Part shown: positions 1-64,000 of the stretch, piece by piece
How the letters are laid out: each line of letters opens with the position of its first letter
How positions within the stretch are numbered: the stretch's first letter is position 1
Origin: Prevotella disiens JCM 6334 = ATCC 29426
GTDB taxonomy: Bacteria > Bacteroidota > Bacteroidia > Bacteroidales > Bacteroidaceae
Reading direction: 5' to 3'
Length of the DNA: 64,000 bases
Assembly (NCBI RefSeq): GCF_000613345.1
Contig: NZ_BAIS01000006.1
Location: forward strand, 1-64,000
Made by a program: the position numbers and the translations under genes
Notes under the pieces: generated by a model
The model's input: the letters and a program-made list of their open reading frames with translations, nothing else
Told to the model about the DNA's origin: nothing
Databases searched by the model: none

Positions 1-1836
1 ATTAAGTTTACCGTTGAAAATGAAATCACTCATGTAAAGGTTGAGATAGTACAAGACCCTAAACACGCTTATTTCAAGAATGCAAAATCTGGATTCTTCT
101 ATTATAGTAATAAAAATGAAAAAATTATTGGCAACCCTGTAATGGAGATTACATTTACTCCATTGGAAGTTGGTACATTTGAAGCAAAGGCTTTGGTAAC
201 AACTATCTGTGGTGATACCTTGAAAATTCCGCTCATTGGTGTTTGCGATGAAGTTAATTCAGGTGTCAGAACAGAAAAATTCTTAGAAGCTCCAAAAGGC
301 GATAAACGCTTTGACGGACGTCCTGAATGGAAAGGCTTCGGTATTTACGACCTTGGTTGGTGGCACATTGATGGCACATGGAATGCTGCAAGCGATGTAA
401 CAGTAAACAAGTCAGGCGAACTTTACTATGATGAATTGCTCGAAAATGGTATAACTACCATGAAGATGACACCAGTAGAGTCGGCTTCAAAATGTAATGC
501 AGAATACTCTTTAGATGGTGGTGGACACTGGAAACCATTGCCAGCAGCTAACGCAGCAGGTGAATTTACAGTGAATACAATCCGTCCAACACTCGTTCGT
601 TTCAAGAATAATAGCGATAGCGAAGTTAAAGTGAACACGATAGAGTTTATGCTGAACCCTGTGGACAAGCGTCAAGTATTAGATAATGTAGAAACTGCGA
701 TGTTTACAAATGCAGATAAAGAACCTTTGGCTAAGTTAGACCAAAACTTTGATGGTCGTCGCCATACCAGAATTTTAAGTATTGACGGCTGGCAAAACTT
801 TGCAATAGCTGGTGATACTCCTTTCAAGATTTGGCACCAAAAGGCTGATATGGATCCTAACTCACCTGTAGAAAGCGAAGGCGCATATATTACATTCTTC
901 AAATGGGGTGTATCTGACCCACGTCCACACGAAGCATGGTTGATTTCACCAACACTTTCTTATCAAAAGGCAGCAAGTAAGATTCTTACTTTCCGTGTAA
1001 GATTTGCAGGATTGAGCATGGAACAACGCAACCAAAGTTTTGTTGCTTACATCATTACAGAGAAAGATGGACAAGCAACAAGTCATTTCTTTGACTTGCG
1101 CAAGTATGCTCCACTCGGTGTAGTCATCGAAGAAAATGAAAAAGAATGGATTGACTATCGTGTAGACCTTGAAAAGTTGCAAAAAGACTTCGCTATTGAA
1201 GATAAATTCCACGTTGCATTTACTCAATGGGCTGACGAAGGTGGTAACTATTCTAATCTAAACTGGATGGTTGATAATGTAACATTCGGTCGTACCGATT
1301 TGCCAAAGATTAAAGTTGATAAAGAAATGTTCCATTTCCCATTCCGCAAAGATGTTCAAACGGAAGAAATGTCGTTCAATATTACAACCGAAAATGCTAC
1401 TTACCCTGTAAGTGTAACATTGATTCCAAGTAGAATGAAAAGCTACTTCACGCTAAAGACTCCTAAAACATTGCCAGCAGCAGGTGGTACAGCAACATTT
1501 ACTTACAAGAGCACTGACGATAAGGAGCATGCAGCAGCTTACTTGATTCAAACTCCAGGTGCTGACCCTGTAATGGTTAAATTGCTTGCTACTATCATCG
1601 ATGGTGTTGATGGCGTAAATGCAGAAAATGGTAGCTTACAACCTATTGTAACCGAAAATGGCATTGCTATTGGCGGTCAATACAAGAACTATCGCATCTA
1701 TTCGGCTGCTGGTCAATTGCTGAAACAAGGTGGTTACGAACCAAATATCAATTTGTCAGGTTTACAAAAGGGTATCGTTATCCTTAAACTTGCTACCGAT
1801 ACAATGGTTAAGACATTTACACTCAGTGTGAAATAA
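1..1836 (+). CDS. Secreted surface protein with C-terminal type IX secretion-like domain (5' truncated)
   Basis: The reading frame is open from base 1, so the true start lies outside the window; the first internal ATG (142) is not a credible start. About 611 residues are present. The middle contains a jelly-roll-like segment (around bases 670-1300, with WLISPTLSY and NWMVDNVTFG) typical of the choice-of-anchor J / cleaved-adhesin families. The last ~70 residues (YRIYSAAGQLLKQ ... GLQKGIVILKL) match the pattern of type IX secretion type A sorting domains, which direct outer-membrane export and surface attachment in Bacteroidetes. Domain naming is by pattern only; the substrate or partner is unknown. 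A strong hairpin terminator follows 60 bases after the stop. Confidence 0.75.
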   Translation: MKFTVENEITHVKVEIVQDPKHAYFKNAKSGFFYYSNKNEKIIGNPVMEITFTPLEVGTFEAKALVTTICGDTLKIPLIGVCDEVNSGVRTEKFLEAPKGDKRFDGRPEWKGFGIYDLGWWHIDGTWNAASDVTVNKSGELYYDELLENGITTMKMTPVESASKCNAEYSLDGGGHWKPLPAANAAGEFTVNTIRPTLVRFKNNSDSEVKVNTIEFMLNPVDKRQVLDNVETAMFTNADKEPLAKLDQNFDGRRHTRILSIDGWQNFAIAGDTPFKIWHQKADMDPNSPVESEGAYITFFKWGVSDPRPHEAWLISPTLSYQKAASKILTFRVRFAGLSMEQRNQSFVAYIITEKDGQATSHFFDLRKYAPLGVVIEENEKEWIDYRVDLEKLQKDFAIEDKFHVAFTQWADEGGNYSNLNWMVDNVTFGRTDLPKIKVDKEMFHFPFRKDVQTEEMSFNITTENATYPVSVTLIPSRMKSYFTLKTPKTLPAAGGTATFTYKSTDDKEHAAAYLIQTPGADPVMVKLLATIIDGVDGVNAENGSLQPIVTENGIAIGGQYKNYRIYSAAGQLLKQGGYEPNINLSGLQKGIVILKLATDTMVKTFTLSVK

Positions 1837-1897
1837 AAAGAAAATAAAACTTGGTTGGTTCTCTTTTAACCGAAAATAGAGAACATCTATCACAAAA

Positions 1898-1930
1898 AAC
1901 TCCGATGAGGATTGCCTCATCGGAGTTTTT
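1898..1930 (+). terminator. Intrinsic terminator after the surface protein gene
   Basis: A perfect 13-bp stem (AACTCCGATGAGG / CCTCATCGGAGTT) with an ATTG loop is followed by a T run. It is the clearest transcription end for the upstream surface-protein gene. Confidence 0.9.
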
Positions 1931-2030
1931 ATTGTGCGTTATCTCAAACTATCCTATTTCCTACCTCCCTCAGTTTGCTTACCGAGTTGATATTTATGAC
2001 TTTGTCCAATCATTTCTTTAGGGCTGAAAA

Positions 2031-2065
2031 CAAAAAAAGAGAACTACCGAAGTAATTCTCTTTTT
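2031..2065 (-). terminator. Terminator of tRNA-Asn
   Basis: On the minus strand, immediately after the tRNA 3' end, a stem (AAAAAGAGAATTAC / GTAGTTCTCTTTTT, one C-A mismatch) closes a TTCG tetraloop and is followed by a T run. This is a compact intrinsic terminator for a single-tRNA transcript. Confidence 0.8.
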
Positions 2066-2066
2066 G

Positions 2067-2140
2067 CGCTCCAGGATGGGCTTGAACCAACGACCCCCTG
2101 ATTAACAGTCAGGTGCTCTAACCAACTGAGCTACTGAAGC
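2067..2140 (-). tRNA. tRNA-Asn (GTT)
   Basis: The minus strand folds into a cloverleaf: acceptor GCTTCAG / CTGGAGC, D arm AGCTCAGTTGGTTAGAGCA, anticodon stem CCTGA / TCAGG with loop CTGTTAA (anticodon GTT), and T loop TTCAAGC. CCA is not encoded. The T stem (GTTGG / CCATC) has one T-T mismatch and the acceptor one G-T wobble; otherwise pairing is complete. It has its own consensus promoter upstream and a hairpin terminator directly downstream, so it is a single-gene transcription unit. Confidence 0.93.
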
Positions 2141-2167
2141 AGTGTTGCTATTTCTTTTTAGCGAGTG

Positions 2168-2199
2168 CAAAGATACTGCGTTTTTTTTATTCCACCAAA
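2168..2199 (-). promoter_or_regulatory. Promoter of tRNA-Asn (TTTG-N20-TATCTTTG)
   Basis: Minus strand: -33 box TTTG (2196-2199), 20-base spacer, -7 box TATCTTTG (2168-2175). This matches the Bacteroidetes primary sigma consensus and places the start of transcription just before the tRNA. Confidence 0.85.
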
Positions 2200-2271
2200 T
2201 ATTTTGCAAAAAAAAATGGCATTTTTTTGTAAAAAAAACTCTTTTATAGCTTTTGAAGGAGTATTTAAAGG

Positions 2272-2299
2272 CTTGTGTCGGATATTTTGTTTACTTTTG
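2272..2299 (+). promoter_or_regulatory. Promoter of the HutD-like gene
   Basis: TTG at 2273-2275 and a -7 box TACTTTTG at 2292-2299. Because this promoter lies downstream of an in-frame ATG at 2253, it supports the later start codon at 2355 for the gene. Confidence 0.65.
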
Positions 2300-2354
2300 T
2301 ATTTCATTCATACGCTTTAAGTTTGGCAACAAAAAGCAACAAAAGAAAATTGAT

Positions 2355-2861
2355 ATGAAAGTTATTAAGCAAACAGATTATAAAGTTAATCAATGGGCGG
2401 GGGGCATTACTCGCGAGTTGATGATATATCCCGAAGGCAGTTCGTTGGGTGAACGCAATTTCGATTTCCGTATTTCTTCTGCCATTATTGACCTTACAGA
2501 GAGTGATTTCTCGGACTTTTCTGGTTATAAACGCTATATTTTGCCTGTCGAAGGAGATGTTACGCTGTTTTGTGCTGACGAAAAGATAATACTATCGCCT
2601 GATGTTCCTTTCCTTTTTGATGGCAGTGAGGCAATACATTCAGAGAATAGCAAGGGAGCAATCGACTTTAATGTCATCTTCCGCGAGGGTTATCCGCTCG
2701 AAGTGGAGGTTGTTAATGATGTAGAGCGCAAGCAAACACGAGCAATTCTCTTTGCTTTGGAGGATATAGAAGTGAACAATCGTGTCATTGTACGCCACGA
2801 TGCCGTTCTCATGAATGAAGATTATAGCATAAAAGGAAAAGCCATTGAAGTGCGTTTTTAA
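2355..2861 (+). CDS. HutD/Ves-like cupin family protein
   Basis: 168 residues. The N-terminus (KVNQWAGGITRELMIYPEG) and the later FDFRISSAII and SGYKRYILPVEGD segments are the hallmark of the HutD/Ves family, small bicupin-like proteins sometimes linked to histidine utilisation but without a settled enzymatic activity. An in-frame ATG at 2253 would give a 34-residue longer product, but it lies upstream of the only good promoter, so 2355 is preferred. No signal peptide is visible, so it is probably cytoplasmic. No hut genes are nearby, so a role in histidine metabolism is not supported by context. It is followed closely by an S41 peptidase with its own promoter. Confidence 0.8.
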   Translation: MKVIKQTDYKVNQWAGGITRELMIYPEGSSLGERNFDFRISSAIIDLTESDFSDFSGYKRYILPVEGDVTLFCADEKIILSPDVPFLFDGSEAIHSENSKGAIDFNVIFREGYPLEVEVVNDVERKQTRAILFALEDIEVNNRVIVRHDAVLMNEDYSIKGKAIEVRF

Positions 2862-2914
2862 CGACAAGGACACTAAATAGTGTTATATTTTTCAGTTTTT
2901 CCATTATAAAGATG

Positions 2915-2922
2915 TACTTTTG
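2915..2922 (+). promoter_or_regulatory. -7 box for the S41 peptidase gene
   Basis: TACTTTTG followed by C fits the TAnnTTTG consensus. Transcription would start near 2929, which makes the ATG at 2994 (with the signal peptide) a better start than the ATG at 2934. Confidence 0.6.
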
Positions 2923-2993
2923 CAGTACTGAAGGTGCAATCTTCTTATCGGTTTGAGATGATTGACTGCCATTATTTTGATAAGAATATAATT

Positions 2994-4685
2994 ATGAAGA
3001 AAATCTTTTTAGCAGTATTTGGCTTTTTCTTATTGACACTTAGCAACCCTGTAATCGCCCAAGAAAAGGCGCATAACTTTAAGGTTGCGAAGAATTTAGA
3101 AACTTTTTCAGCCATTTATAAGTACTTAGATATGATGTATGTCGATACGCTCAATGCAGATGAAGTCATAGGGACGGGTATTAATGCCATGTTGCAGTCG
3201 CTCGACCCCTATACGGTTTATTATCCTGAAGATAAAATGAAGGAGTTGAACATGATGATTTCGGGCAAATATGCAGGTATTGGCGCACTTATTCGTTACA
3301 ATATGGCGCTTGACAATGTTGTCATTGATGAACCTTATGAGAATATGCCTGCTGCTGAAGTAGGTTTGAAGAAAGGTGATATAATATTGTCTATCAATGA
3401 TTCGACTATGCTCAAAAAGCCTACAACCTACGTTAGTAACCATTTGAGGGGAGATGTTGGAACAAGTTTTCTTCTTAAAATAAAACGTCCTTCAACAGGA
3501 AAGACGATGAAATTTAAGCTCACTCGCAAGTCAATCCAAATGCCTGCTGTACCTTATTATGGTTTGCAGGGGAACGGGATAGGTTACTTAAATCTTAATT
3601 CCTTTACGACCGATTGTGCTAAAGATGTGCGCCGTGCGTTTTTGGAAATGAAAAAACAAGGTATGACATCATTGGTTTTCGACCTTAGAAACAATGGTGG
3701 TGGCTCGTTGCAAGAAGCCATTGATATTGTAAATATGTTTGTTCCAAAAGGACTAACGTTGGTTAAAACAAAAGGAAAGTTGGAACGTGCCAACCGAGAA
3801 TACAAGACAACAGTTGAGCCAATTGATACGTTGATGCCGATTGTTGTATTGGTGAATGGCGAAACTGCTAGTGCAAGCGAAATTACCAGTGGTAGTTTGC
3901 AAGATTTAGACCGTGCCGTAGTACTCGGTAGTCGCACTTACGGCAAAGGATTGGTACAAGCTCCAATGGATTTACCCTACAATGGAAATCTAAAATTAAC
4001 AACGAGTAAATACTATATTCCAAGCGGACGCTGCATTCAAGCCATTAATTACAAGCATAGTAAGGGTGGATATGTAGAGCATGTGCCTGACTCTTTAACC
4101 AAAGAATTTACCACTGCCAATGGTCGTATCGTTCGTGATGGTGGCGGAATAAAGCCTGATTTAGAGGTCTTACCCGATTCGCTGCCAAATATAGCGTTCT
4201 ATTTAGTTAGCTCTGGAATCGATTCTACCGAAGTGATGCTCAATTGGGAGTTGGAATACATCAAGAAACACCCAACCATAGTGGCTGCCAAAGGCTTTGT
4301 AATATCAGATGCCGACTATGAAGACTTCAAAGCTGCCGTTTTAAAGAGTGGTTTTAAATATGACCGACAGAGCGAAAAAGCAATGAAAAACTTAATGGAA
4401 ATTGCCAAATTTGAAGGTTATTATGACGATGCAAAACCTGAATTTGAATCTTTGGAGAGAAAACTAAAGCACAATTTAGCCAAAGATTTGGAGTATAATA
4501 AGCAAACAATCAGACAATTACTCACTGCTGATATTGTCGCAGCTTACTATTATCAGCGTGGAGCAATAGAGAATAGCCTCCAATTTGATAAACAATGGAA
4601 AGAAGCTGTAAAACTTTTGCAGAATAACGAAGAATATCGTAAACTCTTGCAACCGAAAAAGCCGACCGAAAAGGCTGCAAAATAG
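2994..4685 (+). CDS. C-terminal processing peptidase, S41 family, with PDZ domain
   Basis: 563 residues with an N-terminal signal peptide (MKKIFLAVFGFFLLTLSNPVIAQ), so periplasmic or outer-membrane facing. A PDZ domain (roughly residues 85-180, with the GIGALIRY and AAEVGLKKGDIILSIND segments) precedes the S41 catalytic core. The serine of the TASASE motif (about residue 293) and the lysine of YGKGLVQ (about residue 318) form the expected Ser/Lys dyad; their 25-residue spacing matches the family. Such enzymes trim C-termini of envelope proteins. The last ~150 residues are a charged helical extension usual for Bacteroidetes members. An ATG at 2934 would add 20 residues ahead of the signal peptide and is rejected. 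Confidence 0.9.
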   Translation: MKKIFLAVFGFFLLTLSNPVIAQEKAHNFKVAKNLETFSAIYKYLDMMYVDTLNADEVIGTGINAMLQSLDPYTVYYPEDKMKELNMMISGKYAGIGALIRYNMALDNVVIDEPYENMPAAEVGLKKGDIILSINDSTMLKKPTTYVSNHLRGDVGTSFLLKIKRPSTGKTMKFKLTRKSIQMPAVPYYGLQGNGIGYLNLNSFTTDCAKDVRRAFLEMKKQGMTSLVFDLRNNGGGSLQEAIDIVNMFVPKGLTLVKTKGKLERANREYKTTVEPIDTLMPIVVLVNGETASASEITSGSLQDLDRAVVLGSRTYGKGLVQAPMDLPYNGNLKLTTSKYYIPSGRCIQAINYKHSKGGYVEHVPDSLTKEFTTANGRIVRDGGGIKPDLEVLPDSLPNIAFYLVSSGIDSTEVMLNWELEYIKKHPTIVAAKGFVISDADYEDFKAAVLKSGFKYDRQSEKAMKNLMEIAKFEGYYDDAKPEFESLERKLKHNLAKDLEYNKQTIRQLLTADIVAAYYYQRGAIENSLQFDKQWKEAVKLLQNNEEYRKLLQPKKPTEKAAK

Positions 4686-4862
4686 CCCATTTCTCCTTAT
4701 AGAAACCAAACTCTTGCAGCGTTCAACAAGGAGAAACAACATTTCCCCAAAGGAGGGAACATTATTCGTTTCGCAAATTGGTACACCCCTATCCAATGGA
4801 GAAATTTGTAGAGAATTTATTTCCTTTTATGGAATTTAGACCAATACTCATTTTATTCAATT

Positions 4863-4945
4863 TAAAAAGAGCCTGTTTTGGAATGCAAAACAGGCTCTTT
4901 TGCGTTCCAAAACCTATTGTTTTGTGCGACAAAGCAATAGGTAAA
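4863..4945. repeat. Dispersed paired-palindrome repeat, copy 1
   Basis: Two adjacent hairpins: a 16-bp stem built on AGAGCCTGTTTTG / CAAAACAGGCTCT (4864-4901), then CCTATTGTTTTG / CAAAGCAATAGG (4913-4941). The same two modules recur in at least six other intergenic sites of this window. It may also terminate the S41 peptidase transcript. Confidence 0.8.
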
Positions 4946-5131
4946 AAAAAGGCTTTTATAATACGCTGGTTTTTAGTGGAATACAAATTGGTCAAAATTC
5001 CTATTACTTTTTACACTTATTAAAGCTTTCTGAGGGTTGTTTTATAGACGTTGGAACTTTGAAAAAAACGATTTTGTTAAACCCAAACAACTTCTTAAAA
5101 GTGTCAATACAACAAAGAATAAACTGCGCAA

Positions 5132-5193
5132 GTTAAAGTATTTTAACAAATAGGGGGTAAATGCTTTAATGTCAAAATAAAGTATTACATTTG
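5132..5193 (+). promoter_or_regulatory. Promoter and possible operator of the outer-membrane protein gene
   Basis: A -7 box TACATTTG (5186-5193) precedes the gene by 50 bases; the -33 region is weak. A perfect 6-bp inverted repeat GTTAAAGTATTTTAAC (5132-5147) sits just upstream of the -33 region and could bind a dimeric regulator. The rest of the 558-base gap (4686-5243) holds repeat copy 1 and AT-rich sequence with nothing else recognised. Confidence 0.5.
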
Positions 5194-5243
5194 CAACATC
5201 TTATAACTATAAAACCAATCTGAACAATAAATAAGTTGCATAT

Positions 5244-8030
5244 ATGATACAAAAGAAATGTTTATTTAGCCTTATACTTGCCCTATTGGCAAGCATACCC
5301 TCATTGGTAAGTGCAGACATTGTTACGGGTAAAGCCGTAGACGACAAGACGGGCGAACCGTTGGCAATGGCGTCGGTAAAGATTGAATGCAAAATGGGTG
5401 GAGCTACTTACTGGAGTTCTACCACTACCGACTCGTTGGGCTATTTCAGCAATCAGTGCTACTCCGAGGGGCGAATGACGGTAACTGTGAGCCTTTTAGG
5501 CTACCACGATGCCAAGAAGAGAGGGTACTGCGGAAGCAGTTCGACTGCCGACACCATTAAGTTGGGAGAGTTCAGACTGAAGCCGTCGGACGTTGTACTC
5601 GACGAAGTACTGGTGTCTGCAAAGGCAAAACGTTTCACCATACAGGGCGATACAATTGTGTTTAACCCCGCTGCATTCAAGCTAACCGAAGGTGCACGAC
5701 TGAAAGAACTCATAGAAAAGCTGCCTGGAGTAACGAAAAAAGACGGCAAACTGTATTGGAACGACAAACCTTTGCGCCTCCAAATGAACGGACACGATAT
5801 ATTCGGGGGAAGCGGAATCGTTGCCAACCTGCCTGCAGAAGCCGTTCAGAACATTAAAAGCTACAACAAAGCAAGCGAATTTGCCAAACATTCGGGCAAA
5901 GACGACGGCAAGGAAGACCAAGTTTTGGATATTAAAATAAAGGCGGGCTTCATGGATAAATGGTATGGCGACATAAAGGCAAAGCTACAATCGCCCAAGA
6001 ACTACCAAGCCTCCATAAGCTCTTCAAAGCTCAGCGATAAAAATCCGATAATGTTCCACCTCGATGCCAACAACGTAAACCGATATCAGAAAGTAGGTAC
6101 AAACTGGTGGGAAAGTGGCGACTTCGACTATTTCGGCAAGGCGCAGAATGCAGCTTTGGGCTATCAGCACAACTGGAACAAAGGGAAAAATAACGAGAAC
6201 TACATTGCTTTTGCTTCCAACTTCAACCACAAAGACGGTTGGGGAACCGACTATGAAGCAGCGCAATACTTCTCGCCAAACAACATTACGACGTGGAGCC
6301 TCAACCGAAAGAAACACTATAACCACGAAATAGCACCCGAAGTGCGCGCCGATTTGGTTTCGTACACCGACAAAAAGAACTTCTTGGGAATAAATCTTAT
6401 GTTCAACTACACATTGGAACGAAACACCACCGAGACTGGTAGCGCACGCTTCGACACCGATACAAAGCCTTACGGCGACTTTCCTTTAGACTTGGCTTTG
6501 AGCGTAGGGCACGGCGACGCTATCTATCGGCACATCATAAACAGGGAAAGGTCGTACCAGCAACGCATAAACGAAGGTGGAGAGATGCAACTCTATGCCC
6601 TTTGGAAACACTTCATTGGCAAGAAAGCACAGTTAGAAATCAACACCACTCTTTCGTATGGAAATGGCAATAACCGCTTCGACGCCCACCGCGAATTGGA
6701 GTATATAAACAAAGGAACAGCCTCGCCACTCTACCAATATAGCCGTGCGCCTTTCCATAAAATAGAGGCAACCGGAAAAGTTGCATTAGGATACCACATC
6801 AACGACGCACTCTTGCTGAATGCCTCACAGCAGTTTAAAGCTGGAAACAATACCATTCGGCAGAGCTTCTACAGTTCTCCTATCGCTTCAAAGATAGAAG
6901 ACGACCCCGAAAGCGTACTCGATGCGGCAAACAGCTACCGCAGCAAGCGACACGAAACCGCAACCACAAGCAGCGTAGGACTAACCTGCAAGGTGGGCAA
7001 ATGGCAGTTTATTCCTAAGTTAGACTTCAGCTTAAACAGTGAAGAACTGAACTACCAACGTGGGCGGTTGGACACCGTGGCACACCGCAACAGCAATATG
7101 TGGACGCCCGAAATGCTCGTAAAGTGGAAGATAAATAAGAGCCACCGCTTCGATTTCGCTTTCAACTACACCACAAAGCTACCCGACCTGCTGTCTACAT
7201 TGGGCTATCGCGACGATACCGACCCATTCTGGATAGTGGAAGGCAACCCCCTCCTGCGCCGCAGCCATCAGCACACAACCTCGCTAAACTATGTCGCAAC
7301 GTTAGGAAAGCAGCAAGCAATGCTTCTCTTCAAAGCGGGCTACACACACATTATCAACCCGATAGCCACCGTCTACAACTTCAATCCGCAAACGGGTGTG
7401 TACCGCAGCCACAACAAAAACGTGCGCAGTGGCAACGATTGGTTCGTGAATCTGACCTTCGACAAGAGCTTTGGCGACTACATACACTTCTCCAACAAAT
7501 TAGAAATGCATTTCAAGAAGTCGTATGGCTATCTTGCCACCCTCAACGAACACACTGCACAAGAAGAAAACGAGATGAAAATGTTCACTTTCATATCAAA
7601 TCCCGAACTGTCGTACGAAAGCGATTGGCTGCAAGCAGGCATCTTCGGAGAAATTGATTTGCAACGAAACAGATACTCGTTGGCAAGCCAATACAACAAC
7701 ACACCTATCCGATACGCCTACGGTTTGCGCGCAACAGTGAAGTGGAAAGGCTGGGAAATAAGCAGCGAAATAAAAGACAGAGCCGCAACAGGCTATCTCG
7801 CACAGGAACTGAACCGCCACCGCATACTCTGGGAGGGCTACATTCGCTACGTCTGGAAGAAGAGCAAGAACTGGATTGGATTAAGTTTCGACGACATTCT
7901 AAACCAAAACCGCGAATACTCTCTCTATGTAAACTCATCGAGTCGCACCGAAAAGTGGAACGAAATACAGCACCACTATGTTTACTTAACCTTCAACTAC
8001 CACTTCGATGCAAAGGGAAAGAAGAAGTAA
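5244..8030 (+). CDS. Outer-membrane beta-barrel protein with N-terminal CarboxypepD regulatory-like domain
   Basis: 928 residues: signal peptide (residues 1-24), a carboxypeptidase-D regulatory-like Ig fold (about 27-115, VTGKAVDDKTGEPLAMASV), a plug-like segment (VVLDEVLVSAKA, LKELIEKLPGVTKKDGKLYWN) and a long aromatic-rich beta-barrel ending in VYLTFNYHF. This is the TonB-receptor-related outer membrane protein beta-barrel family. A TonB box and ligand cannot be assigned. Base composition is unusual: two sampled 60-base lines are about 50% G+C against about 38% in a sampled gyrB line, with more C-ending codons (CGC, ACC, GAC), suggesting acquisition by transfer or different selection. It has no SusD-like partner next to it. 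Confidence 0.85.
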   Translation: MIQKKCLFSLILALLASIPSLVSADIVTGKAVDDKTGEPLAMASVKIECKMGGATYWSSTTTDSLGYFSNQCYSEGRMTVTVSLLGYHDAKKRGYCGSSSTADTIKLGEFRLKPSDVVLDEVLVSAKAKRFTIQGDTIVFNPAAFKLTEGARLKELIEKLPGVTKKDGKLYWNDKPLRLQMNGHDIFGGSGIVANLPAEAVQNIKSYNKASEFAKHSGKDDGKEDQVLDIKIKAGFMDKWYGDIKAKLQSPKNYQASISSSKLSDKNPIMFHLDANNVNRYQKVGTNWWESGDFDYFGKAQNAALGYQHNWNKGKNNENYIAFASNFNHKDGWGTDYEAAQYFSPNNITTWSLNRKKHYNHEIAPEVRADLVSYTDKKNFLGINLMFNYTLERNTTETGSARFDTDTKPYGDFPLDLALSVGHGDAIYRHIINRERSYQQRINEGGEMQLYALWKHFIGKKAQLEINTTLSYGNGNNRFDAHRELEYINKGTASPLYQYSRAPFHKIEATGKVALGYHINDALLLNASQQFKAGNNTIRQSFYSSPIASKIEDDPESVLDAANSYRSKRHETATTSSVGLTCKVGKWQFIPKLDFSLNSEELNYQRGRLDTVAHRNSNMWTPEMLVKWKINKSHRFDFAFNYTTKLPDLLSTLGYRDDTDPFWIVEGNPLLRRSHQHTTSLNYVATLGKQQAMLLFKAGYTHIINPIATVYNFNPQTGVYRSHNKNVRSGNDWFVNLTFDKSFGDYIHFSNKLEMHFKKSYGYLATLNEHTAQEENEMKMFTFISNPELSYESDWLQAGIFGEIDLQRNRYSLASQYNNTPIRYAYGLRATVKWKGWEISSEIKDRAATGYLAQELNRHRILWEGYIRYVWKKSKNWIGLSFDDILNQNREYSLYVNSSSRTEKWNEIQHHYVYLTFNYHFDAKGKKK

Positions 8031-8092
8031 AAAGTATGGTTGCACTCTGCAAAAGAACCGTTATAAAGAGATTTTTGCTGGTGGATTTTAAA

Positions 8093-8154
8093 TTATCTAA
8101 AGTCTGATAAATATTTATTTAAGCTTAGATAAGAAATTATCAAAGCTTAGATAA
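8093..8154. repeat. Short direct and inverted repeats after the outer-membrane protein gene
   Basis: AAGCTTAGATAA occurs at 8121-8132 and again at 8143-8154 (22-bp period); TTATCTAA at 8093-8100 is its inverted half. Purpose unknown; it lies in the 3' region of the upstream gene. The rest of 8031-8344 holds a hairpin at 8281 and nothing else recognised. Confidence 0.6.
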
Positions 8155-8280
8155 TTTAAAAATATCCTTTAAAAATCGCATTATATACTATTGTATTGAG
8201 AGCGGAACAGCACAAAAGAGAAAACGAAAGGCGATAAAGCTAAAAACCATAGAGGAGTTTTCAGAACCTGACTGATAAAC

Positions 8281-8316
8281 AAAGCCCCCTTTTGAGCGTG
8301 TGCTCAAAAGGGGGCT
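8281..8316 (-). terminator. Terminator of the glgA-glgP operon
   Basis: A perfect 16-bp stem (AAGCCCCCTTTTGAGC / GCTCAAAAGGGGGCTT) with loop GTGT lies 28 bases past the glgP stop. The exit on the minus strand is only moderately T-rich; it may also stop read-through from the plus-strand gene. Confidence 0.75.
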
Positions 8317-8344
8317 TGCATATATGCTACGTGTCGGTGGCGGA

Positions 8345-10903
8345 TTAGTCGAGCCACTTAACGTAAGAGAAGTCTTGACGATGTGGCAAGAGGTCGTTCT
8401 TTGGGTACATACGAACGGCACACTTGAAGGCTCCAGCGTCAGCAGAGTCGAATTCGAGTTGGAAAGTATAAAGGTTACCGTTATTCTTCACCATTTTGAA
8501 CGGAAGAACCTTGTGGATAGTAACGTCATCGGTAGGGTTGTTATCGAGCATAACAAACTCTAAACCAACCGCATCTTGCAAGCCTTGTTCGTCAATGGTG
8601 TAAGTTAGCGTGGTAACTTCGCCTGTTACAGCATCTTGCAACGAGTCCATATTATTTTCAACAACATTGATAGCGTCCCAACGTTCTGCCACAGCTTCCT
8701 TCCAAGCTGCTATTTCCTTTGCAAGTTGGTTGTCGTTAGCGTGCAATTTTGCATAACGTTCAGCCTGTTTGTTGTAGAATTTTGAATAGTAATCGTCCAA
8801 TTGGCGTTTCATTGTGTAATGAGGCGCAATAGTAGCGATTGAGTTTTTCACCACTTTTACCCAATCTTCCGAATAAGTTTTGCCCTTTGTTTTGTTGAAG
8901 AACAAAGGTGTAATCTCGTTTTCCAACAAACTATAAATGGTAGCAGCGTCCAATTGGTCTTGATATTCCTGATTTTGGTAAGTGCGTTTCTGTGGTAATG
9001 CCCAACCAGCACCCTCACGATAGCCTTCAACCCACCAACCATCGAGTACAGAAAGGTTTACAACACCGTTCATTTCAGCCTTTTCGCCCGATGTCCCACT
9101 GGCTTCCAATGGTCGAGTAGGGGTGTTCATCCAAATATCAACACCCGAAACAAGGCGGCGAGCAAGCTCCATGTCGTAATCTTCGAGGAAGATAATCTTA
9201 CCAAGGAACTGTGGCATACGTGAAATTTCAAATATCTTCTTAATCAAGCCCTGTCCTGCACCGTCGGCAGGGTGAGCCTTACCAGAGAAGAAGAAGAGTA
9301 CGGGGCGTTCTGGATTGTTTACGATTTTCTCCAAACGGTCTAAGTCTGTAAACAGCAAATGGGCACGTTTGTAGGTTGCAAAACGGCGGCAAAAGCCAAT
9401 CATCAATGCGTTAGGATTAATCTTTTCAAGGATAGAAACCACCTTTGCAGGGTCGCCTTGATTGCGCAACCATTGTTGAGTAAACTTATCACGGATATAT
9501 TTGATAAGTTTGTTCTTCAATGCCATGCGAGTTTCCCAAATTTCTTCGTCTGCAACATCGTAGATGGCGTGCCAAATTTTCTCGTTACTTTGGTCAGCCA
9601 TGAAGTTTTTATCGAAATATTTGTTGTAAACCTTGCGCCATTCGGTAGCTGCCCAAGTAGGGAAGTGGACACCATTGGTAACGTAGCCCACACTATTTTC
9701 TTCAGGGAAATAGCCCTTCCAAAGTGGAGCAAACATCTTTTGACTTACCCAACCATGCAAACGAGAAACACCATTGATTTCTTGCGATGTGTTGCAAGCA
9801 AAGGTACTCATACAGAAACGCTCGCTATGGTCATCAGGATTGGTACGTCCCATGCCGATAAATTCGTCCCATGTGATGCCCAATTTTGCAGGATAACCCG
9901 ACATATACTTGTTAAAGAGCGCTTCATCGAAGTAATCGTGTCCTGCTGGAACAGGAGTGTGAACAGTGTAAAGTGCAGATGCACGCACGAGTTCCATAGC
10001 CTGATTGAACGATAAGCCCTGTTCTACATAGTCGCAAAGGCGTTGCAGGTTGCAAAGTGCAGCGTGTCCTTCGTTGCAATGGTATATATCTTTCTTTATT
10101 CCGAGTTTTTTCAATGTGAGCATACCACCGATACCGAGCAAAATTTCTTGCTTAATACGGTTTTCCCAATCCCCTCCATAGAGCGCATGGGTAATAGATT
10201 TGTCAAATTCAGAGTTCATTTCGTTGTCAGTATCCAACAAATAAAGTTTGATACGTCCTACGTTTACTTGCCAAATCAAAGCATGCACCGTATAATTGTT
10301 GTAAGGAACTTCCACCATTACTTGATTTCCGTTCTCGTCAAGTACACGTTCAATTGGCAAAGAGTTGAAACTTTGAGCATCATATTTAGCAATTTGCTGA
10401 CCGTCCATTGATAAACTTTGGCGGAAATAGCCGTAACGATAAAGGAAACCCACGGCGCAAAGGTCTACGTTTGAGTCGGAAGCCTCTTTAAGATAGTCGC
10501 CAGCAAGCATTCCTAAGCCACCTGAATAAATCTTTAGAACCTGATTTAAACCAAATTCCATGCAGAAATAAGCTACGGAAGGACGTTTGCTATTAGGCTT
10601 AACATTCATGTAATCTTTGAACATCTTGTAAACGTTCTTCACTTGCTTCATTAATTCCTTATCCTTTACAATCGCTTCTTTGCGGTCATAACTTAGTTGC
10701 TCAAGCAATAAAACAGGATTGTGTCCTACTGTTTCGTAGAGTTCTTTATCCAAGTTTGTGAACAAACTGCGTGCCTCGTGTGTCCAACCATACCAAAGGT
10801 TGTGGGCAATTTCGTCAAGGCAAGCCAACTCTTTAGGAAGACTCGACTTGATATTTACCTCTTTCCATTGAGGCTCGTTAGAATAATCAGACTTAATTTT
10901 CAT
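8345..10903 (-). CDS. glgP: Glycogen/alpha-glucan phosphorylase (GT35)
   Basis: 852 residues. It degrades alpha-1,4-glucan with phosphate to give glucose-1-phosphate. The sequence shows the bacterial short-type alpha-glucan phosphorylase layout: N-terminal [40 protein letters not shown], and the pyridoxal-phosphate site [14 protein letters not shown], in which the lysine (about residue 608) would carry the cofactor. No signal peptide, so cytoplasmic. It lies 30 bases downstream of glgA on the same strand, a synthesis/degradation operon for glycogen storage. A C-terminal extension of ~100 residues after the catalytic core is usual for Bacteroidetes homologues. A strong hairpin follows the stop. 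Confidence 0.93.
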
Positions 10904-10933
10904 AATTTTTTCTATTGTATTTTTTTACCTTTT

Positions 10934-12599
10934 TTACTTTTTAATAGTCGCCACGTTACTCATTCGCTCGTCCCTACGGCTCAATGCCTTAGCGTAAGCG
11001 GTTTCGTAAGCCTTGAAAAACTCGCTCCATAGAGCCTTTTTCGATAACTTTTGCGCATTGGTACGACATTTATTGGCAGTGGTTTTGTTCATTTTGGCAT
11101 AACTTAAAATAGTTTCCTTAATGCTTTCTGCCACCTCCGAATAATTATCGTCAGTGCGATGTATCACTTTTACACCGTCTTCAATTTCACACGCTTTGCC
11201 TTTTGCACCATTCGCCCATAAGCCAAAGCCTGCAAGGTCGGTCGTAATGCAAGGCACTTTGAAAGCAATTGACTCCAAAGGGGTGTAACCCCAAGGCTCA
11301 TAATAAGACGGATAGACACAAAGATCGTTGCCTAAAATTACGTCATAGTAGGACTTGTTCACGATACCATCGGCTCCGTCCAAATAGCAAGGCACAAAAA
11401 TGAGCTTCACACGATTCTCTTTTTCATTGTTCAAGCCTAAGTATTGCGCCATTCCTAAGACGCTATCCGTGTCCTCATTGTGTAAACGATGGGTGAGCAG
11501 TGGCTGCTCCAATGCCGTTTCATATTTCTTTCCCGATAGTAAACGCTCTTGAAGGTCGGCACGAGGATTGGCTACCCACCCTGGTACTTCAATGAAAGCC
11601 ACTACCTTTCGTTGCATATTTTCGTCATGGTTCAATCGATTTATAGCCTCAATGAACACATCAATGCCCTTATTTCTAAATTCGTAACGCCCTGAAGTAG
11701 ACACGATAAGCGTGTCATCGTCGAGCGTGTCGCCTGTCAAAGCCTCCGCTATGTGCAGCAAATGCTTGCGTGCAGCCCTGCGCTTATTGGTAAAAGCAAC
11801 ACCTTTCGGCACGAAATCGTCTTCGAATCCATTGGGCAAAACAACATCAACAGGCTTATCCAATAGCTCTTTACACTCCAAAGCGGTTATTTCGCTTACG
11901 GTAGTGAAGCAATCAACATGGAGTGCTGTCTGTTTTTCAATCGAATGTTTACTTTCCATATTTAACTCGCCTGCCATTTGGTCGCCATTATAAGCTGGCA
12001 AATAACCATAAAGTGGCTTGTTATTGCCTGCAATACTGCGCCCAATGCCCGTTGCGTGAGTTGTAAAAAGGGTCGCGATTTCGGGTACACGATATTGCAA
12101 TACCAATGCGGCGAAGCCCGTTTGCCATTCATTTGCGTGGAAAATAACATTTTTGTGGTTAAGCAAATAATGACGATAATAGCTTTCCACTACCTTTGCA
12201 GCGGCGTAAGAAAACATGGCAGAATCATCGTAGTCGCCATAAGCATGGAGACTATCTACCTTGTATTGTTGCCAAAGATTGCCATAAAATTCGTTTTTTT
12301 TGAGCAAAAAAGGAAGTGTAATCTATGAGAATTGCAATGGGTAAACCTGGAATATCCCAGTGTCCTACCTTTATGCTTAGTCCTTCATCATTTGTAACTT
12401 GCACCCATTCAGCAAAAAGACTTTTGTCTTCCTTAAAATAGATATTTTCTGCGTCCTTTGTGCAGTCTGGACCAATAAAAATGATTTGGTCTTTTAATCT
12501 TTCTTGCATTGTCTTTGCGCGCATTGAAAGTACGGTGTAAATACCGCCAACTTTGTTGCATACTTCCCAACTTGCCTCAAAAATAAAATCCGGAAACAT
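10934..12599 (-). pseudogene. glgA: Glycogen synthase (GT3-like), interrupted by a 1-base insertion
   Basis: The two halves are in different frames: residues 1-99 (FEASWEVCNKVGGIYTVLS ... IDYTSF) from the ATG at 12599, and the rest (LLKKNEFYGNLWQQY ... ) ending at 10934. The break lies in six T on the minus strand (12306-12311); five T would give a continuous IDYTSFLLKKNEF and a ~554-residue protein of usual length. The family elongates glycogen from a nucleotide-sugar donor; the KVGGIYTVLS and FHANEWQTG motifs place it with the GT3-like synthases of Bacteroidetes. Promoter TACCTTTG lies just upstream. Other single-base breaks in essential genes of this window suggest a consensus error, but a real mutation or homopolymer phase variation cannot be excluded. 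Confidence 0.85.
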
Positions 12600-12624
12600 C
12601 TTTTTTATATTATAGTGTATGTTG

Positions 12625-12632
12625 CAAAGGTA
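12625..12632 (-). promoter_or_regulatory. -7 box for glgA-glgP
   Basis: TACCTTTG followed by C on the minus strand, 26 bases before the glgA start codon; fits the TAnnTTTG consensus. Confidence 0.7.
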
Positions 12633-12778
12633 AAATAAAAAACGAATATCCAAAAAAAAAAGTTATTATTTTAGATAAGGTAGGCTTAAAATATGATATA
12701 AATCACGTTTTAAGAGTGAAAAGGCTTAAATATTGAAAAAGAAAAGCATCTTTTCATGCGCCGAATAAGAAAAAAAAG

Positions 12779-12786
12779 TAACTTTG
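12779..12786 (+). promoter_or_regulatory. -7 box for the small secreted protein gene
   Basis: TAACTTTG followed by C, 33 bases before the ATG at 12819. It is divergent from the glgA promoter in the same ~220-base gap. Confidence 0.7.
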
Positions 12787-12818
12787 CAACAATAAAATAA
12801 AGAAGAAAGGTGAAGAGT

Positions 12819-13277
12819 ATGAAATCAAAAATATTGATTATAGCATGGCTGTTTTTTATTCCATTGGTAACTTTTGCAACACCAATGAACAAATTAACGC
12901 CTGATGATAGGACTTTCAATAACGATACGACAACCTTTAAAGGACATATCGAGAATGCCGAATTTCAAGTTTGGTTAGACATTGACTTTTATAAACAAAA
13001 CATCATTGTGCCGCGTCAAGAAGTGTTCGGAGAAGTTGCAGGCTATCTTGGAGCAAAGCGTGATACCCGTAAATGGATAATCTCTGACGTGGAAATTCGA
13101 GGCGAAGTGGCTACACTGACAATTATTAATGATTATGGTAGCGAAGATTTAATCGCAACACTGACACACAACATTGACGGAACATTTACATTTCGCCAAG
13201 TACAAGGCAGTATTATCAAGATTGTCGTAAATAGTAAATGGGTGAAATTACCCAAAACGATGGTCTTTAAACCTTAA
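12819..13277 (+). CDS. Small secreted protein of unknown function
   Basis: 152 residues with a signal peptide (MKSKILIIAWLFFIPLVTFA), so probably periplasmic. The mature part is rich in alternating beta strands (FQVWLDIDFYKQNIIVPRQEVFGEVAGYLGA split over two strands, then VATLTIINDYGSEDLIATLTH). I do not recognise a named family; the strand pattern suggests a small beta-sandwich or barrel. A GTG at 12810 could add three residues, but the ATG is better placed after a purine-rich stretch. It has its own -7 box and a terminator-like hairpin follows. Not obviously linked to the neighbouring glycogen operon or to the SusCD operon downstream. Confidence 0.7.
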   Translation: MKSKILIIAWLFFIPLVTFATPMNKLTPDDRTFNNDTTTFKGHIENAEFQVWLDIDFYKQNIIVPRQEVFGEVAGYLGAKRDTRKWIISDVEIRGEVATLTIINDYGSEDLIATLTHNIDGTFTFRQVQGSIIKIVVNSKWVKLPKTMVFKP

Positions 13278-13320
13278 ATGCTTCCCAAACAAAAGAGAAT
13301 TTTCTTATACCTTATTATAT

Positions 13321-13346
13321 AAAGGAGACGGACATCTCCTTTTTTA
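13321..13346 (+). terminator. Terminator after the small secreted protein gene
   Basis: AAAGGAGA / TCTCCTTT stem with a 6-base loop followed by a T run, 44 bases after the stop. The remaining bases up to 13700 are AT-rich and I see nothing in them. Confidence 0.75.
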
Positions 13347-13704
13347 TACTTCGTTCACTGAGTTTCAATGCTCTATTCCTAATTCAAAAATTTGCTGTTT
13401 GCTCCTTTCAAAGAATATGTTTCGTTATTTAAACAAACAGTGATAAAATCTTTTTAAAAATTTCAATGAACTTGAATTCCTTTTTTTTGCTGCCTCGAAA
13501 ACAATGTTTAATGAAATAATAATCGTTTACTTTCTTTTCTAAACTTTTTATCACAATCTTATTTTTATTTATAAAGGACAGTACAAACGCAAGGAACTAC
13601 GCACAAAACAGCTGCAAGACTTTTCCATTTGCGCTACTTTTCTGTTTGGTTTAATTACTTTCGTGTTAATAAATGCAAAAAACATACTCATTTCATTAAT
13701 TTTA

Positions 13705-13736
13705 TTTGTTTCGTTAATTCTTATATACTATCTTTG
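13705..13736 (+). promoter_or_regulatory. Promoter of the susC-susD operon
   Basis: -33 box TTTG (13705-13708), exact 20-base spacer, -7 box TATCTTTG (13729-13736). A 5' leader of about 115 bases follows before the ATG; no known riboswitch was recognised in it. Confidence 0.88.
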
Positions 13737-13858
13737 CATTTACGTTAAAAGATGAAAACGCTTTCATTCTTTAACAAAAGCTATGAGAAATTGGGACGAG
13801 CTCCCATGCGAAAAAGAATTATAACTGTTAATAATTAAATTTTAAAGAGAGAGATTTT

Positions 13859-16800
13859 ATGAAAAGAAGACTAACAATGTTTCTCGCCTGCATGTTCCTA
13901 AGTTTAGGAATGGCAATGGCACAGACACATGTTACGGGTGTTGTTATCTCGGACGAGGATCAACAACCTGTAATCGGAGCTTTCGTTAAAGTTTTAGGTA
14001 CTCAAAATGGTACCCAAACTGACCTCGATGGTAAATTTGAGTTAGACGTACAAGCTGGTGCGATGCTCGAATTTTCTTATGTAGGTATGACGTCTAAAAA
14101 GGTAAAGGCTACCCCTAATATGCGCGTAGTACTTGAGTCAAACAGCAAAACTATGGAAGAGGTGATTGTTGTTGCTTATGGTACACAGAAGAAATCTGCA
14201 TTTACAGGTTCTGCTGCTGTCGTAAAGGCTGATGACATCACTAAAGTACAGGTTACAAATGCTGTTGATGCTTTGAAGAATAAGGTTTCAGGTGTACAAA
14301 TGGTACAAAGTTCTGGAGATCCAGGCTCTTCATCAAGTGTTAAAATTCGTGGTATCGGTTCTATCACCGCAGGTGGTTCTCCTTTGTATGTAGTAGATGG
14401 TATACCATTCGATGGTGATATTAAGTCTATCAACCCACAAGATATTGAAAGTTTGACCGTTCTTAAAGATGCTGCTTCTGCTGCACTTTATGGTGCTCGT
14501 GGTGCCAACGGTGTAATTATTATTACAACAAAGGCTGGACGTGCTGACCGTGGTACTATTACGGTAGATGCTAAATGGGGTGTTAAATCTCGTGCTATCC
14601 CTGATTACGAATACGTAACAGACCCTGCTGCTTATTACGAATTGTATTATAAGGGTCTTTATAATTATGCTGCTGACCCTGTAGATGGTAAAGGTATGAC
14701 TCCTGAACAAGCATACGCTTGGGCTAATGCTAACCTAACAGCTTCTAACAGCTTTGGTTTGGGATATAATGTTTACACATATCCAGCAGGACAAACTCTC
14801 ATCGGTCGTAACGGTAAGTTGAATCCTAACGCAACTCTTGGTCGTATGGTTGAAGGTAAGGACGGACAACAATACTGGTTGCAACCTGACAACTGGATTG
14901 ACGCTATTTATAGCAACGCGCTTCGCCAAGAATATTCTGCATCTGCAGTGGGTAATACTGACAAGTCTACATTCTATGGCTCTATTAACTATTTGAAAGA
15001 CGACGGTATTACTGTTGCCTCTGATTACCAACGTTTCACAAGCCGTTTGAAAGCTGACTACCAAATCAACGATTGGTTGCGCATTGGTGGTAACATGAAC
15101 TACTCTCACTATTCTACACACTTTGCAAATGGTGGTGAAGGTACTTCAACTGACTCTGGTAATATGTTCGCATTAACTCGTATAGCTCCTATCTATCCTT
15201 TGTATCTCCGTGATAAGGATAAGAACATCATGCGCCACGAAGAGTCTGGTCTTCAGGCTTACGACTATGGTGATGACACTATGGCGCTCGGTTTGATGCG
15301 TCCATTCTTGGGTAAATCTAATGCATTGTCTGACAACCGCCTTAACCTTGACTTTACTGATGGTAACACTTTCAATGGTGTAGGTACTGTAGATATTCGT
15401 TTCTTGAAAGACTTCACATTCAAAAGCGTAAACAGTGTTTACTTGAAAGAATATCGTGGTAAGGGAACAACTAACCCTTGGTTTGGTCAATATGCAAAAG
15501 ATAATGGTCATATCTCTGTTGCCCATAAACGTAACTGGTCTTATAACTATCAACAAATTTTGAACTGGAAACATCAATATGGCTTGCACGAATTTGACGT
15601 AATGGCTGGTCATGAATACTACAGATTGATTGGTACATCATTGAGCGGAACAAAGCACAACATGTTCGATTTGAACTATGCTGAACTTTCAGGGGCAGTT
15701 GTAACAAAGAGTACAGGTTCAAGCAATTCTCTCTACAATACTGAAGGTTGGTTCGGTCGTATCAACTATAGCTACGATAACAAATACTTTGGTGAAATGT
15801 CTTATCGTCGTGATGCTTCTTCAATATTCCACCCAGATCACCGTTGGGGTAACTTCTGGTCTTTAGGTGGCGCATGGCTCATCTCTAAAGAATCTTGGTT
15901 CAATGCTCCTTGGGTAGATGAATTGAAGTTTAAGGCTTCTTATGGTGCACAAGGTAATGATAATATAGGTAATTTCCTTTACACAAATACATATAGCATC
16001 GTTTCTTCTAACAATGAAGTTTCTATAGTTACAGGCTCACGTGGTAATGAAAAGATTTCTTGGGAAAAGCAAGGTATGTTTAACGTAGGTTTCGACTTCT
16101 CATTCTTCCGTCAACGCTTAAGCGGTAGCATCGTTTACTTCGACCGTTCTACAAAGGATATGCTCGCATTCTTCTCTTTGCCAGTATCATACGGTTGGAG
16201 CGGATACTATGCTAACGTAGGTGATATGAGCAACCGAGGTCTTGAAATCGAGTTGTTTGGTGACATTATTCGTACACGCGACTTCAAGTGGAGTGCAAAC
16301 TTGAACTTTACAACTTATAAGAATAAGATTACTCGCATTGCTGATGCTAACAAAACAGCATGGCTCGATGGCGTTCCTGGATACAATAGCGGTAGCTACT
16401 TCTATGGTGAAGGTCAATCTATGTACACATTCCGTTTGAAGAAATATGCTGGTGTAGACCCAAAAACAGGTAAGTCTCTCTTCTACCAAGATATTTACAA
16501 GAAGGACGCAGCTGGAAAAGACATTGTTGAAAATGGTCAAAAGATAGTAGAAAAGACTATCACTGTTGAAAATGCAGAAGATGCTTCTTATCACCTCTGC
16601 GGTACAGCATTGCTAGACGCATACGGTGGTTTCGGTACAAGCCTCGCTTGGAAGGGCTTTGACTTCTCTATTGACTTCGGTTACCAACTCGGTGGTCAGG
16701 TTTACGATAGCAACTATGCAGCAGCTATGGACCACAACCGTGGTGGGGCTATGCACGTTGACTTGCTTAAGGCATGGACTCCTGAAAACACAGGTTCTAA

Positions 16801-17092
16801 TATTCCACGTATACAAAGCCAAGACCAATACACAACAGCAAGTTCTGACCGTTGGTTGACATCTGCTTCTTACCTTAGCCTTCAAAACATTAACCTCGGT
16901 TACACCATACCAGCTAAGTACACACGCAAGTTAGGTCTCGCTAAGGTTCGTGTTTATGCAGTAGGCGATAATATTTGGGTATGGTCAAAGCGTCAAGGTC
17001 TTGACCCACGTCAGTCTATCTCTGGTAGCGTTTCTAACGTTCTCTACTCTAATGTTAGAACAATCTCTGGTGGTATTACAGTAACATTCTAA
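13859..17092 (+). CDS. SusC/RagA family TonB-linked outer-membrane transporter
   Basis: 1077 residues: signal peptide (residues 1-21), CarboxypepD regulatory-like domain (about 25-95, VTGVVISDEDQQPVIGAFVKV), a SusC signature (EEVIVVAYGTQKKSAFTGSA), a plug domain (VSGVQMVQSSG, LKDAASAALYGARGANGVIIITTKAG) and a 22-strand type barrel. These proteins import glycans, peptides or other ligands across the outer membrane with energy from TonB, with a SusD lid. The next gene is the SusD partner, 20 bases away. Codon use is strongly biased to GGT, GCT, CGT and AAC, suggesting high expression. Substrate unknown: no glycoside hydrolase, sulfatase or regulator sits beside it. Confidence 0.95.
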   Translation: MKRRLTMFLACMFLSLGMAMAQTHVTGVVISDEDQQPVIGAFVKVLGTQNGTQTDLDGKFELDVQAGAMLEFSYVGMTSKKVKATPNMRVVLESNSKTMEEVIVVAYGTQKKSAFTGSAAVVKADDITKVQVTNAVDALKNKVSGVQMVQSSGDPGSSSSVKIRGIGSITAGGSPLYVVDGIPFDGDIKSINPQDIESLTVLKDAASAALYGARGANGVIIITTKAGRADRGTITVDAKWGVKSRAIPDYEYVTDPAAYYELYYKGLYNYAADPVDGKGMTPEQAYAWANANLTASNSFGLGYNVYTYPAGQTLIGRNGKLNPNATLGRMVEGKDGQQYWLQPDNWIDAIYSNALRQEYSASAVGNTDKSTFYGSINYLKDDGITVASDYQRFTSRLKADYQINDWLRIGGNMNYSHYSTHFANGGEGTSTDSGNMFALTRIAPIYPLYLRDKDKNIMRHEESGLQAYDYGDDTMALGLMRPFLGKSNALSDNRLNLDFTDGNTFNGVGTVDIRFLKDFTFKSVNSVYLKEYRGKGTTNPWFGQYAKDNGHISVAHKRNWSYNYQQILNWKHQYGLHEFDVMAGHEYYRLIGTSLSGTKHNMFDLNYAELSGAVVTKSTGSSNSLYNTEGWFGRINYSYDNKYFGEMSYRRDASSIFHPDHRWGNFWSLGGAWLISKESWFNAPWVDELKFKASYGAQGNDNIGNFLYTNTYSIVSSNNEVSIVTGSRGNEKISWEKQGMFNVGFDFSFFRQRLSGSIVYFDRSTKDMLAFFSLPVSYGWSGYYANVGDMSNRGLEIELFGDIIRTRDFKWSANLNFTTYKNKITRIADANKTAWLDGVPGYNSGSYFYGEGQSMYTFRLKKYAGVDPKTGKSLFYQDIYKKDAAGKDIVENGQKIVEKTITVENAEDASYHLCGTALLDAYGGFGTSLAWKGFDFSIDFGYQLGGQVYDSNYAAAMDHNRGGAMHVDLLKAWTPENTGSNIPRIQSQDQYTTASSDRWLTSASYLSLQNINLGYTIPAKYTRKLGLAKVRVYAVGDNIWVWSKRQGLDPRQSISGSVSNVLYSNVRTISGGITVTF

Positions 17093-17112
17093 AATAATAG
17101 AAACAGACCAAT

Positions 17113-18753
17113 ATGAAAAAAATAAATAAATCAATTTATAGTGTTCTTTTTGCAGGTCTTACATTGTCTGCTATGACAAGTTGTATAGACGAAGCAATGC
17201 CACAAAATGGTACGGTTACACAAAAACAATTAGAAGGATCGTCAACAGCAATTGCTGCGGTTGTAAAAGGTTTGCCAGCTTATGGTAAAAGTATTTGGCG
17301 TGGTCAACATTGGGCTTATGGTACTTCTGCTATCATGCGTATTCGCGATGTCATGGCTGACGATTATGTAGTCGTAGACCACGACTATAACCAATTTAGC
17401 CCATGGGCAGCGACAAGATTCTTAGGTCCTTCATACCTCATTACACAGTTTGTATACACATACTATTATCGTTACATTTTAGCAACAAACTCTGTAATTT
17501 CTGCAGTTTCACCTGAAAAGGCAACAAAAGAACAATTGGGCTATCTCGGTTTAGGTTATGCTTATCGTGCAGATAACTACCTCCAAATGGCACAAATGTA
17601 CGAGTTCTTGCCAAACGATAAGTTCCCTGATTCAAAAAATGCACAAGGTCATGATGTAAAAGGACTTACATGTCCTATCGTAACTGATACTTTGGCTGAA
17701 TTAAAGTCTCGTAATAACCCACGTGCTACTCACGAGCAAATGTTTAAGTTTATTGAAAGCGACTTGAATAATGCTGAAAAGTATATTGTAAATATTGCTT
17801 CTAACAAGGGTAATACTTTACCTAACCTTGCTGTTGTTTATGGTTTAAAGGCTCGCCTTTATATGTGGAACAACGATTATGCAAAGGCTAAGGAATATGC
17901 TGAAAAGGCTATCAGTGCTTATGGTGGAGATCCTATGAAGGAAAAGGAAGCTACAGATACAAAGACTGGTTTCAATAATATTACAAAGTGGATGTGGGGC
18001 GCTCAATACACTGCTGAAGACGCCGCAGTTAAGTCAGGTATTCTCAACTTTACCTCTTTCGCTTCAAACGAAACTGTATTCGGCTATGCTGGTAATGGTC
18101 CTATGAACATGATTGGAAAATCATTCTATGACAAAATCAGTGATACTGACTGGCGTAAAACGATGTGGAAGGCTCCTGCTGGCTCACCATTGGAGGCAAA
18201 GAATAAGTATATAGATGGTTCGGCGGATAAGATTGATTTTAAGGAGCGTATTCCTGTATATGGTTCATTGAAGTTCCGTCCAGCAGAAGGAAACTATGTG
18301 AATTCTTCAATTGGTCCTATCACAGCTTATCCTTTGATGCGTGTTGAAGAAATGTACTTCATTCAATTTGAAGCTGCTGAGCGTTTAGCTGCTGGTTCAG
18401 GTATTCAACTTCTTACAAACTTCATGAAGAAATATCGTGACCCAGAATACAAATTTGATACAACTAAGGATTATGGTTTCACAGGCAACAAGGCTATCGA
18501 CGAAATCCTCTTCCAAAAGCGTATCGAACTTTGGGGTGAAGGTCTATCATTCTTCGATATCAAACGTGCTAATGTTTCTGTAACTCGTGGTTATCCTGGC
18601 ACAAACTTCTTCGAGCAATGGAGATTCAATACAAAGGGTCGTCCTGCTTGGATGAACTTCTGTATTGTGGACTTGGAAACAAATGATAACCCTGCTATTG
18701 CTGGTTACAATAACCCTGACCCATCAATGGCTTATAAGCCTTGGCAAGAATAA
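17113..18753 (+). CDS. SusD/RagB family surface lipoprotein
   Basis: 546 residues. Lipoprotein signal with acceptor cysteine at residue 24 (LSAMTSC). The body shows SusD features: helical TPR-like repeats (LGYLGLGYAYRADNYLQMAQMY, GLKARLYMWNNDYAKAKEYAEKA) and the conserved C-terminal block (AYPLMRVEEMYFIQFEAAER, FQKRIELWGEGLSFFDIKR). SusD-like lipoproteins form a lid over the SusC barrel and capture the ligand at the cell surface. Cotranscribed with the preceding susC-like gene. Ligand not predictable from the sequence. Confidence 0.93.
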   Translation: MKKINKSIYSVLFAGLTLSAMTSCIDEAMPQNGTVTQKQLEGSSTAIAAVVKGLPAYGKSIWRGQHWAYGTSAIMRIRDVMADDYVVVDHDYNQFSPWAATRFLGPSYLITQFVYTYYYRYILATNSVISAVSPEKATKEQLGYLGLGYAYRADNYLQMAQMYEFLPNDKFPDSKNAQGHDVKGLTCPIVTDTLAELKSRNNPRATHEQMFKFIESDLNNAEKYIVNIASNKGNTLPNLAVVYGLKARLYMWNNDYAKAKEYAEKAISAYGGDPMKEKEATDTKTGFNNITKWMWGAQYTAEDAAVKSGILNFTSFASNETVFGYAGNGPMNMIGKSFYDKISDTDWRKTMWKAPAGSPLEAKNKYIDGSADKIDFKERIPVYGSLKFRPAEGNYVNSSIGPITAYPLMRVEEMYFIQFEAAERLAAGSGIQLLTNFMKKYRDPEYKFDTTKDYGFTGNKAIDEILFQKRIELWGEGLSFFDIKRANVSVTRGYPGTNFFEQWRFNTKGRPAWMNFCIVDLETNDNPAIAGYNNPDPSMAYKPWQE

Positions 18754-18797
18754 GAGTTGAAAATATTAATTTATTGTAAATAAAAAACTACACAAAT

Positions 18798-19703
18798 ATG
18801 AATAATATTTTTAAAAGTGCATTTTTCCTCATGGTAGGTGTGTTAGGCTTGAGCCTAACCGCCTGCACAGATAAGTATGAATATGATGGTCCTGGAGAAA
18901 ATGCTGATGGAAAAGTATATTTCGAACAGACTTCACAGAAAATTCAGTTGAACAAAGAAGGAAACTCTTTCCAGATTCCAGTAAAGCGTTTAAAGGCAGA
19001 AGGTGCCCTTGAGGTTCCTGTTACTTTCACTGCTGGTAAGGGTAATATCTATAAAGTGGCTGAGAAAGCAATTTTTGAAGATGGCAAAACTGAAGGTTAT
19101 ATTAACGTTACTTATACTGTTGATGATGTAAAAAAAGGAAGTTATGTAGGTGGTAAAATTACTCTTGATCCTGCTTTTGTTTCTCCTTATGGTTCTGGTA
19201 CATTGATTTTTGTTGCTGGTACAACAGAATTTGGAATTTCTGCTTGGAAGCAGATAGGTGTAGGTAGTTTGACTATTGCTGCTCCTGAAAATGACCTTGG
19301 TCATTTCTTGAATAATAGCGGAGAGCAATGGTTACTTTTTGACAAACCTGCGAAGTTAGGTAATAGAATTCTTTATCAAAATGAAAGTGCTCCTAATCAA
19401 TATAAGATAGAGCCTTATATGATGGAAGAAGGTTTCCCTATGACATTTACTGTTGATCCTAAAACAAACCGCGTTACGTTCCAAAACGTTGATACAGGTT
19501 TGAGAACCAAGAAAAAGGAAGTTGTTTATGCTCATACTCTTAATGCTTTCCCTCAATTCAAGGGTAAAGATGCTGAAGCTCAAATTAAAAAGCCTTCATC
19601 TTTCGATAAAGAAAACAAGACGATTACTTTCTCTACTATTTACACAGGAGCAGAATTTAAGGGTATTTTTGCAGCTGAAGTTGAAGTATTTGTTTATGAA
19701 TAA
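18798..19703 (+). CDS. Surface lipoprotein of the SusCD operon (SusE-like position)
   Basis: 301 residues; lipoprotein signal with cysteine at residue 23 (LGLSLTAC). The mature N-terminal half has a Calx-beta/DUF-type immunoglobulin-like strand pattern (GKVYFEQTSQKIQLNKEGNS, FQIPVKRL, LEVPVTFTAG). It follows susD by 44 bases and is followed by a bidirectional terminator, so it is the last gene of the operon. Third genes in such operons are commonly accessory surface ligand-binding proteins; that role is inferred from position only. Confidence 0.75.
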   Translation: MNNIFKSAFFLMVGVLGLSLTACTDKYEYDGPGENADGKVYFEQTSQKIQLNKEGNSFQIPVKRLKAEGALEVPVTFTAGKGNIYKVAEKAIFEDGKTEGYINVTYTVDDVKKGSYVGGKITLDPAFVSPYGSGTLIFVAGTTEFGISAWKQIGVGSLTIAAPENDLGHFLNNSGEQWLLFDKPAKLGNRILYQNESAPNQYKIEPYMMEEGFPMTFTVDPKTNRVTFQNVDTGLRTKKKEVVYAHTLNAFPQFKGKDAEAQIKKPSSFDKENKTITFSTIYTGAEFKGIFAAEVEVFVYE

Positions 19704-19763
19704 TCGTTTTAGATTATAGTATAAATATTTTAATAGTTACGCTTTTATAGAAAGCGGTATAAT

Positions 19764-19803
19764 AAAAAAGAGGTTTTGATAAATATCAAAACCTCTTTTT
19801 TTA
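19764..19803. terminator. Bidirectional terminator between the SusCD operon and the next minus-strand gene
   Basis: A 15-bp or longer stem (AAAGAGGTTTTGATA / TATCAAAACCTCTTT) flanked by A and T runs on both sides separates two convergent genes. Confidence 0.9.
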
Positions 19804-19814
19804 TTGATAGTTTT

Positions 19815-20651
19815 TTATTTTTGTAGCGTTATTTTGCTACTTCCATTGTTGTATTTGATGATATTAATACCACGCTTTAGATTACTTATTTGTTTGCCTT
19901 CTATGGTATAGATGGCTTTAATTTCGTTGTTATTTTTCTTTTCTGTGGTTGAAACTCCATTTGTTGTTGGAGTGATTTTAACGTATTTGTTTTTGATGAT
20001 ACTCTTGTATTTGTCGCATGCTGCGTGCATATCGTCCTTCCATGTTGCGCCTGTTGGTTCTATAATTTTACCATTGGTCAGCGTAAACGAAGCGAATGCA
20101 GAGAGCGAGGCCCAACTTCCAAATGCAGAAACGGTGGCGTTATCAATGATTAGCTTTTCGTTTTTCATGCCCGTAATGCCACTGATGCCCCAATAGCCAT
20201 AGGTGTCAATGTTGGTTTTTGTTATGGTAAGTTCAGAGTTTTCGCTTGAAAAGATACCTGCTTGTTCCTGTACTTTTATTTTTGCGGTACCTCCCGTAAT
20301 GGTCATTTTCCCATTTACGTCGTTGTAGATACCAGCACCCCAAGCAGAATTAAGTGTATTTGTGCCTTCAAAAACGATGTTTAATGTACCCATTTCGTTG
20401 CGTATGCAGTTGTCACTTTCGGTTGCTTCGAGGGTAGCATTGGTCAAAGTTAATGTTTTTGTAGCATCGTTGTAGGTTATTTTTCCTGCTTTTTTCCATG
20501 CACCTGTAATATCAGCGGCATTATCCGATGTTACTTCTGTTCCACAAACTTTCAGTTTGTAAATTGTTTGTGCTTGTGTTGTTGCAAATATGCTTGCAAA
20601 GAATAGCGTGAATCCACCAATAACATACCTGTGTTTTAATTTTTTTGCCAT
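19815..20651 (-). CDS. Secreted protein with repetitive beta-strand domain and C-terminal sorting-like tail
   Basis: 278 residues from the ATG at 20651 (MAKKLKHRYVIGG); an upstream in-frame start at 20699 would add residues before the signal peptide. After the signal peptide (ending ...TTQAQ) comes a repetitive strand-rich segment (ITYNDATKTLTLTNATLEA, LNIVFEGTNTL, MTITGGTAKIKVQ), resembling right-handed beta-helix or carbohydrate-binding surface proteins of Prevotella. The last ~35 residues (EIKAIYTIEGKQISNLKRGINIIKY) look like a type IX secretion style C-terminal domain. Function unknown. Confidence 0.7.
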   Translation of the reverse strand: MAKKLKHRYVIGGFTLFFASIFATTQAQTIYKLKVCGTEVTSDNAADITGAWKKAGKITYNDATKTLTLTNATLEATESDNCIRNEMGTLNIVFEGTNTLNSAWGAGIYNDVNGKMTITGGTAKIKVQEQAGIFSSENSELTITKTNIDTYGYWGISGITGMKNEKLIIDNATVSAFGSWASLSAFASFTLTNGKIIEPTGATWKDDMHAACDKYKSIIKNKYVKITPTTNGVSTTEKKNNNEIKAIYTIEGKQISNLKRGINIIKYNNGSSKITLQK

Positions 20652-20781
20652 AAATATAAGTCTTAAAGTTAATGATTTTATTGCCTTTTTATGTTGCAAT
20701 GTGTGATAAATGTGTTTTTTTTATAGTGCAATTTCTCGCTGCAACCATATTTAAATTTTGCTTTGCTTCATTTGCACCTTG

Positions 20782-20789
20782 CAAATATA
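20782..20789 (-). promoter_or_regulatory. -7 box for the beta-rich secreted protein gene
   Basis: TATATTTG followed by C on the minus strand, about 130 bases before the ATG at 20651; no convincing -33 box. Confidence 0.5.
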
Positions 20790-20842
20790 CTATTTTCTTT
20801 CATTTTTGGGGAATATTCCCATTTTTATTTGCCGTGTATGCA

Positions 20843-20880
20843 TAAAAAAAGGAGCAAAACTAATGGTGCTTTGCTCCTAT
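20843..20880 (-). terminator. Terminator of the OB-fold-like secreted protein gene
   Basis: On the minus strand the stem AGGAGCAAA / TTTGCTCCT is followed by seven T, 15 bases after the stop at 20896. Confidence 0.85.
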
Positions 20881-20895
20881 GGTGGGGTATGAGTT

Positions 20896-21411
20896 TTATT
20901 TCAAGATTTCAAAACTTGTTGCTTTTACGAAGTAGAGCGGATAGTAATCTTTTTTGTTTTTTGCCATCCATTCTTGCATTTTTTTATAGTTACTCATTAC
21001 ACTATTGCAGCGTTCTACGTTCATACAGTTTTCTTTTTCAAGTTCGGCTGCCATTTGTGCTTCTTGTTTGTCAATGGTTGCTTTACTAATGCGATGTTCT
21101 GCAACGCTTCCTTTTGCCCTGATTTGCTTTCCTGCAAGGTCTGTGCTAAACTTATCGATATTGCCACCTGCAAAAATCTGAATACTTTTGTTTTCATCGT
21201 TGGTAGCTATAAATACTTTTTTACCAGAGTTATGACAAACATGGGTTACTACTCCTTTTACATAAACCTCTTTGTTTACAAATTTTTCAGCTTGCTCTAA
21301 CAGTTCATCAGAGGTAAGTATAGGACATTGTGCTGCTGTTGTTTTGTTTGTTTGTGCGTTCGCTGACATCAATGTTGCTATCATTGCGAACAAGAATAAT
21401 ATTTTTCTCAT
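20896..21411 (-). CDS. Secreted OB-fold-like protein of unknown function
   Basis: 171 residues from the ATG at 21411 (MRKILFLFAMIATLMSANAQ is a clear signal peptide). The body has an OB-fold-like strand order (NKEVYVKGVVTHVCHNSGKKVFIATN, SIQIFAGGNI, KQIRAKGSVAE), seen in small periplasmic proteins of Bacteroidetes, then a helical C-terminus with a Cys pair (ENCMNVERCNSV). Cysteines at these places may form a disulfide. A -7 box TAACTTTG lies 28 bases upstream and a hairpin terminator follows, so it is monocistronic. No functional partner is evident. Confidence 0.7.
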   Translation of the reverse strand: MRKILFLFAMIATLMSANAQTNKTTAAQCPILTSDELLEQAEKFVNKEVYVKGVVTHVCHNSGKKVFIATNDENKSIQIFAGGNIDKFSTDLAGKQIRAKGSVAEHRISKATIDKQEAQMAAELEKENCMNVERCNSVMSNYKKMQEWMAKNKKDYYPLYFVKATSFEILK

Positions 21412-21438
21412 TGTGTAATATTTGTAATTTTCAGTTTG

Positions 21439-21446
21439 CAAAGTTA
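21439..21446 (-). promoter_or_regulatory. -7 box for the OB-fold-like secreted protein gene
   Basis: TAACTTTG on the minus strand, 28 bases before the ATG at 21411. A second match (TATATTTG, 21516-21523) lies further upstream. Confidence 0.6.
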
Positions 21447-21645
21447 GGTGCTGAGCAGAAGAGTTGCAATACCTAAATTTAGTGATTTTTTTCAGCAAAT
21501 AATGTTTGTTTACTGCAAATATAGTTTATTTATTTATGTTTTATTGTACGATAGAAAAATTATTATCTTTTTAGTCCTTTTATTCTAAAAAAATATGCTA
21601 ATTTTACGACCGATTTAAATTTAATATCATATTACCTAAACGAAA

Positions 21646-22812
21646 ATGGAAGAAAACCAACAAAATCAACAAACTAAAAGTAAAAAAATGATGTTTAGTG
21701 GTATCATTTGTCTTACTATTATTATTGCCCTTTTTGGCGGAATTGGCTGTGTTATGGGTGTTGCACCAATGTTAAATACTATCATGCACACGGCTCATGA
21801 CCTTTTGCTCAACACTTGTTTTTATCTTATGGCAATCTGTGTTCTCACGGGTGCTTTAGGAAAACTTATGGTAGAGTTTGGGGTTGTCGACTTAATCGAA
21901 AAATTGGTACGTCCTTTGATGCGTCCTTTGTTCCATTTGCCCGGAGTTGCAGCTTTAGGAGCAGTCCTTACTTTTTTGTCAGATAATCCAGCTATCATAA
22001 CTTTGGCACAAGATAAGCATTTTAGCAGCTATTTCAAGAAGTTTCAATATATTTCGCTTACCAATTTCGGAACCGCTTTTGGCATGGGACTCATTGTTAT
22101 AGTTTTCATGTTGGGTCATGGTTATTTTGTAGAACCACTTATTGGTTTCTTTGGTGCATGTGTGGGGTGTATTGTTTCAACTCGCTGCATGCAACGTTTT
22201 GTGCTAAAAGCCTATCCACAATATCTTACAGAAGATGCGTTACAAGGTGAAAAGTTTGAGAAACAAGTAGAACGCCCAGAACACAAAGAAGAAAAATCAG
22301 TCTTTTTGCGCACTCTTAACTCTTTGTTAGATGGTGGAAAATCGGGAGTAGAAGTAGGTGTAGCTATTATTCCGGGTGTGTTAATCATTTCAACACTTGT
22401 CATGATTCTTACTTTCGGACCGAGCAAGAGTGGCGAATTTACAGGTGCTGCCTACGAAGGTATCGCTATTTTACCCGAAGCTGCCAACTATCTTAATTGG
22501 CTGTTAGAGCCGCTGTTTGGCTTTTCAGACCCTCACCAAATAGCTTTCCCTATTACTGCTCTTGGTGCGGTAGGTGCAGCACTTAGTTTGGTGCCTAATT
22601 TTGTTACTCAAGGTTGGATAGATGGCAACGCTATTGCTGTGTTTACAGGTATGGGTATGTGTTGGAGCGGTTTTTTGAGTACACACACAGCTATGCTCGA
22701 TACCATTGGCTACCGTGAGCTTACTTCAAAGGCTATCATTTCCCACACTATTGGTGGTTTGTGTGCAGCTTTGGTGGCTCATTGGGGATATTTATTGTAC
22801 ACGCTTTTTTAG
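21646..22812 (+). CDS. Polytopic inner-membrane protein with nucleoside-recognition (Gate)-like domains
   Basis: 388 residues with about 8-10 hydrophobic segments starting near residue 16. The arrangement of two related halves (DLIEKLVRPLMRPLFHLPGVAALGAVLTFLSDNPA and the later EPLFGFSDPHQIAFPITALGAVGAALSLVP; quoted only as landmarks around residues 82-117 and 285-315) resembles Gate/nucleoside-recognition membrane proteins related to the spore-maturation SpmA/SpmB proteins. Transport substrate unknown. The gene has no recognisable signal peptide or operon partner, and it converges on recO with repeat copy 2 in between. Confidence 0.65.
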   Translation: MEENQQNQQTKSKKMMFSGIICLTIIIALFGGIGCVMGVAPMLNTIMHTAHDLLLNTCFYLMAICVLTGALGKLMVEFGVVDLIEKLVRPLMRPLFHLPGVAALGAVLTFLSDNPAIITLAQDKHFSSYFKKFQYISLTNFGTAFGMGLIVIVFMLGHGYFVEPLIGFFGACVGCIVSTRCMQRFVLKAYPQYLTEDALQGEKFEKQVERPEHKEEKSVFLRTLNSLLDGGKSGVEVGVAIIPGVLIISTLVMILTFGPSKSGEFTGAAYEGIAILPEAANYLNWLLEPLFGFSDPHQIAFPITALGAVGAALSLVPNFVTQGWIDGNAIAVFTGMGMCWSGFLSTHTAMLDTIGYRELTSKAIISHTIGGLCAALVAHWGYLLYTLF

Positions 22813-22844
22813 GGTAAAAAAATAAAACCCACTATTTTGTGCTT

Positions 22845-22883
22845 CAAAAGAGCCTATTTTGCACTCCAAAATAGGCTCTTTTG
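22845..22883. repeat. Dispersed palindromic repeat, copy 2 (also a bidirectional terminator)
   Basis: CAAAAGAGCCTATTTTG / CAAAATAGGCTCTTTTG, a perfect 17-bp stem with a 5-base loop, between two convergent genes. Same module as in copies 1, 3, 4, 5 and 7. Confidence 0.85.
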
Positions 22884-22904
22884 AATTTTGAAACGATTGT
22901 TGCT

Positions 22905-23630
22905 TTATGCAAATACCTCACGAAGAATATCGAAACTTTGCAAATCGGGCATATTCGGAACATGCAAACGATAGTAATGCAAAATATAATCAGTGATGCG
23001 GTTGCGCTCGTTGTGCGACAATTTAAATACTTTCATTGTGTCAAAAGTCATTCGCATGAGCGTGTACATTTGTTCCGACTCTTTTTGGGGGAGATAGTCA
23101 GCATGAAAAGGCAGCGAAGAAGTGAAGCAGCCATTGCGCAAATCGAAATAAGCCCCTTGCGTGTATTCCTCTAAATAAGGCTGAAAACCTAAGAATTTAC
23201 CCAATCGAATCATGAAAACAAGGTGGAAATTAGCATAATCCTTTTCGCTATTGTCCAGCCATTCCAAACTATTGTATATATAATTAAATAAAGTGGCGTT
23301 CTGTTGCTCGTCCCGAGTTACATAATAAAGGAACTCGGCTAAAAACAAAAGCATGGTTGATTTTACAGGTTCGAAAGGTATCGACGTGTAAGGCAATGCA
23401 ATTCTTACATCTTTCATGTTCTGAAGCGTATTCCTTTCCCTCCATTCATACTCCATATCTAACAAGGTCATCGGTTGGAAATACTGTCTTTTTAGTTTGC
23501 CTTTCGCCGTCTTAGGAACACGCACTGCGAAAGAAATGCGCCCCGAGAGTTCGGTCAGCACATCAATAATCAACTTCGCATCACCATAACGGACACTGCG
23601 AAGCACAATTCCACGCGTTTTTGTGTTCAT
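22905..23630 (-). CDS. recO: DNA repair protein RecO
   Basis: 241 residues. The N-terminal OB fold (TRGIVLRSVRYGDAKLIIDVLTE ... GRISFAVR) and the helical C-terminal part with YFDLRNGCF match RecO, which helps RecA load on single-stranded DNA in RecFOR recombination repair. The usual zinc-binding cysteines of the longer RecO type are mostly absent; this is normal for many Bacteroidetes members. A -7 box TATTTTTG is found just upstream. It is divergent from the tRNA-Glu/rpsT unit. Confidence 0.88.
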   Translation of the reverse strand: MNTKTRGIVLRSVRYGDAKLIIDVLTELSGRISFAVRVPKTAKGKLKRQYFQPMTLLDMEYEWRERNTLQNMKDVRIALPYTSIPFEPVKSTMLLFLAEFLYYVTRDEQQNATLFNYIYNSLEWLDNSEKDYANFHLVFMIRLGKFLGFQPYLEEYTQGAYFDLRNGCFTSSLPFHADYLPQKESEQMYTLMRMTFDTMKVFKLSHNERNRITDYILHYYRLHVPNMPDLQSFDILREVFA

Positions 23631-23647
23631 AAGCCTTTTTACTGATA

Positions 23648-23655
23648 CAAAAATA
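23648..23655 (-). promoter_or_regulatory. -7 box for recO
   Basis: TATTTTTG on the minus strand 18 bases before the start codon; no clear -33 box. Confidence 0.5.
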
Positions 23656-23694
23656 CAAAAAAATGCACGATTGATGAAAATTTCTTTGAGAAAA

Positions 23695-23726
23695 TTTGGT
23701 TGATTAAAAATAAACCACTACCTTTG
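23695..23726 (+). promoter_or_regulatory. Promoter of tRNA-Glu and rpsT
   Basis: -33 box TTTG (23695-23698), 20-base spacer, -7 box TACCTTTG (23719-23726); transcription would begin a few bases before the tRNA at 23746. Confidence 0.88.
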
Positions 23727-23745
23727 CACCCGCAAAACAAATGAT

Positions 23746-23817
23746 GGTCTCTTCGTCTATCGGCTAGGACACAAGATTTTCATTCTTGTAAGAGGGGTTC
23801 GATTCCCCTAGAGACTA
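23746..23817 (+). tRNA. tRNA-Glu (TTC)
   Basis: 72 bases without encoded CCA. Acceptor GGTCTCT / AGAGACT (one G-T pair), D arm with TCGTCTATCGGCTAGGACA, anticodon loop TTTTCAT (anticodon TTC), T loop TTCGATT with stem GGGG / CCCC. It lies 24 bases before rpsT under one consensus promoter, so the tRNA is probably processed from a shared transcript. Confidence 0.96.
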
Positions 23818-23841
23818 CTAATAAAAATAATAGAAGTAAAG

Positions 23842-24096
23842 ATGGCAAATCATAAATCATCACTTAAAAGAATCCGTCAAGACAAAGTGAAGACTTTGCA
23901 TAATAAGTACTACGCAAAGACAATGCGTAATGCTGTTCGCAAATTCCGCAATATCGCTGATAAGGAAGAAGCTATTAAGCTTTATCCATCAATACAAAAG
24001 ATGCTTGATAAGCTTGCAAAAACAAACATTATTCATAAGAATAAGGCTGCAAACTTAAAATCAGGTCTCTGTCAGCACGTTGCAAGCCTTGGATAA
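23842..24096 (+). CDS. rpsT: Small ribosomal subunit protein bS20
   Basis: 84 residues, the normal S20 length. The lysine/arginine-rich N-terminus ([22 protein letters not shown]) and C-terminal [12 protein letters not shown] block are diagnostic. It binds 16S rRNA early in 30S assembly. Cotranscribed with tRNA-Glu and followed by a strong terminator. Confidence 0.97.
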
Positions 24097-24132
24097 TAAG
24101 GTTTAGTAAGTCATAGCTAATAAAGAATAATT

Positions 24133-24165
24133 AAGGTCGTACTCGAAAACGAGTGCGGCCTTTTT
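24133..24165 (+). terminator. Terminator after rpsT
   Basis: Stem AAGGTCGTACTCG / CGAGTGCGGCCTT with an AAAA loop, then a T run. Confidence 0.9.
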
Positions 24166-24245
24166 GCATTTTAAAGATAAAAGAAAAACAATCAAAGGTT
24201 AAACATTTTTGGCAATAAATATTGCGAAAAACAAGGGATTTTTTG

Positions 24246-24253
24246 TATCTTTG
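24246..24253 (+). promoter_or_regulatory. -7 box for gyrB
   Basis: TATCTTTG followed by C, giving a leader of about 85 bases to the ATG at 24346. Confidence 0.65.
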
Positions 24254-24264
24254 CAAATAGATAG

Positions 24265-26316
<2,052 letters not shown>

Positions 26317-26356
26317 AGCATTGATTTCGTCTGTGTAAGGAGAAGAAGTTAAAAAT

Positions 26357-26438
26357 AAAATCCCCTTTCAGAAAGAATAAAACAAATTGTGATACATATT
26401 GTAGCACATTGTTAAAATTCTTACTGAAAGGGGATTAT
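26357..26438. repeat. Long imperfect palindrome after gyrB
   Basis: The outer stem AATCCCCTTTCAG (26359-26371) pairs with CTGAAAGGGGATT (26424-26436) and continues inward with AAAGAAT / ATTCTTA and a weaker AACAAATTGTG / CACATTGTT pairing, so about 80 bases fold into one hairpin. It may end gyrB transcription or be a small mobile-element relic. The remainder of the 26317-26699 gap is AT-rich and holds only the regulator promoter. Confidence 0.6.
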
Positions 26439-26629
26439 ACATTTGAAGCGAGAAGTTCATTTGTTTTTCTACGATAAATATTCTTTTATGTGAATGGGAA
26501 TTAATCTCAAATCAATGCCAAGTAGTCGCTAAAAAAGTAATAAATTAGCCAATAATTAAGTAATTTGTGGAAATATTGAAAAACTTTATTGTTTTTTGAA
26601 TTATTATTTGACCAATTTTTCCCAATATT

Positions 26630-26662
26630 TTTGCTAAATCTACAATATATTCATTAATTTTG
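26630..26662 (+). promoter_or_regulatory. Promoter of the AraC-type regulator gene
   Basis: -33 box TTTG (26630-26633), 21-base spacer, -7 box TAATTTTG (26655-26662). Confidence 0.75.
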
Positions 26663-26699
26663 CAAGCATAATAGTTTGAGAGAACCGAAATTTATTGAT

Positions 26700-27566
26700 A
26701 TGAGGGAACTTAACATAGACTTAATAAAGGCAAAGCACCCGTATGGATTTAACATAGAGAGCGACCTTGTTCTTTATGATCAAACAACAGGACTGCCTGT
26801 TTTAAGTGAAACGTCAAAGATGAAATGCCTATTATTGGCAATTTGTACGGACGGACAAATTGAATATACTGTGGATACAGAAGTTCATAAAGTTGTTGCG
26901 AACGATATTCTTATTGTGAGCGAAGGGCAAGTTATGGGCGATTATAAAATAGCACCAGGGAGCAAAGGAGTTTGTCTTTTCCTTTCTTATGACTTCTTTC
27001 AAGAAATCGTAAGCAACGTAAAAGAGCTTTCAACATTGTTCTTATTTGCACGCCGTCACCCAGTTTTTCATGCTGAAAATAGATTGGTTAAAGAATTAAT
27101 TACCTATATTCAGGCTGTAAAACTCAAGATGCTTGACCTTGACCATGAGTTCAGACGTGAGTTAGTAGCGACCATGTTGAAGGTGCTAATATACGATATG
27201 TGCAACGTAATTTATCGTGTTCAGCAAGTAGAAAAGACGGGTAAAACGCGTGGCGAAACTATTTTTGCCGATTTTATCCACATGGTTGAAAAAGAATATA
27301 AATCGGAACGCCGTGTAAGTTGGTATGCTGAACAGCTTTATATCTCTCCAAAATACTTGTCAGAAACGATTAAGCATGTCAGCAAACGCACGCCAAGCGA
27401 ATGGATTGATTACTATGTGATGATGGAAATCCGTGTTCTTTTGAAGAATAGCAAGATGAGTATCAAGCAAATAGCAGAAGAAATGAACTTCCCTAATCAA
27501 AGTTTCTTAGGAAAATACTTCAAAGACCGTTACGGAAAGAGTCCTTCACAATTCAGAAGAAGTTAA
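26700..27566 (+). CDS. AraC-family transcriptional regulator
   Basis: 288 residues. The N-terminal ~170 residues form a cupin-like sensor region (IEYTVDTEVHKVVANDILIVSEGQVMG); the C-terminal ~95 residues carry two helix-turn-helix motifs (AEQLYISPKYLSETIKHVSK and IKQIAEEMNFPNQSFLGKYF) ending in the AraC signature YFKDRYGKSPSQFRR. It acts as a DNA-binding regulator in the cytoplasm. A TTG at 26676 could add eight residues, but the ATG is preferred. No obvious target sits next to it; gyrB upstream has its own unit. Effector and regulon unknown. Confidence 0.9.
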   Translation: MRELNIDLIKAKHPYGFNIESDLVLYDQTTGLPVLSETSKMKCLLLAICTDGQIEYTVDTEVHKVVANDILIVSEGQVMGDYKIAPGSKGVCLFLSYDFFQEIVSNVKELSTLFLFARRHPVFHAENRLVKELITYIQAVKLKMLDLDHEFRRELVATMLKVLIYDMCNVIYRVQQVEKTGKTRGETIFADFIHMVEKEYKSERRVSWYAEQLYISPKYLSETIKHVSKRTPSEWIDYYVMMEIRVLLKNSKMSIKQIAEEMNFPNQSFLGKYFKDRYGKSPSQFRRS

Positions 27567-27598
27567 GCAAAAGCAAAAATAAACACCTAATGAAAGGA

Positions 27599-27638
27599 AA
27601 AAGGAGTTGAAAGCATATAGTTTTCAGCTCCTTTTGTT
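27599..27638 (+). terminator. Terminator after the AraC-type regulator gene
   Basis: AAAAGGAGTTGAAA / TTTTCAGCTCCTTTT stem with an 8-base loop, then TGTTTTT. Confidence 0.8.
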
Positions 27639-27773
27639 TTTAGCATATAGTTCTAAAATAAAGCTAAAGCATTGCGCAAAGATTAGAAAATAAGTGGAAA
27701 TTTTGACTAATTTGTATGTCGTTGAAAATCAAAACCTTACAAAGCCTATTTTTTTATCCATTATTATTCAATT

Positions 27774-27834
27774 CAAAACAATAGGTTTTGAAGCTCAAAA
27801 TAGCCTGTTTTGAACGACAAAACAGGCTATTTTA
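27774..27834. repeat. Dispersed paired-palindrome repeat, copy 3
   Basis: Contains CAAAACAATAGGTTTTG followed by AAAATAGCCTGTTTTG / CAAAACAGGCTATTTT. It lies between two convergent genes. The rest of the 27567-27924 gap holds the AraC terminator and AT-rich sequence. Confidence 0.8.
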
Positions 27835-27924
27835 TTTTTTTTAAAATCGGCATTGTTTTATATTCCATAAAATAATAGGGGAGAAGTCTATGAAAAAGAG
27901 TATATATCTCCCTGCCTATTGATG

Positions 27925-28521
27925 CTAATTGCTTAGCAGTTGAGCTGCAACAGCTTCCAATTCAGCATACCATTCAGCCCCAAAACGACGAATTAAAGGA
28001 CCTTTTAAGAACTTATAAATAGGCAAATTGAGTTCTTTTCCCTTTGCCACTGCATCTTTACAAACGTCCCAACGATGATAATTCAAGCCTACAAGATTGT
28101 TGCCAAACTCCTTTACTCGAATAGGATACAAGGCACATGAAATAGGTTTTACGAAGGTTGTTTTCCCCTCACGATACAATTTTTCTAACGCACAAAGGCA
28201 GCAATCTTTCTGGTGAAAGGTGAAAACGCAATCTTTTCCGTTCACAATACTTGTTACTAAGTCGCCCTCTCGGTCGGTATAAGCGACGCCTTGTTTGTCA
28301 ATAACGGCTTGAGCCGAAGCACTAAGCGTTTGCCATGCGTCATCAACAACATCTTCTATTGCCGAAATTTCGTCTAAAGAAATAGGCGCACCTGCATCTC
28401 CTTCCACGCAACAAATGCCCTTACACGCATCAAGGTCGCAACAAAACTTTTCGGTTATAATATCAGGCGAAACCAAAACATCGCCAATTTGCAAAATTGG
28501 CATCATCTTCTTTTCATTCAT
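27925..28521 (-). CDS. DUF3109 family cysteine-rich protein
   Basis: 198 residues from the ATG at 28521. It has a cysteine-rich N-terminus (FCCDLDACKGICCVEGDAGAP) and further cysteines (NGKDCVF, QKDCCLCALEKL, PISCALYPIR), the pattern of DUF3109/YkgJ-like proteins proposed to bind metal or Fe-S. Cytoplasmic, no signal peptide. It starts 29 bases after the ung stop on the same strand, so the two are likely cotranscribed. Function in the family is not established. Confidence 0.85.
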   Translation of the reverse strand: MNEKKMMPILQIGDVLVSPDIITEKFCCDLDACKGICCVEGDAGAPISLDEISAIEDVVDDAWQTLSASAQAVIDKQGVAYTDREGDLVTSIVNGKDCVFTFHQKDCCLCALEKLYREGKTTFVKPISCALYPIRVKEFGNNLVGLNYHRWDVCKDAVAKGKELNLPIYKFLKGPLIRRFGAEWYAELEAVAAQLLSN

Positions 28522-28550
28522 AATGTTTCTTTTATGTTTGAGGAAGTAGC

Positions 28551-29213
28551 CTACCAATCTATTTCGTCCAATCCCTGCGCCTTTAGGTAGGCATTGCAAC
28601 GCGAAAATTGATGTTGGTCGAACCACCCTCCTCTATTGGCTGAAAGCGGAGAAGGGTGTACTGATTCGATAATACAATGACGATTGGTATCAATTAGTCG
28701 CTTTTTTGAACGTGCAAACCCACCCCAAAGCATGAAAACAATGTGTTCACGGTGAGCATTTAGTGCCATGATAGCCGCATCAGTAAAGTTAGCCCACCCC
28801 AACATTTGATGACTGTTGGCAGCGTGCGCACGCACCGTTAGCGTAGCATTGAGCAATAAAATGCCTTGTTTCGCCCAACGAGTTAAATCGCCCGATGCGG
28901 GTATTGGTTTTCCAAGGTCTTTGTTTATCTCCTTATAAATGTTTTGCAATGATGGTGGAAGCATTACTCCTTGCGGCACAGAGAAACTCAATCCCATAGC
29001 TTGCCCTACTTCGTGGTAAGGGTCTTGTCCAAGAATGACTACTTTAACTTTATCGAAAGGACAAAGATTGAAGGCATTAAAAATTAATTTTCCTGGTGGA
29101 AAACATTGATATTGACCATATTCTTGCCGCACACTTTCGGTTAGTTTTGCAAAATAAGGCTTACTAAATTCAGCTTCTAAATACTGTTTCCACGATGCTT
29201 CTATATCAACCAT
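28551..29213 (-). CDS. ung: Uracil-DNA glycosylase, family 1
   Basis: 220 residues, normal length. The water-activating motif GQDPYH (Asp64) and the DNA-intercalating loop HPSPLSA near the C-terminus are both intact, with LLLNATLTV in between. It removes uracil from DNA to start base-excision repair. Upstream gpmI is separated by a terminator, so ung-DUF3109 form a two-gene unit; its promoter is not clear from sequence. Confidence 0.96.
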   Translation of the reverse strand: MVDIEASWKQYLEAEFSKPYFAKLTESVRQEYGQYQCFPPGKLIFNAFNLCPFDKVKVVILGQDPYHEVGQAMGLSFSVPQGVMLPPSLQNIYKEINKDLGKPIPASGDLTRWAKQGILLLNATLTVRAHAANSHQMLGWANFTDAAIMALNAHREHIVFMLWGGFARSKKRLIDTNRHCIIESVHPSPLSANRGGWFDQHQFSRCNAYLKAQGLDEIDW

Positions 29214-29230
29214 AATGCTCTTAAAAACAA

Positions 29231-29268
29231 TTCAGCCCCAATGGAGTTTGCGTTCCAATGGGGCTAAA
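29231..29268 (-). terminator. Terminator of gpmI
   Basis: Stem AGCCCCATTGGA / TCCATTGGGGCT with a 7-8 base loop, followed on the minus strand by GAATTGTTTTT, 13 bases past the gpmI stop. Confidence 0.8.
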
Positions 29269-29280
29269 CCTATCTTTTGT

Positions 29281-30801
29281 TTATTTATCTTCTATCAAGC
29301 ACTCGCCTGTCATTTCCTTTGGTTGCTCCAATCCCATGATGTGGAGAATAGAAGGAGCCACGTCAGCCAAACGACCAGGTTTTACATGTGCCGAATTGTT
29401 GTCAGTAACGTAAATAAAAGGTACTGGATTCAACGAGTGAGCGGTATTTGGTGTTCCGTCTTCGTTCAATGCGTTATCAGCATTTCCATGGTCTGCAATG
29501 ATGATTGCTTCATAATCGTTGGCTTTTGCAGCCTCAATCACGTCTTTCACGCAGTTATCTACCGCATAAACTGCCTTCGCAATCGCATTCATAACACCTG
29601 TATGACCGACCATATCGCCGTTTGCAAAGTTCACAACGATAAAGTCATACTTGTTTGTATTGATTGCTTCCACCAATTTATCCTTTACTTCGTAAGCACT
29701 CATTTCTGGTTTCAAGTCGTAAGTAGCCACCTTTGGCGAAGCTACCAAGATGCGGTCTTCATCTTTATAAGGCTCTTCACGACCACCATTGAAGAAGAAT
29801 GTAACGTGAGCATACTTCTCGGTTTCAGCCGTATGCAATTGTTTTTTGCCTTGAGCACTCAAATATTCGCCCAAAGTCATGGTTACATTTTCTTTTGGGA
29901 AGAGGATATGAACGCCCTTAAAACTTGCATCGTATGGAGTCATACAATAGTATTGCAAACCTTTGATAGTGTGCATACCTTGTTCAGCCATATCCTCTTG
30001 TGTCAAAACATAAGTCAATTCCTTTGCACGGTCGTTGCGGAAATTGAAGAAAATAACCACATCGCCTTCAGCAATAGTACCATTTACACTTTCGTTGGTA
30101 ATTGGTTTGATAAATTCATCGGTTACTCCGTCGGCATAGCTTTCCTCAACTGCTTTTACCATATCGGCTGCTTTCTTTCCCTTACCTTCTACAATAAGGT
30201 CGTAAGCCTCCTTAACTCGCTCCCAACGCTTATCTCTATCCATTGCGTAGAAGCGTCCAATGATAGATGCAATATGCGCATCGTTCTTGTCGCACACGCT
30301 CTGAATGTCCTTGATAAAACCTGCACCGCTCTTTGGGTCGGTATCTCGTCCGTCCATAAAGCAATGAACATAAACGTCTTTCAAGCCATATTCCTTACCA
30401 ATTTCAATAAGTTTATGAAGATGTTCCAATGAAGAGTGAACGCCACCATTAGACGTTAAACCCATTAAATGAAGCTTTTTGCCTTCTTTTTGAGCGTAAC
30501 TATAAGCGTTGATAATTTCTTGATTCTTCAGAATATCACCACTTTGGCACGCTTTATTAATCTTAACTAAATCCTGATAAACAATTCGTCCAGCACCAAT
30601 GTTAAGGTGTCCAACTTCCGAGTTGCCCATTTGTCCGTCTGGCAGACCCACGTTTTCGCCCGAAGCCTCTAAGTATGAATGTGCTGAAACTGCATTTAAA
30701 TAATCTAAGTAAGGAGTTGGTGTATTAAAAATCACGTCTTCCTTACCATGTTTCCCGAGACCCCAACCATCGAGAATCATCAGAAGTGCTTTCTTTGCCA
30801 T
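29281..30801 (-). CDS. gpmI: 2,3-bisphosphoglycerate-independent phosphoglycerate mutase
   Basis: 506 residues, normal length. It converts 3- and 2-phosphoglycerate in glycolysis using two Mn ions. The N-terminal metal-binding ILDGWG, the phosphoserine region [14 protein letters not shown] (Ser61), the DGRDTDP loop and the C-terminal ADHGNADN metal-binding motif are all visible. Preceded by a -7 box and followed by a hairpin, so it is likely monocistronic. Confidence 0.96.
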
Positions 30802-30838
30802 AATTATTTTATTCTTTTTTTACCTATTTTGTGAGCCA

Positions 30839-30846
30839 CAAAGGTA
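30839..30846 (-). promoter_or_regulatory. -7 box for gpmI
   Basis: TACCTTTG on the minus strand 37 bases before the start codon; -33 box weak. Confidence 0.6.
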
Positions 30847-31091
30847 CTGAAAAATCTCCTAAAATACGAATAAACCAACCATTTAAGTCTCTTTCGTTCT
30901 GCATTATTTATCTGTGTCAAGGCTTTGCAATATGGAGTTGGCAAGTAAAGCATTGAGATGATATTATTTTATAAGTCCTTGTCTACTTAAAACTACTGTA
31001 AAATATAGTAGGGAAAATTCAACTATCGCAAATTTTGAGACAGTTGAAATAGAGAAGAACTAACCACACGAGCAAAATAAACCGAAAGGTT

Positions 31092-31490
31092 TTACTCTAA
31101 ATAGATGCACGCAGGGAACAAAAACTTTATAGTTCTGCGTTTTTTTGAATACCAAATCCATTTTGGCATTGTTTTCATTACTCGGATAATTTCCTTGTCT
31201 ATCAATGGGTCTAAACCTCGAATTATCTTAAAACTGGACGTTTTTCCACTGCGATGTATCTTAAATGAAACAATAATTCTTCCTGCAATATTAGCATCAG
31301 CATACTCTGGTGGATATTGAATGTGCGCCTTTATATATTCTTGCAGATTGCCAGGAAACTTCACACAATATTCATCTTGCCAAATTGTTAGCGTGTCGCC
31401 TGGCTCCAAGCTAATATTGGTTGTGTTATTTGCTGCTATTGAACTGCAACAAAGTAGCATTCCGAAGATAAGATTTAGTATTTTTCTCAT
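31092..31490 (-). CDS. Small secreted TonB C-terminal-domain protein
   Basis: 132 residues with a signal peptide (MRKILNLIFGMLLCCSSIAA). The rest matches a lone TonB C-terminal domain: IQYPPEYADANIAGRIIVSF, then KTSSFKIIRGLDPLIDKEIIRVMKTMPKW. TonB C-terminal domains contact outer-membrane receptors, but this protein lacks an N-terminal membrane anchor and a Pro-rich spacer, so it cannot act as an ordinary energy transducer. The C-terminus is short and basic (YSKKRRTIKFLFP). Upstream gap (30802-31091 on the other side of its stop) shows only the gpmI promoter. Confidence 0.75.
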   Translation of the reverse strand: MRKILNLIFGMLLCCSSIAANNTTNISLEPGDTLTIWQDEYCVKFPGNLQEYIKAHIQYPPEYADANIAGRIIVSFKIHRSGKTSSFKIIRGLDPLIDKEIIRVMKTMPKWIWYSKKRRTIKFLFPACIYLE

Positions 31491-31600
31491 ATTAATATAA
31501 CAGTTTTATGAGCCGTTTATTGTCTTTTGAAACCTCTATATATTGTTTTAAAAAGCGTGAAACATTCAGTTTTGTAAAGTATTGAAAACAAGAAGATTAT

Positions 31601-31661
31601 GAAAACCTATTGTTTTGAACAATAAAAAAGCCTATTTTGAACTTCAAAACAGGCTCTTTTG
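31601..31661. repeat. Dispersed paired-palindrome repeat, copy 4
   Basis: CCTATTGTTTTGAAC module followed by AAAGCCTATTTTGAACTTC and CAAAACAGGCTCTTTTG. Lies between two genes on the same (minus) strand. Confidence 0.75.
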
Positions 31662-31733
31662 TATGAGATACTATTTATTTGCGTGTTTCACGCAAACATG
31701 AATTGCGTTTAGAATACTTAGGTCGCATACATT

Positions 31734-33101
31734 TTATTCTGCAATAATTTGTACGTTCTTAAAGTTTTGAGCTAATCCTTTTACATAAGTTTCTTCGTCC
31801 CCCTTATCAACACGGATAGTTTTTAAGTTCGTGTTTCCATAGAACAGCGCATACTCGTGGTTGTCCATGAAAGCACCATTTTTCAAATCGATACTTTCCA
31901 ATGTAGGTATGTAAGTTAAATCAATATCACCGATGATATTATTTTGGGTAAAGTCGATTTTTGTAAGTTTGTTTTTGCTGATGTAGCAGCGGAACAACAT
32001 AGGCATTTTGCTGAAATTGGCTTCGCTTATTTCATTGTCGTTAATGGTTAAGAACATCAATTTAGGAAGTTCGAAGTCAATTTTTGTAATTTTATTTTCG
32101 TAAGCTACCAAGTGTTGCAACTCCGGTAAGTTGCTTAATTTCAAACTATTAATTTGATTTTGTTCGATATACAACTTTTCGAGTTTTGGCAAATTGCTTA
32201 CTTCAAGACTTGTAAGTGTGCTTCCTTTCAAGTCAATACCTGTCAGTAGCGGAAGGTCTACAAACTTTATATTTTTAAGTTGCGTATGGCTTGCAACGAA
32301 AGTATTGAGTTCCTTGAGTGGGGTAGGGTCTAACTCGCTGATAAGTGTGTTATGAATATCAACAATTTCCAACTTTGTGTTGTTTGTAAGATTAAGTGTA
32401 GCGAGTTCAGCGTTCTTGAAAACACGAATATCTTTTAGCTCCTTGAAGTTTGAAAGGTCTATTGTCTTGATGTTATTAGCACCGATGTGAAGAACTTTCA
32501 AATTCGTTAATTTATAGATAGGTGAAGCGTCAGCAATGTGATGGTAGTTTACAGCCAATGTTTCCAAATTAGTGAAGTACTGCAAACCCTCTAAACTCTT
32601 AATAGTTTTGCCCTCTTCAACTGCATCGTCTACCGAATAATCGAAGTCAAGTATTTTAACTTCTTTGGCTTCTGCGATAGAAATTTGACCATCTTTGTTT
32701 GTATCTGCACCAACTTTCTCTAAGAGCAGCTGCTTTAAATAAGGGTCAGTGAATGCAATTGCCTTGTTTTCATCTTCCACAACGGTAACTTCGCATACAG
32801 CTTCTGAAGAAATGTCGCCTTTTTTAGCAATTACCATGATTTTCGTAGTGCCAATTTCGAGTCCTTGCACTTTCCCATTTTCAACTTTTGCAACTTTTTC
32901 GTTGGCAGATTTCCAAGTCAATTGAGCATTTTGGGGGGCATCATTAACAGTTAAAACAGCAGTTTCGCCCACTTTTAGAGTTAATGTTTTAGGAGAAACT
33001 GAGATTGTAAATGATTCGTTTGCGTCGTTTTTGTCAGAGCAAGCTGAAAAGAAAATAATGCTGAGGAGCATTATTAGCATTGATAATTTTTCTTTCTTCA
33101 T
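31734..33101 (-). CDS. Surface lipoprotein with Ig-like (BIG2) domain, EF-hand-like motif and leucine-rich repeats
   Basis: 455 residues. Lipoprotein signal with cysteine at residue 21. A bacterial Ig-like group 2 domain (about 30-108, ISVSPKTLTLKVGETAVLTV ... SEAVCEVTVV) is followed by a calcium-loop-like DTNKDGQISIAEA (about 133-145) and then about ten 20-22-residue leucine-rich repeats (e.g. NLETLAVNYHHIADASPIY, LKVLHIGANNIKTIDLSN) up to the end. The layout resembles internalin-like surface proteins that bind ligands or host surfaces; this is inference. Preceded by a TTTG-N19-TATTTTTG promoter. Confidence 0.85.
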   Translation of the reverse strand: MKKEKLSMLIMLLSIIFFSACSDKNDANESFTISVSPKTLTLKVGETAVLTVNDAPQNAQLTWKSANEKVAKVENGKVQGLEIGTTKIMVIAKKGDISSEAVCEVTVVEDENKAIAFTDPYLKQLLLEKVGADTNKDGQISIAEAKEVKILDFDYSVDDAVEEGKTIKSLEGLQYFTNLETLAVNYHHIADASPIYKLTNLKVLHIGANNIKTIDLSNFKELKDIRVFKNAELATLNLTNNTKLEIVDIHNTLISELDPTPLKELNTFVASHTQLKNIKFVDLPLLTGIDLKGSTLTSLEVSNLPKLEKLYIEQNQINSLKLSNLPELQHLVAYENKITKIDFELPKLMFLTINDNEISEANFSKMPMLFRCYISKNKLTKIDFTQNNIIGDIDLTYIPTLESIDLKNGAFMDNHEYALFYGNTNLKTIRVDKGDEETYVKGLAQNFKNVQIIAE

Positions 33102-33170
33102 AATTGTTTTAATAATTCAGATTTTTAATAAAAATATAATATTCTTGTATAAAAGGTAGCTTATAAGTTA

Positions 33171-33201
33171 CAAAAATATGAAAAAAGTATGAGTAAGCAA
33201 A
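33171..33201 (-). promoter_or_regulatory. Promoter of the leucine-rich-repeat lipoprotein gene
   Basis: Minus strand -33 TTTG (33198-33201), 19-base spacer, -7 TATTTTTG (33171-33178), about 70 bases before the ATG. Confidence 0.7.
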
Positions 33202-33309
33202 ATAAAGCTGATGTTTTGTATGTTTGTTATCCTCTTTTTTTAGTAGGTATGAATAAGCGATTTATTTCTATTCGGAATGAAAGTGTTCGTTTGCTTTGAA
33301 ATATTACAA

Positions 33310-33347
33310 AAATAAAAGGTGCTTTCCGAGGAAAACACCTTTTATTT
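33310..33347 (-). terminator. Terminator at the end of the dcw cluster
   Basis: AAATAAAAGGTG / CACCTTTTATTT stem with an inner GGAAA/TTTCC pairing, followed on the minus strand by TTTTGTAAT; 29 bases past the ftsZ stop. Confidence 0.85.
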
Positions 33348-33375
33348 GTATCATTAAATATGTGAAAAACCCCCT

Positions 33376-34689
33376 TTATACAAAGCTGATAACACCTTGA
33401 ATTTCTTCGGTTGGTGTGTCCTCTTTGTGTTCAGCAGTAGTCTTTAAATCTTTTATCATTTGCTTTGTACGCTTGTAAGTAGGCGTATTTTCAATGGCAA
33501 GGATAATGTCTTCGTTGTCCAAATCTTCCTGTGAGAACAAGAAAATGTGTGGACGACGCTTTGTTTTTCTAGCCTTGTTGCCACCATAGATACGCTCTCT
33601 GCGCTCTCTTCTTTCTGCTTCGCGTTCTTCTTCCTCTGCCAATCGGGCTGCTTCTTCCTGCGAGTGTTTCTTGATATGGTTGCCCATTCCGTCTACGTCC
33701 TTAATGCCAAAGCCTGTAGCAAGTATGGTTACTTTCACCTTCTTGTCAAGTTCAGGGTCAATTGCCAAGCCCCATTTCAGTTCAAAGTCGCTTCCAAAGC
33801 GGCTCATAAATTCATTTACATCGTTCATTTCCTCCATTGCTAAACCAGGATTCTCCTTGTTGTTGCTATTGAAGTTGATGGAAAGAAGTATTTTTTTAGA
33901 ATTGTAAATGTCGTTATCATTGAGCAATGGAGAGTTCAAAGCGTCTTCAATGGCTTGTTTTACACGTCCTTCCCCTTCGCCATAGCCTGTACTCATGATA
34001 GCTACGCCGCCATCTTTCAATACCGTCTTAACATCGTTAAAGTCAAGATTTATCACTCCGTAAACGGTAATAATTTCGGCAATACTCTTGGCCGCAACGC
34101 TCAATGTGTCGTCAGCCTTGCCAAACGCATTGAGCAAGCTCATCTCTGGATAAATTTCTCTGAGGCGTTCGTTGTTGATAACCAACAGCGCATCAACGTG
34201 TTTTGCCATCTCTTCAACACCATCTAAGGCTTGGTCAATCTTTCTATCGCCCTCGAAGCGGAATGGAATGGTAACGATACCTACGGTGAGAATGCCCATA
34301 TCCTTGCTTACTTGAGCAATGACAGGAGCGGCACCTGTACCAGTACCACCGCCCATACCAGCTGTGATGAATGCCATTTTTGTGCCGTCACTGAGCATAG
34401 CCTTAATATCATCGAGTGTTTCTTCGGCTGCTTCTCTTGCTTTTGCAGGTTTGTTTCCAGCACCAAGTCCCTCCTTACCGAGTTGTAAATGAACAGGAAT
34501 AGGTGAGTCGTTTAATGCTTGTGCGTCTGTATTGCACAATACGAAGTTCACATCATGGATACCTTCTTTGTACATGTGGTTTACAGCATTTCCGCCACCG
34601 CCACCAACACCAATTACTTTGATGATTCTGTTGCTTGGTTCTTCTATGCCAAAATCGAGTATATCGCTTTTTATCGTGTTGTCTGCCAT
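33376..34689 (-). CDS. ftsZ: Cell division protein FtsZ
   Basis: 437 residues. A tubulin-like GTPase that polymerises into the division ring. The GTP-binding GGGTGTG motif is at residues 112-118, preceded by GVGGGGGNAVNHM and followed by NNERLREIYP and the T7 loop NLDFNDVKTVL. A charged linker (EEEREAERRERRERIYGG) leads to the C-terminus. The usual C-terminal peptide for FtsA binding seems to be represented by NTPTYKRTKQ, followed by 30 extra residues ending EEIQGVISFV, so the peptide is not terminal. Last gene of the dcw cluster, 50 bases after ftsA. Confidence 0.97.
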   Translation of the reverse strand: MADNTIKSDILDFGIEEPSNRIIKVIGVGGGGGNAVNHMYKEGIHDVNFVLCNTDAQALNDSPIPVHLQLGKEGLGAGNKPAKAREAAEETLDDIKAMLSDGTKMAFITAGMGGGTGTGAAPVIAQVSKDMGILTVGIVTIPFRFEGDRKIDQALDGVEEMAKHVDALLVINNERLREIYPEMSLLNAFGKADDTLSVAAKSIAEIITVYGVINLDFNDVKTVLKDGGVAIMSTGYGEGEGRVKQAIEDALNSPLLNDNDIYNSKKILLSINFNSNNKENPGLAMEEMNDVNEFMSRFGSDFELKWGLAIDPELDKKVKVTILATGFGIKDVDGMGNHIKKHSQEEAARLAEEEEREAERRERRERIYGGNKARKTKRRPHIFLFSQEDLDNEDIILAIENTPTYKRTKQMIKDLKTTAEHKEDTPTEEIQGVISFV

Positions 34690-34739
34690 AATCTTAATTT
34701 CTTAGTTTTCTTAAATTTGTTATAAATCTTACCAATCAA

Positions 34740-36188
34740 TTAGTCTTCTGGTTCTAACATCTGACCGCCAAACTCTTTGATTTTACGAGTGAATTTGCCC
34801 CAAAAACTATTTCGACGCTTTTCTTCCTCTTCTTTCTTTCGTCTTTCTTCTTCCTCTTCTCTGCGTTTGCGCTCTTCTTCCTCTCTACGTTTGCGTTCTT
34901 CTTCTGCCTTTTCTTTTTCTGCAGCAGTGAGAACTACGCCTTGTCCTATCTCGGTAGGTTTGCGAGGAGTAGTGTGAATATCGGTCGTAGTGGCTGTTGT
35001 AGCCTTTGTTGTTTCATCAAATAGCTTTTGGTCTGGATTGATAGCCGCTCCCGCACAGTTAATATCGCCTTTTGCTAAGAGTCCAAGAATGGTACACATC
35101 ATCGCATTTTTTGCATTGATGTCGGCATTTGTAGAATTGATAGTTTGGGTTACAAATTTTGCAGTTCTTATTTTTTCAACATGGGAATGGTTTCGGAAAG
35201 CACGTTCCATGTGTTTCATGTTTGAGCCACCACCCGTTAAAACAAATCCGCCAAGGAGTTTATCTGCAAATTCTGATGGAATTTGGTAGATTACATTCTC
35301 AATGATTTCTTCTACGCGTGCTTCAATGACTTCAATAACTTTACGACTTTCAACTGAATAGTCTGCTGTAACAGGGTAAGAAAGATTGTTATCAATGTCG
35401 TTATCTTCGGTGTAAGCGCTTCCATGTGTGAGTTTTAGCTTTTCAGCGTCCTTCTCTTCCATTTGCAAACTTGCTATATCCTTTGTGATATTAGCACTTC
35501 CCAAAGGTAAAACTGCCAAATGTCGGAGTATGTTTTTGTAATAAACCGATACGGTAGTAGTTTCTGCACCAAGGTCAACGAGTACACAACCGCCTCTCTT
35601 TTCGTTTTCAGTCAATATGCTATCAGCCAATGCCAAAGGTGCTAAATACATCTCTGCAATGGCAATACCTGCTTTTTCAAAGCAACTATTAAGATTGTCG
35701 TAGAATGATTTGCGCCATAAAATATTTAAGAAGTTGCCTTCAAGGTGTGATGCTTTGATACCAACTGGGTCGATAGGGTCTTGGTTATCAACCTTATACT
35801 CTTGTGTGGCAGCGTCAAGAATTTCCTGTTCAGGGTAAGTCATATCACGATTTGCGTCCATCAATTCGTTTATCATATCGCTAGAAATGATGGTTTCGTT
35901 AGGAAGTTCTTTCACGATAACATTCTTCACACTACGAATGGACTGTCCTCCAACGCCAACATAGACGTGCGTAATTTCATGTTTGAGTTGCTTTTTCAAC
36001 TTGTTTATGATGCTGGTTAAGCACTGTCCAGTCTTGTCGATGTTATAGACTACGCCCTTGCGGATACATTGTGAGGCGTCTTCCTTAACAACGGCATTCA
36101 CAGAGATACTTCCGTCAAGGTTTTTCTTGCCAGCAATACCTGTAATCTTTGATGAGCCCAGTTCAATGGCTACTATGAATTCTGCCAT
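34740..36188 (-). CDS. ftsA: Cell division protein FtsA
   Basis: 482 residues. Actin-like ATPase that tethers FtsZ to the membrane. FVAIELGSSKITGI-like phosphate loop at the N-terminus (IVAIELGSSKITGIAG), CVLVDLGAETTTVSVY and the adenosine motif FVLTGGGSNM are present. The C-terminus has a 40-residue Glu/Arg-rich helix (repeats of EEERKRR) and ends in an amphipathic stretch FWGKFTRKIKEFGGQML that fits a membrane-targeting sequence. The charged linker is longer than in Escherichia coli FtsA but common in Bacteroidales. Confidence 0.95.
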   Translation of the reverse strand: MAEFIVAIELGSSKITGIAGKKNLDGSISVNAVVKEDASQCIRKGVVYNIDKTGQCLTSIINKLKKQLKHEITHVYVGVGGQSIRSVKNVIVKELPNETIISSDMINELMDANRDMTYPEQEILDAATQEYKVDNQDPIDPVGIKASHLEGNFLNILWRKSFYDNLNSCFEKAGIAIAEMYLAPLALADSILTENEKRGGCVLVDLGAETTTVSVYYKNILRHLAVLPLGSANITKDIASLQMEEKDAEKLKLTHGSAYTEDNDIDNNLSYPVTADYSVESRKVIEVIEARVEEIIENVIYQIPSEFADKLLGGFVLTGGGSNMKHMERAFRNHSHVEKIRTAKFVTQTINSTNADINAKNAMMCTILGLLAKGDINCAGAAINPDQKLFDETTKATTATTTDIHTTPRKPTEIGQGVVLTAAEKEKAEEERKRREEEERKRREEEEERRKKEEEEKRRNSFWGKFTRKIKEFGGQMLEPED

Positions 36189-36216
36189 ACTATAAATTAT
36201 TTTCTTTATTTTGTTC

Positions 36217-37080
36217 TTATTCAGTTACTTCCGTTGTACTTACTTCCTCTTCCATTTTTTGTTGTTTGAGGAGTTCAGCCTGTCGGTCTTTGTTCGTTTT
36301 TTTCTTGCAAATGATTTGATTATCAAATTCTACATTGATGTAAGAATACTTGTTCCACCCTGCTTGCGATAGTCCGTAGCGGTAGAACTTCTCTATACGA
36401 GCCAACTTTTTCTCTACAAATTCTGCAATACTCTTTTCGTTTGCGGCTTTGTTTTTCTTCATTGGCAGGTAGCCAATAAATATAATGTGGTCGCCAATGC
36501 GTGGTACGAGTTCAATTCCGTGGTCGTTACAAACGTGGATTTGCTCGATTTGGTTCAACCAAAATTCTGATTTATTAATTGCTTTCGCCAATGGCGCAAC
36601 GCCATATTGTGCAAACCAATTGCTAATATTCCCTGATGCAATAATTAAATCGCTTGTATATTTCGAATTAGGCAGTATTCCGCCATTATCGTCCAAGTAG
36701 TAATCGCCACCACGGTTGCTTTTAATTCTGATGATAGGCATTCGTTGTGAGATTAAAATATTGACGTGTCCATTTTCAGTGATGTAGCATTGTGCTGTAT
36801 CAACAAAGGGACCAACTTTCAAAGCTTCTTCTATTTTCCTTGGTTCAATGGTATTTAATTTTTTGTTGAGTGGATAAAGTTTTACTTTTTCAAGTATATG
36901 CTTTATTTCTGCGGCACTTAGGAATCCCGCATTGTTGGAATCGGAAATATTAATATCTACTTTTGAGCAGACACGTGTGGATTTATCAGGTGTATTCCAC
37001 GATGTTACTGCCATGACAAGGTAGAATGCCAGTATGACATCCAATGCACAGAAGATTATTTTTTTCCAATTTGTGTACAT
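36217..37080 (-). CDS. ftsQ: Cell division protein FtsQ/DivIB
   Basis: 287 residues; one membrane segment near the N-terminus (about 8-26, IIFCALDVILAFYLVMAV) and a periplasmic body with a POTRA-like region (VDINISDSNNAGFLSAAEIKHIL) and RMPIIRIKSNRGGDYYLDDNG. FtsQ links FtsL/FtsB to the early divisome. The family is poorly conserved; the identification rests on topology and position between murC and ftsA. The C-terminal tail is rich in Lys and Glu. Confidence 0.88.
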   Translation of the reverse strand: MYTNWKKIIFCALDVILAFYLVMAVTSWNTPDKSTRVCSKVDINISDSNNAGFLSAAEIKHILEKVKLYPLNKKLNTIEPRKIEEALKVGPFVDTAQCYITENGHVNILISQRMPIIRIKSNRGGDYYLDDNGGILPNSKYTSDLIIASGNISNWFAQYGVAPLAKAINKSEFWLNQIEQIHVCNDHGIELVPRIGDHIIFIGYLPMKKNKAANEKSIAEFVEKKLARIEKFYRYGLSQAGWNKYSYINVEFDNQIICKKKTNKDRQAELLKQQKMEEEVSTTEVTE

Positions 37081-37089
37081 TTCTTTACT

Positions 37090-38469
37090 TTATTCCTTGT
37101 CTTTTATCACCTTTTCAAGTTCGCTCATATAGTTGTCCAAGTTGCCAGCACCCAACACTACGAGTACATCGAAGTTTCTTTCTTTGGCAAAGGCTACTAC
37201 ATTGTCCTTTTCTATCATTTGTTTTTCGACACCTTCATCGAGGTTATCGTAAATAAGAGCTGATGTTACGCCTGGGATAGGCTCCTCTCTTGCAGGATAA
37301 ATCTCCGTTAAAACAACTTCATCGAAATGGCTTAACGCTTTGGCAAAGTCCATGTAAAAGTCGTTAGTACGAGAATAAAGATGAGGTTGAAAAATCACTG
37401 TTATCTTTCTATCGGGATAGATTTCCTTTAAACTTTTCGCACTTTGGAGAATTTCTTTTGGGTGGTGAGCATAGTCAGACAATAAAACATGTTGGTCGTT
37501 CATTATCTTAAAGTCGAATCGGCGGTCTACTCCCGCGTATGATTTCATACCTTTGCGGAGTTCATCTGACGTACAACCACTCAATTGTGCCAATGCCATG
37601 GCAGCAATTCCATTTTCAATATTGATTGGAATAGGTTGTCCCAATTCTATATCGTTTATATTTTCGATAGGCGAAACCATGTCAAAAACGATAGTTCCGT
37701 TCTTTATTCTAATATTTTCAGCATGGAAATCGCCTTTCTCACGGCTATATTCATAAACCTTTACACCCCCTTGAACATTTGGTTTCATCTCCAAATCGGT
37801 GTGAATAACTAATGTTCCTCCCTTTTGAATCAGCTCTGTATAATGGCGAAAGCTTTCCAAATAAGCCTCCTTTGTGCCATAAATATCCAAGTGGTCAGGG
37901 TCGGTCGAAGTGATAACGCTCATGTATGGGCGCAACCAATGGAACGAACGGTCAAATTCATCAGCCTCAATGACAACGTAATCGCTACTATCTGAGAGGA
38001 TATAATTCGTTCCATAATTCTTTGAAATGCCTCCCAAGAACGCATTACAGTCCAAATGGCTTTGGTGCATGATATGGGCGCACATCGTGGAAGTACTTGT
38101 TTTGCCATGTGTTCCTGCAAAACAAAGTCCTTTATGTGTTGTTGTTAAGCGTCCTAATACTTGCGCACGCTTTTCAATTTCAAAACCATTTTCACGGAAG
38201 AAAGCCAATTCTTTGTGCGAATTTGGTATGGCTGGCGTGAAAACCACCAAGGTTTCGTTTGCATTTTTACATGCTGTTGGAATTAAATCAACATTTTCTT
38301 CGTAATGTACACTGATGCCTTCCTTTTCCAATTGGCGTGTTAAAGCCGATGGAGTTTTGTCGTAACCAGCTACAATAAGTCCTTTTTGACGGAAATAACG
38401 AGCAATGGCACTCATACCGATCCCTCCAACTCCAACAAAATAAACTGCTTTAATGTCTTTAAATTCCAT
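37090..38469 (-). CDS. murC: UDP-N-acetylmuramate-L-alanine ligase
   Basis: 459 residues. Adds L-Ala to UDP-MurNAc in the cytoplasm using ATP. Nucleotide-binding GVGGIG (13-18) at the N-terminus, the ATP loop GTHGKTST (119-126), EADEFDRSF and the later DYAHHPKEI motif are intact. Nine bases before ftsQ in the operon. Confidence 0.96.
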   Translation of the reverse strand: MEFKDIKAVYFVGVGGIGMSAIARYFRQKGLIVAGYDKTPSALTRQLEKEGISVHYEENVDLIPTACKNANETLVVFTPAIPNSHKELAFFRENGFEIEKRAQVLGRLTTTHKGLCFAGTHGKTSTSTMCAHIMHQSHLDCNAFLGGISKNYGTNYILSDSSDYVVIEADEFDRSFHWLRPYMSVITSTDPDHLDIYGTKEAYLESFRHYTELIQKGGTLVIHTDLEMKPNVQGGVKVYEYSREKGDFHAENIRIKNGTIVFDMVSPIENINDIELGQPIPINIENGIAAMALAQLSGCTSDELRKGMKSYAGVDRRFDFKIMNDQHVLLSDYAHHPKEILQSAKSLKEIYPDRKITVIFQPHLYSRTNDFYMDFAKALSHFDEVVLTEIYPAREEPIPGVTSALIYDNLDEGVEKQMIEKDNVVAFAKERNFDVLVVLGAGNLDNYMSELEKVIKDKE

Positions 38470-38504
38470 TCTTTTCTTATATCATAGAGCGTTTTCGCCC
38501 GATT

Positions 38505-39614
38505 TTATTTTTTATTTATGAGTTTCATTACCTCGTCTGCTATTACTTCAGCCGAGTTTTGCAAGCCCATTTTCTTAACATTTTCGCTCAGTTCGTTCAA
38601 CTTTTCGTTGTCAGAAACGGTTCTTATCGCCATTTCCAAAAGCGTATCGGGAGCTTCAATATCTTTCACAAAGAGTGCAGCATTCTTGTTTACCAATGCC
38701 ATAGCATTCTTTGTTTGGTGGTCTTCTGCCACATTTGGACTTGGCACTAAGATAACAGGCTTCCCAATGAGTTGGAACTCGCTGATAGAACTTGCTCCCG
38801 CACGACTGATAACCAAATTGGCTGCCTTGTAAGCTGCTCCCATATCACTGATAAAATCCATTATTTTGAGGTTAGGAATATTCTTTCCTTTCATTTCATC
38901 GAGAATGGATTGGTGGTAATATTTACCAGTCTGCCAAATAAATTGAACATTGCTGCCTTCTACCAAGTTAAGATGTTCCAACACAGCACGATTGATAGTG
39001 CGTGCGCCAAGACTACCTCCTACGAGCAAGATTGTTTTCTTGGTAGGATTTAAGCCAAACGATTTACGAGCTTCTTCCTCTGTTAGCGGTGTGTCCAATA
39101 CGTTTTGTCGCACAGGGTTTCCTGTCATGATGATTCTATCGGCAGGGAAAAATCTCTCCATACCTTCGTAGGCGACACAAATCTTCTTTGCTCTTTTTGA
39201 AAGCAATTTGTTTGTAACACCAGCGTATGAGTTTTGCTCTTGTATCAAGCAAGGAATGCCCATTCGAGAGCATTCGTATAGGGTTGCACCACTGGCATAG
39301 CCACCAACACCGACGGCTACTTGTGGTTTGAAATCTTTAATTATCGTGCGTGCCATGCGTAAACTTTTCCAAAGTTTCATCAAGACACTAACGTTTTTCA
39401 ATAGATTGGCACGATTGAAACCTTTGATAGGAAGACCTTTAATGTCGTACCCAGCAGCTGGAATGCGTTGCATTTCCATTCTGCCTTCTGCCCCTACGAA
39501 TAATATTTTTGCTTCTGGGTGTTTTGCTTTTATTGCGTTTGCAATGGATACAGCAGGAAAGATGTGTCCACCTGTTCCGCCTCCGCTTATTATGATTCTT
39601 AACTCTTCGTTCAT
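38505..39614 (-). CDS. murG: Undecaprenyldiphospho-muramoylpentapeptide beta-N-acetylglucosaminyltransferase
   Basis: 369 residues, normal length. Transfers GlcNAc to lipid I at the inner face of the membrane to give lipid II. GGGTGGHIFPA (11-21), GGYASGATLYECSR, LLVGGSLGARTINRAV and the UDP-GlcNAc-binding ISRAGASSISEFQLIGKPVILVPSP region are all visible. A possible promoter lies just upstream, after a 250-base gap containing repeat copy 5. Confidence 0.96.
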   Translation of the reverse strand: MNEELRIIISGGGTGGHIFPAVSIANAIKAKHPEAKILFVGAEGRMEMQRIPAAGYDIKGLPIKGFNRANLLKNVSVLMKLWKSLRMARTIIKDFKPQVAVGVGGYASGATLYECSRMGIPCLIQEQNSYAGVTNKLLSKRAKKICVAYEGMERFFPADRIIMTGNPVRQNVLDTPLTEEEARKSFGLNPTKKTILLVGGSLGARTINRAVLEHLNLVEGSNVQFIWQTGKYYHQSILDEMKGKNIPNLKIMDFISDMGAAYKAANLVISRAGASSISEFQLIGKPVILVPSPNVAEDHQTKNAMALVNKNAALFVKDIEAPDTLLEMAIRTVSDNEKLNELSENVKKMGLQNSAEVIADEVMKLINKK

Positions 39615-39634
39615 AATATCTTATTATTAACTTA

Positions 39635-39642
39635 CAAAGTTA
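39635..39642 (-). promoter_or_regulatory. Possible internal dcw promoter before murG
   Basis: TAACTTTG on the minus strand 21 bases before the murG start; no convincing -33 box. It would drive murG-murC-ftsQ-ftsA-ftsZ separately from the mraZ promoter. Confidence 0.45.
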
Positions 39643-39776
39643 ATCATTTTTTTTGGTTTGCTATAAAATCGGCGTATTAAAAATGTGAAAATAATACCAC
39701 CCTTGCAATCTTTCGCAAAAGAAATACTTCTACCTTTCAATCGGAGGAATTTGGGTATTCGTTTTTCCCTTGCGGA

Positions 39777-39850
39777 GTTCAAAATAAAAAACCTATTGTT
39801 TTGAACGTTAAAACCTATTGTTTTGAGTCTTAAAATAGGCTGTTTTGTTT
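39777..39850. repeat. Dispersed paired-palindrome repeat, copy 5 (inside the dcw cluster)
   Basis: Two tandem CCTATTGTTTTGA modules (39791 and 39813 regions) followed by AAAATAGGCTGTTTTG. It sits in the ftsW-murG gap, the only large gap in the dcw cluster. Confidence 0.75.
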
Positions 39851-39866
39851 TTTTAAGCGTATTCTT

Positions 39867-41128
39867 TTATACTTCTTCAACCACTGCCTGTTTTTCTTTC
39901 TTGCGTTTTTGAGCAAATCGACTAATACTCAAAAGCATACCAACGTACATGCAGTTGATGATGGTGGAGGTTCCTCCCTTACTGATAAATGGAAGCGGCT
40001 GCCCCGTAACAGGGGCTAACCCCACGGCTACTGCCATGTTGAACAAGGCTTGTGTAACCAATAAAAAGGCTATACCCATTGCGAGAAAGGCAGGGAACGA
40101 GTTTTCGCACCTATTGACAATCTTGCCAGTTCGGAAAAGCAATACGATGTAAAGTAAAGCCACGAATGCTGCGCCTTCAATTCCCATTTCCTCTATGATA
40201 ATGGCATAGATGAAATCGGAGAATGCTTGTGAAAGGAAATCGCGTTCGTTAGAGTTGCCAGGTCCTTTTCCAACTACATTGGAAGTAGCAATAGCAATGC
40301 GTGCGTGTCCGATTTGAGCATCTTTGTCAAGGTCGAAATCCTTTGGTGCTATGTATTTATCGTCTGTAAAACGATTGATACGTGCTTTCCATGTGTCGGC
40401 ACGGTGGAATACTTTTCCAATCAGTGAGTTGTCTTCTTGGGTTTCTTCGGCTGCTTGTTCTGTAAGATTTTGTTTGTTACTCTCAGGTGTTTTGTCTTTA
40501 CCAACAGCCATGACAAGGACAATCACAAACACAACAGCTATGGTTATCACACCCAATAGTTTTCCAATTTGTTTCATCGGAACGCGCCCGACAATCATCA
40601 TTAAAAGCACTGTCAAGAAAGCCAACATTGCCGTAGAAAGGTTTTCCAATCCCATAGGTACTATCATGAAAAAGGATAAAATGATGATGTATTTGAACGC
40701 TTTTTTGTCAGCCCCATATTCTGTTTGCATGGCGCTAAGTATTTGAGCAACAGCTAAAATAACAGCTGCTTTCGCAAATTCGGAAGGTTGAAATTGTAGC
40801 CCCATAAAAGAAACCCAACGCTTGCGCCATTTGTTTCAGAACCTAAGAAAGGCAGTAATAAGAGCATACAGAAAGACAAAAACAATGCAAAAGGTGTCAT
40901 TAATTTGAAGTAACGACACTTAATGTTCATGATAAAAATTAAAACCACAAAGCCAATGAAAATAGTTACGCCGTGTTTTATCAGAGGAGCCCAATAGTTT
41001 CCTCCCGTATATGATAAGGAACTTGAAGCCGAATAAACCTCAATTATGCTTATCATGCAAAGCAAAAAGAATATCATCCAAATTACTTTGTCGCCTTTGA
41101 ATATATTGTTAAAGGACTTTAGCGTCAT
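39867..41128 (-). pseudogene. ftsW: Lipid II flippase/polymerase FtsW, interrupted by a 1-base deletion (probable sequence error)
   Basis: Two frames: residues 1-~105 from the ATG at 41128 (ending PFLGSETNGA), then RWVSFMGLQFQPSEFAKAA onwards to 39867. One missing A near 40822-40824 (minus-strand GCAAGCG; GCAAAGCG gives NGAKRWVSF) restores one 420-residue protein. The SEDS signatures NGA-RW, QPSEFAK and the C-terminal GQPLPFISKGGTS are present, with about ten membrane segments. FtsW polymerises septal glycan with FtsI. The gene is essential in most bacteria and sits intact in context, so a consensus error is more likely than loss. Confidence 0.9.
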
Positions 41129-41187
41129 CTTTTTTCCTCTCGTCTTTTATGTTTTGGGTTGCTTTTCTCTTTATTTTATATTACTTT

Positions 41188-42519
41188 TTATAATGCGCGT
41201 GCCAATGTTTTGAACTGTTCGCCACGGTCTTCCATGTTTTTGAACAAATCGAAACTTGCACAACAAGGACTAAGCAAGACGGTATCGCCCGACTTTGCCA
41301 TTTCGTAGCAGGCGTCCATGCACTCTTTCATCGAATGAGTATCGCGTACAGGTATGCCCAATTCATCAAAGTTTTCGTGTAATTTTTTGTTATCAGCACC
41401 AAGGTAAACCAAGCCTACGCACTTCTCTTTGACAAGTTCCTTGATAGGAGTGTAATCGTTTCCTTTATCTTTTCCGCCAATAATGAGGATTGTTGGGGTG
41501 CGCATACTTTCCAAAGCATACCAACAAGCGTCTACATTGGTAGCCTTTGAATCGTTGATATATTGCACACCAGCAACCTTGCAAACCTTTTCCAATCGGT
41601 GTTCTACGCCAGGAAAATCGCTCAAACTCTTACGGATATTTTCTTTTGTAATACCACTGATATTCGAAGCCAAACCTGCTGCCAATGAATTGTATATATT
41701 GTGTTTGCCCGTTAGCGATAAATCCTCCTGTTCCATATTGAATGGGGTAGGTGTTTCCAAGATGTATTGACCTTCTTCAATGTAGCCAATACTGCCTTTT
41801 TCTTTTAGTTCTGAGAAAGGATATTGCACAGCTTTTACATCAAACTTCTCTAATTCCTTTTTGATAACAGGGTCGTCGTTCCAATAAATGAAGCTATCTT
41901 CTTTGGTTTGATTCTGGATAATACGCATTTTTGCATCAGCATATTTCTCAAATTGGAAGTCGTAACGGTCCAAATGGTCGGGTGTAATATTGAGAAGAAT
42001 GGCAATGTTGGCACGGAAATCGTACATGTCGTCCAATTGGAAACTGCTCAATTCTATCACATAATATTCGTGTGGCTCTTCGGCAATCTGCAAAGCTAAA
42101 CTCTTACCAATATTGCCTGCCAAACCAACATCATAGCCTGCATTTTTGAAAATATGGTAGATGAGACTTGTGGTCGTCGTTTTGCCATTACTTCCCGTGA
42201 TACAAACCATTTTAGAATTAGTGTATCGACCAGCAAATTCTATTTCGCTAATGATGTGAATGCCCTTTTCAATAAGCTTTTTCACCATCGGTGCTTCCTT
42301 AGGAATACCAGGACTCTTGATGATTTCGTCAGCATTGAGAATTTTTTCCTCTGTATGCTGTCCTTCCTCCCATTCTATAGCATGGTCGTTCAGCAGTTTT
42401 TTGTATTTGTCTTTGATAGATGACATATCTGAAACAAAAACTTCAAAGCCTTTTGTTTTAGCTAAAACGGCAGCTCCAGCACCGCTTTCACCTGCTCCTA
42501 ATACTACTATTCTTTTCAT
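41188..42519 (-). CDS. murD: UDP-N-acetylmuramoylalanine-D-glutamate ligase
   Basis: 443 residues from the ATG at 42519; an upstream in-frame start at 42549 would add ten charged residues before the LGAGESG nucleotide-binding loop and is less likely. ATP loop GSNGKTTTT (109-117), ITPDHLDRY and the C-terminal LLSPCCASFDLFKNMEDRG motif are intact. Adds D-Glu to UDP-MurNAc-L-Ala. Confidence 0.95.
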   Translation of the reverse strand: MKRIVVLGAGESGAGAAVLAKTKGFEVFVSDMSSIKDKYKKLLNDHAIEWEEGQHTEEKILNADEIIKSPGIPKEAPMVKKLIEKGIHIISEIEFAGRYTNSKMVCITGSNGKTTTTSLIYHIFKNAGYDVGLAGNIGKSLALQIAEEPHEYYVIELSSFQLDDMYDFRANIAILLNITPDHLDRYDFQFEKYADAKMRIIQNQTKEDSFIYWNDDPVIKKELEKFDVKAVQYPFSELKEKGSIGYIEEGQYILETPTPFNMEQEDLSLTGKHNIYNSLAAGLASNISGITKENIRKSLSDFPGVEHRLEKVCKVAGVQYINDSKATNVDACWYALESMRTPTILIIGGKDKGNDYTPIKELVKEKCVGLVYLGADNKKLHENFDELGIPVRDTHSMKECMDACYEMAKSGDTVLLSPCCASFDLFKNMEDRGEQFKTLARAL

Positions 42520-42592
42520 TTTCGTCGTTCTTTTTTCGTCGTCGTGCAAGGTTTCACCTCGCTATATGTTGCCGAACTTTTCAGTTCTTACT

Positions 42593-43862
42593 TTATCTTA
42601 TCTTTAATGTAATGATAGTTAATGCTGCCAAAATGATGGTTACAATCCAGAAACGAATCGTAATTTTGCTCTCATGCACTGCGGAATGAGGCTTAGTAAT
42701 GAGATATTTACATTCAGGGTCGAGCTGTGAATCCTGCGTTCTGAAGTTATCGTGAATTGGAGTACGCTTGAAAATGCGCTGTTTCACTCCTCTTCGCTTG
42801 CCTAACTTGAAGTAATAAACTTGTAAAATAACACTTAAACTTTCGACAAAGAATATTCCACAGAGTATAGGCAATAGCAATTCTTTGTGAATAATGATAG
42901 CACCAACGCCAATAATACCTCCGATGGTTAAACTTCCAGTATCGCCCATGAACACTTGGGCAGGGAAAGCGTTGTACCAAAGGAAACCTATCAACGCACC
43001 AATGAATGCCATAAAGAAGACAACCAACTCCTCAGAACCTGGAATATACATGATATTCAGGTAGGCGGCATATTCAAAGTGGCTACTGACATAGGCTAAA
43101 ATGCCTAATGCCACACCAATTATGGCGGAATTTCCAGCACACATTCCGTCCATTCCGTCATTTAAATTTGCTCCATTCGATACGGCTGTAACCACAAAAA
43201 TAGTCATGATGACAAATAAAATCCAGCCTGCTGCGGTTTTATATTCGCCCATAAAGGACATTATTTCCGAATAATCTAAGTTGTGATTTTTAATGAAAGG
43301 AATGGTGGTTTTGAGGGTTTTTTCAGCCTCTTCACCATGTTTTACAACAATTTCCTTACCATTCTCGCTCTTCATTTGTAGGTTAATATTTGATTTTACA
43401 TCGGGTGAAGCCCACAAAACCAAACCTACTATCAACCAATGGTGAACTGTCCAATAATTTTATACTTGCCTTTCAGTCCTTCTTTGTTGTGTTTGAAGAT
43501 TTTAATGAAGTCGTCCATACCCCCTAAAAAGCCCAACCAAATCGTGGTAATAATCATGAGAATGAGGTAAATATTACGCAAACGCCCCAGCAGAATAACA
43601 GGAATGAGTAAGGCAACAATAATAATGATACCGCCCATCGAAGGTACTCCAATCTTATTAACCCCAAATGGTCTATACTTGCATCGCGCTGAACCTCTGT
43701 TATCTGCTTCTTCTTGAGGTATTTGATGAATTTTTCTCCGAACCAAGCAGAGATTATCAGTGCTAAAATCATTGCCATGATGGCACGGAAACTAATGTAA
43801 CCCCACAAATGTGAGCCACTAATACCAAATTGGTCGAGCCATCGGAAAATGTAATATAACAT
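42593..43862 (-). pseudogene. mraY: Phospho-MurNAc-pentapeptide transferase MraY, two 1-base deletions (probable sequence error)
   Basis: Three overlapping frames together give one 423-residue protein from the ATG at 43862. Break 1: a missing G in the minus-strand G run at 43662-43665 (IDHLG then VNKIGVPSMGG). Break 2: a missing T at 43434-43435 (GQFTIG then LIVGLVLW). MraY motifs are all present across the pieces: VPSMGG, LGFLGGMDDF, NLDGMDG-like NLNDGMDGMCAG, MGDTGSL and KRRGVKQRIFKRTPIHDNF. It makes lipid I at the membrane. A gene essential in all known walled bacteria with two clean homopolymer breaks points to base-calling error. Confidence 0.9.
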
Positions 43863-43887
43863 AATGTTTTCTTATTTTGATGGGTTC

Positions 43888-45348
43888 TTATTCGTTCAAA
43901 CCAAATATTTCGCGCACCACTTCATGGTCATCAAAGTGATGTTTTACTCCATTTATTTCTTGATAAGTTTCATGTCCTTTGCCTGCAATCAATACCACAT
44001 CGCCTTTATGTGCCATCATGCAAGCTGCACGAATCGCCTCTTTGCGATTAACGATGGTCAAAACTTTCTTCTTTTGGGTATTGTCCAAACCTTCTAACAT
44101 ATCGTTAATGATAGCTTGAGGGTCTTCATTGCGTGGGTTATCGCTTGTAAGAATGACGTTATCGCTTTTCTTTACTGCCTCAAGAGCCATTAAAGGACGC
44201 TTGCCTTTATCACGATTTCCACCTGCACCGCATACAGTAATGATATGACCACCTTTGCCTTCCAACACTTCATGGATAGCTAATAGTACATTTTCGAGTG
44301 CATCTGGTGTGTGAGCATAATCGATAATCGCTGTAATACCATCTAAAGAAGTGATTGGTTCTAATCGTCCATTCACGTTCTTCAAAGCACTCAATGCCAC
44401 TAAAATATCTTCTGGCTTTTTGCCAAGCATAACTGCTGCACCATAAACTGCTAACAAATTGCTGACGTTAAACTTACCAATGAATTGTACACCCACCTCT
44501 TTTCCATCAACTTCCAAGTACATTCCTTCGAAATGGCATTCTAAAAGATGCGCTTTAAAGTCGGCTGGACGTTTCGTTGAATATGTTTTCACAGTGGCTT
44601 TGCAATTCTGAACCATTATCATACCGTTCTTATCGTCGGCATTAGTAATTGCAAATGCGTCTTTACCTAAGTCGTCAAAGAACATTTTTTTGGCATTTCT
44701 GTAGTTTTCAAATGTCTTATGATAGTCTAAATGGTCGCGTGTCAAGTTGGTAAACAAACCACCTGCAAACTTTAAACCACCAATACGGTGTTGATGAATA
44801 GCATGGCTTGAACATTCCATGAAAGCATATTCGCAACCTTCTTCCACCATTTTAGCCAATAAAATGTTCAATTCTATTGGGTCTGGGGTAGTGTGGCTTG
44901 CTGGAACTGCTTTGTCGTCAATGTAATTACAAACGGTTGAAAGGAGTCCAACCTTATGTCCAAACTTGCGAAACATATTGTACAGCAATGTAGCGACAGT
45001 CGTTTTGCCGTTTGTTCCTGTAACTCCGACAAGTTTTAATTTGTGTGATGGGTCGCCATAAAATGTTGTTGCCACCTTGCCAACAGCCTCTTCGGTCGAT
45101 TTCACTTGTATGTAGGTAATGTTTTCGCTAAGCTTTTCTGGCATATCTTCTACCAAAATAGCGCAAGCACCCAATTCTATTGCCTTGTCAATGTATTTAT
45201 GACCATCGGTTTGAGTGCCTTTTATAGCAACAAAAAGATGGTCTTTTTCTATTTTTCGGCTATCAATATTGATACCAATAATGTTTTTTTCTGTATCGCC
45301 AACAATCTGTATTGGCTTTACATTTTTAAGCAATTCGTTTAATTTCAT
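43888..45348 (-). CDS. murE: UDP-MurNAc-tripeptide synthetase (meso-diaminopimelate type)
   Basis: 486 residues. ATP loop GTNGKTT (111-117), TRDHLDYH, and the DNPR motif (403-406) that selects meso-diaminopimelate over lysine. It adds the third residue of the peptide stem, so the wall is predicted to be of the DAP type. Twenty-five bases separate it from mraY. No murF lies between murE and mraY. Confidence 0.95.
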
Positions 45349-45400
45349 ATCTTGCTTCTCTCTATATATTTCCCTTTTTGAACTCTAAAACGATCGAAAA

Positions 45401-47552
45401 TTATGCAAATCGGATTTTGCAAATCATGCCTTTCTTTATTCTATCGCCTGGTGCTAACGACTGTTCAACGGCTTTACCACGCCCTGATAGAATTACTTTT
45501 ATACCTCTGCTTTCCATGAGAAATACGGCATCGCGCGCTCCCATACCATGAATATCGGGTACAACCGATTTGTTTATTTTTTCTTTCTTATTAAATGTTA
45601 TCTTATTATTCTCTACTTCGACAGCTCCCCAAATATGGTTGCCGAATGGGTAATCCCCATTGAAACCATTTTGAACATTGAAACCGAGGAATGAAAGTAC
45701 ATAATCGGCTGCTAAAAGGTTACCTCGCTTGGGAATAGGTAGCAATGAAGCGGTGGAATCTTTGGCATCTGTAACCGATAGTTTTAGGTTTTGCGCCATA
45801 ATCCCTTCTGCTATATGGTGGAAAACAACACCACTCATGCCACCACCAGAGGCTGGAAGACCAGATTTTTGGATACAAACGATACAACTATAACGTGGTT
45901 TGTCGGCTGGGAAGAATCCCGCAAAACTCAAAAGATAGTCTGTTACACCATTTTTATAGCCCACTGCACCTTTCGACATCTGTGCTGTACCCGTCTTTCC
46001 TGCAACCAAAAATTTGTCAGAACCTGCTTTTTTGCCCAATCCTTCCGATACAACTTCAGTAAGAATGCGCTGCATTTGAGCAATGGTACTTTCCTTTGCA
46101 ATTTGCTCACGCTGTACAATTGGAGGATATTCTGCCAATACAACACCATCTTTTATCACCTTTTTTACAAAGCGAGGACGCATCATTTTTCCACCATTTG
46201 CTATTGCATTGTAGAACGAAAGAGTTGAAATTGGTGGCACTTGCGACTCATATCCAATACTCATCCATGGCAATGCTGTTGCACTCCAATTGGTATATTG
46301 TCCTCGGCTATTCTTTTTTGGCATACGAATTTTGGCTGGCGAATAACCAGTGATAGGAATTTGAAAATCATCAGCCAAGCCTAAATTATAAATTCCTTGT
46401 ACAAATTTCTCTGGATTTTTGTGGTAAAAATTGTCCACAATCCTACTAACACCGATGTTAGAACTATATTTCAAGCACCAAGCAATGTTAATGTGCCATA
46501 ACCTCCGCGGCGCCAGTTGTGGTCTTTCATATCTCGCCCATACATATTCCATACGCCACCGCCTGTTTCAATGGTGTACATGGTATCAACGACACCTTCA
46601 TCTAACGCTACCATCATGGAAGCAGTCTTGAAAACAGACCCTGGTTCAAGCAAATCGCTTACAGCATGGTTCTTAATTTCTCGGTATTGACCGTCTTCAC
46701 ACTTATCTAAATTGACAATTGCTTTAACATCTCCAGTCGCAACTTCCATTACAATGGCTACTCCAACGTTACCATTGATTTCTTGTAATTCCTCTAACAA
46801 AGCTCTTTCGGCTAAGTCTTGCATGCTGACATCAATAGTTGTAACAATATCCGAGCCGTCAATAGGAGCGTTTCGGTAATGCTGAGGAACTTATTTCTAA
46901 CCTTTCTGCGGTTTTCCACACCATTTGTACCACGCAAAATGGAATCGAACGACATTTCTAATCCGCAGCGTGCTATATCTTTAGCACCATAAAGGTCGCC
47001 CACAGTGCGTTGTGCTAACGAGCCAAATGGGCGTCGACGTGCATTAAATTCTTCAACATGGAAACCACCTTTATTCTTGTTTAACTTGAAAATAGGTAAT
47101 TTTTTAACGTCTTTATATGTATTATAATCAATGCGATATTTCCAAATTGGATAGTGGCGGCGTTGTTCTTTCAAGCCTTTTAAGAGGTATTCTTTAAATT
47201 CTCCAACTGTTTTTTCTGGAAAAATCTCTCCCAATCCTTTGCAGATGTAGTCAATACTATCCACAAAAGCCGTATCTTTACCAGTTTCTTTGAGTGTAAC
47301 AAAGTCCATGTAAATCTTAAATTCGGGTAATGAACTTGCCATTAATTCGCCGTTAGCACTCAGAATATTACCACGAGTAGGTCGGATAGGAAGGCTATCG
47401 TTCTTTTGTTTTGAAGCTACTTCCAACCAATAGTCTTTTTGTACCAACATGATATAGGCAGATTTGCCAAGTACAGCAAGGGCTACGAGAGTCATAAAGC
47501 TTGCTATTATGACATAACGTGGGAGTACTTTTTTGTTATTAAATTTGCTCAT
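45401..47552 (-). pseudogene. ftsI: Septal peptidoglycan transpeptidase FtsI (PBP3) with PASTA domain, two frame breaks (probable sequence error)
   Basis: Three frames reconstruct a 717-residue class B penicillin-binding protein from the ATG at 47552: N-terminal membrane anchor (YVIIASFMTLVALAVLG), dimerisation domain (RPTRGNILSANGELMASS), SxxK active site in PGSVFKTAS, SSN in YSSNIGVSR, KTGTA in AGKTGTAQMS, and a C-terminal PASTA domain (VVPDIHGMGARDAVFLMESRG). Break 1: a missing A at 46871-46873 (minus-strand GAAACGCT; GAAAACGCT gives ENAPIDGSD). Break 2 lies between 46471 and about 46500, just before YSSNIG; its exact base is unclear. The gene is expected to be essential. Confidence 0.9.
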
Positions 47553-47556
47553 ATTA

Positions 47557-48210
47557 TTATTTTGTTGGTACGTTAATAATAAATGGTGGACGTGATGACA
47601 TTTTTAACACACTGTCTTTTTTTGTTTTTAACAATTCTAAGACGTGGCTTTCTCTCGATTTTTCAGTCAGTTGGCTACTACTTGAGAGCGCTCTATATTT
47701 CGTGTCCGAAAGTTTATTTTCTAATTTATCAATTTCAATAAGGTCTTTTTGAACGCTGTATCGATTTGATATATATATAATGGTGAAAAACACCACGATA
47801 AGTATCAGCCAAATATTGTTTCTGAAAAGTTGTGCAGAGAAGATGTCTCCACCGATAATCTTCTTTAAAGTAAAGTTGTTCGACTGTGGTTGCTCGTCTT
47901 CTCGGGCTTGTTCTTCTATTGCATTCTTCAGTGCTTTCTCTTCCGCAGTTATTTTTTCAAAATTCTCTTGGGCTGCATTGTTATCGTTGCTTTCTTCTTT
48001 TGCAACAGATTTTGTGCCGTTTTGCGATTTTACATTGACTTTTTCTTCAATTTCAAGGTCTATTTCGTTGCCATCGTTTGCCACAGAATCAATGGATTGC
48101 CCAACAATTACATCTGTCTTGGCAACCTCTTCTTGTCGTTCTTTTATTCTGAAAATGGGCTTTGCAACCACTTCCTGAGTTTCATTGTTATCTGTAAGCT
48201 TATCGTTCAT
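47557..48210 (-). CDS. FtsL-like divisome protein with long N-terminal extension
   Basis: 217 residues. A single membrane segment (about 131-148, IWLILIVVFFTIIYISNRYS) followed by a coiled coil (VQKDLIEIDKLENKLSDTKYRALSSSSQ) is the FtsL layout; the position between rsmH and ftsI agrees. The ~125-residue acidic, low-complexity cytoplasmic N-terminus (many Glu, Asn, Asp) is much longer than in proteobacterial FtsL, a feature of Bacteroidales homologues. Its start codon directly abuts the rsmH stop and its stop is four bases before ftsI, so translation is probably coupled. Confidence 0.8.
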   Translation of the reverse strand: MNDKLTDNNETQEVVAKPIFRIKERQEEVAKTDVIVGQSIDSVANDGNEIDLEIEEKVNVKSQNGTKSVAKEESNDNNAAQENFEKITAEEKALKNAIEEQAREDEQPQSNNFTLKKIIGGDIFSAQLFRNNIWLILIVVFFTIIYISNRYSVQKDLIEIDKLENKLSDTKYRALSSSSQLTEKSRESHVLELLKTKKDSVLKMSSRPPFIINVPTK

Positions 48211-49143
48211 TTATATTTTTTCGGCTATTCTGAGTTTTGCACTTCTGCTGCGTGGGTTTTCTTCCTGTTCACTTTGGCTTGGCACAATCACTTTATTATT
48301 GATGAGCTTGAAAGGCGAGTTGATTTTTCCAAAGAAATCCTGTTCAACTTTTCCCTCAATATTGCCAGTTTTCATTATGTTCTTAACGATTCTGTCCTCC
48401 AATGAGTGGTAGGTTATCACAGAAAGTCGTCCGTTTGGCTTTAATACTTCACTTGCTCCGATGAGCATTTCCTTGAGAGCTGCCATTTCTTGATTTACCT
48501 CTATGCGCAATGCTTGGAAGAGTTTAGCCATTTCTTTTTTCTCTCTTTCGCGCTTAAACAAGGGTTCTACAACAGATTGAAAATCTTTTGTTGTTAAGAT
48601 GGGCTTTGTTTTTCTACTATTTCCAATTGCCGCAGCTATTTTTCGTGAGTTTTTAAGTTCGCCATAGAGGTAGAACATATTTGCCAAATCTTCTTCCTCG
48701 TATTGCAAAAGAATATCAGCCGCAGTTTTGCCCGCTCGTTTGTTCATGCGCATATCCAGCGGAGCATCGAAGCGGAAGGAAAATCCACGCTCTTCATCGT
48801 CGAAATGGTGGCTGCTAACACCGAGGTCGCCTAAAAGTCCGTCTATTTGTTCAACGCCATAATAGCGCAACCAATTTTTCAAATATCTGAAGTTGGAACG
48901 TACAAACGTGAAGTTTTCTAATTTTTCAATGTTGTTTATCCCTTTTATGTTTTGCTCCGCATCAGCATCTTGGTCAAAACTATAAAGATGACCTTTCTTG
49001 CTCAAATGTGAAAGAATCTCTTTGCTATGACCACCCCCGCCAAAAGTAACATCAACATAGACGCCATCGGGATTTATGTTCAGCCCGTCAATACTCTCTT
49101 TTAGTAAAACGGGTACATGATATGTTTCTGCTGTTTTTATCAT
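48211..49143 (-). CDS. rsmH: 16S rRNA (cytosine(1402)-N(4))-methyltransferase
   Basis: 310 residues from the ATG at 49143, one base after the mraZ stop. HVPVLLKESIDGL, the SAM-binding VDVTFGGGGHS, GLLGDLGVSSHHFDDEERGFSFR, and C-terminal ITYHSLEDRIVK and NPRSRSAKLRIAEK are diagnostic. It methylates the P-site region of 16S rRNA. A 12-residue longer start exists but would overlap mraZ. Confidence 0.96.
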   Translation of the reverse strand: MIKTAETYHVPVLLKESIDGLNINPDGVYVDVTFGGGGHSKEILSHLSKKGHLYSFDQDADAEQNIKGINNIEKLENFTFVRSNFRYLKNWLRYYGVEQIDGLLGDLGVSSHHFDDEERGFSFRFDAPLDMRMNKRAGKTAADILLQYEEEDLANMFYLYGELKNSRKIAAAIGNSRKTKPILTTKDFQSVVEPLFKREREKKEMAKLFQALRIEVNQEMAALKEMLIGASEVLKPNGRLSVITYHSLEDRIVKNIMKTGNIEGKVEQDFFGKINSPFKLINNKVIVPSQSEQEENPRSRSAKLRIAEKI

Positions 49144-49144
49144 A

Positions 49145-49621
49145 TTATCGGATAGCGTCAGTCGAAGTGCTCGATTCAAACGATGCGCCCATTATTTCTT
49201 CCAACGATTGGCTAAAATCTTCTGGTTCAAGGAAGACACTTTCGTTGTCATTATTCCATATTTCAATGCAATCGTCCATACCAATAAATTTTATTTGTTG
49301 GTTGATATTTGCCATTTTGAGGTACCGTTTTGGAATAAGAAATCGTCCGTTTCCGTCTAACGTAACGAACTCAACATCAGACACAAATTGGCGATAAATC
49401 ATTTGGTCGCGGCTGTTCCAACGATTCAAACGGCTGCGAAGATTATCGAGCATTGTGTTCCAAACCGATTCAGGGTATATCACCAAACAAGGTTGGAAAA
49501 CGTCTTTCTTCATAATCAACGATTCTTCGCCAGAGGTGTTCAACACCTTGCGGAAAATCGATGGCAAGAAAGCGCGTCCTTTTGCATCTGTTTTGGCTTC
49601 TATACTACCTAAAAATCTCAT
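49145..49621 (-). CDS. mraZ: Transcriptional regulator MraZ
   Basis: 158 residues from the ATG at 49621 (MRFLGSIEAKTDAKGRAFLPS). Two SpoVT/AbrB-like halves are seen: the DAKGRAFLPSIFRK motif and the second LDGNGRFLIPKRY. MraZ is the DNA-binding autoregulator at the head of dcw clusters. Operator-like G-rich repeats overlap its promoter. First gene of the 16-kb minus-strand cluster. Confidence 0.95.
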   Translation of the reverse strand: MRFLGSIEAKTDAKGRAFLPSIFRKVLNTSGEESLIMKKDVFQPCLVIYPESVWNTMLDNLRSRLNRWNSRDQMIYRQFVSDVEFVTLDGNGRFLIPKRYLKMANINQQIKFIGMDDCIEIWNNDNESVFLEPEDFSQSLEEIMGASFESSTSTDAIR

Positions 49622-49650
49622 GTGTACTTCTTTATATTGGAATTTCGGTT

Positions 49651-49692
49651 CAAAGTTAAACAAAATTCCCCACATTTCACCCCTTTACTCCA
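49651..49692 (-). promoter_or_regulatory. mraZ promoter with MraZ-type operator repeats
   Basis: -7 box TAACTTTG (49651-49658). Directly upstream on the minus strand three G-rich pentamers, TGGAG (49688-49692), GGGTG (49678-49682) and TGGGG (49668-49672), follow at an exact 10-bp period where the -33 box should be. MraZ is known to bind direct repeats of TGGGN-type boxes with 5-base spacers in front of its own gene, so this is read as the autoregulatory operator. Confidence 0.65.
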
Positions 49693-49949
49693 CATTATTT
49701 GTTTGAACTTCGTTTTTTTAAGTTATTTAACGTTAAAGTATTACTTAAATCAATCCTTACTTGATAGATAGAATCAGAAGGATAATCTTTGTAATCATTT
49801 GTTTATCAGTAAATGTGGTCAGGATAAAGCTGAAAATTTATGAAACCTTATGCGCAACGCTTTATTTTCGTGAAATTTGGTGCAATTGTGGCGTTAAAAT
49901 TCTCCTTCTTTTTCGCTAAAATTTTCGAGAGAAAGTATCGCCCAAAAAG

Positions 49950-50016
49950 TAAACCTATTGTTTTAGAATGAAAAATAGGCACTTTTGGAGCTCAAAACAA
50001 TAGGTTTTAAGTTTCA
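49950..50016. repeat. Dispersed paired-palindrome repeat, copy 6
   Basis: AAACCTATTGTTTTAGAATG, then AAAATAGGCACTTTTGGAG and CTCAAAACAATAGGTTTT; the outer CCTATTGTTTT and AAAACAATAGG arms pair across the whole element. It lies between divergent mraZ and glsA. The rest of the 676-base gap holds a TTTAACGTTAAA palindrome (49726-49737) and AT-rich sequence. Confidence 0.75.
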
Positions 50017-50221
50017 AATGAGTAAGGCTTGATTTTTAGCAGATTTGTCGTGAGCAAATAAAACGTGTTTGCTGAGCATAAAAATCAATGAAAATTGAGC
50101 GTGCGCAGCGAATAAAAAATCAAAAACCTTTGTTTCTTGCATTGTTCTATATTTCCTGCAATATTCTTCGAAGATTTTGTATATGAAAATCGTGTAAAAT
50201 CACATCTTTTTTTGTAAAATT

Positions 50222-50253
50222 TTTGAATAATTCAAAAGGTTTTGTTATATTTG
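50222..50253 (+). promoter_or_regulatory. Promoter of glsA-glsB
   Basis: -33 TTTG (50222-50225), 20-base spacer, -7 TATATTTG (50246-50253), 44 bases before the ATG. Confidence 0.85.
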
Positions 50254-50297
50254 CATGCGTTTAAGAGCTCAAAGCGAATAAAAAGCACATAGCACCA

Positions 50298-51113
50298 ATG
50301 GAGAAAACAATCGACATCGAGAAAATATTGCAAGATAAAATGGGTTCAAAAGCAAAATATGTTCCTAATTTTGTGGTGAATTGGGTAAAGAAAATTATCC
50401 ATGAAGATGAGGTTAATAGATTCCTTTGGGAAAGCCGTGATAAGACGGGGACAGAATGGCTTACAGAATGTGTGAAATATCTTCAAATGACGATTGAGAT
50501 AGAGGGATTAGAAAACCTTCCTGACAAAAACGATGGGAAACTTTACACCTTTGTATCCAACCACCCCTTAGGGGGGCAAGATGGCGTTGCGCTTGGCTCA
50601 ATCATAGGTAAACATTATGATGGTAGATTTCGTTATTTGGTGAACGATTTACTTTTAAATTTGCCAGGGCTGAAACCTGTAAGCATTGGTATTAATAAAA
50701 CAGGAAAACAAAGTCGTGATTTCCCACGAATGGTTGAGGCTGGATTTAGCAGCGATAATCACATGCTCATGTTTCCAGCAGGTTTGAATAGTAGAAAAAT
50801 AAATGGTGTCATTCGCGACTTGCCTTGGACAAAGACTTTTATAACTAAAAGTGTTGAGTATAAGCGTGATGTTGTGCCGATACATTTTAGTGGACAGAAC
50901 TCGGAACGATTCTATAAAATTGCACATTTTAGCGACAAATACATCAAAAAAGTGAACATAGCCATGTTCTTTTTGGTTGATGAAATGTATAAAAATGTTG
51001 GGAAAAAGTTTAAAATAAGTTTTGGAAAACCTATTCCTTGGCAAACTTTTGATAAAAGCAAAACACCAATAGAGTGGGCGAATTTTGTGCAAAATAAAGT
51101 GTATGAGCTTTAA
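50298..51113 (+). CDS. glsA: Glycine lipid O-acyltransferase (lysophospholipid acyltransferase fold)
   Basis: 271 residues. The acyltransferase core shows SNHPLGGQDG (His89 and Asp95, an HX5D variant of the usual HX4D), followed by a FPAGLNSRKING block that takes the place of the family's FPEGTRS motif, and VVPIHFSGQNSERFY. Together with the next gene it matches the Bacteroides glsA-glsB pair: GlsB makes N-acyl-3-hydroxyacyl-glycine and GlsA adds the second acyl chain, producing glycine (and flavolipin-type) membrane lipids. Assignment rests on pair and sequence pattern. Acts at the cytoplasmic membrane face; no signal peptide. Confidence 0.8.
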   Translation: MEKTIDIEKILQDKMGSKAKYVPNFVVNWVKKIIHEDEVNRFLWESRDKTGTEWLTECVKYLQMTIEIEGLENLPDKNDGKLYTFVSNHPLGGQDGVALGSIIGKHYDGRFRYLVNDLLLNLPGLKPVSIGINKTGKQSRDFPRMVEAGFSSDNHMLMFPAGLNSRKINGVIRDLPWTKTFITKSVEYKRDVVPIHFSGQNSERFYKIAHFSDKYIKKVNIAMFFLVDEMYKNVGKKFKISFGKPIPWQTFDKSKTPIEWANFVQNKVYEL

Positions 51114-51149
51114 AAAGTAAATGGAAAGCGTGCGATATAAAGCAAGAAT

Positions 51150-52142
51150 ATGAAGGAAGAAGAAATTATCCAACCCATAAGTAAGGAACTTTTAAAGAGT
51201 GAGCTTACTCCCAACAGATTGTTGAGAGTAACCAACAAGAGTCATAATGAAATTTATGTATTCTCGGCTGACGAAGCTCCGCACCTTATGGACGAAGTTG
51301 GACGATTGCGTGAAGAAGCTTTTCGAACAGCTGGTGGCGGAACAGGCAAGGCAAAAGATATTGATGAGTTTGACCTTATGCACAATTGCTGCAAACAATT
51401 GATAGTTTGGAATCCTGATAACGAAGAGGTTATAGGCGGCTATCGATATATCTTTGGTGGAGATTGGCAGTTCGGAAAGGACGGGCAACCTATCCTTGCA
51501 ACCAGTCATATGTTTCATTTCTCTGACAAATTTCTCAAAGAATATGCACCTTACACGGTAGAATTAGGTCGTTCTTTTGTGTCATTAGCTTACCAAAATG
51601 CTCGTGCCAACTCTAAAAGTATTTTTGCTTTGGATAATCTTTGGGACGGATTGGGCGCACTTACTGTGCTAAACCCTAATTGTAAATACTTCTTTGGCAA
51701 GGTAACAATGTATCCATCTTATATTCGTCGAGGCAGAGATATGATTCTTTATTTCTTGAAGAAATTCTTTAACGATAATGAAGACCTCATTCTACCAATT
51801 AAACCATTAAAGATAGATACTCCTTCAACAGAGTTTGAACCGCTATTTAATGCCCCAAATTTCAAAGAAAACTATAAAATATTGAACCGAGAAATACGAA
51901 AATTAGGTTACAATATTCCTCCATTGGTCAATGCTTATATGAATCTTTCGCCTACAATGAAACTCTTTGGAACAGGTATTAATTGTGGATTTGGCGAAGT
52001 TGAGGAAACTGGAATCCTTATTGCAGTAGATGAAATTTTTGAAGAGAAGCGTCTTCGCCACATAGAAAGCTTTGTTATGCAACACCCAGAAGCGCTTCAT
52101 CTCACCAGTGGAGCTAATAATTTGATTTATAAAGAAAAATAA
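51150..52142 (+). CDS. glsB: Glycine N-acyltransferase (GNAT/OlsB-like)
   Basis: 330 residues. The OlsB-like acyltransferase region (VGRLREEAFRTAGGGTGKAKDIDEFD, EVIGGYRYIFG, VELGRSFVSLAYQ) is visible; such enzymes move a 3-hydroxyacyl chain from acyl carrier protein to an amino acid, here glycine by analogy with Bacteroides GlsB. It starts 36 bases after glsA under the same promoter and is followed by a terminator. Amino-acid specificity cannot be read from the sequence alone; ornithine lipids are the main alternative. Confidence 0.8.
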   Translation: MKEEEIIQPISKELLKSELTPNRLLRVTNKSHNEIYVFSADEAPHLMDEVGRLREEAFRTAGGGTGKAKDIDEFDLMHNCCKQLIVWNPDNEEVIGGYRYIFGGDWQFGKDGQPILATSHMFHFSDKFLKEYAPYTVELGRSFVSLAYQNARANSKSIFALDNLWDGLGALTVLNPNCKYFFGKVTMYPSYIRRGRDMILYFLKKFFNDNEDLILPIKPLKIDTPSTEFEPLFNAPNFKENYKILNREIRKLGYNIPPLVNAYMNLSPTMKLFGTGINCGFGEVEETGILIAVDEIFEEKRLRHIESFVMQHPEALHLTSGANNLIYKEK

Positions 52143-52183
52143 ATCAAACGGAAAAGATAATTCATGCAAAATGGAAATACCAT

Positions 52184-52223
52184 AAAAAGCAGGACGAAAC
52201 ACCTATTTCGCCCTGCTTTTTAT
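52184..52223. terminator. Bidirectional terminator between glsB and the glutamine synthetase gene
   Basis: AAAAAGCAGG ... CCTGCTTTTT with inner CGAAA / TTTCG pairing and A/T runs on both sides, between convergent genes. Confidence 0.85.
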
Positions 52224-52247
52224 AGATTTTAGACCTTTTTACAACTC

Positions 52248-52350
52248 TATCTGATGAACAAAAGATTGACCTCTATGCCAAAAGCTTATTGTCTGATGAA
52301 AAAAAATAAACTATCTGACGAACAAGCGTTTGTTATCTGATGAACAAGAG
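52248..52350. repeat. Tandem degenerate copies of the glutamine synthetase gene 3' end
   Basis: TATCTGATGAACAAAAG (52248), TGTCTGATGAAAAAA (52290), TATCTGACGAACAAGCG (52312) and TATCTGATGAACAAGAG (52334) lie 42, 22 and 22 bases apart. The last copy encodes the final residues LLFIR plus stop of the glutamine synthetase on the minus strand, so the other copies are outward duplications of its stop-codon region. Confidence 0.75.
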
Positions 52351-54522
52351 TTCACGATATTTAGGCAATGTCCACATATCATCGCTCACAATCAACTCAA
52401 GTTTATCAATCTCATAACGTATTTCTTCCATTTTTACAGCAATGTTGTCGTGATAAGCAATGGCTTTCTCTCGCTGATTTTCTATCTTATTGGCAATTTT
52501 TCGAGCCTCAATCAACTCGTCAACTCCCATTTCTATCGCTTGCATACGTTCGGCTATTTCTTTCACAATCTTTACATTGCGTGCTGTAAGTTTCTTGGCT
52601 TCTTCTTGTCCGAATATCTTTATCATCGAATTAATGTTCTTTGCCAACCTACTTTGATAATGTGTTACAACGGGAATGATATGGTTCATCGCCAAATCAC
52701 CCATAACTCTTGCTTCAATTTGGATTTTCTTTGTGTAGGTTTCCCACTTCACTTCGTTGCGTGCTTCTAACTCTTTGCGGTGCATTACATTCATGTTTTC
52801 GAACATTTTTACAGAGTCTTCACGCAGATAAGCATCGAAACAAATAGGGCAGACTGCCTCGCAATCAAGCCCACGCTTAGCGGCTTCTTGCTTCCATTCG
52901 TCGCTGTAGCCATTGCCATCAAAGTGTATTGGCTTTGAAATCTTAATGTCTTCACGCAAAATTTCTATCAATGCATTGTCTAATGGAGTTCCTTTCGCTG
53001 TCAAAGAATCTACCCTTTGTTTGAAATTTGTGAGTGCTTCAGCCACCGCAGTGTTAAGAACGATAAGTGCAGATGCACAGTTTGCTTCTGAACCAACGGC
53101 ACGAAATTCAAATCTATTGCCTGTAAATGCAAATGGAGAGGTTCTGTTTCTATCCGTATTATCAATGAAAAGTTCTGGAATTTCAGTAATATCCAGCTCC
53201 ACACCTTGCTTGTCTTTTATCGTGAAAATATCTTTTAAATCAGCCTTTTCAATGTGTTCTAAGATGTTAGATAATTGCTTTCCCAAGAACGAAGATATGA
53301 TTGCGGGTGGTGCTTCGTTCGCTCCTAAGCGATGATCGTTCGTCGCACTCATTACAGAAGCCTTTAAAAGTGCGTTGTGTTTGTAAACTCCCATTAAAGT
53401 TTCCACCACGAAAACAATGAATCGAAGATTATCTTTTGCGGTCTTTCCACTCTTGTGTAGCAATACGCCAGTATCTGTTGCGAGGCTCCAATTATTGTGT
53501 TTGCCCGAGCCATTGATACCTGCAAAAGGCTTTTCATGTAGCAAAACGCGGAATCCATGCCGTGATGCTACCCTCTTCATCAGTGCCATTAATACCATGT
53601 TATGGTCTACTGCCAAGTTGCATTCCTCAAAGATTGGAGCCAATTCGAATTGTCCTGGTGCTACTTCATTGTGGCGAGTTTTGACAGGAATGCCGAGTTC
53701 TAAAGCATGAATCTCTAAGTCTTTCATGAACGTTTGTACTCTTTCGGGGATTGTTCCGAAGTAGTGGTCGTCCATTTGTTGGTTCTTTGCAGAGTCGTGT
53801 CCCATTAAAGTACGCCCTGTAAGCATGAGGTCTGGTCGTGCAAAGAAAAGGTCTTGGTCAACAAGGAAATACTCTTGCTCCCAACCTAAGTTGGTATGAA
53901 CCTTTTTAACATCAGGATAAAAGTATTGACACACCTCCTTTGCAGCATTATTTACGGCTCTAAGCGAGCGCAAAAGCGGTGCTTTGTAGTCGAGCGCCTC
54001 CCCAGTATATGAAATAAAAATGGTTGGAATACAAAGCGTATCGTCTATAATGAACACTGGACTTGTTGGGTCCCATGCTGAATAGCCTCGCGCTTCGAAT
54101 GTATTACGGATACCTCCTGAGGGAAAAGAACTTGCGTCAGGTTCTTGTTGTGCCAATAATTTTCCAGAAAACTCCTCCATCATGCCGCCTTTCCCATTCG
54201 GTTCGATAAAGGCATCGTGCTTTTCAGCTGTTCCTTCCGTTAGTGGCTGAAACCAATGGGTATAGTGTGTAACACCATTTTCCATTGCCCATTGCTTCAT
54301 TCCTTTCGCAACTTCGTCGGCAATAGAGCGGTCTAAGCGTTCGCCACCGTCCATTACTTCCATCATCTTTTCATAAACATTCGACGGAAGATATTTGTAC
54401 ATTTTCTCACGGTTAAAGACTAACCTTCCAAAAAGTTCAGATGGTCGCACGTTAGCAGGGGTAATTTCTACAGGACGTTTTCTGAAAGCATCTTTTACAA
54501 CTTCAAATCTTAAGTTATCCAT
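52333..54522 (-). CDS. Glutamine synthetase type III
   Basis: 729 residues from the ATG at 54522 (MDNLRFEVVKDAFRKRP), the usual GSIII length; an in-frame start at 54561 overlaps the promoter and is rejected. GSIII signatures include NVRPSELFGRLVF, THYTHWFQPLTEGTAEKHD, NLGWEQEYFLVD and KTRHNEVAPGQFELAP, and GINGSGKHNNWSL. It forms glutamine from glutamate, ammonia and ATP, the main ammonium-assimilation route in Bacteroidetes. The gene is commonly called glnN or glnA. Its 3' end is duplicated in tandem downstream. Confidence 0.95.
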   Translation of the reverse strand: MDNLRFEVVKDAFRKRPVEITPANVRPSELFGRLVFNREKMYKYLPSNVYEKMMEVMDGGERLDRSIADEVAKGMKQWAMENGVTHYTHWFQPLTEGTAEKHDAFIEPNGKGGMMEEFSGKLLAQQEPDASSFPSGGIRNTFEARGYSAWDPTSPVFIIDDTLCIPTIFISYTGEALDYKAPLLRSLRAVNNAAKEVCQYFYPDVKKVHTNLGWEQEYFLVDQDLFFARPDLMLTGRTLMGHDSAKNQQMDDHYFGTIPERVQTFMKDLEIHALELGIPVKTRHNEVAPGQFELAPIFEECNLAVDHNMVLMALMKRVASRHGFRVLLHEKPFAGINGSGKHNNWSLATDTGVLLHKSGKTAKDNLRFIVFVVETLMGVYKHNALLKASVMSATNDHRLGANEAPPAIISSFLGKQLSNILEHIEKADLKDIFTIKDKQGVELDITEIPELFIDNTDRNRTSPFAFTGNRFEFRAVGSEANCASALIVLNTAVAEALTNFKQRVDSLTAKGTPLDNALIEILREDIKISKPIHFDGNGYSDEWKQEAAKRGLDCEAVCPICFDAYLREDSVKMFENMNVMHRKELEARNEVKWETYTKKIQIEARVMGDLAMNHIIPVVTHYQSRLAKNINSMIKIFGQEEAKKLTARNVKIVKEIAERMQAIEMGVDELIEARKIANKIENQREKAIAYHDNIAVKMEEIRYEIDKLELIVSDDMWTLPKYRELLFIR

Positions 54523-54558
54523 ATTCTTTTTCTTTCCTATTTTAGTTTCTGTGATGTG

Positions 54559-54566
54559 CAAATATA
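54559..54566 (-). promoter_or_regulatory. -7 box for glutamine synthetase
   Basis: TATATTTG followed by C on the minus strand, 36 bases before the start codon; -33 box unclear. Confidence 0.65.
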
Positions 54567-54739
54567 ACTTTTTGATAACAAAATATTGTGTTTTTATTGG
54601 TTTTTAATATTTTATTTTTTAAAATATTTGACATAAGTCATTTCTGTGAAGTATTTGTAAATAATTTGCTAAGTGATTAATTTTATATTTTTCTTTATTC
54701 ATTAATGACTGCTTTGCTTTAATTTTTGCAATAAAAAAG

Positions 54740-54769
54740 AGCCTATGTTTGCTCACGCAGACATAGGCT
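54740..54769 (-). terminator. Terminator of the candidate small RNA
   Basis: Minus strand AGCCTATGTCTGC / GCAAACATAGGCT (one mismatch/wobble) with GTGA loop, then TCTTTTTTATT. Confidence 0.8.
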
Positions 54770-54917
54770 TTGCCACTTAACTAAATAACTCAAAAAATTA
54801 CTTGACTCAATTCTCATTAGTAAATCTTCATCACGAGGAACTACCAATTACATTTGTTTGACTATTAACTTACTAATAACTATTTTGTCTTGTTTGTAAT
54901 CAAAACTTTTCGAATTG
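54740..54917 (-). ncRNA. Candidate small RNA (about 180 nt) with own promoter and terminator
   Basis: No protein-coding frame is convincing here. The transcript would start about 7 bases after a TACCTTTG -7 box (54924-54931) with TTTG at 54951-54954, and end at a 13-bp hairpin followed by TCTTTTTTATT. Inside, ATTAGTAA and TTACTAAT (54870-54877 and 54816-54823) can form an 8-bp stem and a 5' hairpin AATCAA / TTGATT is possible. This could be a 6S-like or other regulatory RNA; a short leader peptide is the alternative. The rest of the 54567-55154 gap shows nothing else. Confidence 0.5.
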
Positions 54918-54923
54918 ATTTTA

Positions 54924-54954
54924 CAAAGGTATGGATAAAAATGTAGAATACAAA
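54924..54954 (-). promoter_or_regulatory. Promoter of the candidate small RNA
   Basis: Minus strand -33 TTTG (54951-54954), 19-base spacer, -7 TACCTTTG (54924-54931). Confidence 0.7.
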
Positions 54955-55154
54955 TTATTTCTATCTTTTTTTTACTGAATTATGAAAATTTATGTGTAAC
55001 ACCGCTCAATTTATTAATAATATGTTCTCTATTTCCTCTTTGATTTTATATTTTTTCTCTTATAATAAAGGGCTTTGAAAACTTTATTGCACGATTTGCA
55101 TTTCATTTTGAAATTGGTTAAAATTACATTTTTCCTTTCTTTATGCAAAAATGC

Positions 55155-57319
55155 TTATTGTTTCGCCTTATTGATGTCTATCAATACCAGTTTTATTTCC
55201 TCGTAGGTGTAATCGCTTGGGCATAAGTCTTTGATTGCTTTTAATCCACTTTCGCTCCCAACTCCTTTTGCAATACGTTTGATGCGGTCTATTTTCTTTT
55301 CATCAACCAATTCTGTGATGCTTAAATCTCCACTTTTTACATATTTAGATAGATGACCATTAATGGTGCTGATAGCAAGTTTTCGTTCTTGTGCAATTTG
55401 TTCTACGCTTTTTCCGCTTCTGAATAAAGTGTATGAAACAACATGAGTTGGTATTTTTTCTTCCTTTATGGGCTTTTCTTTTTTTCTCTTTTTCCGTTTA
55501 GTTTCTATGTTTCCATCGCCTATTGCTATCAATGTTGCTTCTTGTTTGCTTCTTAAATAGGCTTGTGTCGTAAAGGTTTCGTCCATCATGTCTTCTAATA
55601 GTAAGCGTTTGGCAATGTAAGTTTGTTTTGTTTCTGCAATGTTTTCTTGCAATTTTTGCATACCCATTTGGTTGTTTCCCTCCACTTCCTTTGCTTTTTC
55701 CAATTGCATTGACACCAATTCTGTTAGGTTGCTATGGAAATAACGGGCGCCATTTTTCACTCTTTCCAAGAACTTCTCATCGTGCAAAGCACTTGCAGGC
55801 ATGTTCTTTACAAGGGTTTCCCATTTCTCAGAAACTGCTATTATTTGTTTTTTCATGTCGTCCATTGTGGTTCGATGTAACGCAATGGTCTTTTGATACT
55901 TGTGGAAATATTCAACTAAGGTTCTGAATGTAGCTGACACGTTGTTGAAAATATCTGCAAAATTAAACATTTCTAAAAGCAAAAATCTGAAATATTCTTC
56001 TTTCAAAGCAGGTAAATTCTCAATACTTTGCCGTGCATTTACGTTTTGTTGTTCAATATATTGATTCACACGTTGGTCGTTGATGACTGCATTTTGGTTT
56101 AGAGTTGTTGCCAATACCAACCTTCCAATGTGCGGCAACGGCTCAATGCCACATACGTTTGTCCTGATGCAAAAGCCAATTGTGCATCAATGATAGCGTG
56201 TTCGAAGGTTAATCCTTGACTTTTATGAATGGTTATTGCCCACGCTAAGCGCAAAGGATATTGCCGAAATGCACCAACAACCTCATCTTCAATCTGTTTT
56301 GTCTTCTCGTTGAGCGTGTATTTCGTGTTTTCCCAAACGTTCTGTTCCACCTCAATAGCTTCAGTTTCGTTTGGACAAAGCACTAATATTTGGTTTTCAT
56401 CAATATAGGTTATGCGCCCAATCTTACCATTATAATATCGTCCGTGACTATCGTTGTGAATGAACATCACCTGTGCGCCCACTTTTAGCGTTAGCTTATA
56501 GTCGGCAGGATAGTTTGTTTCGGGAAATATCCCTTGCGTTTCAGCTGTGAATGTATAGGCTTTATTTTTTATTTGTGCTAATTTTTGGTTGTTATAGTTG
56601 TCAGCTATTCTGTTGTGCGTGGTGAGTTTGATGTAGTTACTGTTCTCATCTTCTTTAAAATTAGGAAGATAGCGTGAGTTTAATAGCTTGAAATCCTCAT
56701 TCGTAACCTTTCCTTCTCTGAAATGATTGAGAATATCTATGAACTTTTGGTCTTGCTGTCGGAACACTTTTGTGAGTTCTATGGTAACGTACTGTATGCG
56801 CTGTAAAGCCCTTGAACCAAAGAAATAAGGTGTTTCATAGTATTTTTTTAGCAATTCTTCCTCGTCTGCTGTAACCACAGGCGTAAGCTGTTGCAAGTCG
56901 CCAATCATTAAAAGTTGCACGCCTCCAAATGGTTTGTTGTGTTCACGAAATCGTCTTAACACAGAATCTATGGCATCGAGAATATCGGCACGCACCATAC
57001 TGATTTCGTCAATGATGAGAAGGTCGAGTGTGCGAAATATTTTGCGCTTCTCTTTACCGTAATCAAATTTAGATTTTACTCTACTTTCGGGTATGAAAGG
57101 CGATAGTGGGAGTTGGAAAAACGAATGAATCGTAACACCGCCTGCATTGATAGCCGCTACGCCCGTAGGTGCTACCACAACAATACGCTTTGTGCTATGC
57201 TCCTTAACTGCTTTAAGAAATGTGGTTTTACCTGTTCCAGCCTTTCCCGTAAGGAAGATACTGATACCAGTATGTTCCACAAAATCCCATGCGTTTCTGA
57301 GTTCTTCGTTCTTTTCCAT
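55155..57319 (-). pseudogene. PIF1/RecD-like helicase with C-terminal helix-turn-helix region, 1-base deletion (probable sequence error)
   Basis: From the ATG at 57319 (MEKNEELRNAWDFVEHTG) the frame holds a superfamily 1 helicase: Walker A LTGKAGTGKTTFLK, Walker B LLIIDEISMV, GDLQQLTPVV, and the C-terminal ITIHKSQGLTFEHAIID and YVALSRCRTLEG. A missing T at 56119-56120 (minus-strand GGTTGG; GGTTTGG gives EGLVLATTLN) then joins it to a 325-residue tail, giving about 721 residues. The tail has coiled-coil segments, a KRKKRKKEKPIKEEK linker and a helix-turn-helix region (SGKSVEQIAQERKLAISTINGHLSKY). Likely a 5'-3' DNA helicase in replication or recombination. The usual helicase-HTH fusion in Bacteroidales fits a single intact gene. 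Confidence 0.85.
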
Positions 57320-57343
57320 GATTGTTCTTTTATGATTTCCGAA

Positions 57344-57375
57344 CAAATTTAGTAAAAAATAGTGAGTTGGACAAA
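57344..57375 (-). promoter_or_regulatory. Promoter of the helicase gene
   Basis: Minus strand -33 TTTG (57372-57375), 20-base spacer, -7 TAAATTTG (57344-57351), 25 bases before the ATG. The left arm of an inverted repeat begins at 57376, directly next to the -33 box. Confidence 0.75.
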
Positions 57376-57573
57376 TATGGTGGGTTCTAAAAATTAGCTT
57401 TGTTTTAATTTGCTTTTCCTTTTGTGAGCAAATTGTCAATGAGTAAGGGCGCATAGCGAGCTATGCAACTGCACGAATTGGCGATTTGAACCAAAAATAA
57501 ACCAAAGAAAAACAAAACGAAATCCATATCCTAAGTATATTTCTTGCGGTGGTAATTTTTAGAATCTACCATA
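57376..57573. mobile_element. MITE-like inverted-repeat element (about 200 bp)
   Basis: Terminal arms of 23 bases match in inverted orientation at 20 positions: 57376-57398 (TATGGTGGGTTCTAAAAATT...) and 57551-57573 read on the other strand (TATGGTAGATTCTAAAAATT...). Near the centre GCATAGC / GCTATGC (57451-57466) forms a perfect hairpin. No transposase frame is inside. A third arm copy lies at 58134-58155. No clear target-site duplication could be assigned. Confidence 0.5.
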
Positions 57574-57671
57574 TGTAATTGATAAAAATCAAATGAATTG
57601 ACACATGGCAATAAATCGGCAATTTGTGGAGTTTCATTTCTTTTCTGTGCCTTCAAATATTGTAATTGTTG

Positions 57672-57679
57672 TAACTTTG
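57672..57679 (+). promoter_or_regulatory. -7 box for the 27-codon membrane peptide gene
   Basis: TAACTTTG followed by C; transcription would start about 57686, 60 bases before the ATG. Confidence 0.6.
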
Positions 57680-57748
57680 CACACACAAACAGGATAATGA
57701 ATGACGGAGAACAAAGGGTTCTCTATTTAAATTTAGGAGAAAATAGAA

Positions 57749-57832
57749 ATGATGACATTAATTTTAGTGGTAGCTGTAGTTGCTACAAGTATTTTTCAGG
57801 TAATAAAAATTAATAAGAACTTAGTTTCATAG
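57749..57832 (+). CDS. Putative 27-residue single-span membrane peptide
   Basis: The ATG at 57749 follows AGGAGAAAATAG, a good ribosome-binding site, and the frame encodes MMTLILVVAVVATSIFQ followed by VIKINKNLVS: one hydrophobic span and a basic tail, typical of small membrane peptides. It has a -7 box upstream and a textbook terminator 30 bases after the stop, so it forms a complete transcription unit. I do not recognise the family; it resembles KdpF-type peptides only in size, and no kdp genes are near. A 38-codon overlapping frame from 57697 is less likely because it is hydrophilic and lacks a clear ribosome-binding site. Confidence 0.5.
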   Translation: MMTLILVVAVVATSIFQVIKINKNLVS

Positions 57833-57862
57833 TTTTATAGATATAGTGGATTGAGAAAGCAA

Positions 57863-57900
57863 AACCCCATTTTCGTTTTTCGAAGATGGGGTTGTTTTTT
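57863..57900 (+). terminator. Terminator of the small membrane peptide gene
   Basis: AACCCCATTTTCG / CGAAGATGGGGTT, 13-bp stem with one wobble and a TTTTT loop, followed by G and a run of T. Confidence 0.9.
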
Positions 57901-57925
57901 TAGGGTATAAACCCTTTTGAAATGC

Positions 57926-57984
57926 GAAAGAGCCTGTTTTGAGCTTCAAAATAGGCTCTTTTGTGCTTCAAAACAGGCTATATT
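57926..57984. repeat. Dispersed palindromic repeat, copy 7
   Basis: AGAGCCTGTTTTGAGCTTC, CAAAATAGGCTCTTTTG and TGCTTCAAAACAGGCTATATTG: three half-modules, so alternative hairpins can form. Confidence 0.8.
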
Positions 57985-58043
57985 GAAAAATAAAGTCGTT
58001 GGTTTATCTTTGTGAAAAAAAAATTATTTTATTATCCTTTGGC

Positions 58044-58073
58044 TTGTTAGTTCGGAAAATATCCTTATTTTTG
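58044..58073 (+). promoter_or_regulatory. Promoter of the PAP2 phosphatase gene
   Basis: TTG (58044-58046), 19-base spacer, -7 TATTTTTG (58066-58073); the leader of about 100 bases contains the 58134-58155 repeat arm. Confidence 0.65.
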
Positions 58074-58133
58074 CATCGTATATTAATGTGTACACTATTC
58101 GAAACAAAATGGCTTAAAGTCATATATTACGGA

Positions 58134-58155
58134 GGTAATTTTTAGAAACCACCTT
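58134..58155. repeat. Third copy of the MITE-like arm, in the PAP2 leader
   Basis: GGTAATTTTTAGAAACCACC matches the right arm of the element at 57551-57573 in the same orientation. It lies between the promoter and the ATG of the next gene. Confidence 0.6.
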
Positions 58156-58183
58156 TTATAAATACAAACCCATAAATTGAATA

Positions 58184-59488
58184 ATGAAAGAAGTTAGGTG
58201 CTTACGAAAACTACTATTAATTATAGCTTTGGTGTTGGTACCATTGATAGAAATACATGCAGATGAATTAAACCAAAGCGAATTTCCACCGAAAAGTTCA
58301 CCTATTGTTTGCGATACTTTGAAGCAAGCGAACGATACCATTCCCACTGAAATAAAAGATACTCTTAAAATAGATAAGATTTCAGATAGTCGCTTTGGTC
58401 GGATAGTGAGCTATACTGCTCCGCTTTTTGTAGCTGGTATGGTGGCTGGTGGGCAAGATGCTCATTTCCGAAGTCTACGCAATACCTATCTGCCACAGTT
58501 TCATGACCATTTAGACGACTACCTTCAATATTCTCCCGCAGCCGTCTTGGTTGGTATGAAAGCGTTGGGTGTAAAGGGCAGAAGCAGTTGGACACGAATG
58601 TTTTTGTCAGATGCTTTTTCGGTAGCTATTATGGCTGGATTAGTCAATTCGTTGAAAATGTCAGCCCAAGTAGAACGCCCCGATGGCTCAAATAAACGCT
58701 CTTTTCCTTCAGGGCACACTGCTACGGCATTCATGACCGCCACCATGCTCACCAAAGAATATGGGCATCGCAGTCCGTGGATAGGCATTGGTGCTTATAG
58801 TGTAGCCATAGCAACGGGCGCAATGCGTATGGCGAACAACAAACATTGGTTGAGTGATGTCATTACAGGTGCTGGAATAGGCATCTTATCAACAGAATTG
58901 GGCTATTATATTGGTGATTTGATATTCAAAAATCGTGGCTTATATTACAAAAGAACGGCAGAAACATTCGAGAAAATGAGCAAACCTTCATTTCTTAGTT
59001 TAAGTCTTGCGGTGGGCATTCCATTAAGTAGCTATGATATTGAAGGAGTAAAATTGAAAACCTCGTCAGACTGCATGGTTGGAATTGAGGGCGCTTACTT
59101 CCTAAATCCTTATTTTGGAGTTGGGGGTAGGACTTCGCTTAGTCGCATGCGTATTATTGTCAATGATGTTAAAACTGAAGATAATTCAGTTGATGCCTTG
59201 AAATTGGGCATAGGAGCCTATTTCTCTTACCCACTTTCTAATCGTTGGTTAGTGGGAAGTCGCTTGTTACCAGAATTTGTACATTATCGCCCCAACCTAA
59301 AATCCATAGAAACAAGTACTCATTCAAGAATAGGAATAGGCACAGGTCTTTCGCTTACTTATAAAGCCAGTAAAAGTTATGCCGTTCGTGTCCTATTTGA
59401 TTACGACCTCCTGCCTCCAAATAGCAAAAAGAGTGGTGAATACATGCATTTTTTAGCCATTGGAACATCATATCTTATTAGCTTTTAA
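58184..59488 (+). CDS. PAP2-family phosphatase fused to an outer-membrane-like beta domain
   Basis: 434 residues with an N-terminal hydrophobic signal (residues 9-26). The PAP2 catalytic triad of motifs is intact: KMSAQVERP (Lys158, Arg165), PSGH (175-178) and R215...H221...D225 (MRMANNKHWLSD). These enzymes remove phosphate from lipids such as undecaprenyl pyrophosphate, lipid A or phosphatidic acid. After residue ~260 the sequence turns into alternating beta strands (FLSLSLAVGIPLSSYD ... AIGTSYLISF) like an 8-stranded outer-membrane barrel. This fusion occurs in Bacteroidetes; it would place the enzyme at the outer membrane. Substrate unknown. Confidence 0.85.
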   Translation: MKEVRCLRKLLLIIALVLVPLIEIHADELNQSEFPPKSSPIVCDTLKQANDTIPTEIKDTLKIDKISDSRFGRIVSYTAPLFVAGMVAGGQDAHFRSLRNTYLPQFHDHLDDYLQYSPAAVLVGMKALGVKGRSSWTRMFLSDAFSVAIMAGLVNSLKMSAQVERPDGSNKRSFPSGHTATAFMTATMLTKEYGHRSPWIGIGAYSVAIATGAMRMANNKHWLSDVITGAGIGILSTELGYYIGDLIFKNRGLYYKRTAETFEKMSKPSFLSLSLAVGIPLSSYDIEGVKLKTSSDCMVGIEGAYFLNPYFGVGGRTSLSRMRIIVNDVKTEDNSVDALKLGIGAYFSYPLSNRWLVGSRLLPEFVHYRPNLKSIETSTHSRIGIGTGLSLTYKASKSYAVRVLFDYDLLPPNSKKSGEYMHFLAIGTSYLISF

Positions 59489-59533
59489 TGAATAAAATCT
59501 TATTATTACGGAAAAACAAACCATTTTTATATC

Positions 59534-59612
59534 TGTAATAAATATGTAATAATTTTGTAGGATTTTGATAAAATCATAGTAACGATTCTGTAATATTGCT
59601 CTCGTACCTTTG
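59534..59612 (+). promoter_or_regulatory. PHO-box-like direct repeats and promoter of the TonB receptor gene
   Basis: TGTAAT occurs at 59534, 59545 and 59589, with TGTAGG at 59556; all starts are separated by multiples of 11 bases. The first three read CTGTAAT-AAAT-ATGTAAT-AATT-TTGTAGG, 7-mers with 4-base AT spacers, the architecture of a PHO box. A -7 box TACCTTTG (59605-59612) follows. The TGTCAT core is not exactly kept, so PhoB control is inference. Confidence 0.45.
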
Positions 59613-59642
59613 CATCGTCAATAAAAATTCGATAAATAAGGA

Positions 59643-62444
59643 ATGAAAAGCAAAAAAAAATTAGTAGCAATCGCTACGCTACTTTTGGTAAATTTAAATG
59701 CTATGGCACAAGAGATTTGTGGCATGGTGAAGGATTCTAAAACAAAAGAACCATTGATTGGGGCTACTATAGAAATGGAAGGGGGTAAACTTTTAGGAGT
59801 AACCGATATTGATGGAAAGTTTTTGCTCACCAATTTGAACGAGCAAAGCTATGTATTAGTAATTAAATATGTGTCGTATAAACCCAAAAAAGTAAGTGGC
59901 ATACGAGCAGAAAAAGAAGGTAAACAAGTTCTTAATATAGAGTTAGACCAAGACGAACAAATGTTAGTCGGGGTTACGGTAACAGCTAATGGACGACAAA
60001 CAACCCAAGCATCGGTTGTACAAATGGCAAAGAATAGTCCATTTATGATGAGTAACATTTCGGCACAAGAAATAACAAAAACACAAGATTCCAATGCTGG
60101 TGAAGTTATCAGACGTGTTCCAGGAATCAGTTTGATAGAAGATAAGTTCGTAATGGTGCGTGGCTTATCGCAAAGATACAATAACGTATGGATAAATGGG
60201 GGAGCTGTGCCAAGTTCGGAAGCAGACTCACGCGCTTTCTCGTTCGATATTATTCCAAGTTCACAAATTGATAATTTATTAGTGGTAAAAACTCCCTCAG
60301 CTGAGTATCCTGCTGATTACAGTGGCGGCTTTATCATCGTTAATACAAAGGAAATACCATCAGAAAACTCGTTTTCGTTGAGCCTTGGTGGTAATTGGAA
60401 TACAAAATCGGCCTTTCAAGATTTTAAAAGTAACAAAGGTTCGAGTACAGATTTTTTAGGATTTGATGGTGGTTTACGTAGTTTAAAAGGTGGAATCAAT
60501 GGGGAATTAAAGAAGTTATCAGGCGATTTGACCGACCTTTTGAATAACGGTTTTAATAATAATTGGTTAGTTAGGACTAAAAAGCCATTAGGCGACTTTA
60601 AGTTTTCTGCCAATTGGAACCATCAGTGGCATATTGGTGACAACAAGTTGGGTATGATTGCAGTGGTAAGTTATAACAACGAGTACCGAAGTTACCGAAA
60701 CATGGAAAATAATCTTTTTGGAATTTACGATGCTCAAAACGATAAGGAAAATTATCTAAGGCATTCGAAAGACGAACAATTTAATCACAACGTGAGATTA
60801 GGTGGTATGTTGAATTTAACCTATCTATCTGCCAATGGAAATCACAAATTTCATTTAAAAAACATCTTTAATCAGCTCGGCAATCAGCGTTATACTTGGC
60901 GAGAGGGCGTGAATGCACAGTCGAATAAGGAAAATGCTGCTGAAGAGTACTATCGTAGTAGAAGTATTTTTAATACGCAATTGACAGGAAAACACTTGTT
61001 GAATGAAGACAAATTAGATTGGAGTGTAGGATATGCTTTTGCAAATAGAAGCATACCAGACCGTCGTCGTTACTTGATGGACGATGCTATTGAAACTGAT
61101 AAAATGGGACTTTCTACTGGAAACGATATTTCTCGCGAATGGACGAAGCTAAATGAGCATATCGTTTCAACAGGAGTAAACTACAAACACCAATTTAATT
61201 TTAATGGTTGGGAACCATTTTTGAAAGTGGGAGGCTATGGAGAATATCGCACAAGAAAGTATAAAACGCGCGAATTTATTTACAATTGGAATGTAGCATA
61301 CAATGAAATGCCCGCTGGATTCAGATATATGGATTTACCAACCTTGCTGAGCGATGAGGCTAACTTTGGTGAGAATAAGCTCCATTTGTTAGAACAAATG
61401 CATTTCCGCAATGATTATGACGGACACAACACCTTGGGAGCAGGCTACATTACGGTATCTTTGCCTTTTGGAAAGTTAGGCGTTTATGCTGGTCTTCGCT
61501 TCGAACACAACAATATGGAGTTGGTTTCGAACACAAAAGACACGGAAATAAGTCATGTAAGTACTTACTATAAAACCAATGATTTCTTCCCTTCTATCAA
61601 CGCAACGTATAAGTTTAACGACAAACATCAGTTGAGATTGTCTTACGGAAGAAGTATTAACCGACCAGAATTTAGAGAAGTTTCTTCATCAGTATTCTAT
61701 GATTTCGACCTCGCTTCCAATGTTCAAGGTAATCCAAATCTTACCAATGCTTATATCAACAACGTTGATTTACGTTACGAATATTACCCAAGCAGAGGTG
61801 AACAAATTTCTTTTGCAGCATTTTATAAGAATTTCGAATCTCCTATTGAGTGGACTTATACGGTTGCAGGTGGTACTGATTTGATATATTCTTACAAGAA
61901 TGCGCTTTCAGCCAATAACTTTGGAGTTGAACTTGATATTAAAAAGACACTTGATTTCATCGGACTTTCTAACTTTAGTTGGTCGTTTAATGGAGCATTG
62001 ATAAAGAGTAAAGTGAACTTTGAGAAAGGTGCTAAAGAAGAAAACCGTCCAATGCAAGGTCAATCTCCTTACTTAATTAACACGGGAATATTTTATAATG
62101 ATACAAAAAATCAGCTTAGTATTGCTTTGCTTTATAACAGAATCGGAAAAAGAATCATTGGTGTGGGACGCAGCGAAGGCACTTCTTCAGGTAACGATGT
62201 AAATTCTCGTGTTCCTGATAGCTACGAAATGCCTCGCAACATGATAGACCTTACTGCATCAAAGAAATTTGGTGAACACTTTGAAGTGAAGTTAAGCATT
62301 CGTGATTTGTTGGCAGAGAAGGTTTATTACAAACAATTTGCGAACGTTACTTATCCAAATGGTGACCATAAAGAGATAACAGAAGTTTCACGTTCATACC
62401 AACCTGGACAAAACATAGGTATCTCTGCAATCTATAATTTCTAA
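59643..62444 (+). CDS. TonB-dependent outer-membrane receptor
   Basis: 933 residues: signal peptide (residues 1-22), CarboxypepD regulatory-like domain (about 25-100, ICGMVKDSKTKEPLIGATIEM), plug domain (SNISAQEITKTQDSNAGEVIRRVPGISL, VMVRGLSQRYNNVWINGGAVP) and a barrel ending ISAIYNF. It imports a ligand across the outer membrane with TonB energy. It is not a SusC-type protein and its partner is the lipoprotein that follows 62 bases later rather than a SusD. Ligand unknown; phosphate-containing or metal ligands are possible given the PHO-like repeats. Confidence 0.92.
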   Translation: MKSKKKLVAIATLLLVNLNAMAQEICGMVKDSKTKEPLIGATIEMEGGKLLGVTDIDGKFLLTNLNEQSYVLVIKYVSYKPKKVSGIRAEKEGKQVLNIELDQDEQMLVGVTVTANGRQTTQASVVQMAKNSPFMMSNISAQEITKTQDSNAGEVIRRVPGISLIEDKFVMVRGLSQRYNNVWINGGAVPSSEADSRAFSFDIIPSSQIDNLLVVKTPSAEYPADYSGGFIIVNTKEIPSENSFSLSLGGNWNTKSAFQDFKSNKGSSTDFLGFDGGLRSLKGGINGELKKLSGDLTDLLNNGFNNNWLVRTKKPLGDFKFSANWNHQWHIGDNKLGMIAVVSYNNEYRSYRNMENNLFGIYDAQNDKENYLRHSKDEQFNHNVRLGGMLNLTYLSANGNHKFHLKNIFNQLGNQRYTWREGVNAQSNKENAAEEYYRSRSIFNTQLTGKHLLNEDKLDWSVGYAFANRSIPDRRRYLMDDAIETDKMGLSTGNDISREWTKLNEHIVSTGVNYKHQFNFNGWEPFLKVGGYGEYRTRKYKTREFIYNWNVAYNEMPAGFRYMDLPTLLSDEANFGENKLHLLEQMHFRNDYDGHNTLGAGYITVSLPFGKLGVYAGLRFEHNNMELVSNTKDTEISHVSTYYKTNDFFPSINATYKFNDKHQLRLSYGRSINRPEFREVSSSVFYDFDLASNVQGNPNLTNAYINNVDLRYEYYPSRGEQISFAAFYKNFESPIEWTYTVAGGTDLIYSYKNALSANNFGVELDIKKTLDFIGLSNFSWSFNGALIKSKVNFEKGAKEENRPMQGQSPYLINTGIFYNDTKNQLSIALLYNRIGKRIIGVGRSEGTSSGNDVNSRVPDSYEMPRNMIDLTASKKFGEHFEVKLSIRDLLAEKVYYKQFANVTYPNGDHKEITEVSRSYQPGQNIGISAIYNF

Positions 62445-62506
62445 GATAAAACTTAAAAAAGGAAATAAAATTCATAAATAAAATCTCTTATTTAAAAGCA
62501 AATATT

Positions 62507-64000
62507 ATGATGAAAAATTTGAAAACTTTAGGATTCATGGCAATCCTTGCCGTAGCAACAGGATTAACCGCATGTAGTAGCGATGACGAAACTGTTGTAA
62601 CACCAACCCAGCCAACCGCTTATCAATGGGGTACAGAGGGCTCTATCAAAACATGTAGCAACGTTCTGTTTACCAATGGCAAAGAAGATGCTAATGGAAA
62701 AGAAATCGGTAATGGCGACCAAGAATTCATTTTCAAAGGAAAACAAACCTTGAAGCGTGGTACCTATTTATTGAAAGGTTGGGTCTATATTGCTGAAGGA
62801 TCTGAACTTACCATTGAGCCAGGAACGATTATAAAGGGTGATAAAACTACAAAGGCTGCTTTGATTGCTGAACGAGGCGGAAAGTTGATAGCCATAGGAA
62901 ATCAAAAAGCACCAATTATATTTACATCTGCGCAAGCAAAAGGTAGCAGAAAACCTGGCGATTGGGGCGGAATTATTCTTTGTGGACGTGCTGTGAACAA
63001 CCAAACGGAAATGCAAATTGAAGGTGGGCCTCGCACAAAACATGGTGGAAATGACAATCAAGATAATTCAGGAGCGTTGAGTTATGTACGCATCGAGTTT
63101 GCTGGCTTCCCATTCGAGAAAGATAAGGAAATCAATGGCTTGACACTTGGCTCAGTAGGTAGCAAAACTCAACTTGACCATATTCAAGTTTCTTACTCAA
63201 ATGATGACTCTTACGAATGGTTTGGTGGTACAGCTAATGCAAAATATCTTATAGCTTACAGAGGTTGGGACGATGATTTTGATACAGACAATGGATTTAG
63301 TGGTAACGTACAGTTTGGTTTAGTAATTCGCGATTCTAAAATTGCTGATACTTCACAGAGTAACGGCTTCGAAAGCGATAATAATGCTTCTGGTTCAGAC
63401 GTAAAACCTTACACAACAGCAAAATTCTCTAATATAACATTCGTTGGTCCAAAGATGGACAAAAGTTTTGTAAATTCTGTCGATTATATTAATGGTGGTA
63501 CAATGAATCCAAACAATGGTTCAGCACTCGGAAAATTCCAAGCAGCCATGCACATTCGTAGAAATTCTCGCTTGAGTTGTTACAACTCTTTGGCAGTTGG
63601 TTATCCTATTGGTGTCATCTTAGATAATGAAAAGGGTGCAACCCAACAAGCAGCAACAGCTGGTGCATTGAAATTGAACAACATTTGGCTTGCAGGTATG
63701 GATATTGTTGGTTCAGATTACAACAAAATCTACAAAGATGAGTTGGTAACTGATTACAAAAACAAGGTAACCGACCCAACAAAGCCTTCATTCACATCAA
63801 CTTTCTTTAAGGCTCAAAGTGGTAATAATATCTTGCCAACATGGGAAACACTTGTAGGAATGAACGGTTACACACCACTTGCAACAAGTCCTATCCTCAA
63901 TGCAGCTTCATTCCAAAATCTTACAGGTTTCATCTCTGTTCCTTACGTTGGAGCTTTCTCTGCAAACGACGATTGGACAGCAGGTTGGGCTGAGTTCGAC
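62507..64000 (+). CDS. Surface lipoprotein with repetitive beta-helix-like body (3' truncated by window end)
   Basis: At least 498 residues; the frame is open to the last base. Start MMKNLKTLGFMAILAVATGLTAC gives a lipoprotein signal with cysteine at residue 23. The body (YLLKGWVYIAEGSELTIEPGTIIKG, KLIAIGNQKAPIIFTS, GDWGGIILCGRA, LDHIQVSYSNDDSYEWFGG) has the coil pattern of right-handed parallel beta-helix surface proteins that commonly follow TonB receptors in Bacteroidetes. Probably cotranscribed with the receptor and works as its surface ligand binder; this is inferred from position. A second ATG at 62510 is equally possible as start. Confidence 0.82.
   Translation, partial: MMKNLKTLGFMAILAVATGLTACSSDDETVVTPTQPTAYQWGTEGSIKTCSNVLFTNGKEDANGKEIGNGDQEFIFKGKQTLKRGTYLLKGWVYIAEGSELTIEPGTIIKGDKTTKAALIAERGGKLIAIGNQKAPIIFTSAQAKGSRKPGDWGGIILCGRAVNNQTEMQIEGGPRTKHGGNDNQDNSGALSYVRIEFAGFPFEKDKEINGLTLGSVGSKTQLDHIQVSYSNDDSYEWFGGTANAKYLIAYRGWDDDFDTDNGFSGNVQFGLVIRDSKIADTSQSNGFESDNNASGSDVKPYTTAKFSNITFVGPKMDKSFVNSVDYINGGTMNPNNGSALGKFQAAMHIRRNSRLSCYNSLAVGYPIGVILDNEKGATQQAATAGALKLNNIWLAGMDIVGSDYNKIYKDELVTDYKNKVTDPTKPSFTSTFFKAQSGNNILPTWETLVGMNGYTPLATSPILNAASFQNLTGFISVPYVGAFSANDDWTAGWAEFD

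Follow-up and report, generated by a model that had tools for sequence, protein, structure and literature searches.

The window analysed here is a stretch of 64,000 nucleotides of Prevotella disiens DNA. Two genes in it border the region of interest. The ORF of a helicase-like protein, assigned to the PIF1 family by a Pfam-type family scan, has its stop at 55155, and the ATG of glnN, coding for a type III glutamine synthetase (family GSIII), is located at 54522. Recovery of these two families agrees with the initial annotation, which had placed a candidate RNA between glutamine synthetase and helicase genes. The predicted RNA gene is read from the same strand as glnN, and its parts are as follows:

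54924..54954, minus strand: promoter of Bacteroidota type, with TTTG at 54954-54951, a 19-nt spacer and TACCTTTG at 54931-54924
54733..54918, minus strand: putative small RNA gene of about 185 nt, its 5' end deduced from the promoter and its 3' end from the terminator
54857..54881, minus strand: block A, AGTTATTAGTAAGTTAATAGTCAAA, a strongly conserved weak hairpin with the proposed seed ATTAGTAAGTT
54816..54849, minus strand: hairpin B, with variable stem, apical region of CTCGTGA type and compensatory changes
54790..54805, minus strand: hairpin C, TCAAGTAATTTTTTGA, with 98.8% of cells paired and no two-sided changes
54772..54789, minus strand: block or hairpin D, GTTATTTAGTTAAGTGGC, its first 14 nt exact in 18/18 copies found by the covariance model
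54733..54769, minus strand: intrinsic terminator with a 13-pair stem, a GNGA loop and a T run

The promoter (TTTG-N19-TACCTTTG) and the strong terminator that had been reported to frame the RNA are thus both present on the minus strand, by sequence. The terminator hairpin AGCCTATGTCTGCGTGAGCAAACATAGGCT occupies 54769-54740 of this strand and is followed by C and six T (54739-54733); about 155 nt separate the promoter box from the terminator. Both signals are unlisted in a generic scan for sigma-70 hexamers and terminators, the latter with 0 found. The fold of the RNA has a z score of -4.87, and 0 of 200 dinucleotide shuffles were equally stable.

The helicase-like gene itself (55155-57454, minus strand) is composed of two overlapping ORFs in different frames, 55155-56138 and 56099-57454. 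A single frame runs through the corresponding stretch in one relative (L002). The split may be due to either a frameshift or an assembly error.

Distribution and fold of the RNA family

Comparison of the RNA with 60 relatives by BLAST revealed copies in three other genomes of the same genus; three short matches (L005, L006 and L007) were read and rejected as copies. A covariance model made from four sequences was run with strict filters against 398 same-genus genomes and yielded 23 matches, 18 of which proved on inspection to be full-length, one per genome. The five weak ones (L027-L031) share only the terminator with the RNA and were dropped. When the model was rebuilt from the 18 copies and applied to 393 genomes sampled from the order, with strict filters that can lose weak matches, the window's own copy was the only one found. 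An exact-pattern scan of a genome contig collection, which required the first 14 nt of block D, gave 15 matches. Fourteen belong to named Prevotella species (vespertina, ihumii, corporis, denticola, aurantiaca, bivia, micans, veroralis, brunnea, multiformis, falsenii, jejuni, histicola and pallens), and the remaining one, in a Lactobacillaceae MAG (L036), has neither the promoter box nor any other block and was set aside as a chance match. A search of plasmid records for the RNA gave no match.

Model copies and pattern matches, with several species in both sets, come to 21 distinct Prevotella sequences. All 21 carry the promoter box, in the form TACCTTTG or TATCTTTG (TAYCTTTG), at the matching place. 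Counted over aligned rows, where some sequences are present twice, the box is found in 32 of 33, and the single miss is the chance match. An exact TTTG stands 18-20 nt 5' of the box in 8/21 loci. The length of the RNA, taken by one measuring rule at the 21 loci, ranges from 175 to 196 nt. The most diverged copy is that of P. bivia, which keeps most of block D and has a different block A.

The consensus fold, a row of local hairpins (A, B, C, D and the terminator) with 95.8% of cells paired, was derived from an alignment of 18 sequences, 16 of them distinct, and scored on that very alignment, which favours this fold. Two-sided changes are seen at 17 of the 43 pairs, compared with a shuffled mean of 7.2 (0/500 shuffles as high). 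The initial annotation had suggested an alignment of related genomes as a check for compensatory changes; these are present, and the sequence is conserved too. Support by covariation is found for 9 of 13 pairs of the terminator and for 7 of 10 pairs in the two stems of hairpin B (0/500 shuffles for B). As hairpins A, C and D hardly vary, their pairing is compatible with the alignment and weakly tested by it. An internal helix between ATTAGTAA and TTACTAAT, also claimed earlier, did not hold up: 65.3% of cells are paired against 64.7% in shuffles, with 182 of 500 shuffles as high, and we rejected it as a conserved element, although the fold of the single sequence uses it. The claim of a stand-alone small RNA is supported by promoter, terminator and conservation of both sequence and structure, and these features mark it as a member of a conserved, putative sRNA family of one Prevotella clade.

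Relation to known RNAs

No Rfam family reaches its gathering score with this RNA, and matches in the window region with E values up to 10 include nothing convincing. Searches of open-licence papers listed no report of this RNA in Prevotella. Its description as undescribed is in line with both results, and we file it as an intergenic regulatory RNA, which is a known kind, of a new family. In published work, 6S RNA, GibS, FopS and MasB are described from Bacteroides thetaiotaomicron (PMC7366714, PMC11697453, PMC10994844), ncRNAs are predicted from a periodontitis metatranscriptome (PMC7160235), and a regulatory sRNA, SrcF, is mentioned for Segatella copri (review PMC11814227). SrcF is likewise a regulatory sRNA of a Prevotella relative; the exact-pattern scan of the genome contig collection returned no Segatella record.

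GibS (RF04182) and FopS of Bacteroides are Bacteroidales sRNAs that act in trans, as is proposed here, and possess a canonical promoter, a seed and a terminator (PMC11697453). The Prevotella RNA differs from them in being longer, in having one match per genome and in its proposed target. With E values up to 10 admitted, GibS matches nothing in the window region, nor does it match the RNA in 15 relatives. MasB/BTnc201 (RF04177; PMC10994844) and BTnc231 (RF04180) are also sRNAs with a terminator, and the hairpin loop CGUGAG of BTnc231 is a point of likeness to the Prevotella RNA. BTnc201 matches one relative (L022) with 25.5 bits, where its threshold is 105; the E value is 2.3, or 0.011 when 231 bases are searched; this match is mostly terminator and the window region has no such match, so identity with BTnc201 was rejected. 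Bacteroidales-1 RNA (RF01693) is a structured ncRNA of the same genome, but it occupies a separate locus (G000:C186:62429-62615, L008; 118.6 bits) and has no match at the sRNA locus.

A predicted target in the leader of an OmpA-family gene

The most constant parts of the RNA include two blocks. Block A, AGTTATTAGTAAGTTAATAGTCA, has a core, ATTAGTAAGTT, that is exact in 16 of the 19 loci checked and differs in multiformis, bivia and denticola. Block D, GAGTTATTTAGTTAAGTGGC, begins with A in multiformis and denticola and is altered in its 3' part in bivia. The cost of opening the seed is 1.8-5.5 kcal/mol. Of the 11 genomes tested, 10 have a value below the median 11-mer of the RNA, and G361 exceeds that median by 0.1.

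When 15 genomes were scanned for sequences complementary to block A, with at most 3 mismatches allowed, a lead emerged in the leader of an outer-membrane-type protein (in G017). The protein is about 386 aa long, and in the window's genome (G000) it contains an OmpA domain (PF00691, E 7.1e-12, Pfam). At a cut-off of E<=1e-40, 13 of 16 genomes have an orthologue, and G003, G026 and G010 have none. Nine of these 13 (G000, G108, G017, G335, G361, G408, G099, G187 and G342) have a site in the leader, AACTTACTAATTAC in eight of them and TTAACTTACTATAG in the window's genome. Each of the nine sites can form 11-12 contiguous Watson-Crick pairs with block A and ends 37-47 nt before the ATG, as an island of identity within an otherwise variable leader.

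The exact 14-mer AACTTACTAATWAC, looked for in 15 genomes with the sRNA genes left aside, is found in the OmpA-family leader of eight and in one other place, on the antisense strand of a coding region of G361. In the nine genomes, the energy of the duplex between block A and the leader is equalled by 2-43 of 1000 dinucleotide shuffles; the leaders of G148, G403, G334 and G170 lack the site, and 181-698 of 1000 shuffles are as good there. Among gene starts, defined as the first ATG of ORFs of at least 120 aa without curation, the OmpA leader ranks first of 44 in the window's genome (-19.1 kcal/mol versus -10.6 for the next) and second of the 276 contained in 400 kb sampled from G187, where one other gene start scores better. 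Near matches (at most 1 mismatch), after removal of 15 sRNA genes and 8 OmpA leaders, number 39, as compared with 49 in a reversed-pattern control; being no more frequent than in the control, they reveal no wider regulon.

Further candidates from the same searches were discarded. A lipoprotein leader of G099 has 12 bp to block A, and another lipoprotein leader, of G408, has 18 bp including G-U; among the orthologues read, 12 loci for the first and 11 for the second, neither site is kept. Two of those 12 loci, in G403 and G010, contain different stretches that can form 13 and 15 pairs with A or D, G-U included. Most of the other near-complements of block A that were read lie within coding regions or are single cases.

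Two side observations concern the blocks. Some copies in the alignment (L009-L026) bear a 10-nt insertion, AATTACGTTT, 5' of block A. Four of the 13 genomes that have an OmpA orthologue carry this insertion, and they are the four whose leader has no site; the nine without it have the site. In G187, the leader of a gene resembling dps (L189:12493-12966, minus strand) is the second-best partner of block D among 275 gene starts sampled, at -16.3 kcal/mol.

As the carrier genomes are related and the lead came from searching 15 genomes, the evidence for the target is good, not decisive. From it we infer that block A is a seed pairing with the 5' UTR of the OmpA-family gene, the predicted target of the RNA. 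We propose, with a probability of roughly 0.6, a stand-alone trans-acting sRNA that tunes the synthesis of the OmpA-family protein through this seed. The RNA would be made from its own promoter and end at its own terminator. Block A, presented by a weak A-U hairpin whose loop is UAAG, would open and form 11 to 12 contiguous base pairs with the OmpA-family leader, about 40 nt upstream of the start codon. The effect would most likely be repression (about 60:40 over activation), since the FopS sRNAs of Bacteroides repress outer-membrane SusC mRNAs by pairing near the start codon and blocking translation (PMC11697453). Block D, beside the terminator, may serve as a second seed or as a site for an RNA-binding protein. 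MicA and RybB are enterobacterial, Hfq-dependent sRNAs of outer-membrane proteins. The proposed action is analogous, as it also involves pairing with the 5' region of an ompA-type mRNA, although the candidate site in Prevotella lies 37-47 nt upstream of the start codon; the likeness is one of proposed action.

Alternative readings and implications

We consider it rather unlikely that the RNA is a real sRNA with a main partner other than the OmpA-family mRNA, acting by protein binding or on other targets, with the 14-mer in the leader as a coincidence or a DNA site. Such a reading would fit several properties of the two blocks. The complement of block D (at most 1 mismatch, 16 genomes) occurs only in the sRNA gene itself (16/16), so that the conservation of this block is left unexplained by a complementary target. 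Blocks A and D are alike, 49 of 5000 shuffles being equally similar, and an RRM-type RNA-binding protein could be a partner via the repeated AGTTATT..AGT.AAG motif. Block A, too, is kept where the OmpA leader has no site: the seed is exact in three of the four site-less genomes and has one change in G148, and together with the three genomes that have no orthologue this means that something else must keep block A there. What speaks for the OmpA-family mRNA, on the other hand, is that the site, positioned in the 5' UTR, corresponds to the seed in reverse complement and is identical in eight genomes, and that the variant site of the ninth still pairs over 11 bp.

Two of the site-less genomes, G334 and G170, which are melaninogenica-type by a label inferred from named relatives, contain an apparent second sRNA gene (at about 1359-1546 of L112 and at the corresponding position of L116). 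Its two copies are nearly identical and have a TAACTTTG promoter box and a terminator; the fold z score of L112 is -3.0. Directly 5' of the terminator lies AACATACTAATAAC, a near-complement of block A. L116 gives a full-model match to GibS with 35.7 bits against a threshold of 115 (E 0.032 or 0.0011), and L112 gives none at E<=0.1. The model of the present RNA scores 23.4 bits on L116 and 19.6 on L112, with a chance match in the same loci at 19.5. Where the OmpA site is absent, this second RNA might act as a partner to the one described here. An extension of this idea, in which seeds A and D would belong to an RNA-RNA circuit, with A repressing the OmpA-family protein in one subclade and a GibS-like sRNA engaging A in its sister, is speculative and in our view improbable; if true, a sponge or an sRNA-sRNA pair would stand in place of an mRNA target.

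Genomic neighbourhood bears on a different possibility, that of a cis-acting 5' leader or attenuator of glnN. In 15 of 21 loci the next gene downstream is indeed glnN, identified from the N-terminal sequence and lying on the same strand. The RNA has no constant position relative to it, as the gap varies from 98 to 758 nt, and in the other six loci a different gene follows, on the opposite strand in three of them. In falsenii this gene codes for a fumarase/aspartase-type lyase, in G108 for a chromate transporter, in corporis for an AhpC/TSA peroxiredoxin and in brunnea for a similar protein; it has no Pfam match in G099 and is unnamed in micans. On the upstream side, most of the loci that were read have a helicase-like gene, while some have one for an AraC-type regulator (family scan for L012). 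The RNA gene is conserved whichever gene lies downstream. Since glnN is missing from this place in 6/21 loci, we take the RNA to be no glnN leader, a role which appears very unlikely, and a nitrogen-related function, which the initial annotation had suggested from position, loses its support for the same reason.

A short mRNA for a small protein is hardly credible. A frame across block D and the terminator does read FLSYLVKW..(C)LRE in most loci, and in 4/21, the window included, an ATG-started version forms an ORF of 22-26 aa (MRIESSNFLSYLVKWQ...); the other 17 have no ATG in that frame, and in veroralis, multiformis, denticola, brunnea and bivia it is interrupted or immediately preceded by stops or frame changes. 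The common letters reflect a DNA block that is invariant even at third codon positions, and changes in the terminator track base pairing. No frame is conserved with a start codon among the 21 loci, as the earlier claim of no convincing coding frame would have it. Equally remote is a 6S-type RNA binding RNA polymerase, the other suggestion made at the outset, to which the length of about 185 nt and the position between unrelated genes might point: 6S RNA has the shape of a long rod with a central bubble, whereas the conserved fold here is one of local hairpins, a search of the window region with E values up to 10 brought up no 6S family, and the strictly filtered search of 393 genomes sampled from the order gave no copy besides the window's own. 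A 6S-Flavo search of the whole genome was empty, as were its controls.

The trans-acting sRNA with a predicted OmpA-family target thus remains our preferred reading. It joins a promoter, a terminator, a supported fold, 14 named carriers and one predicted target in a single family, and post-transcriptional control of the cell surface in these Prevotella would thereby be open to direct test.
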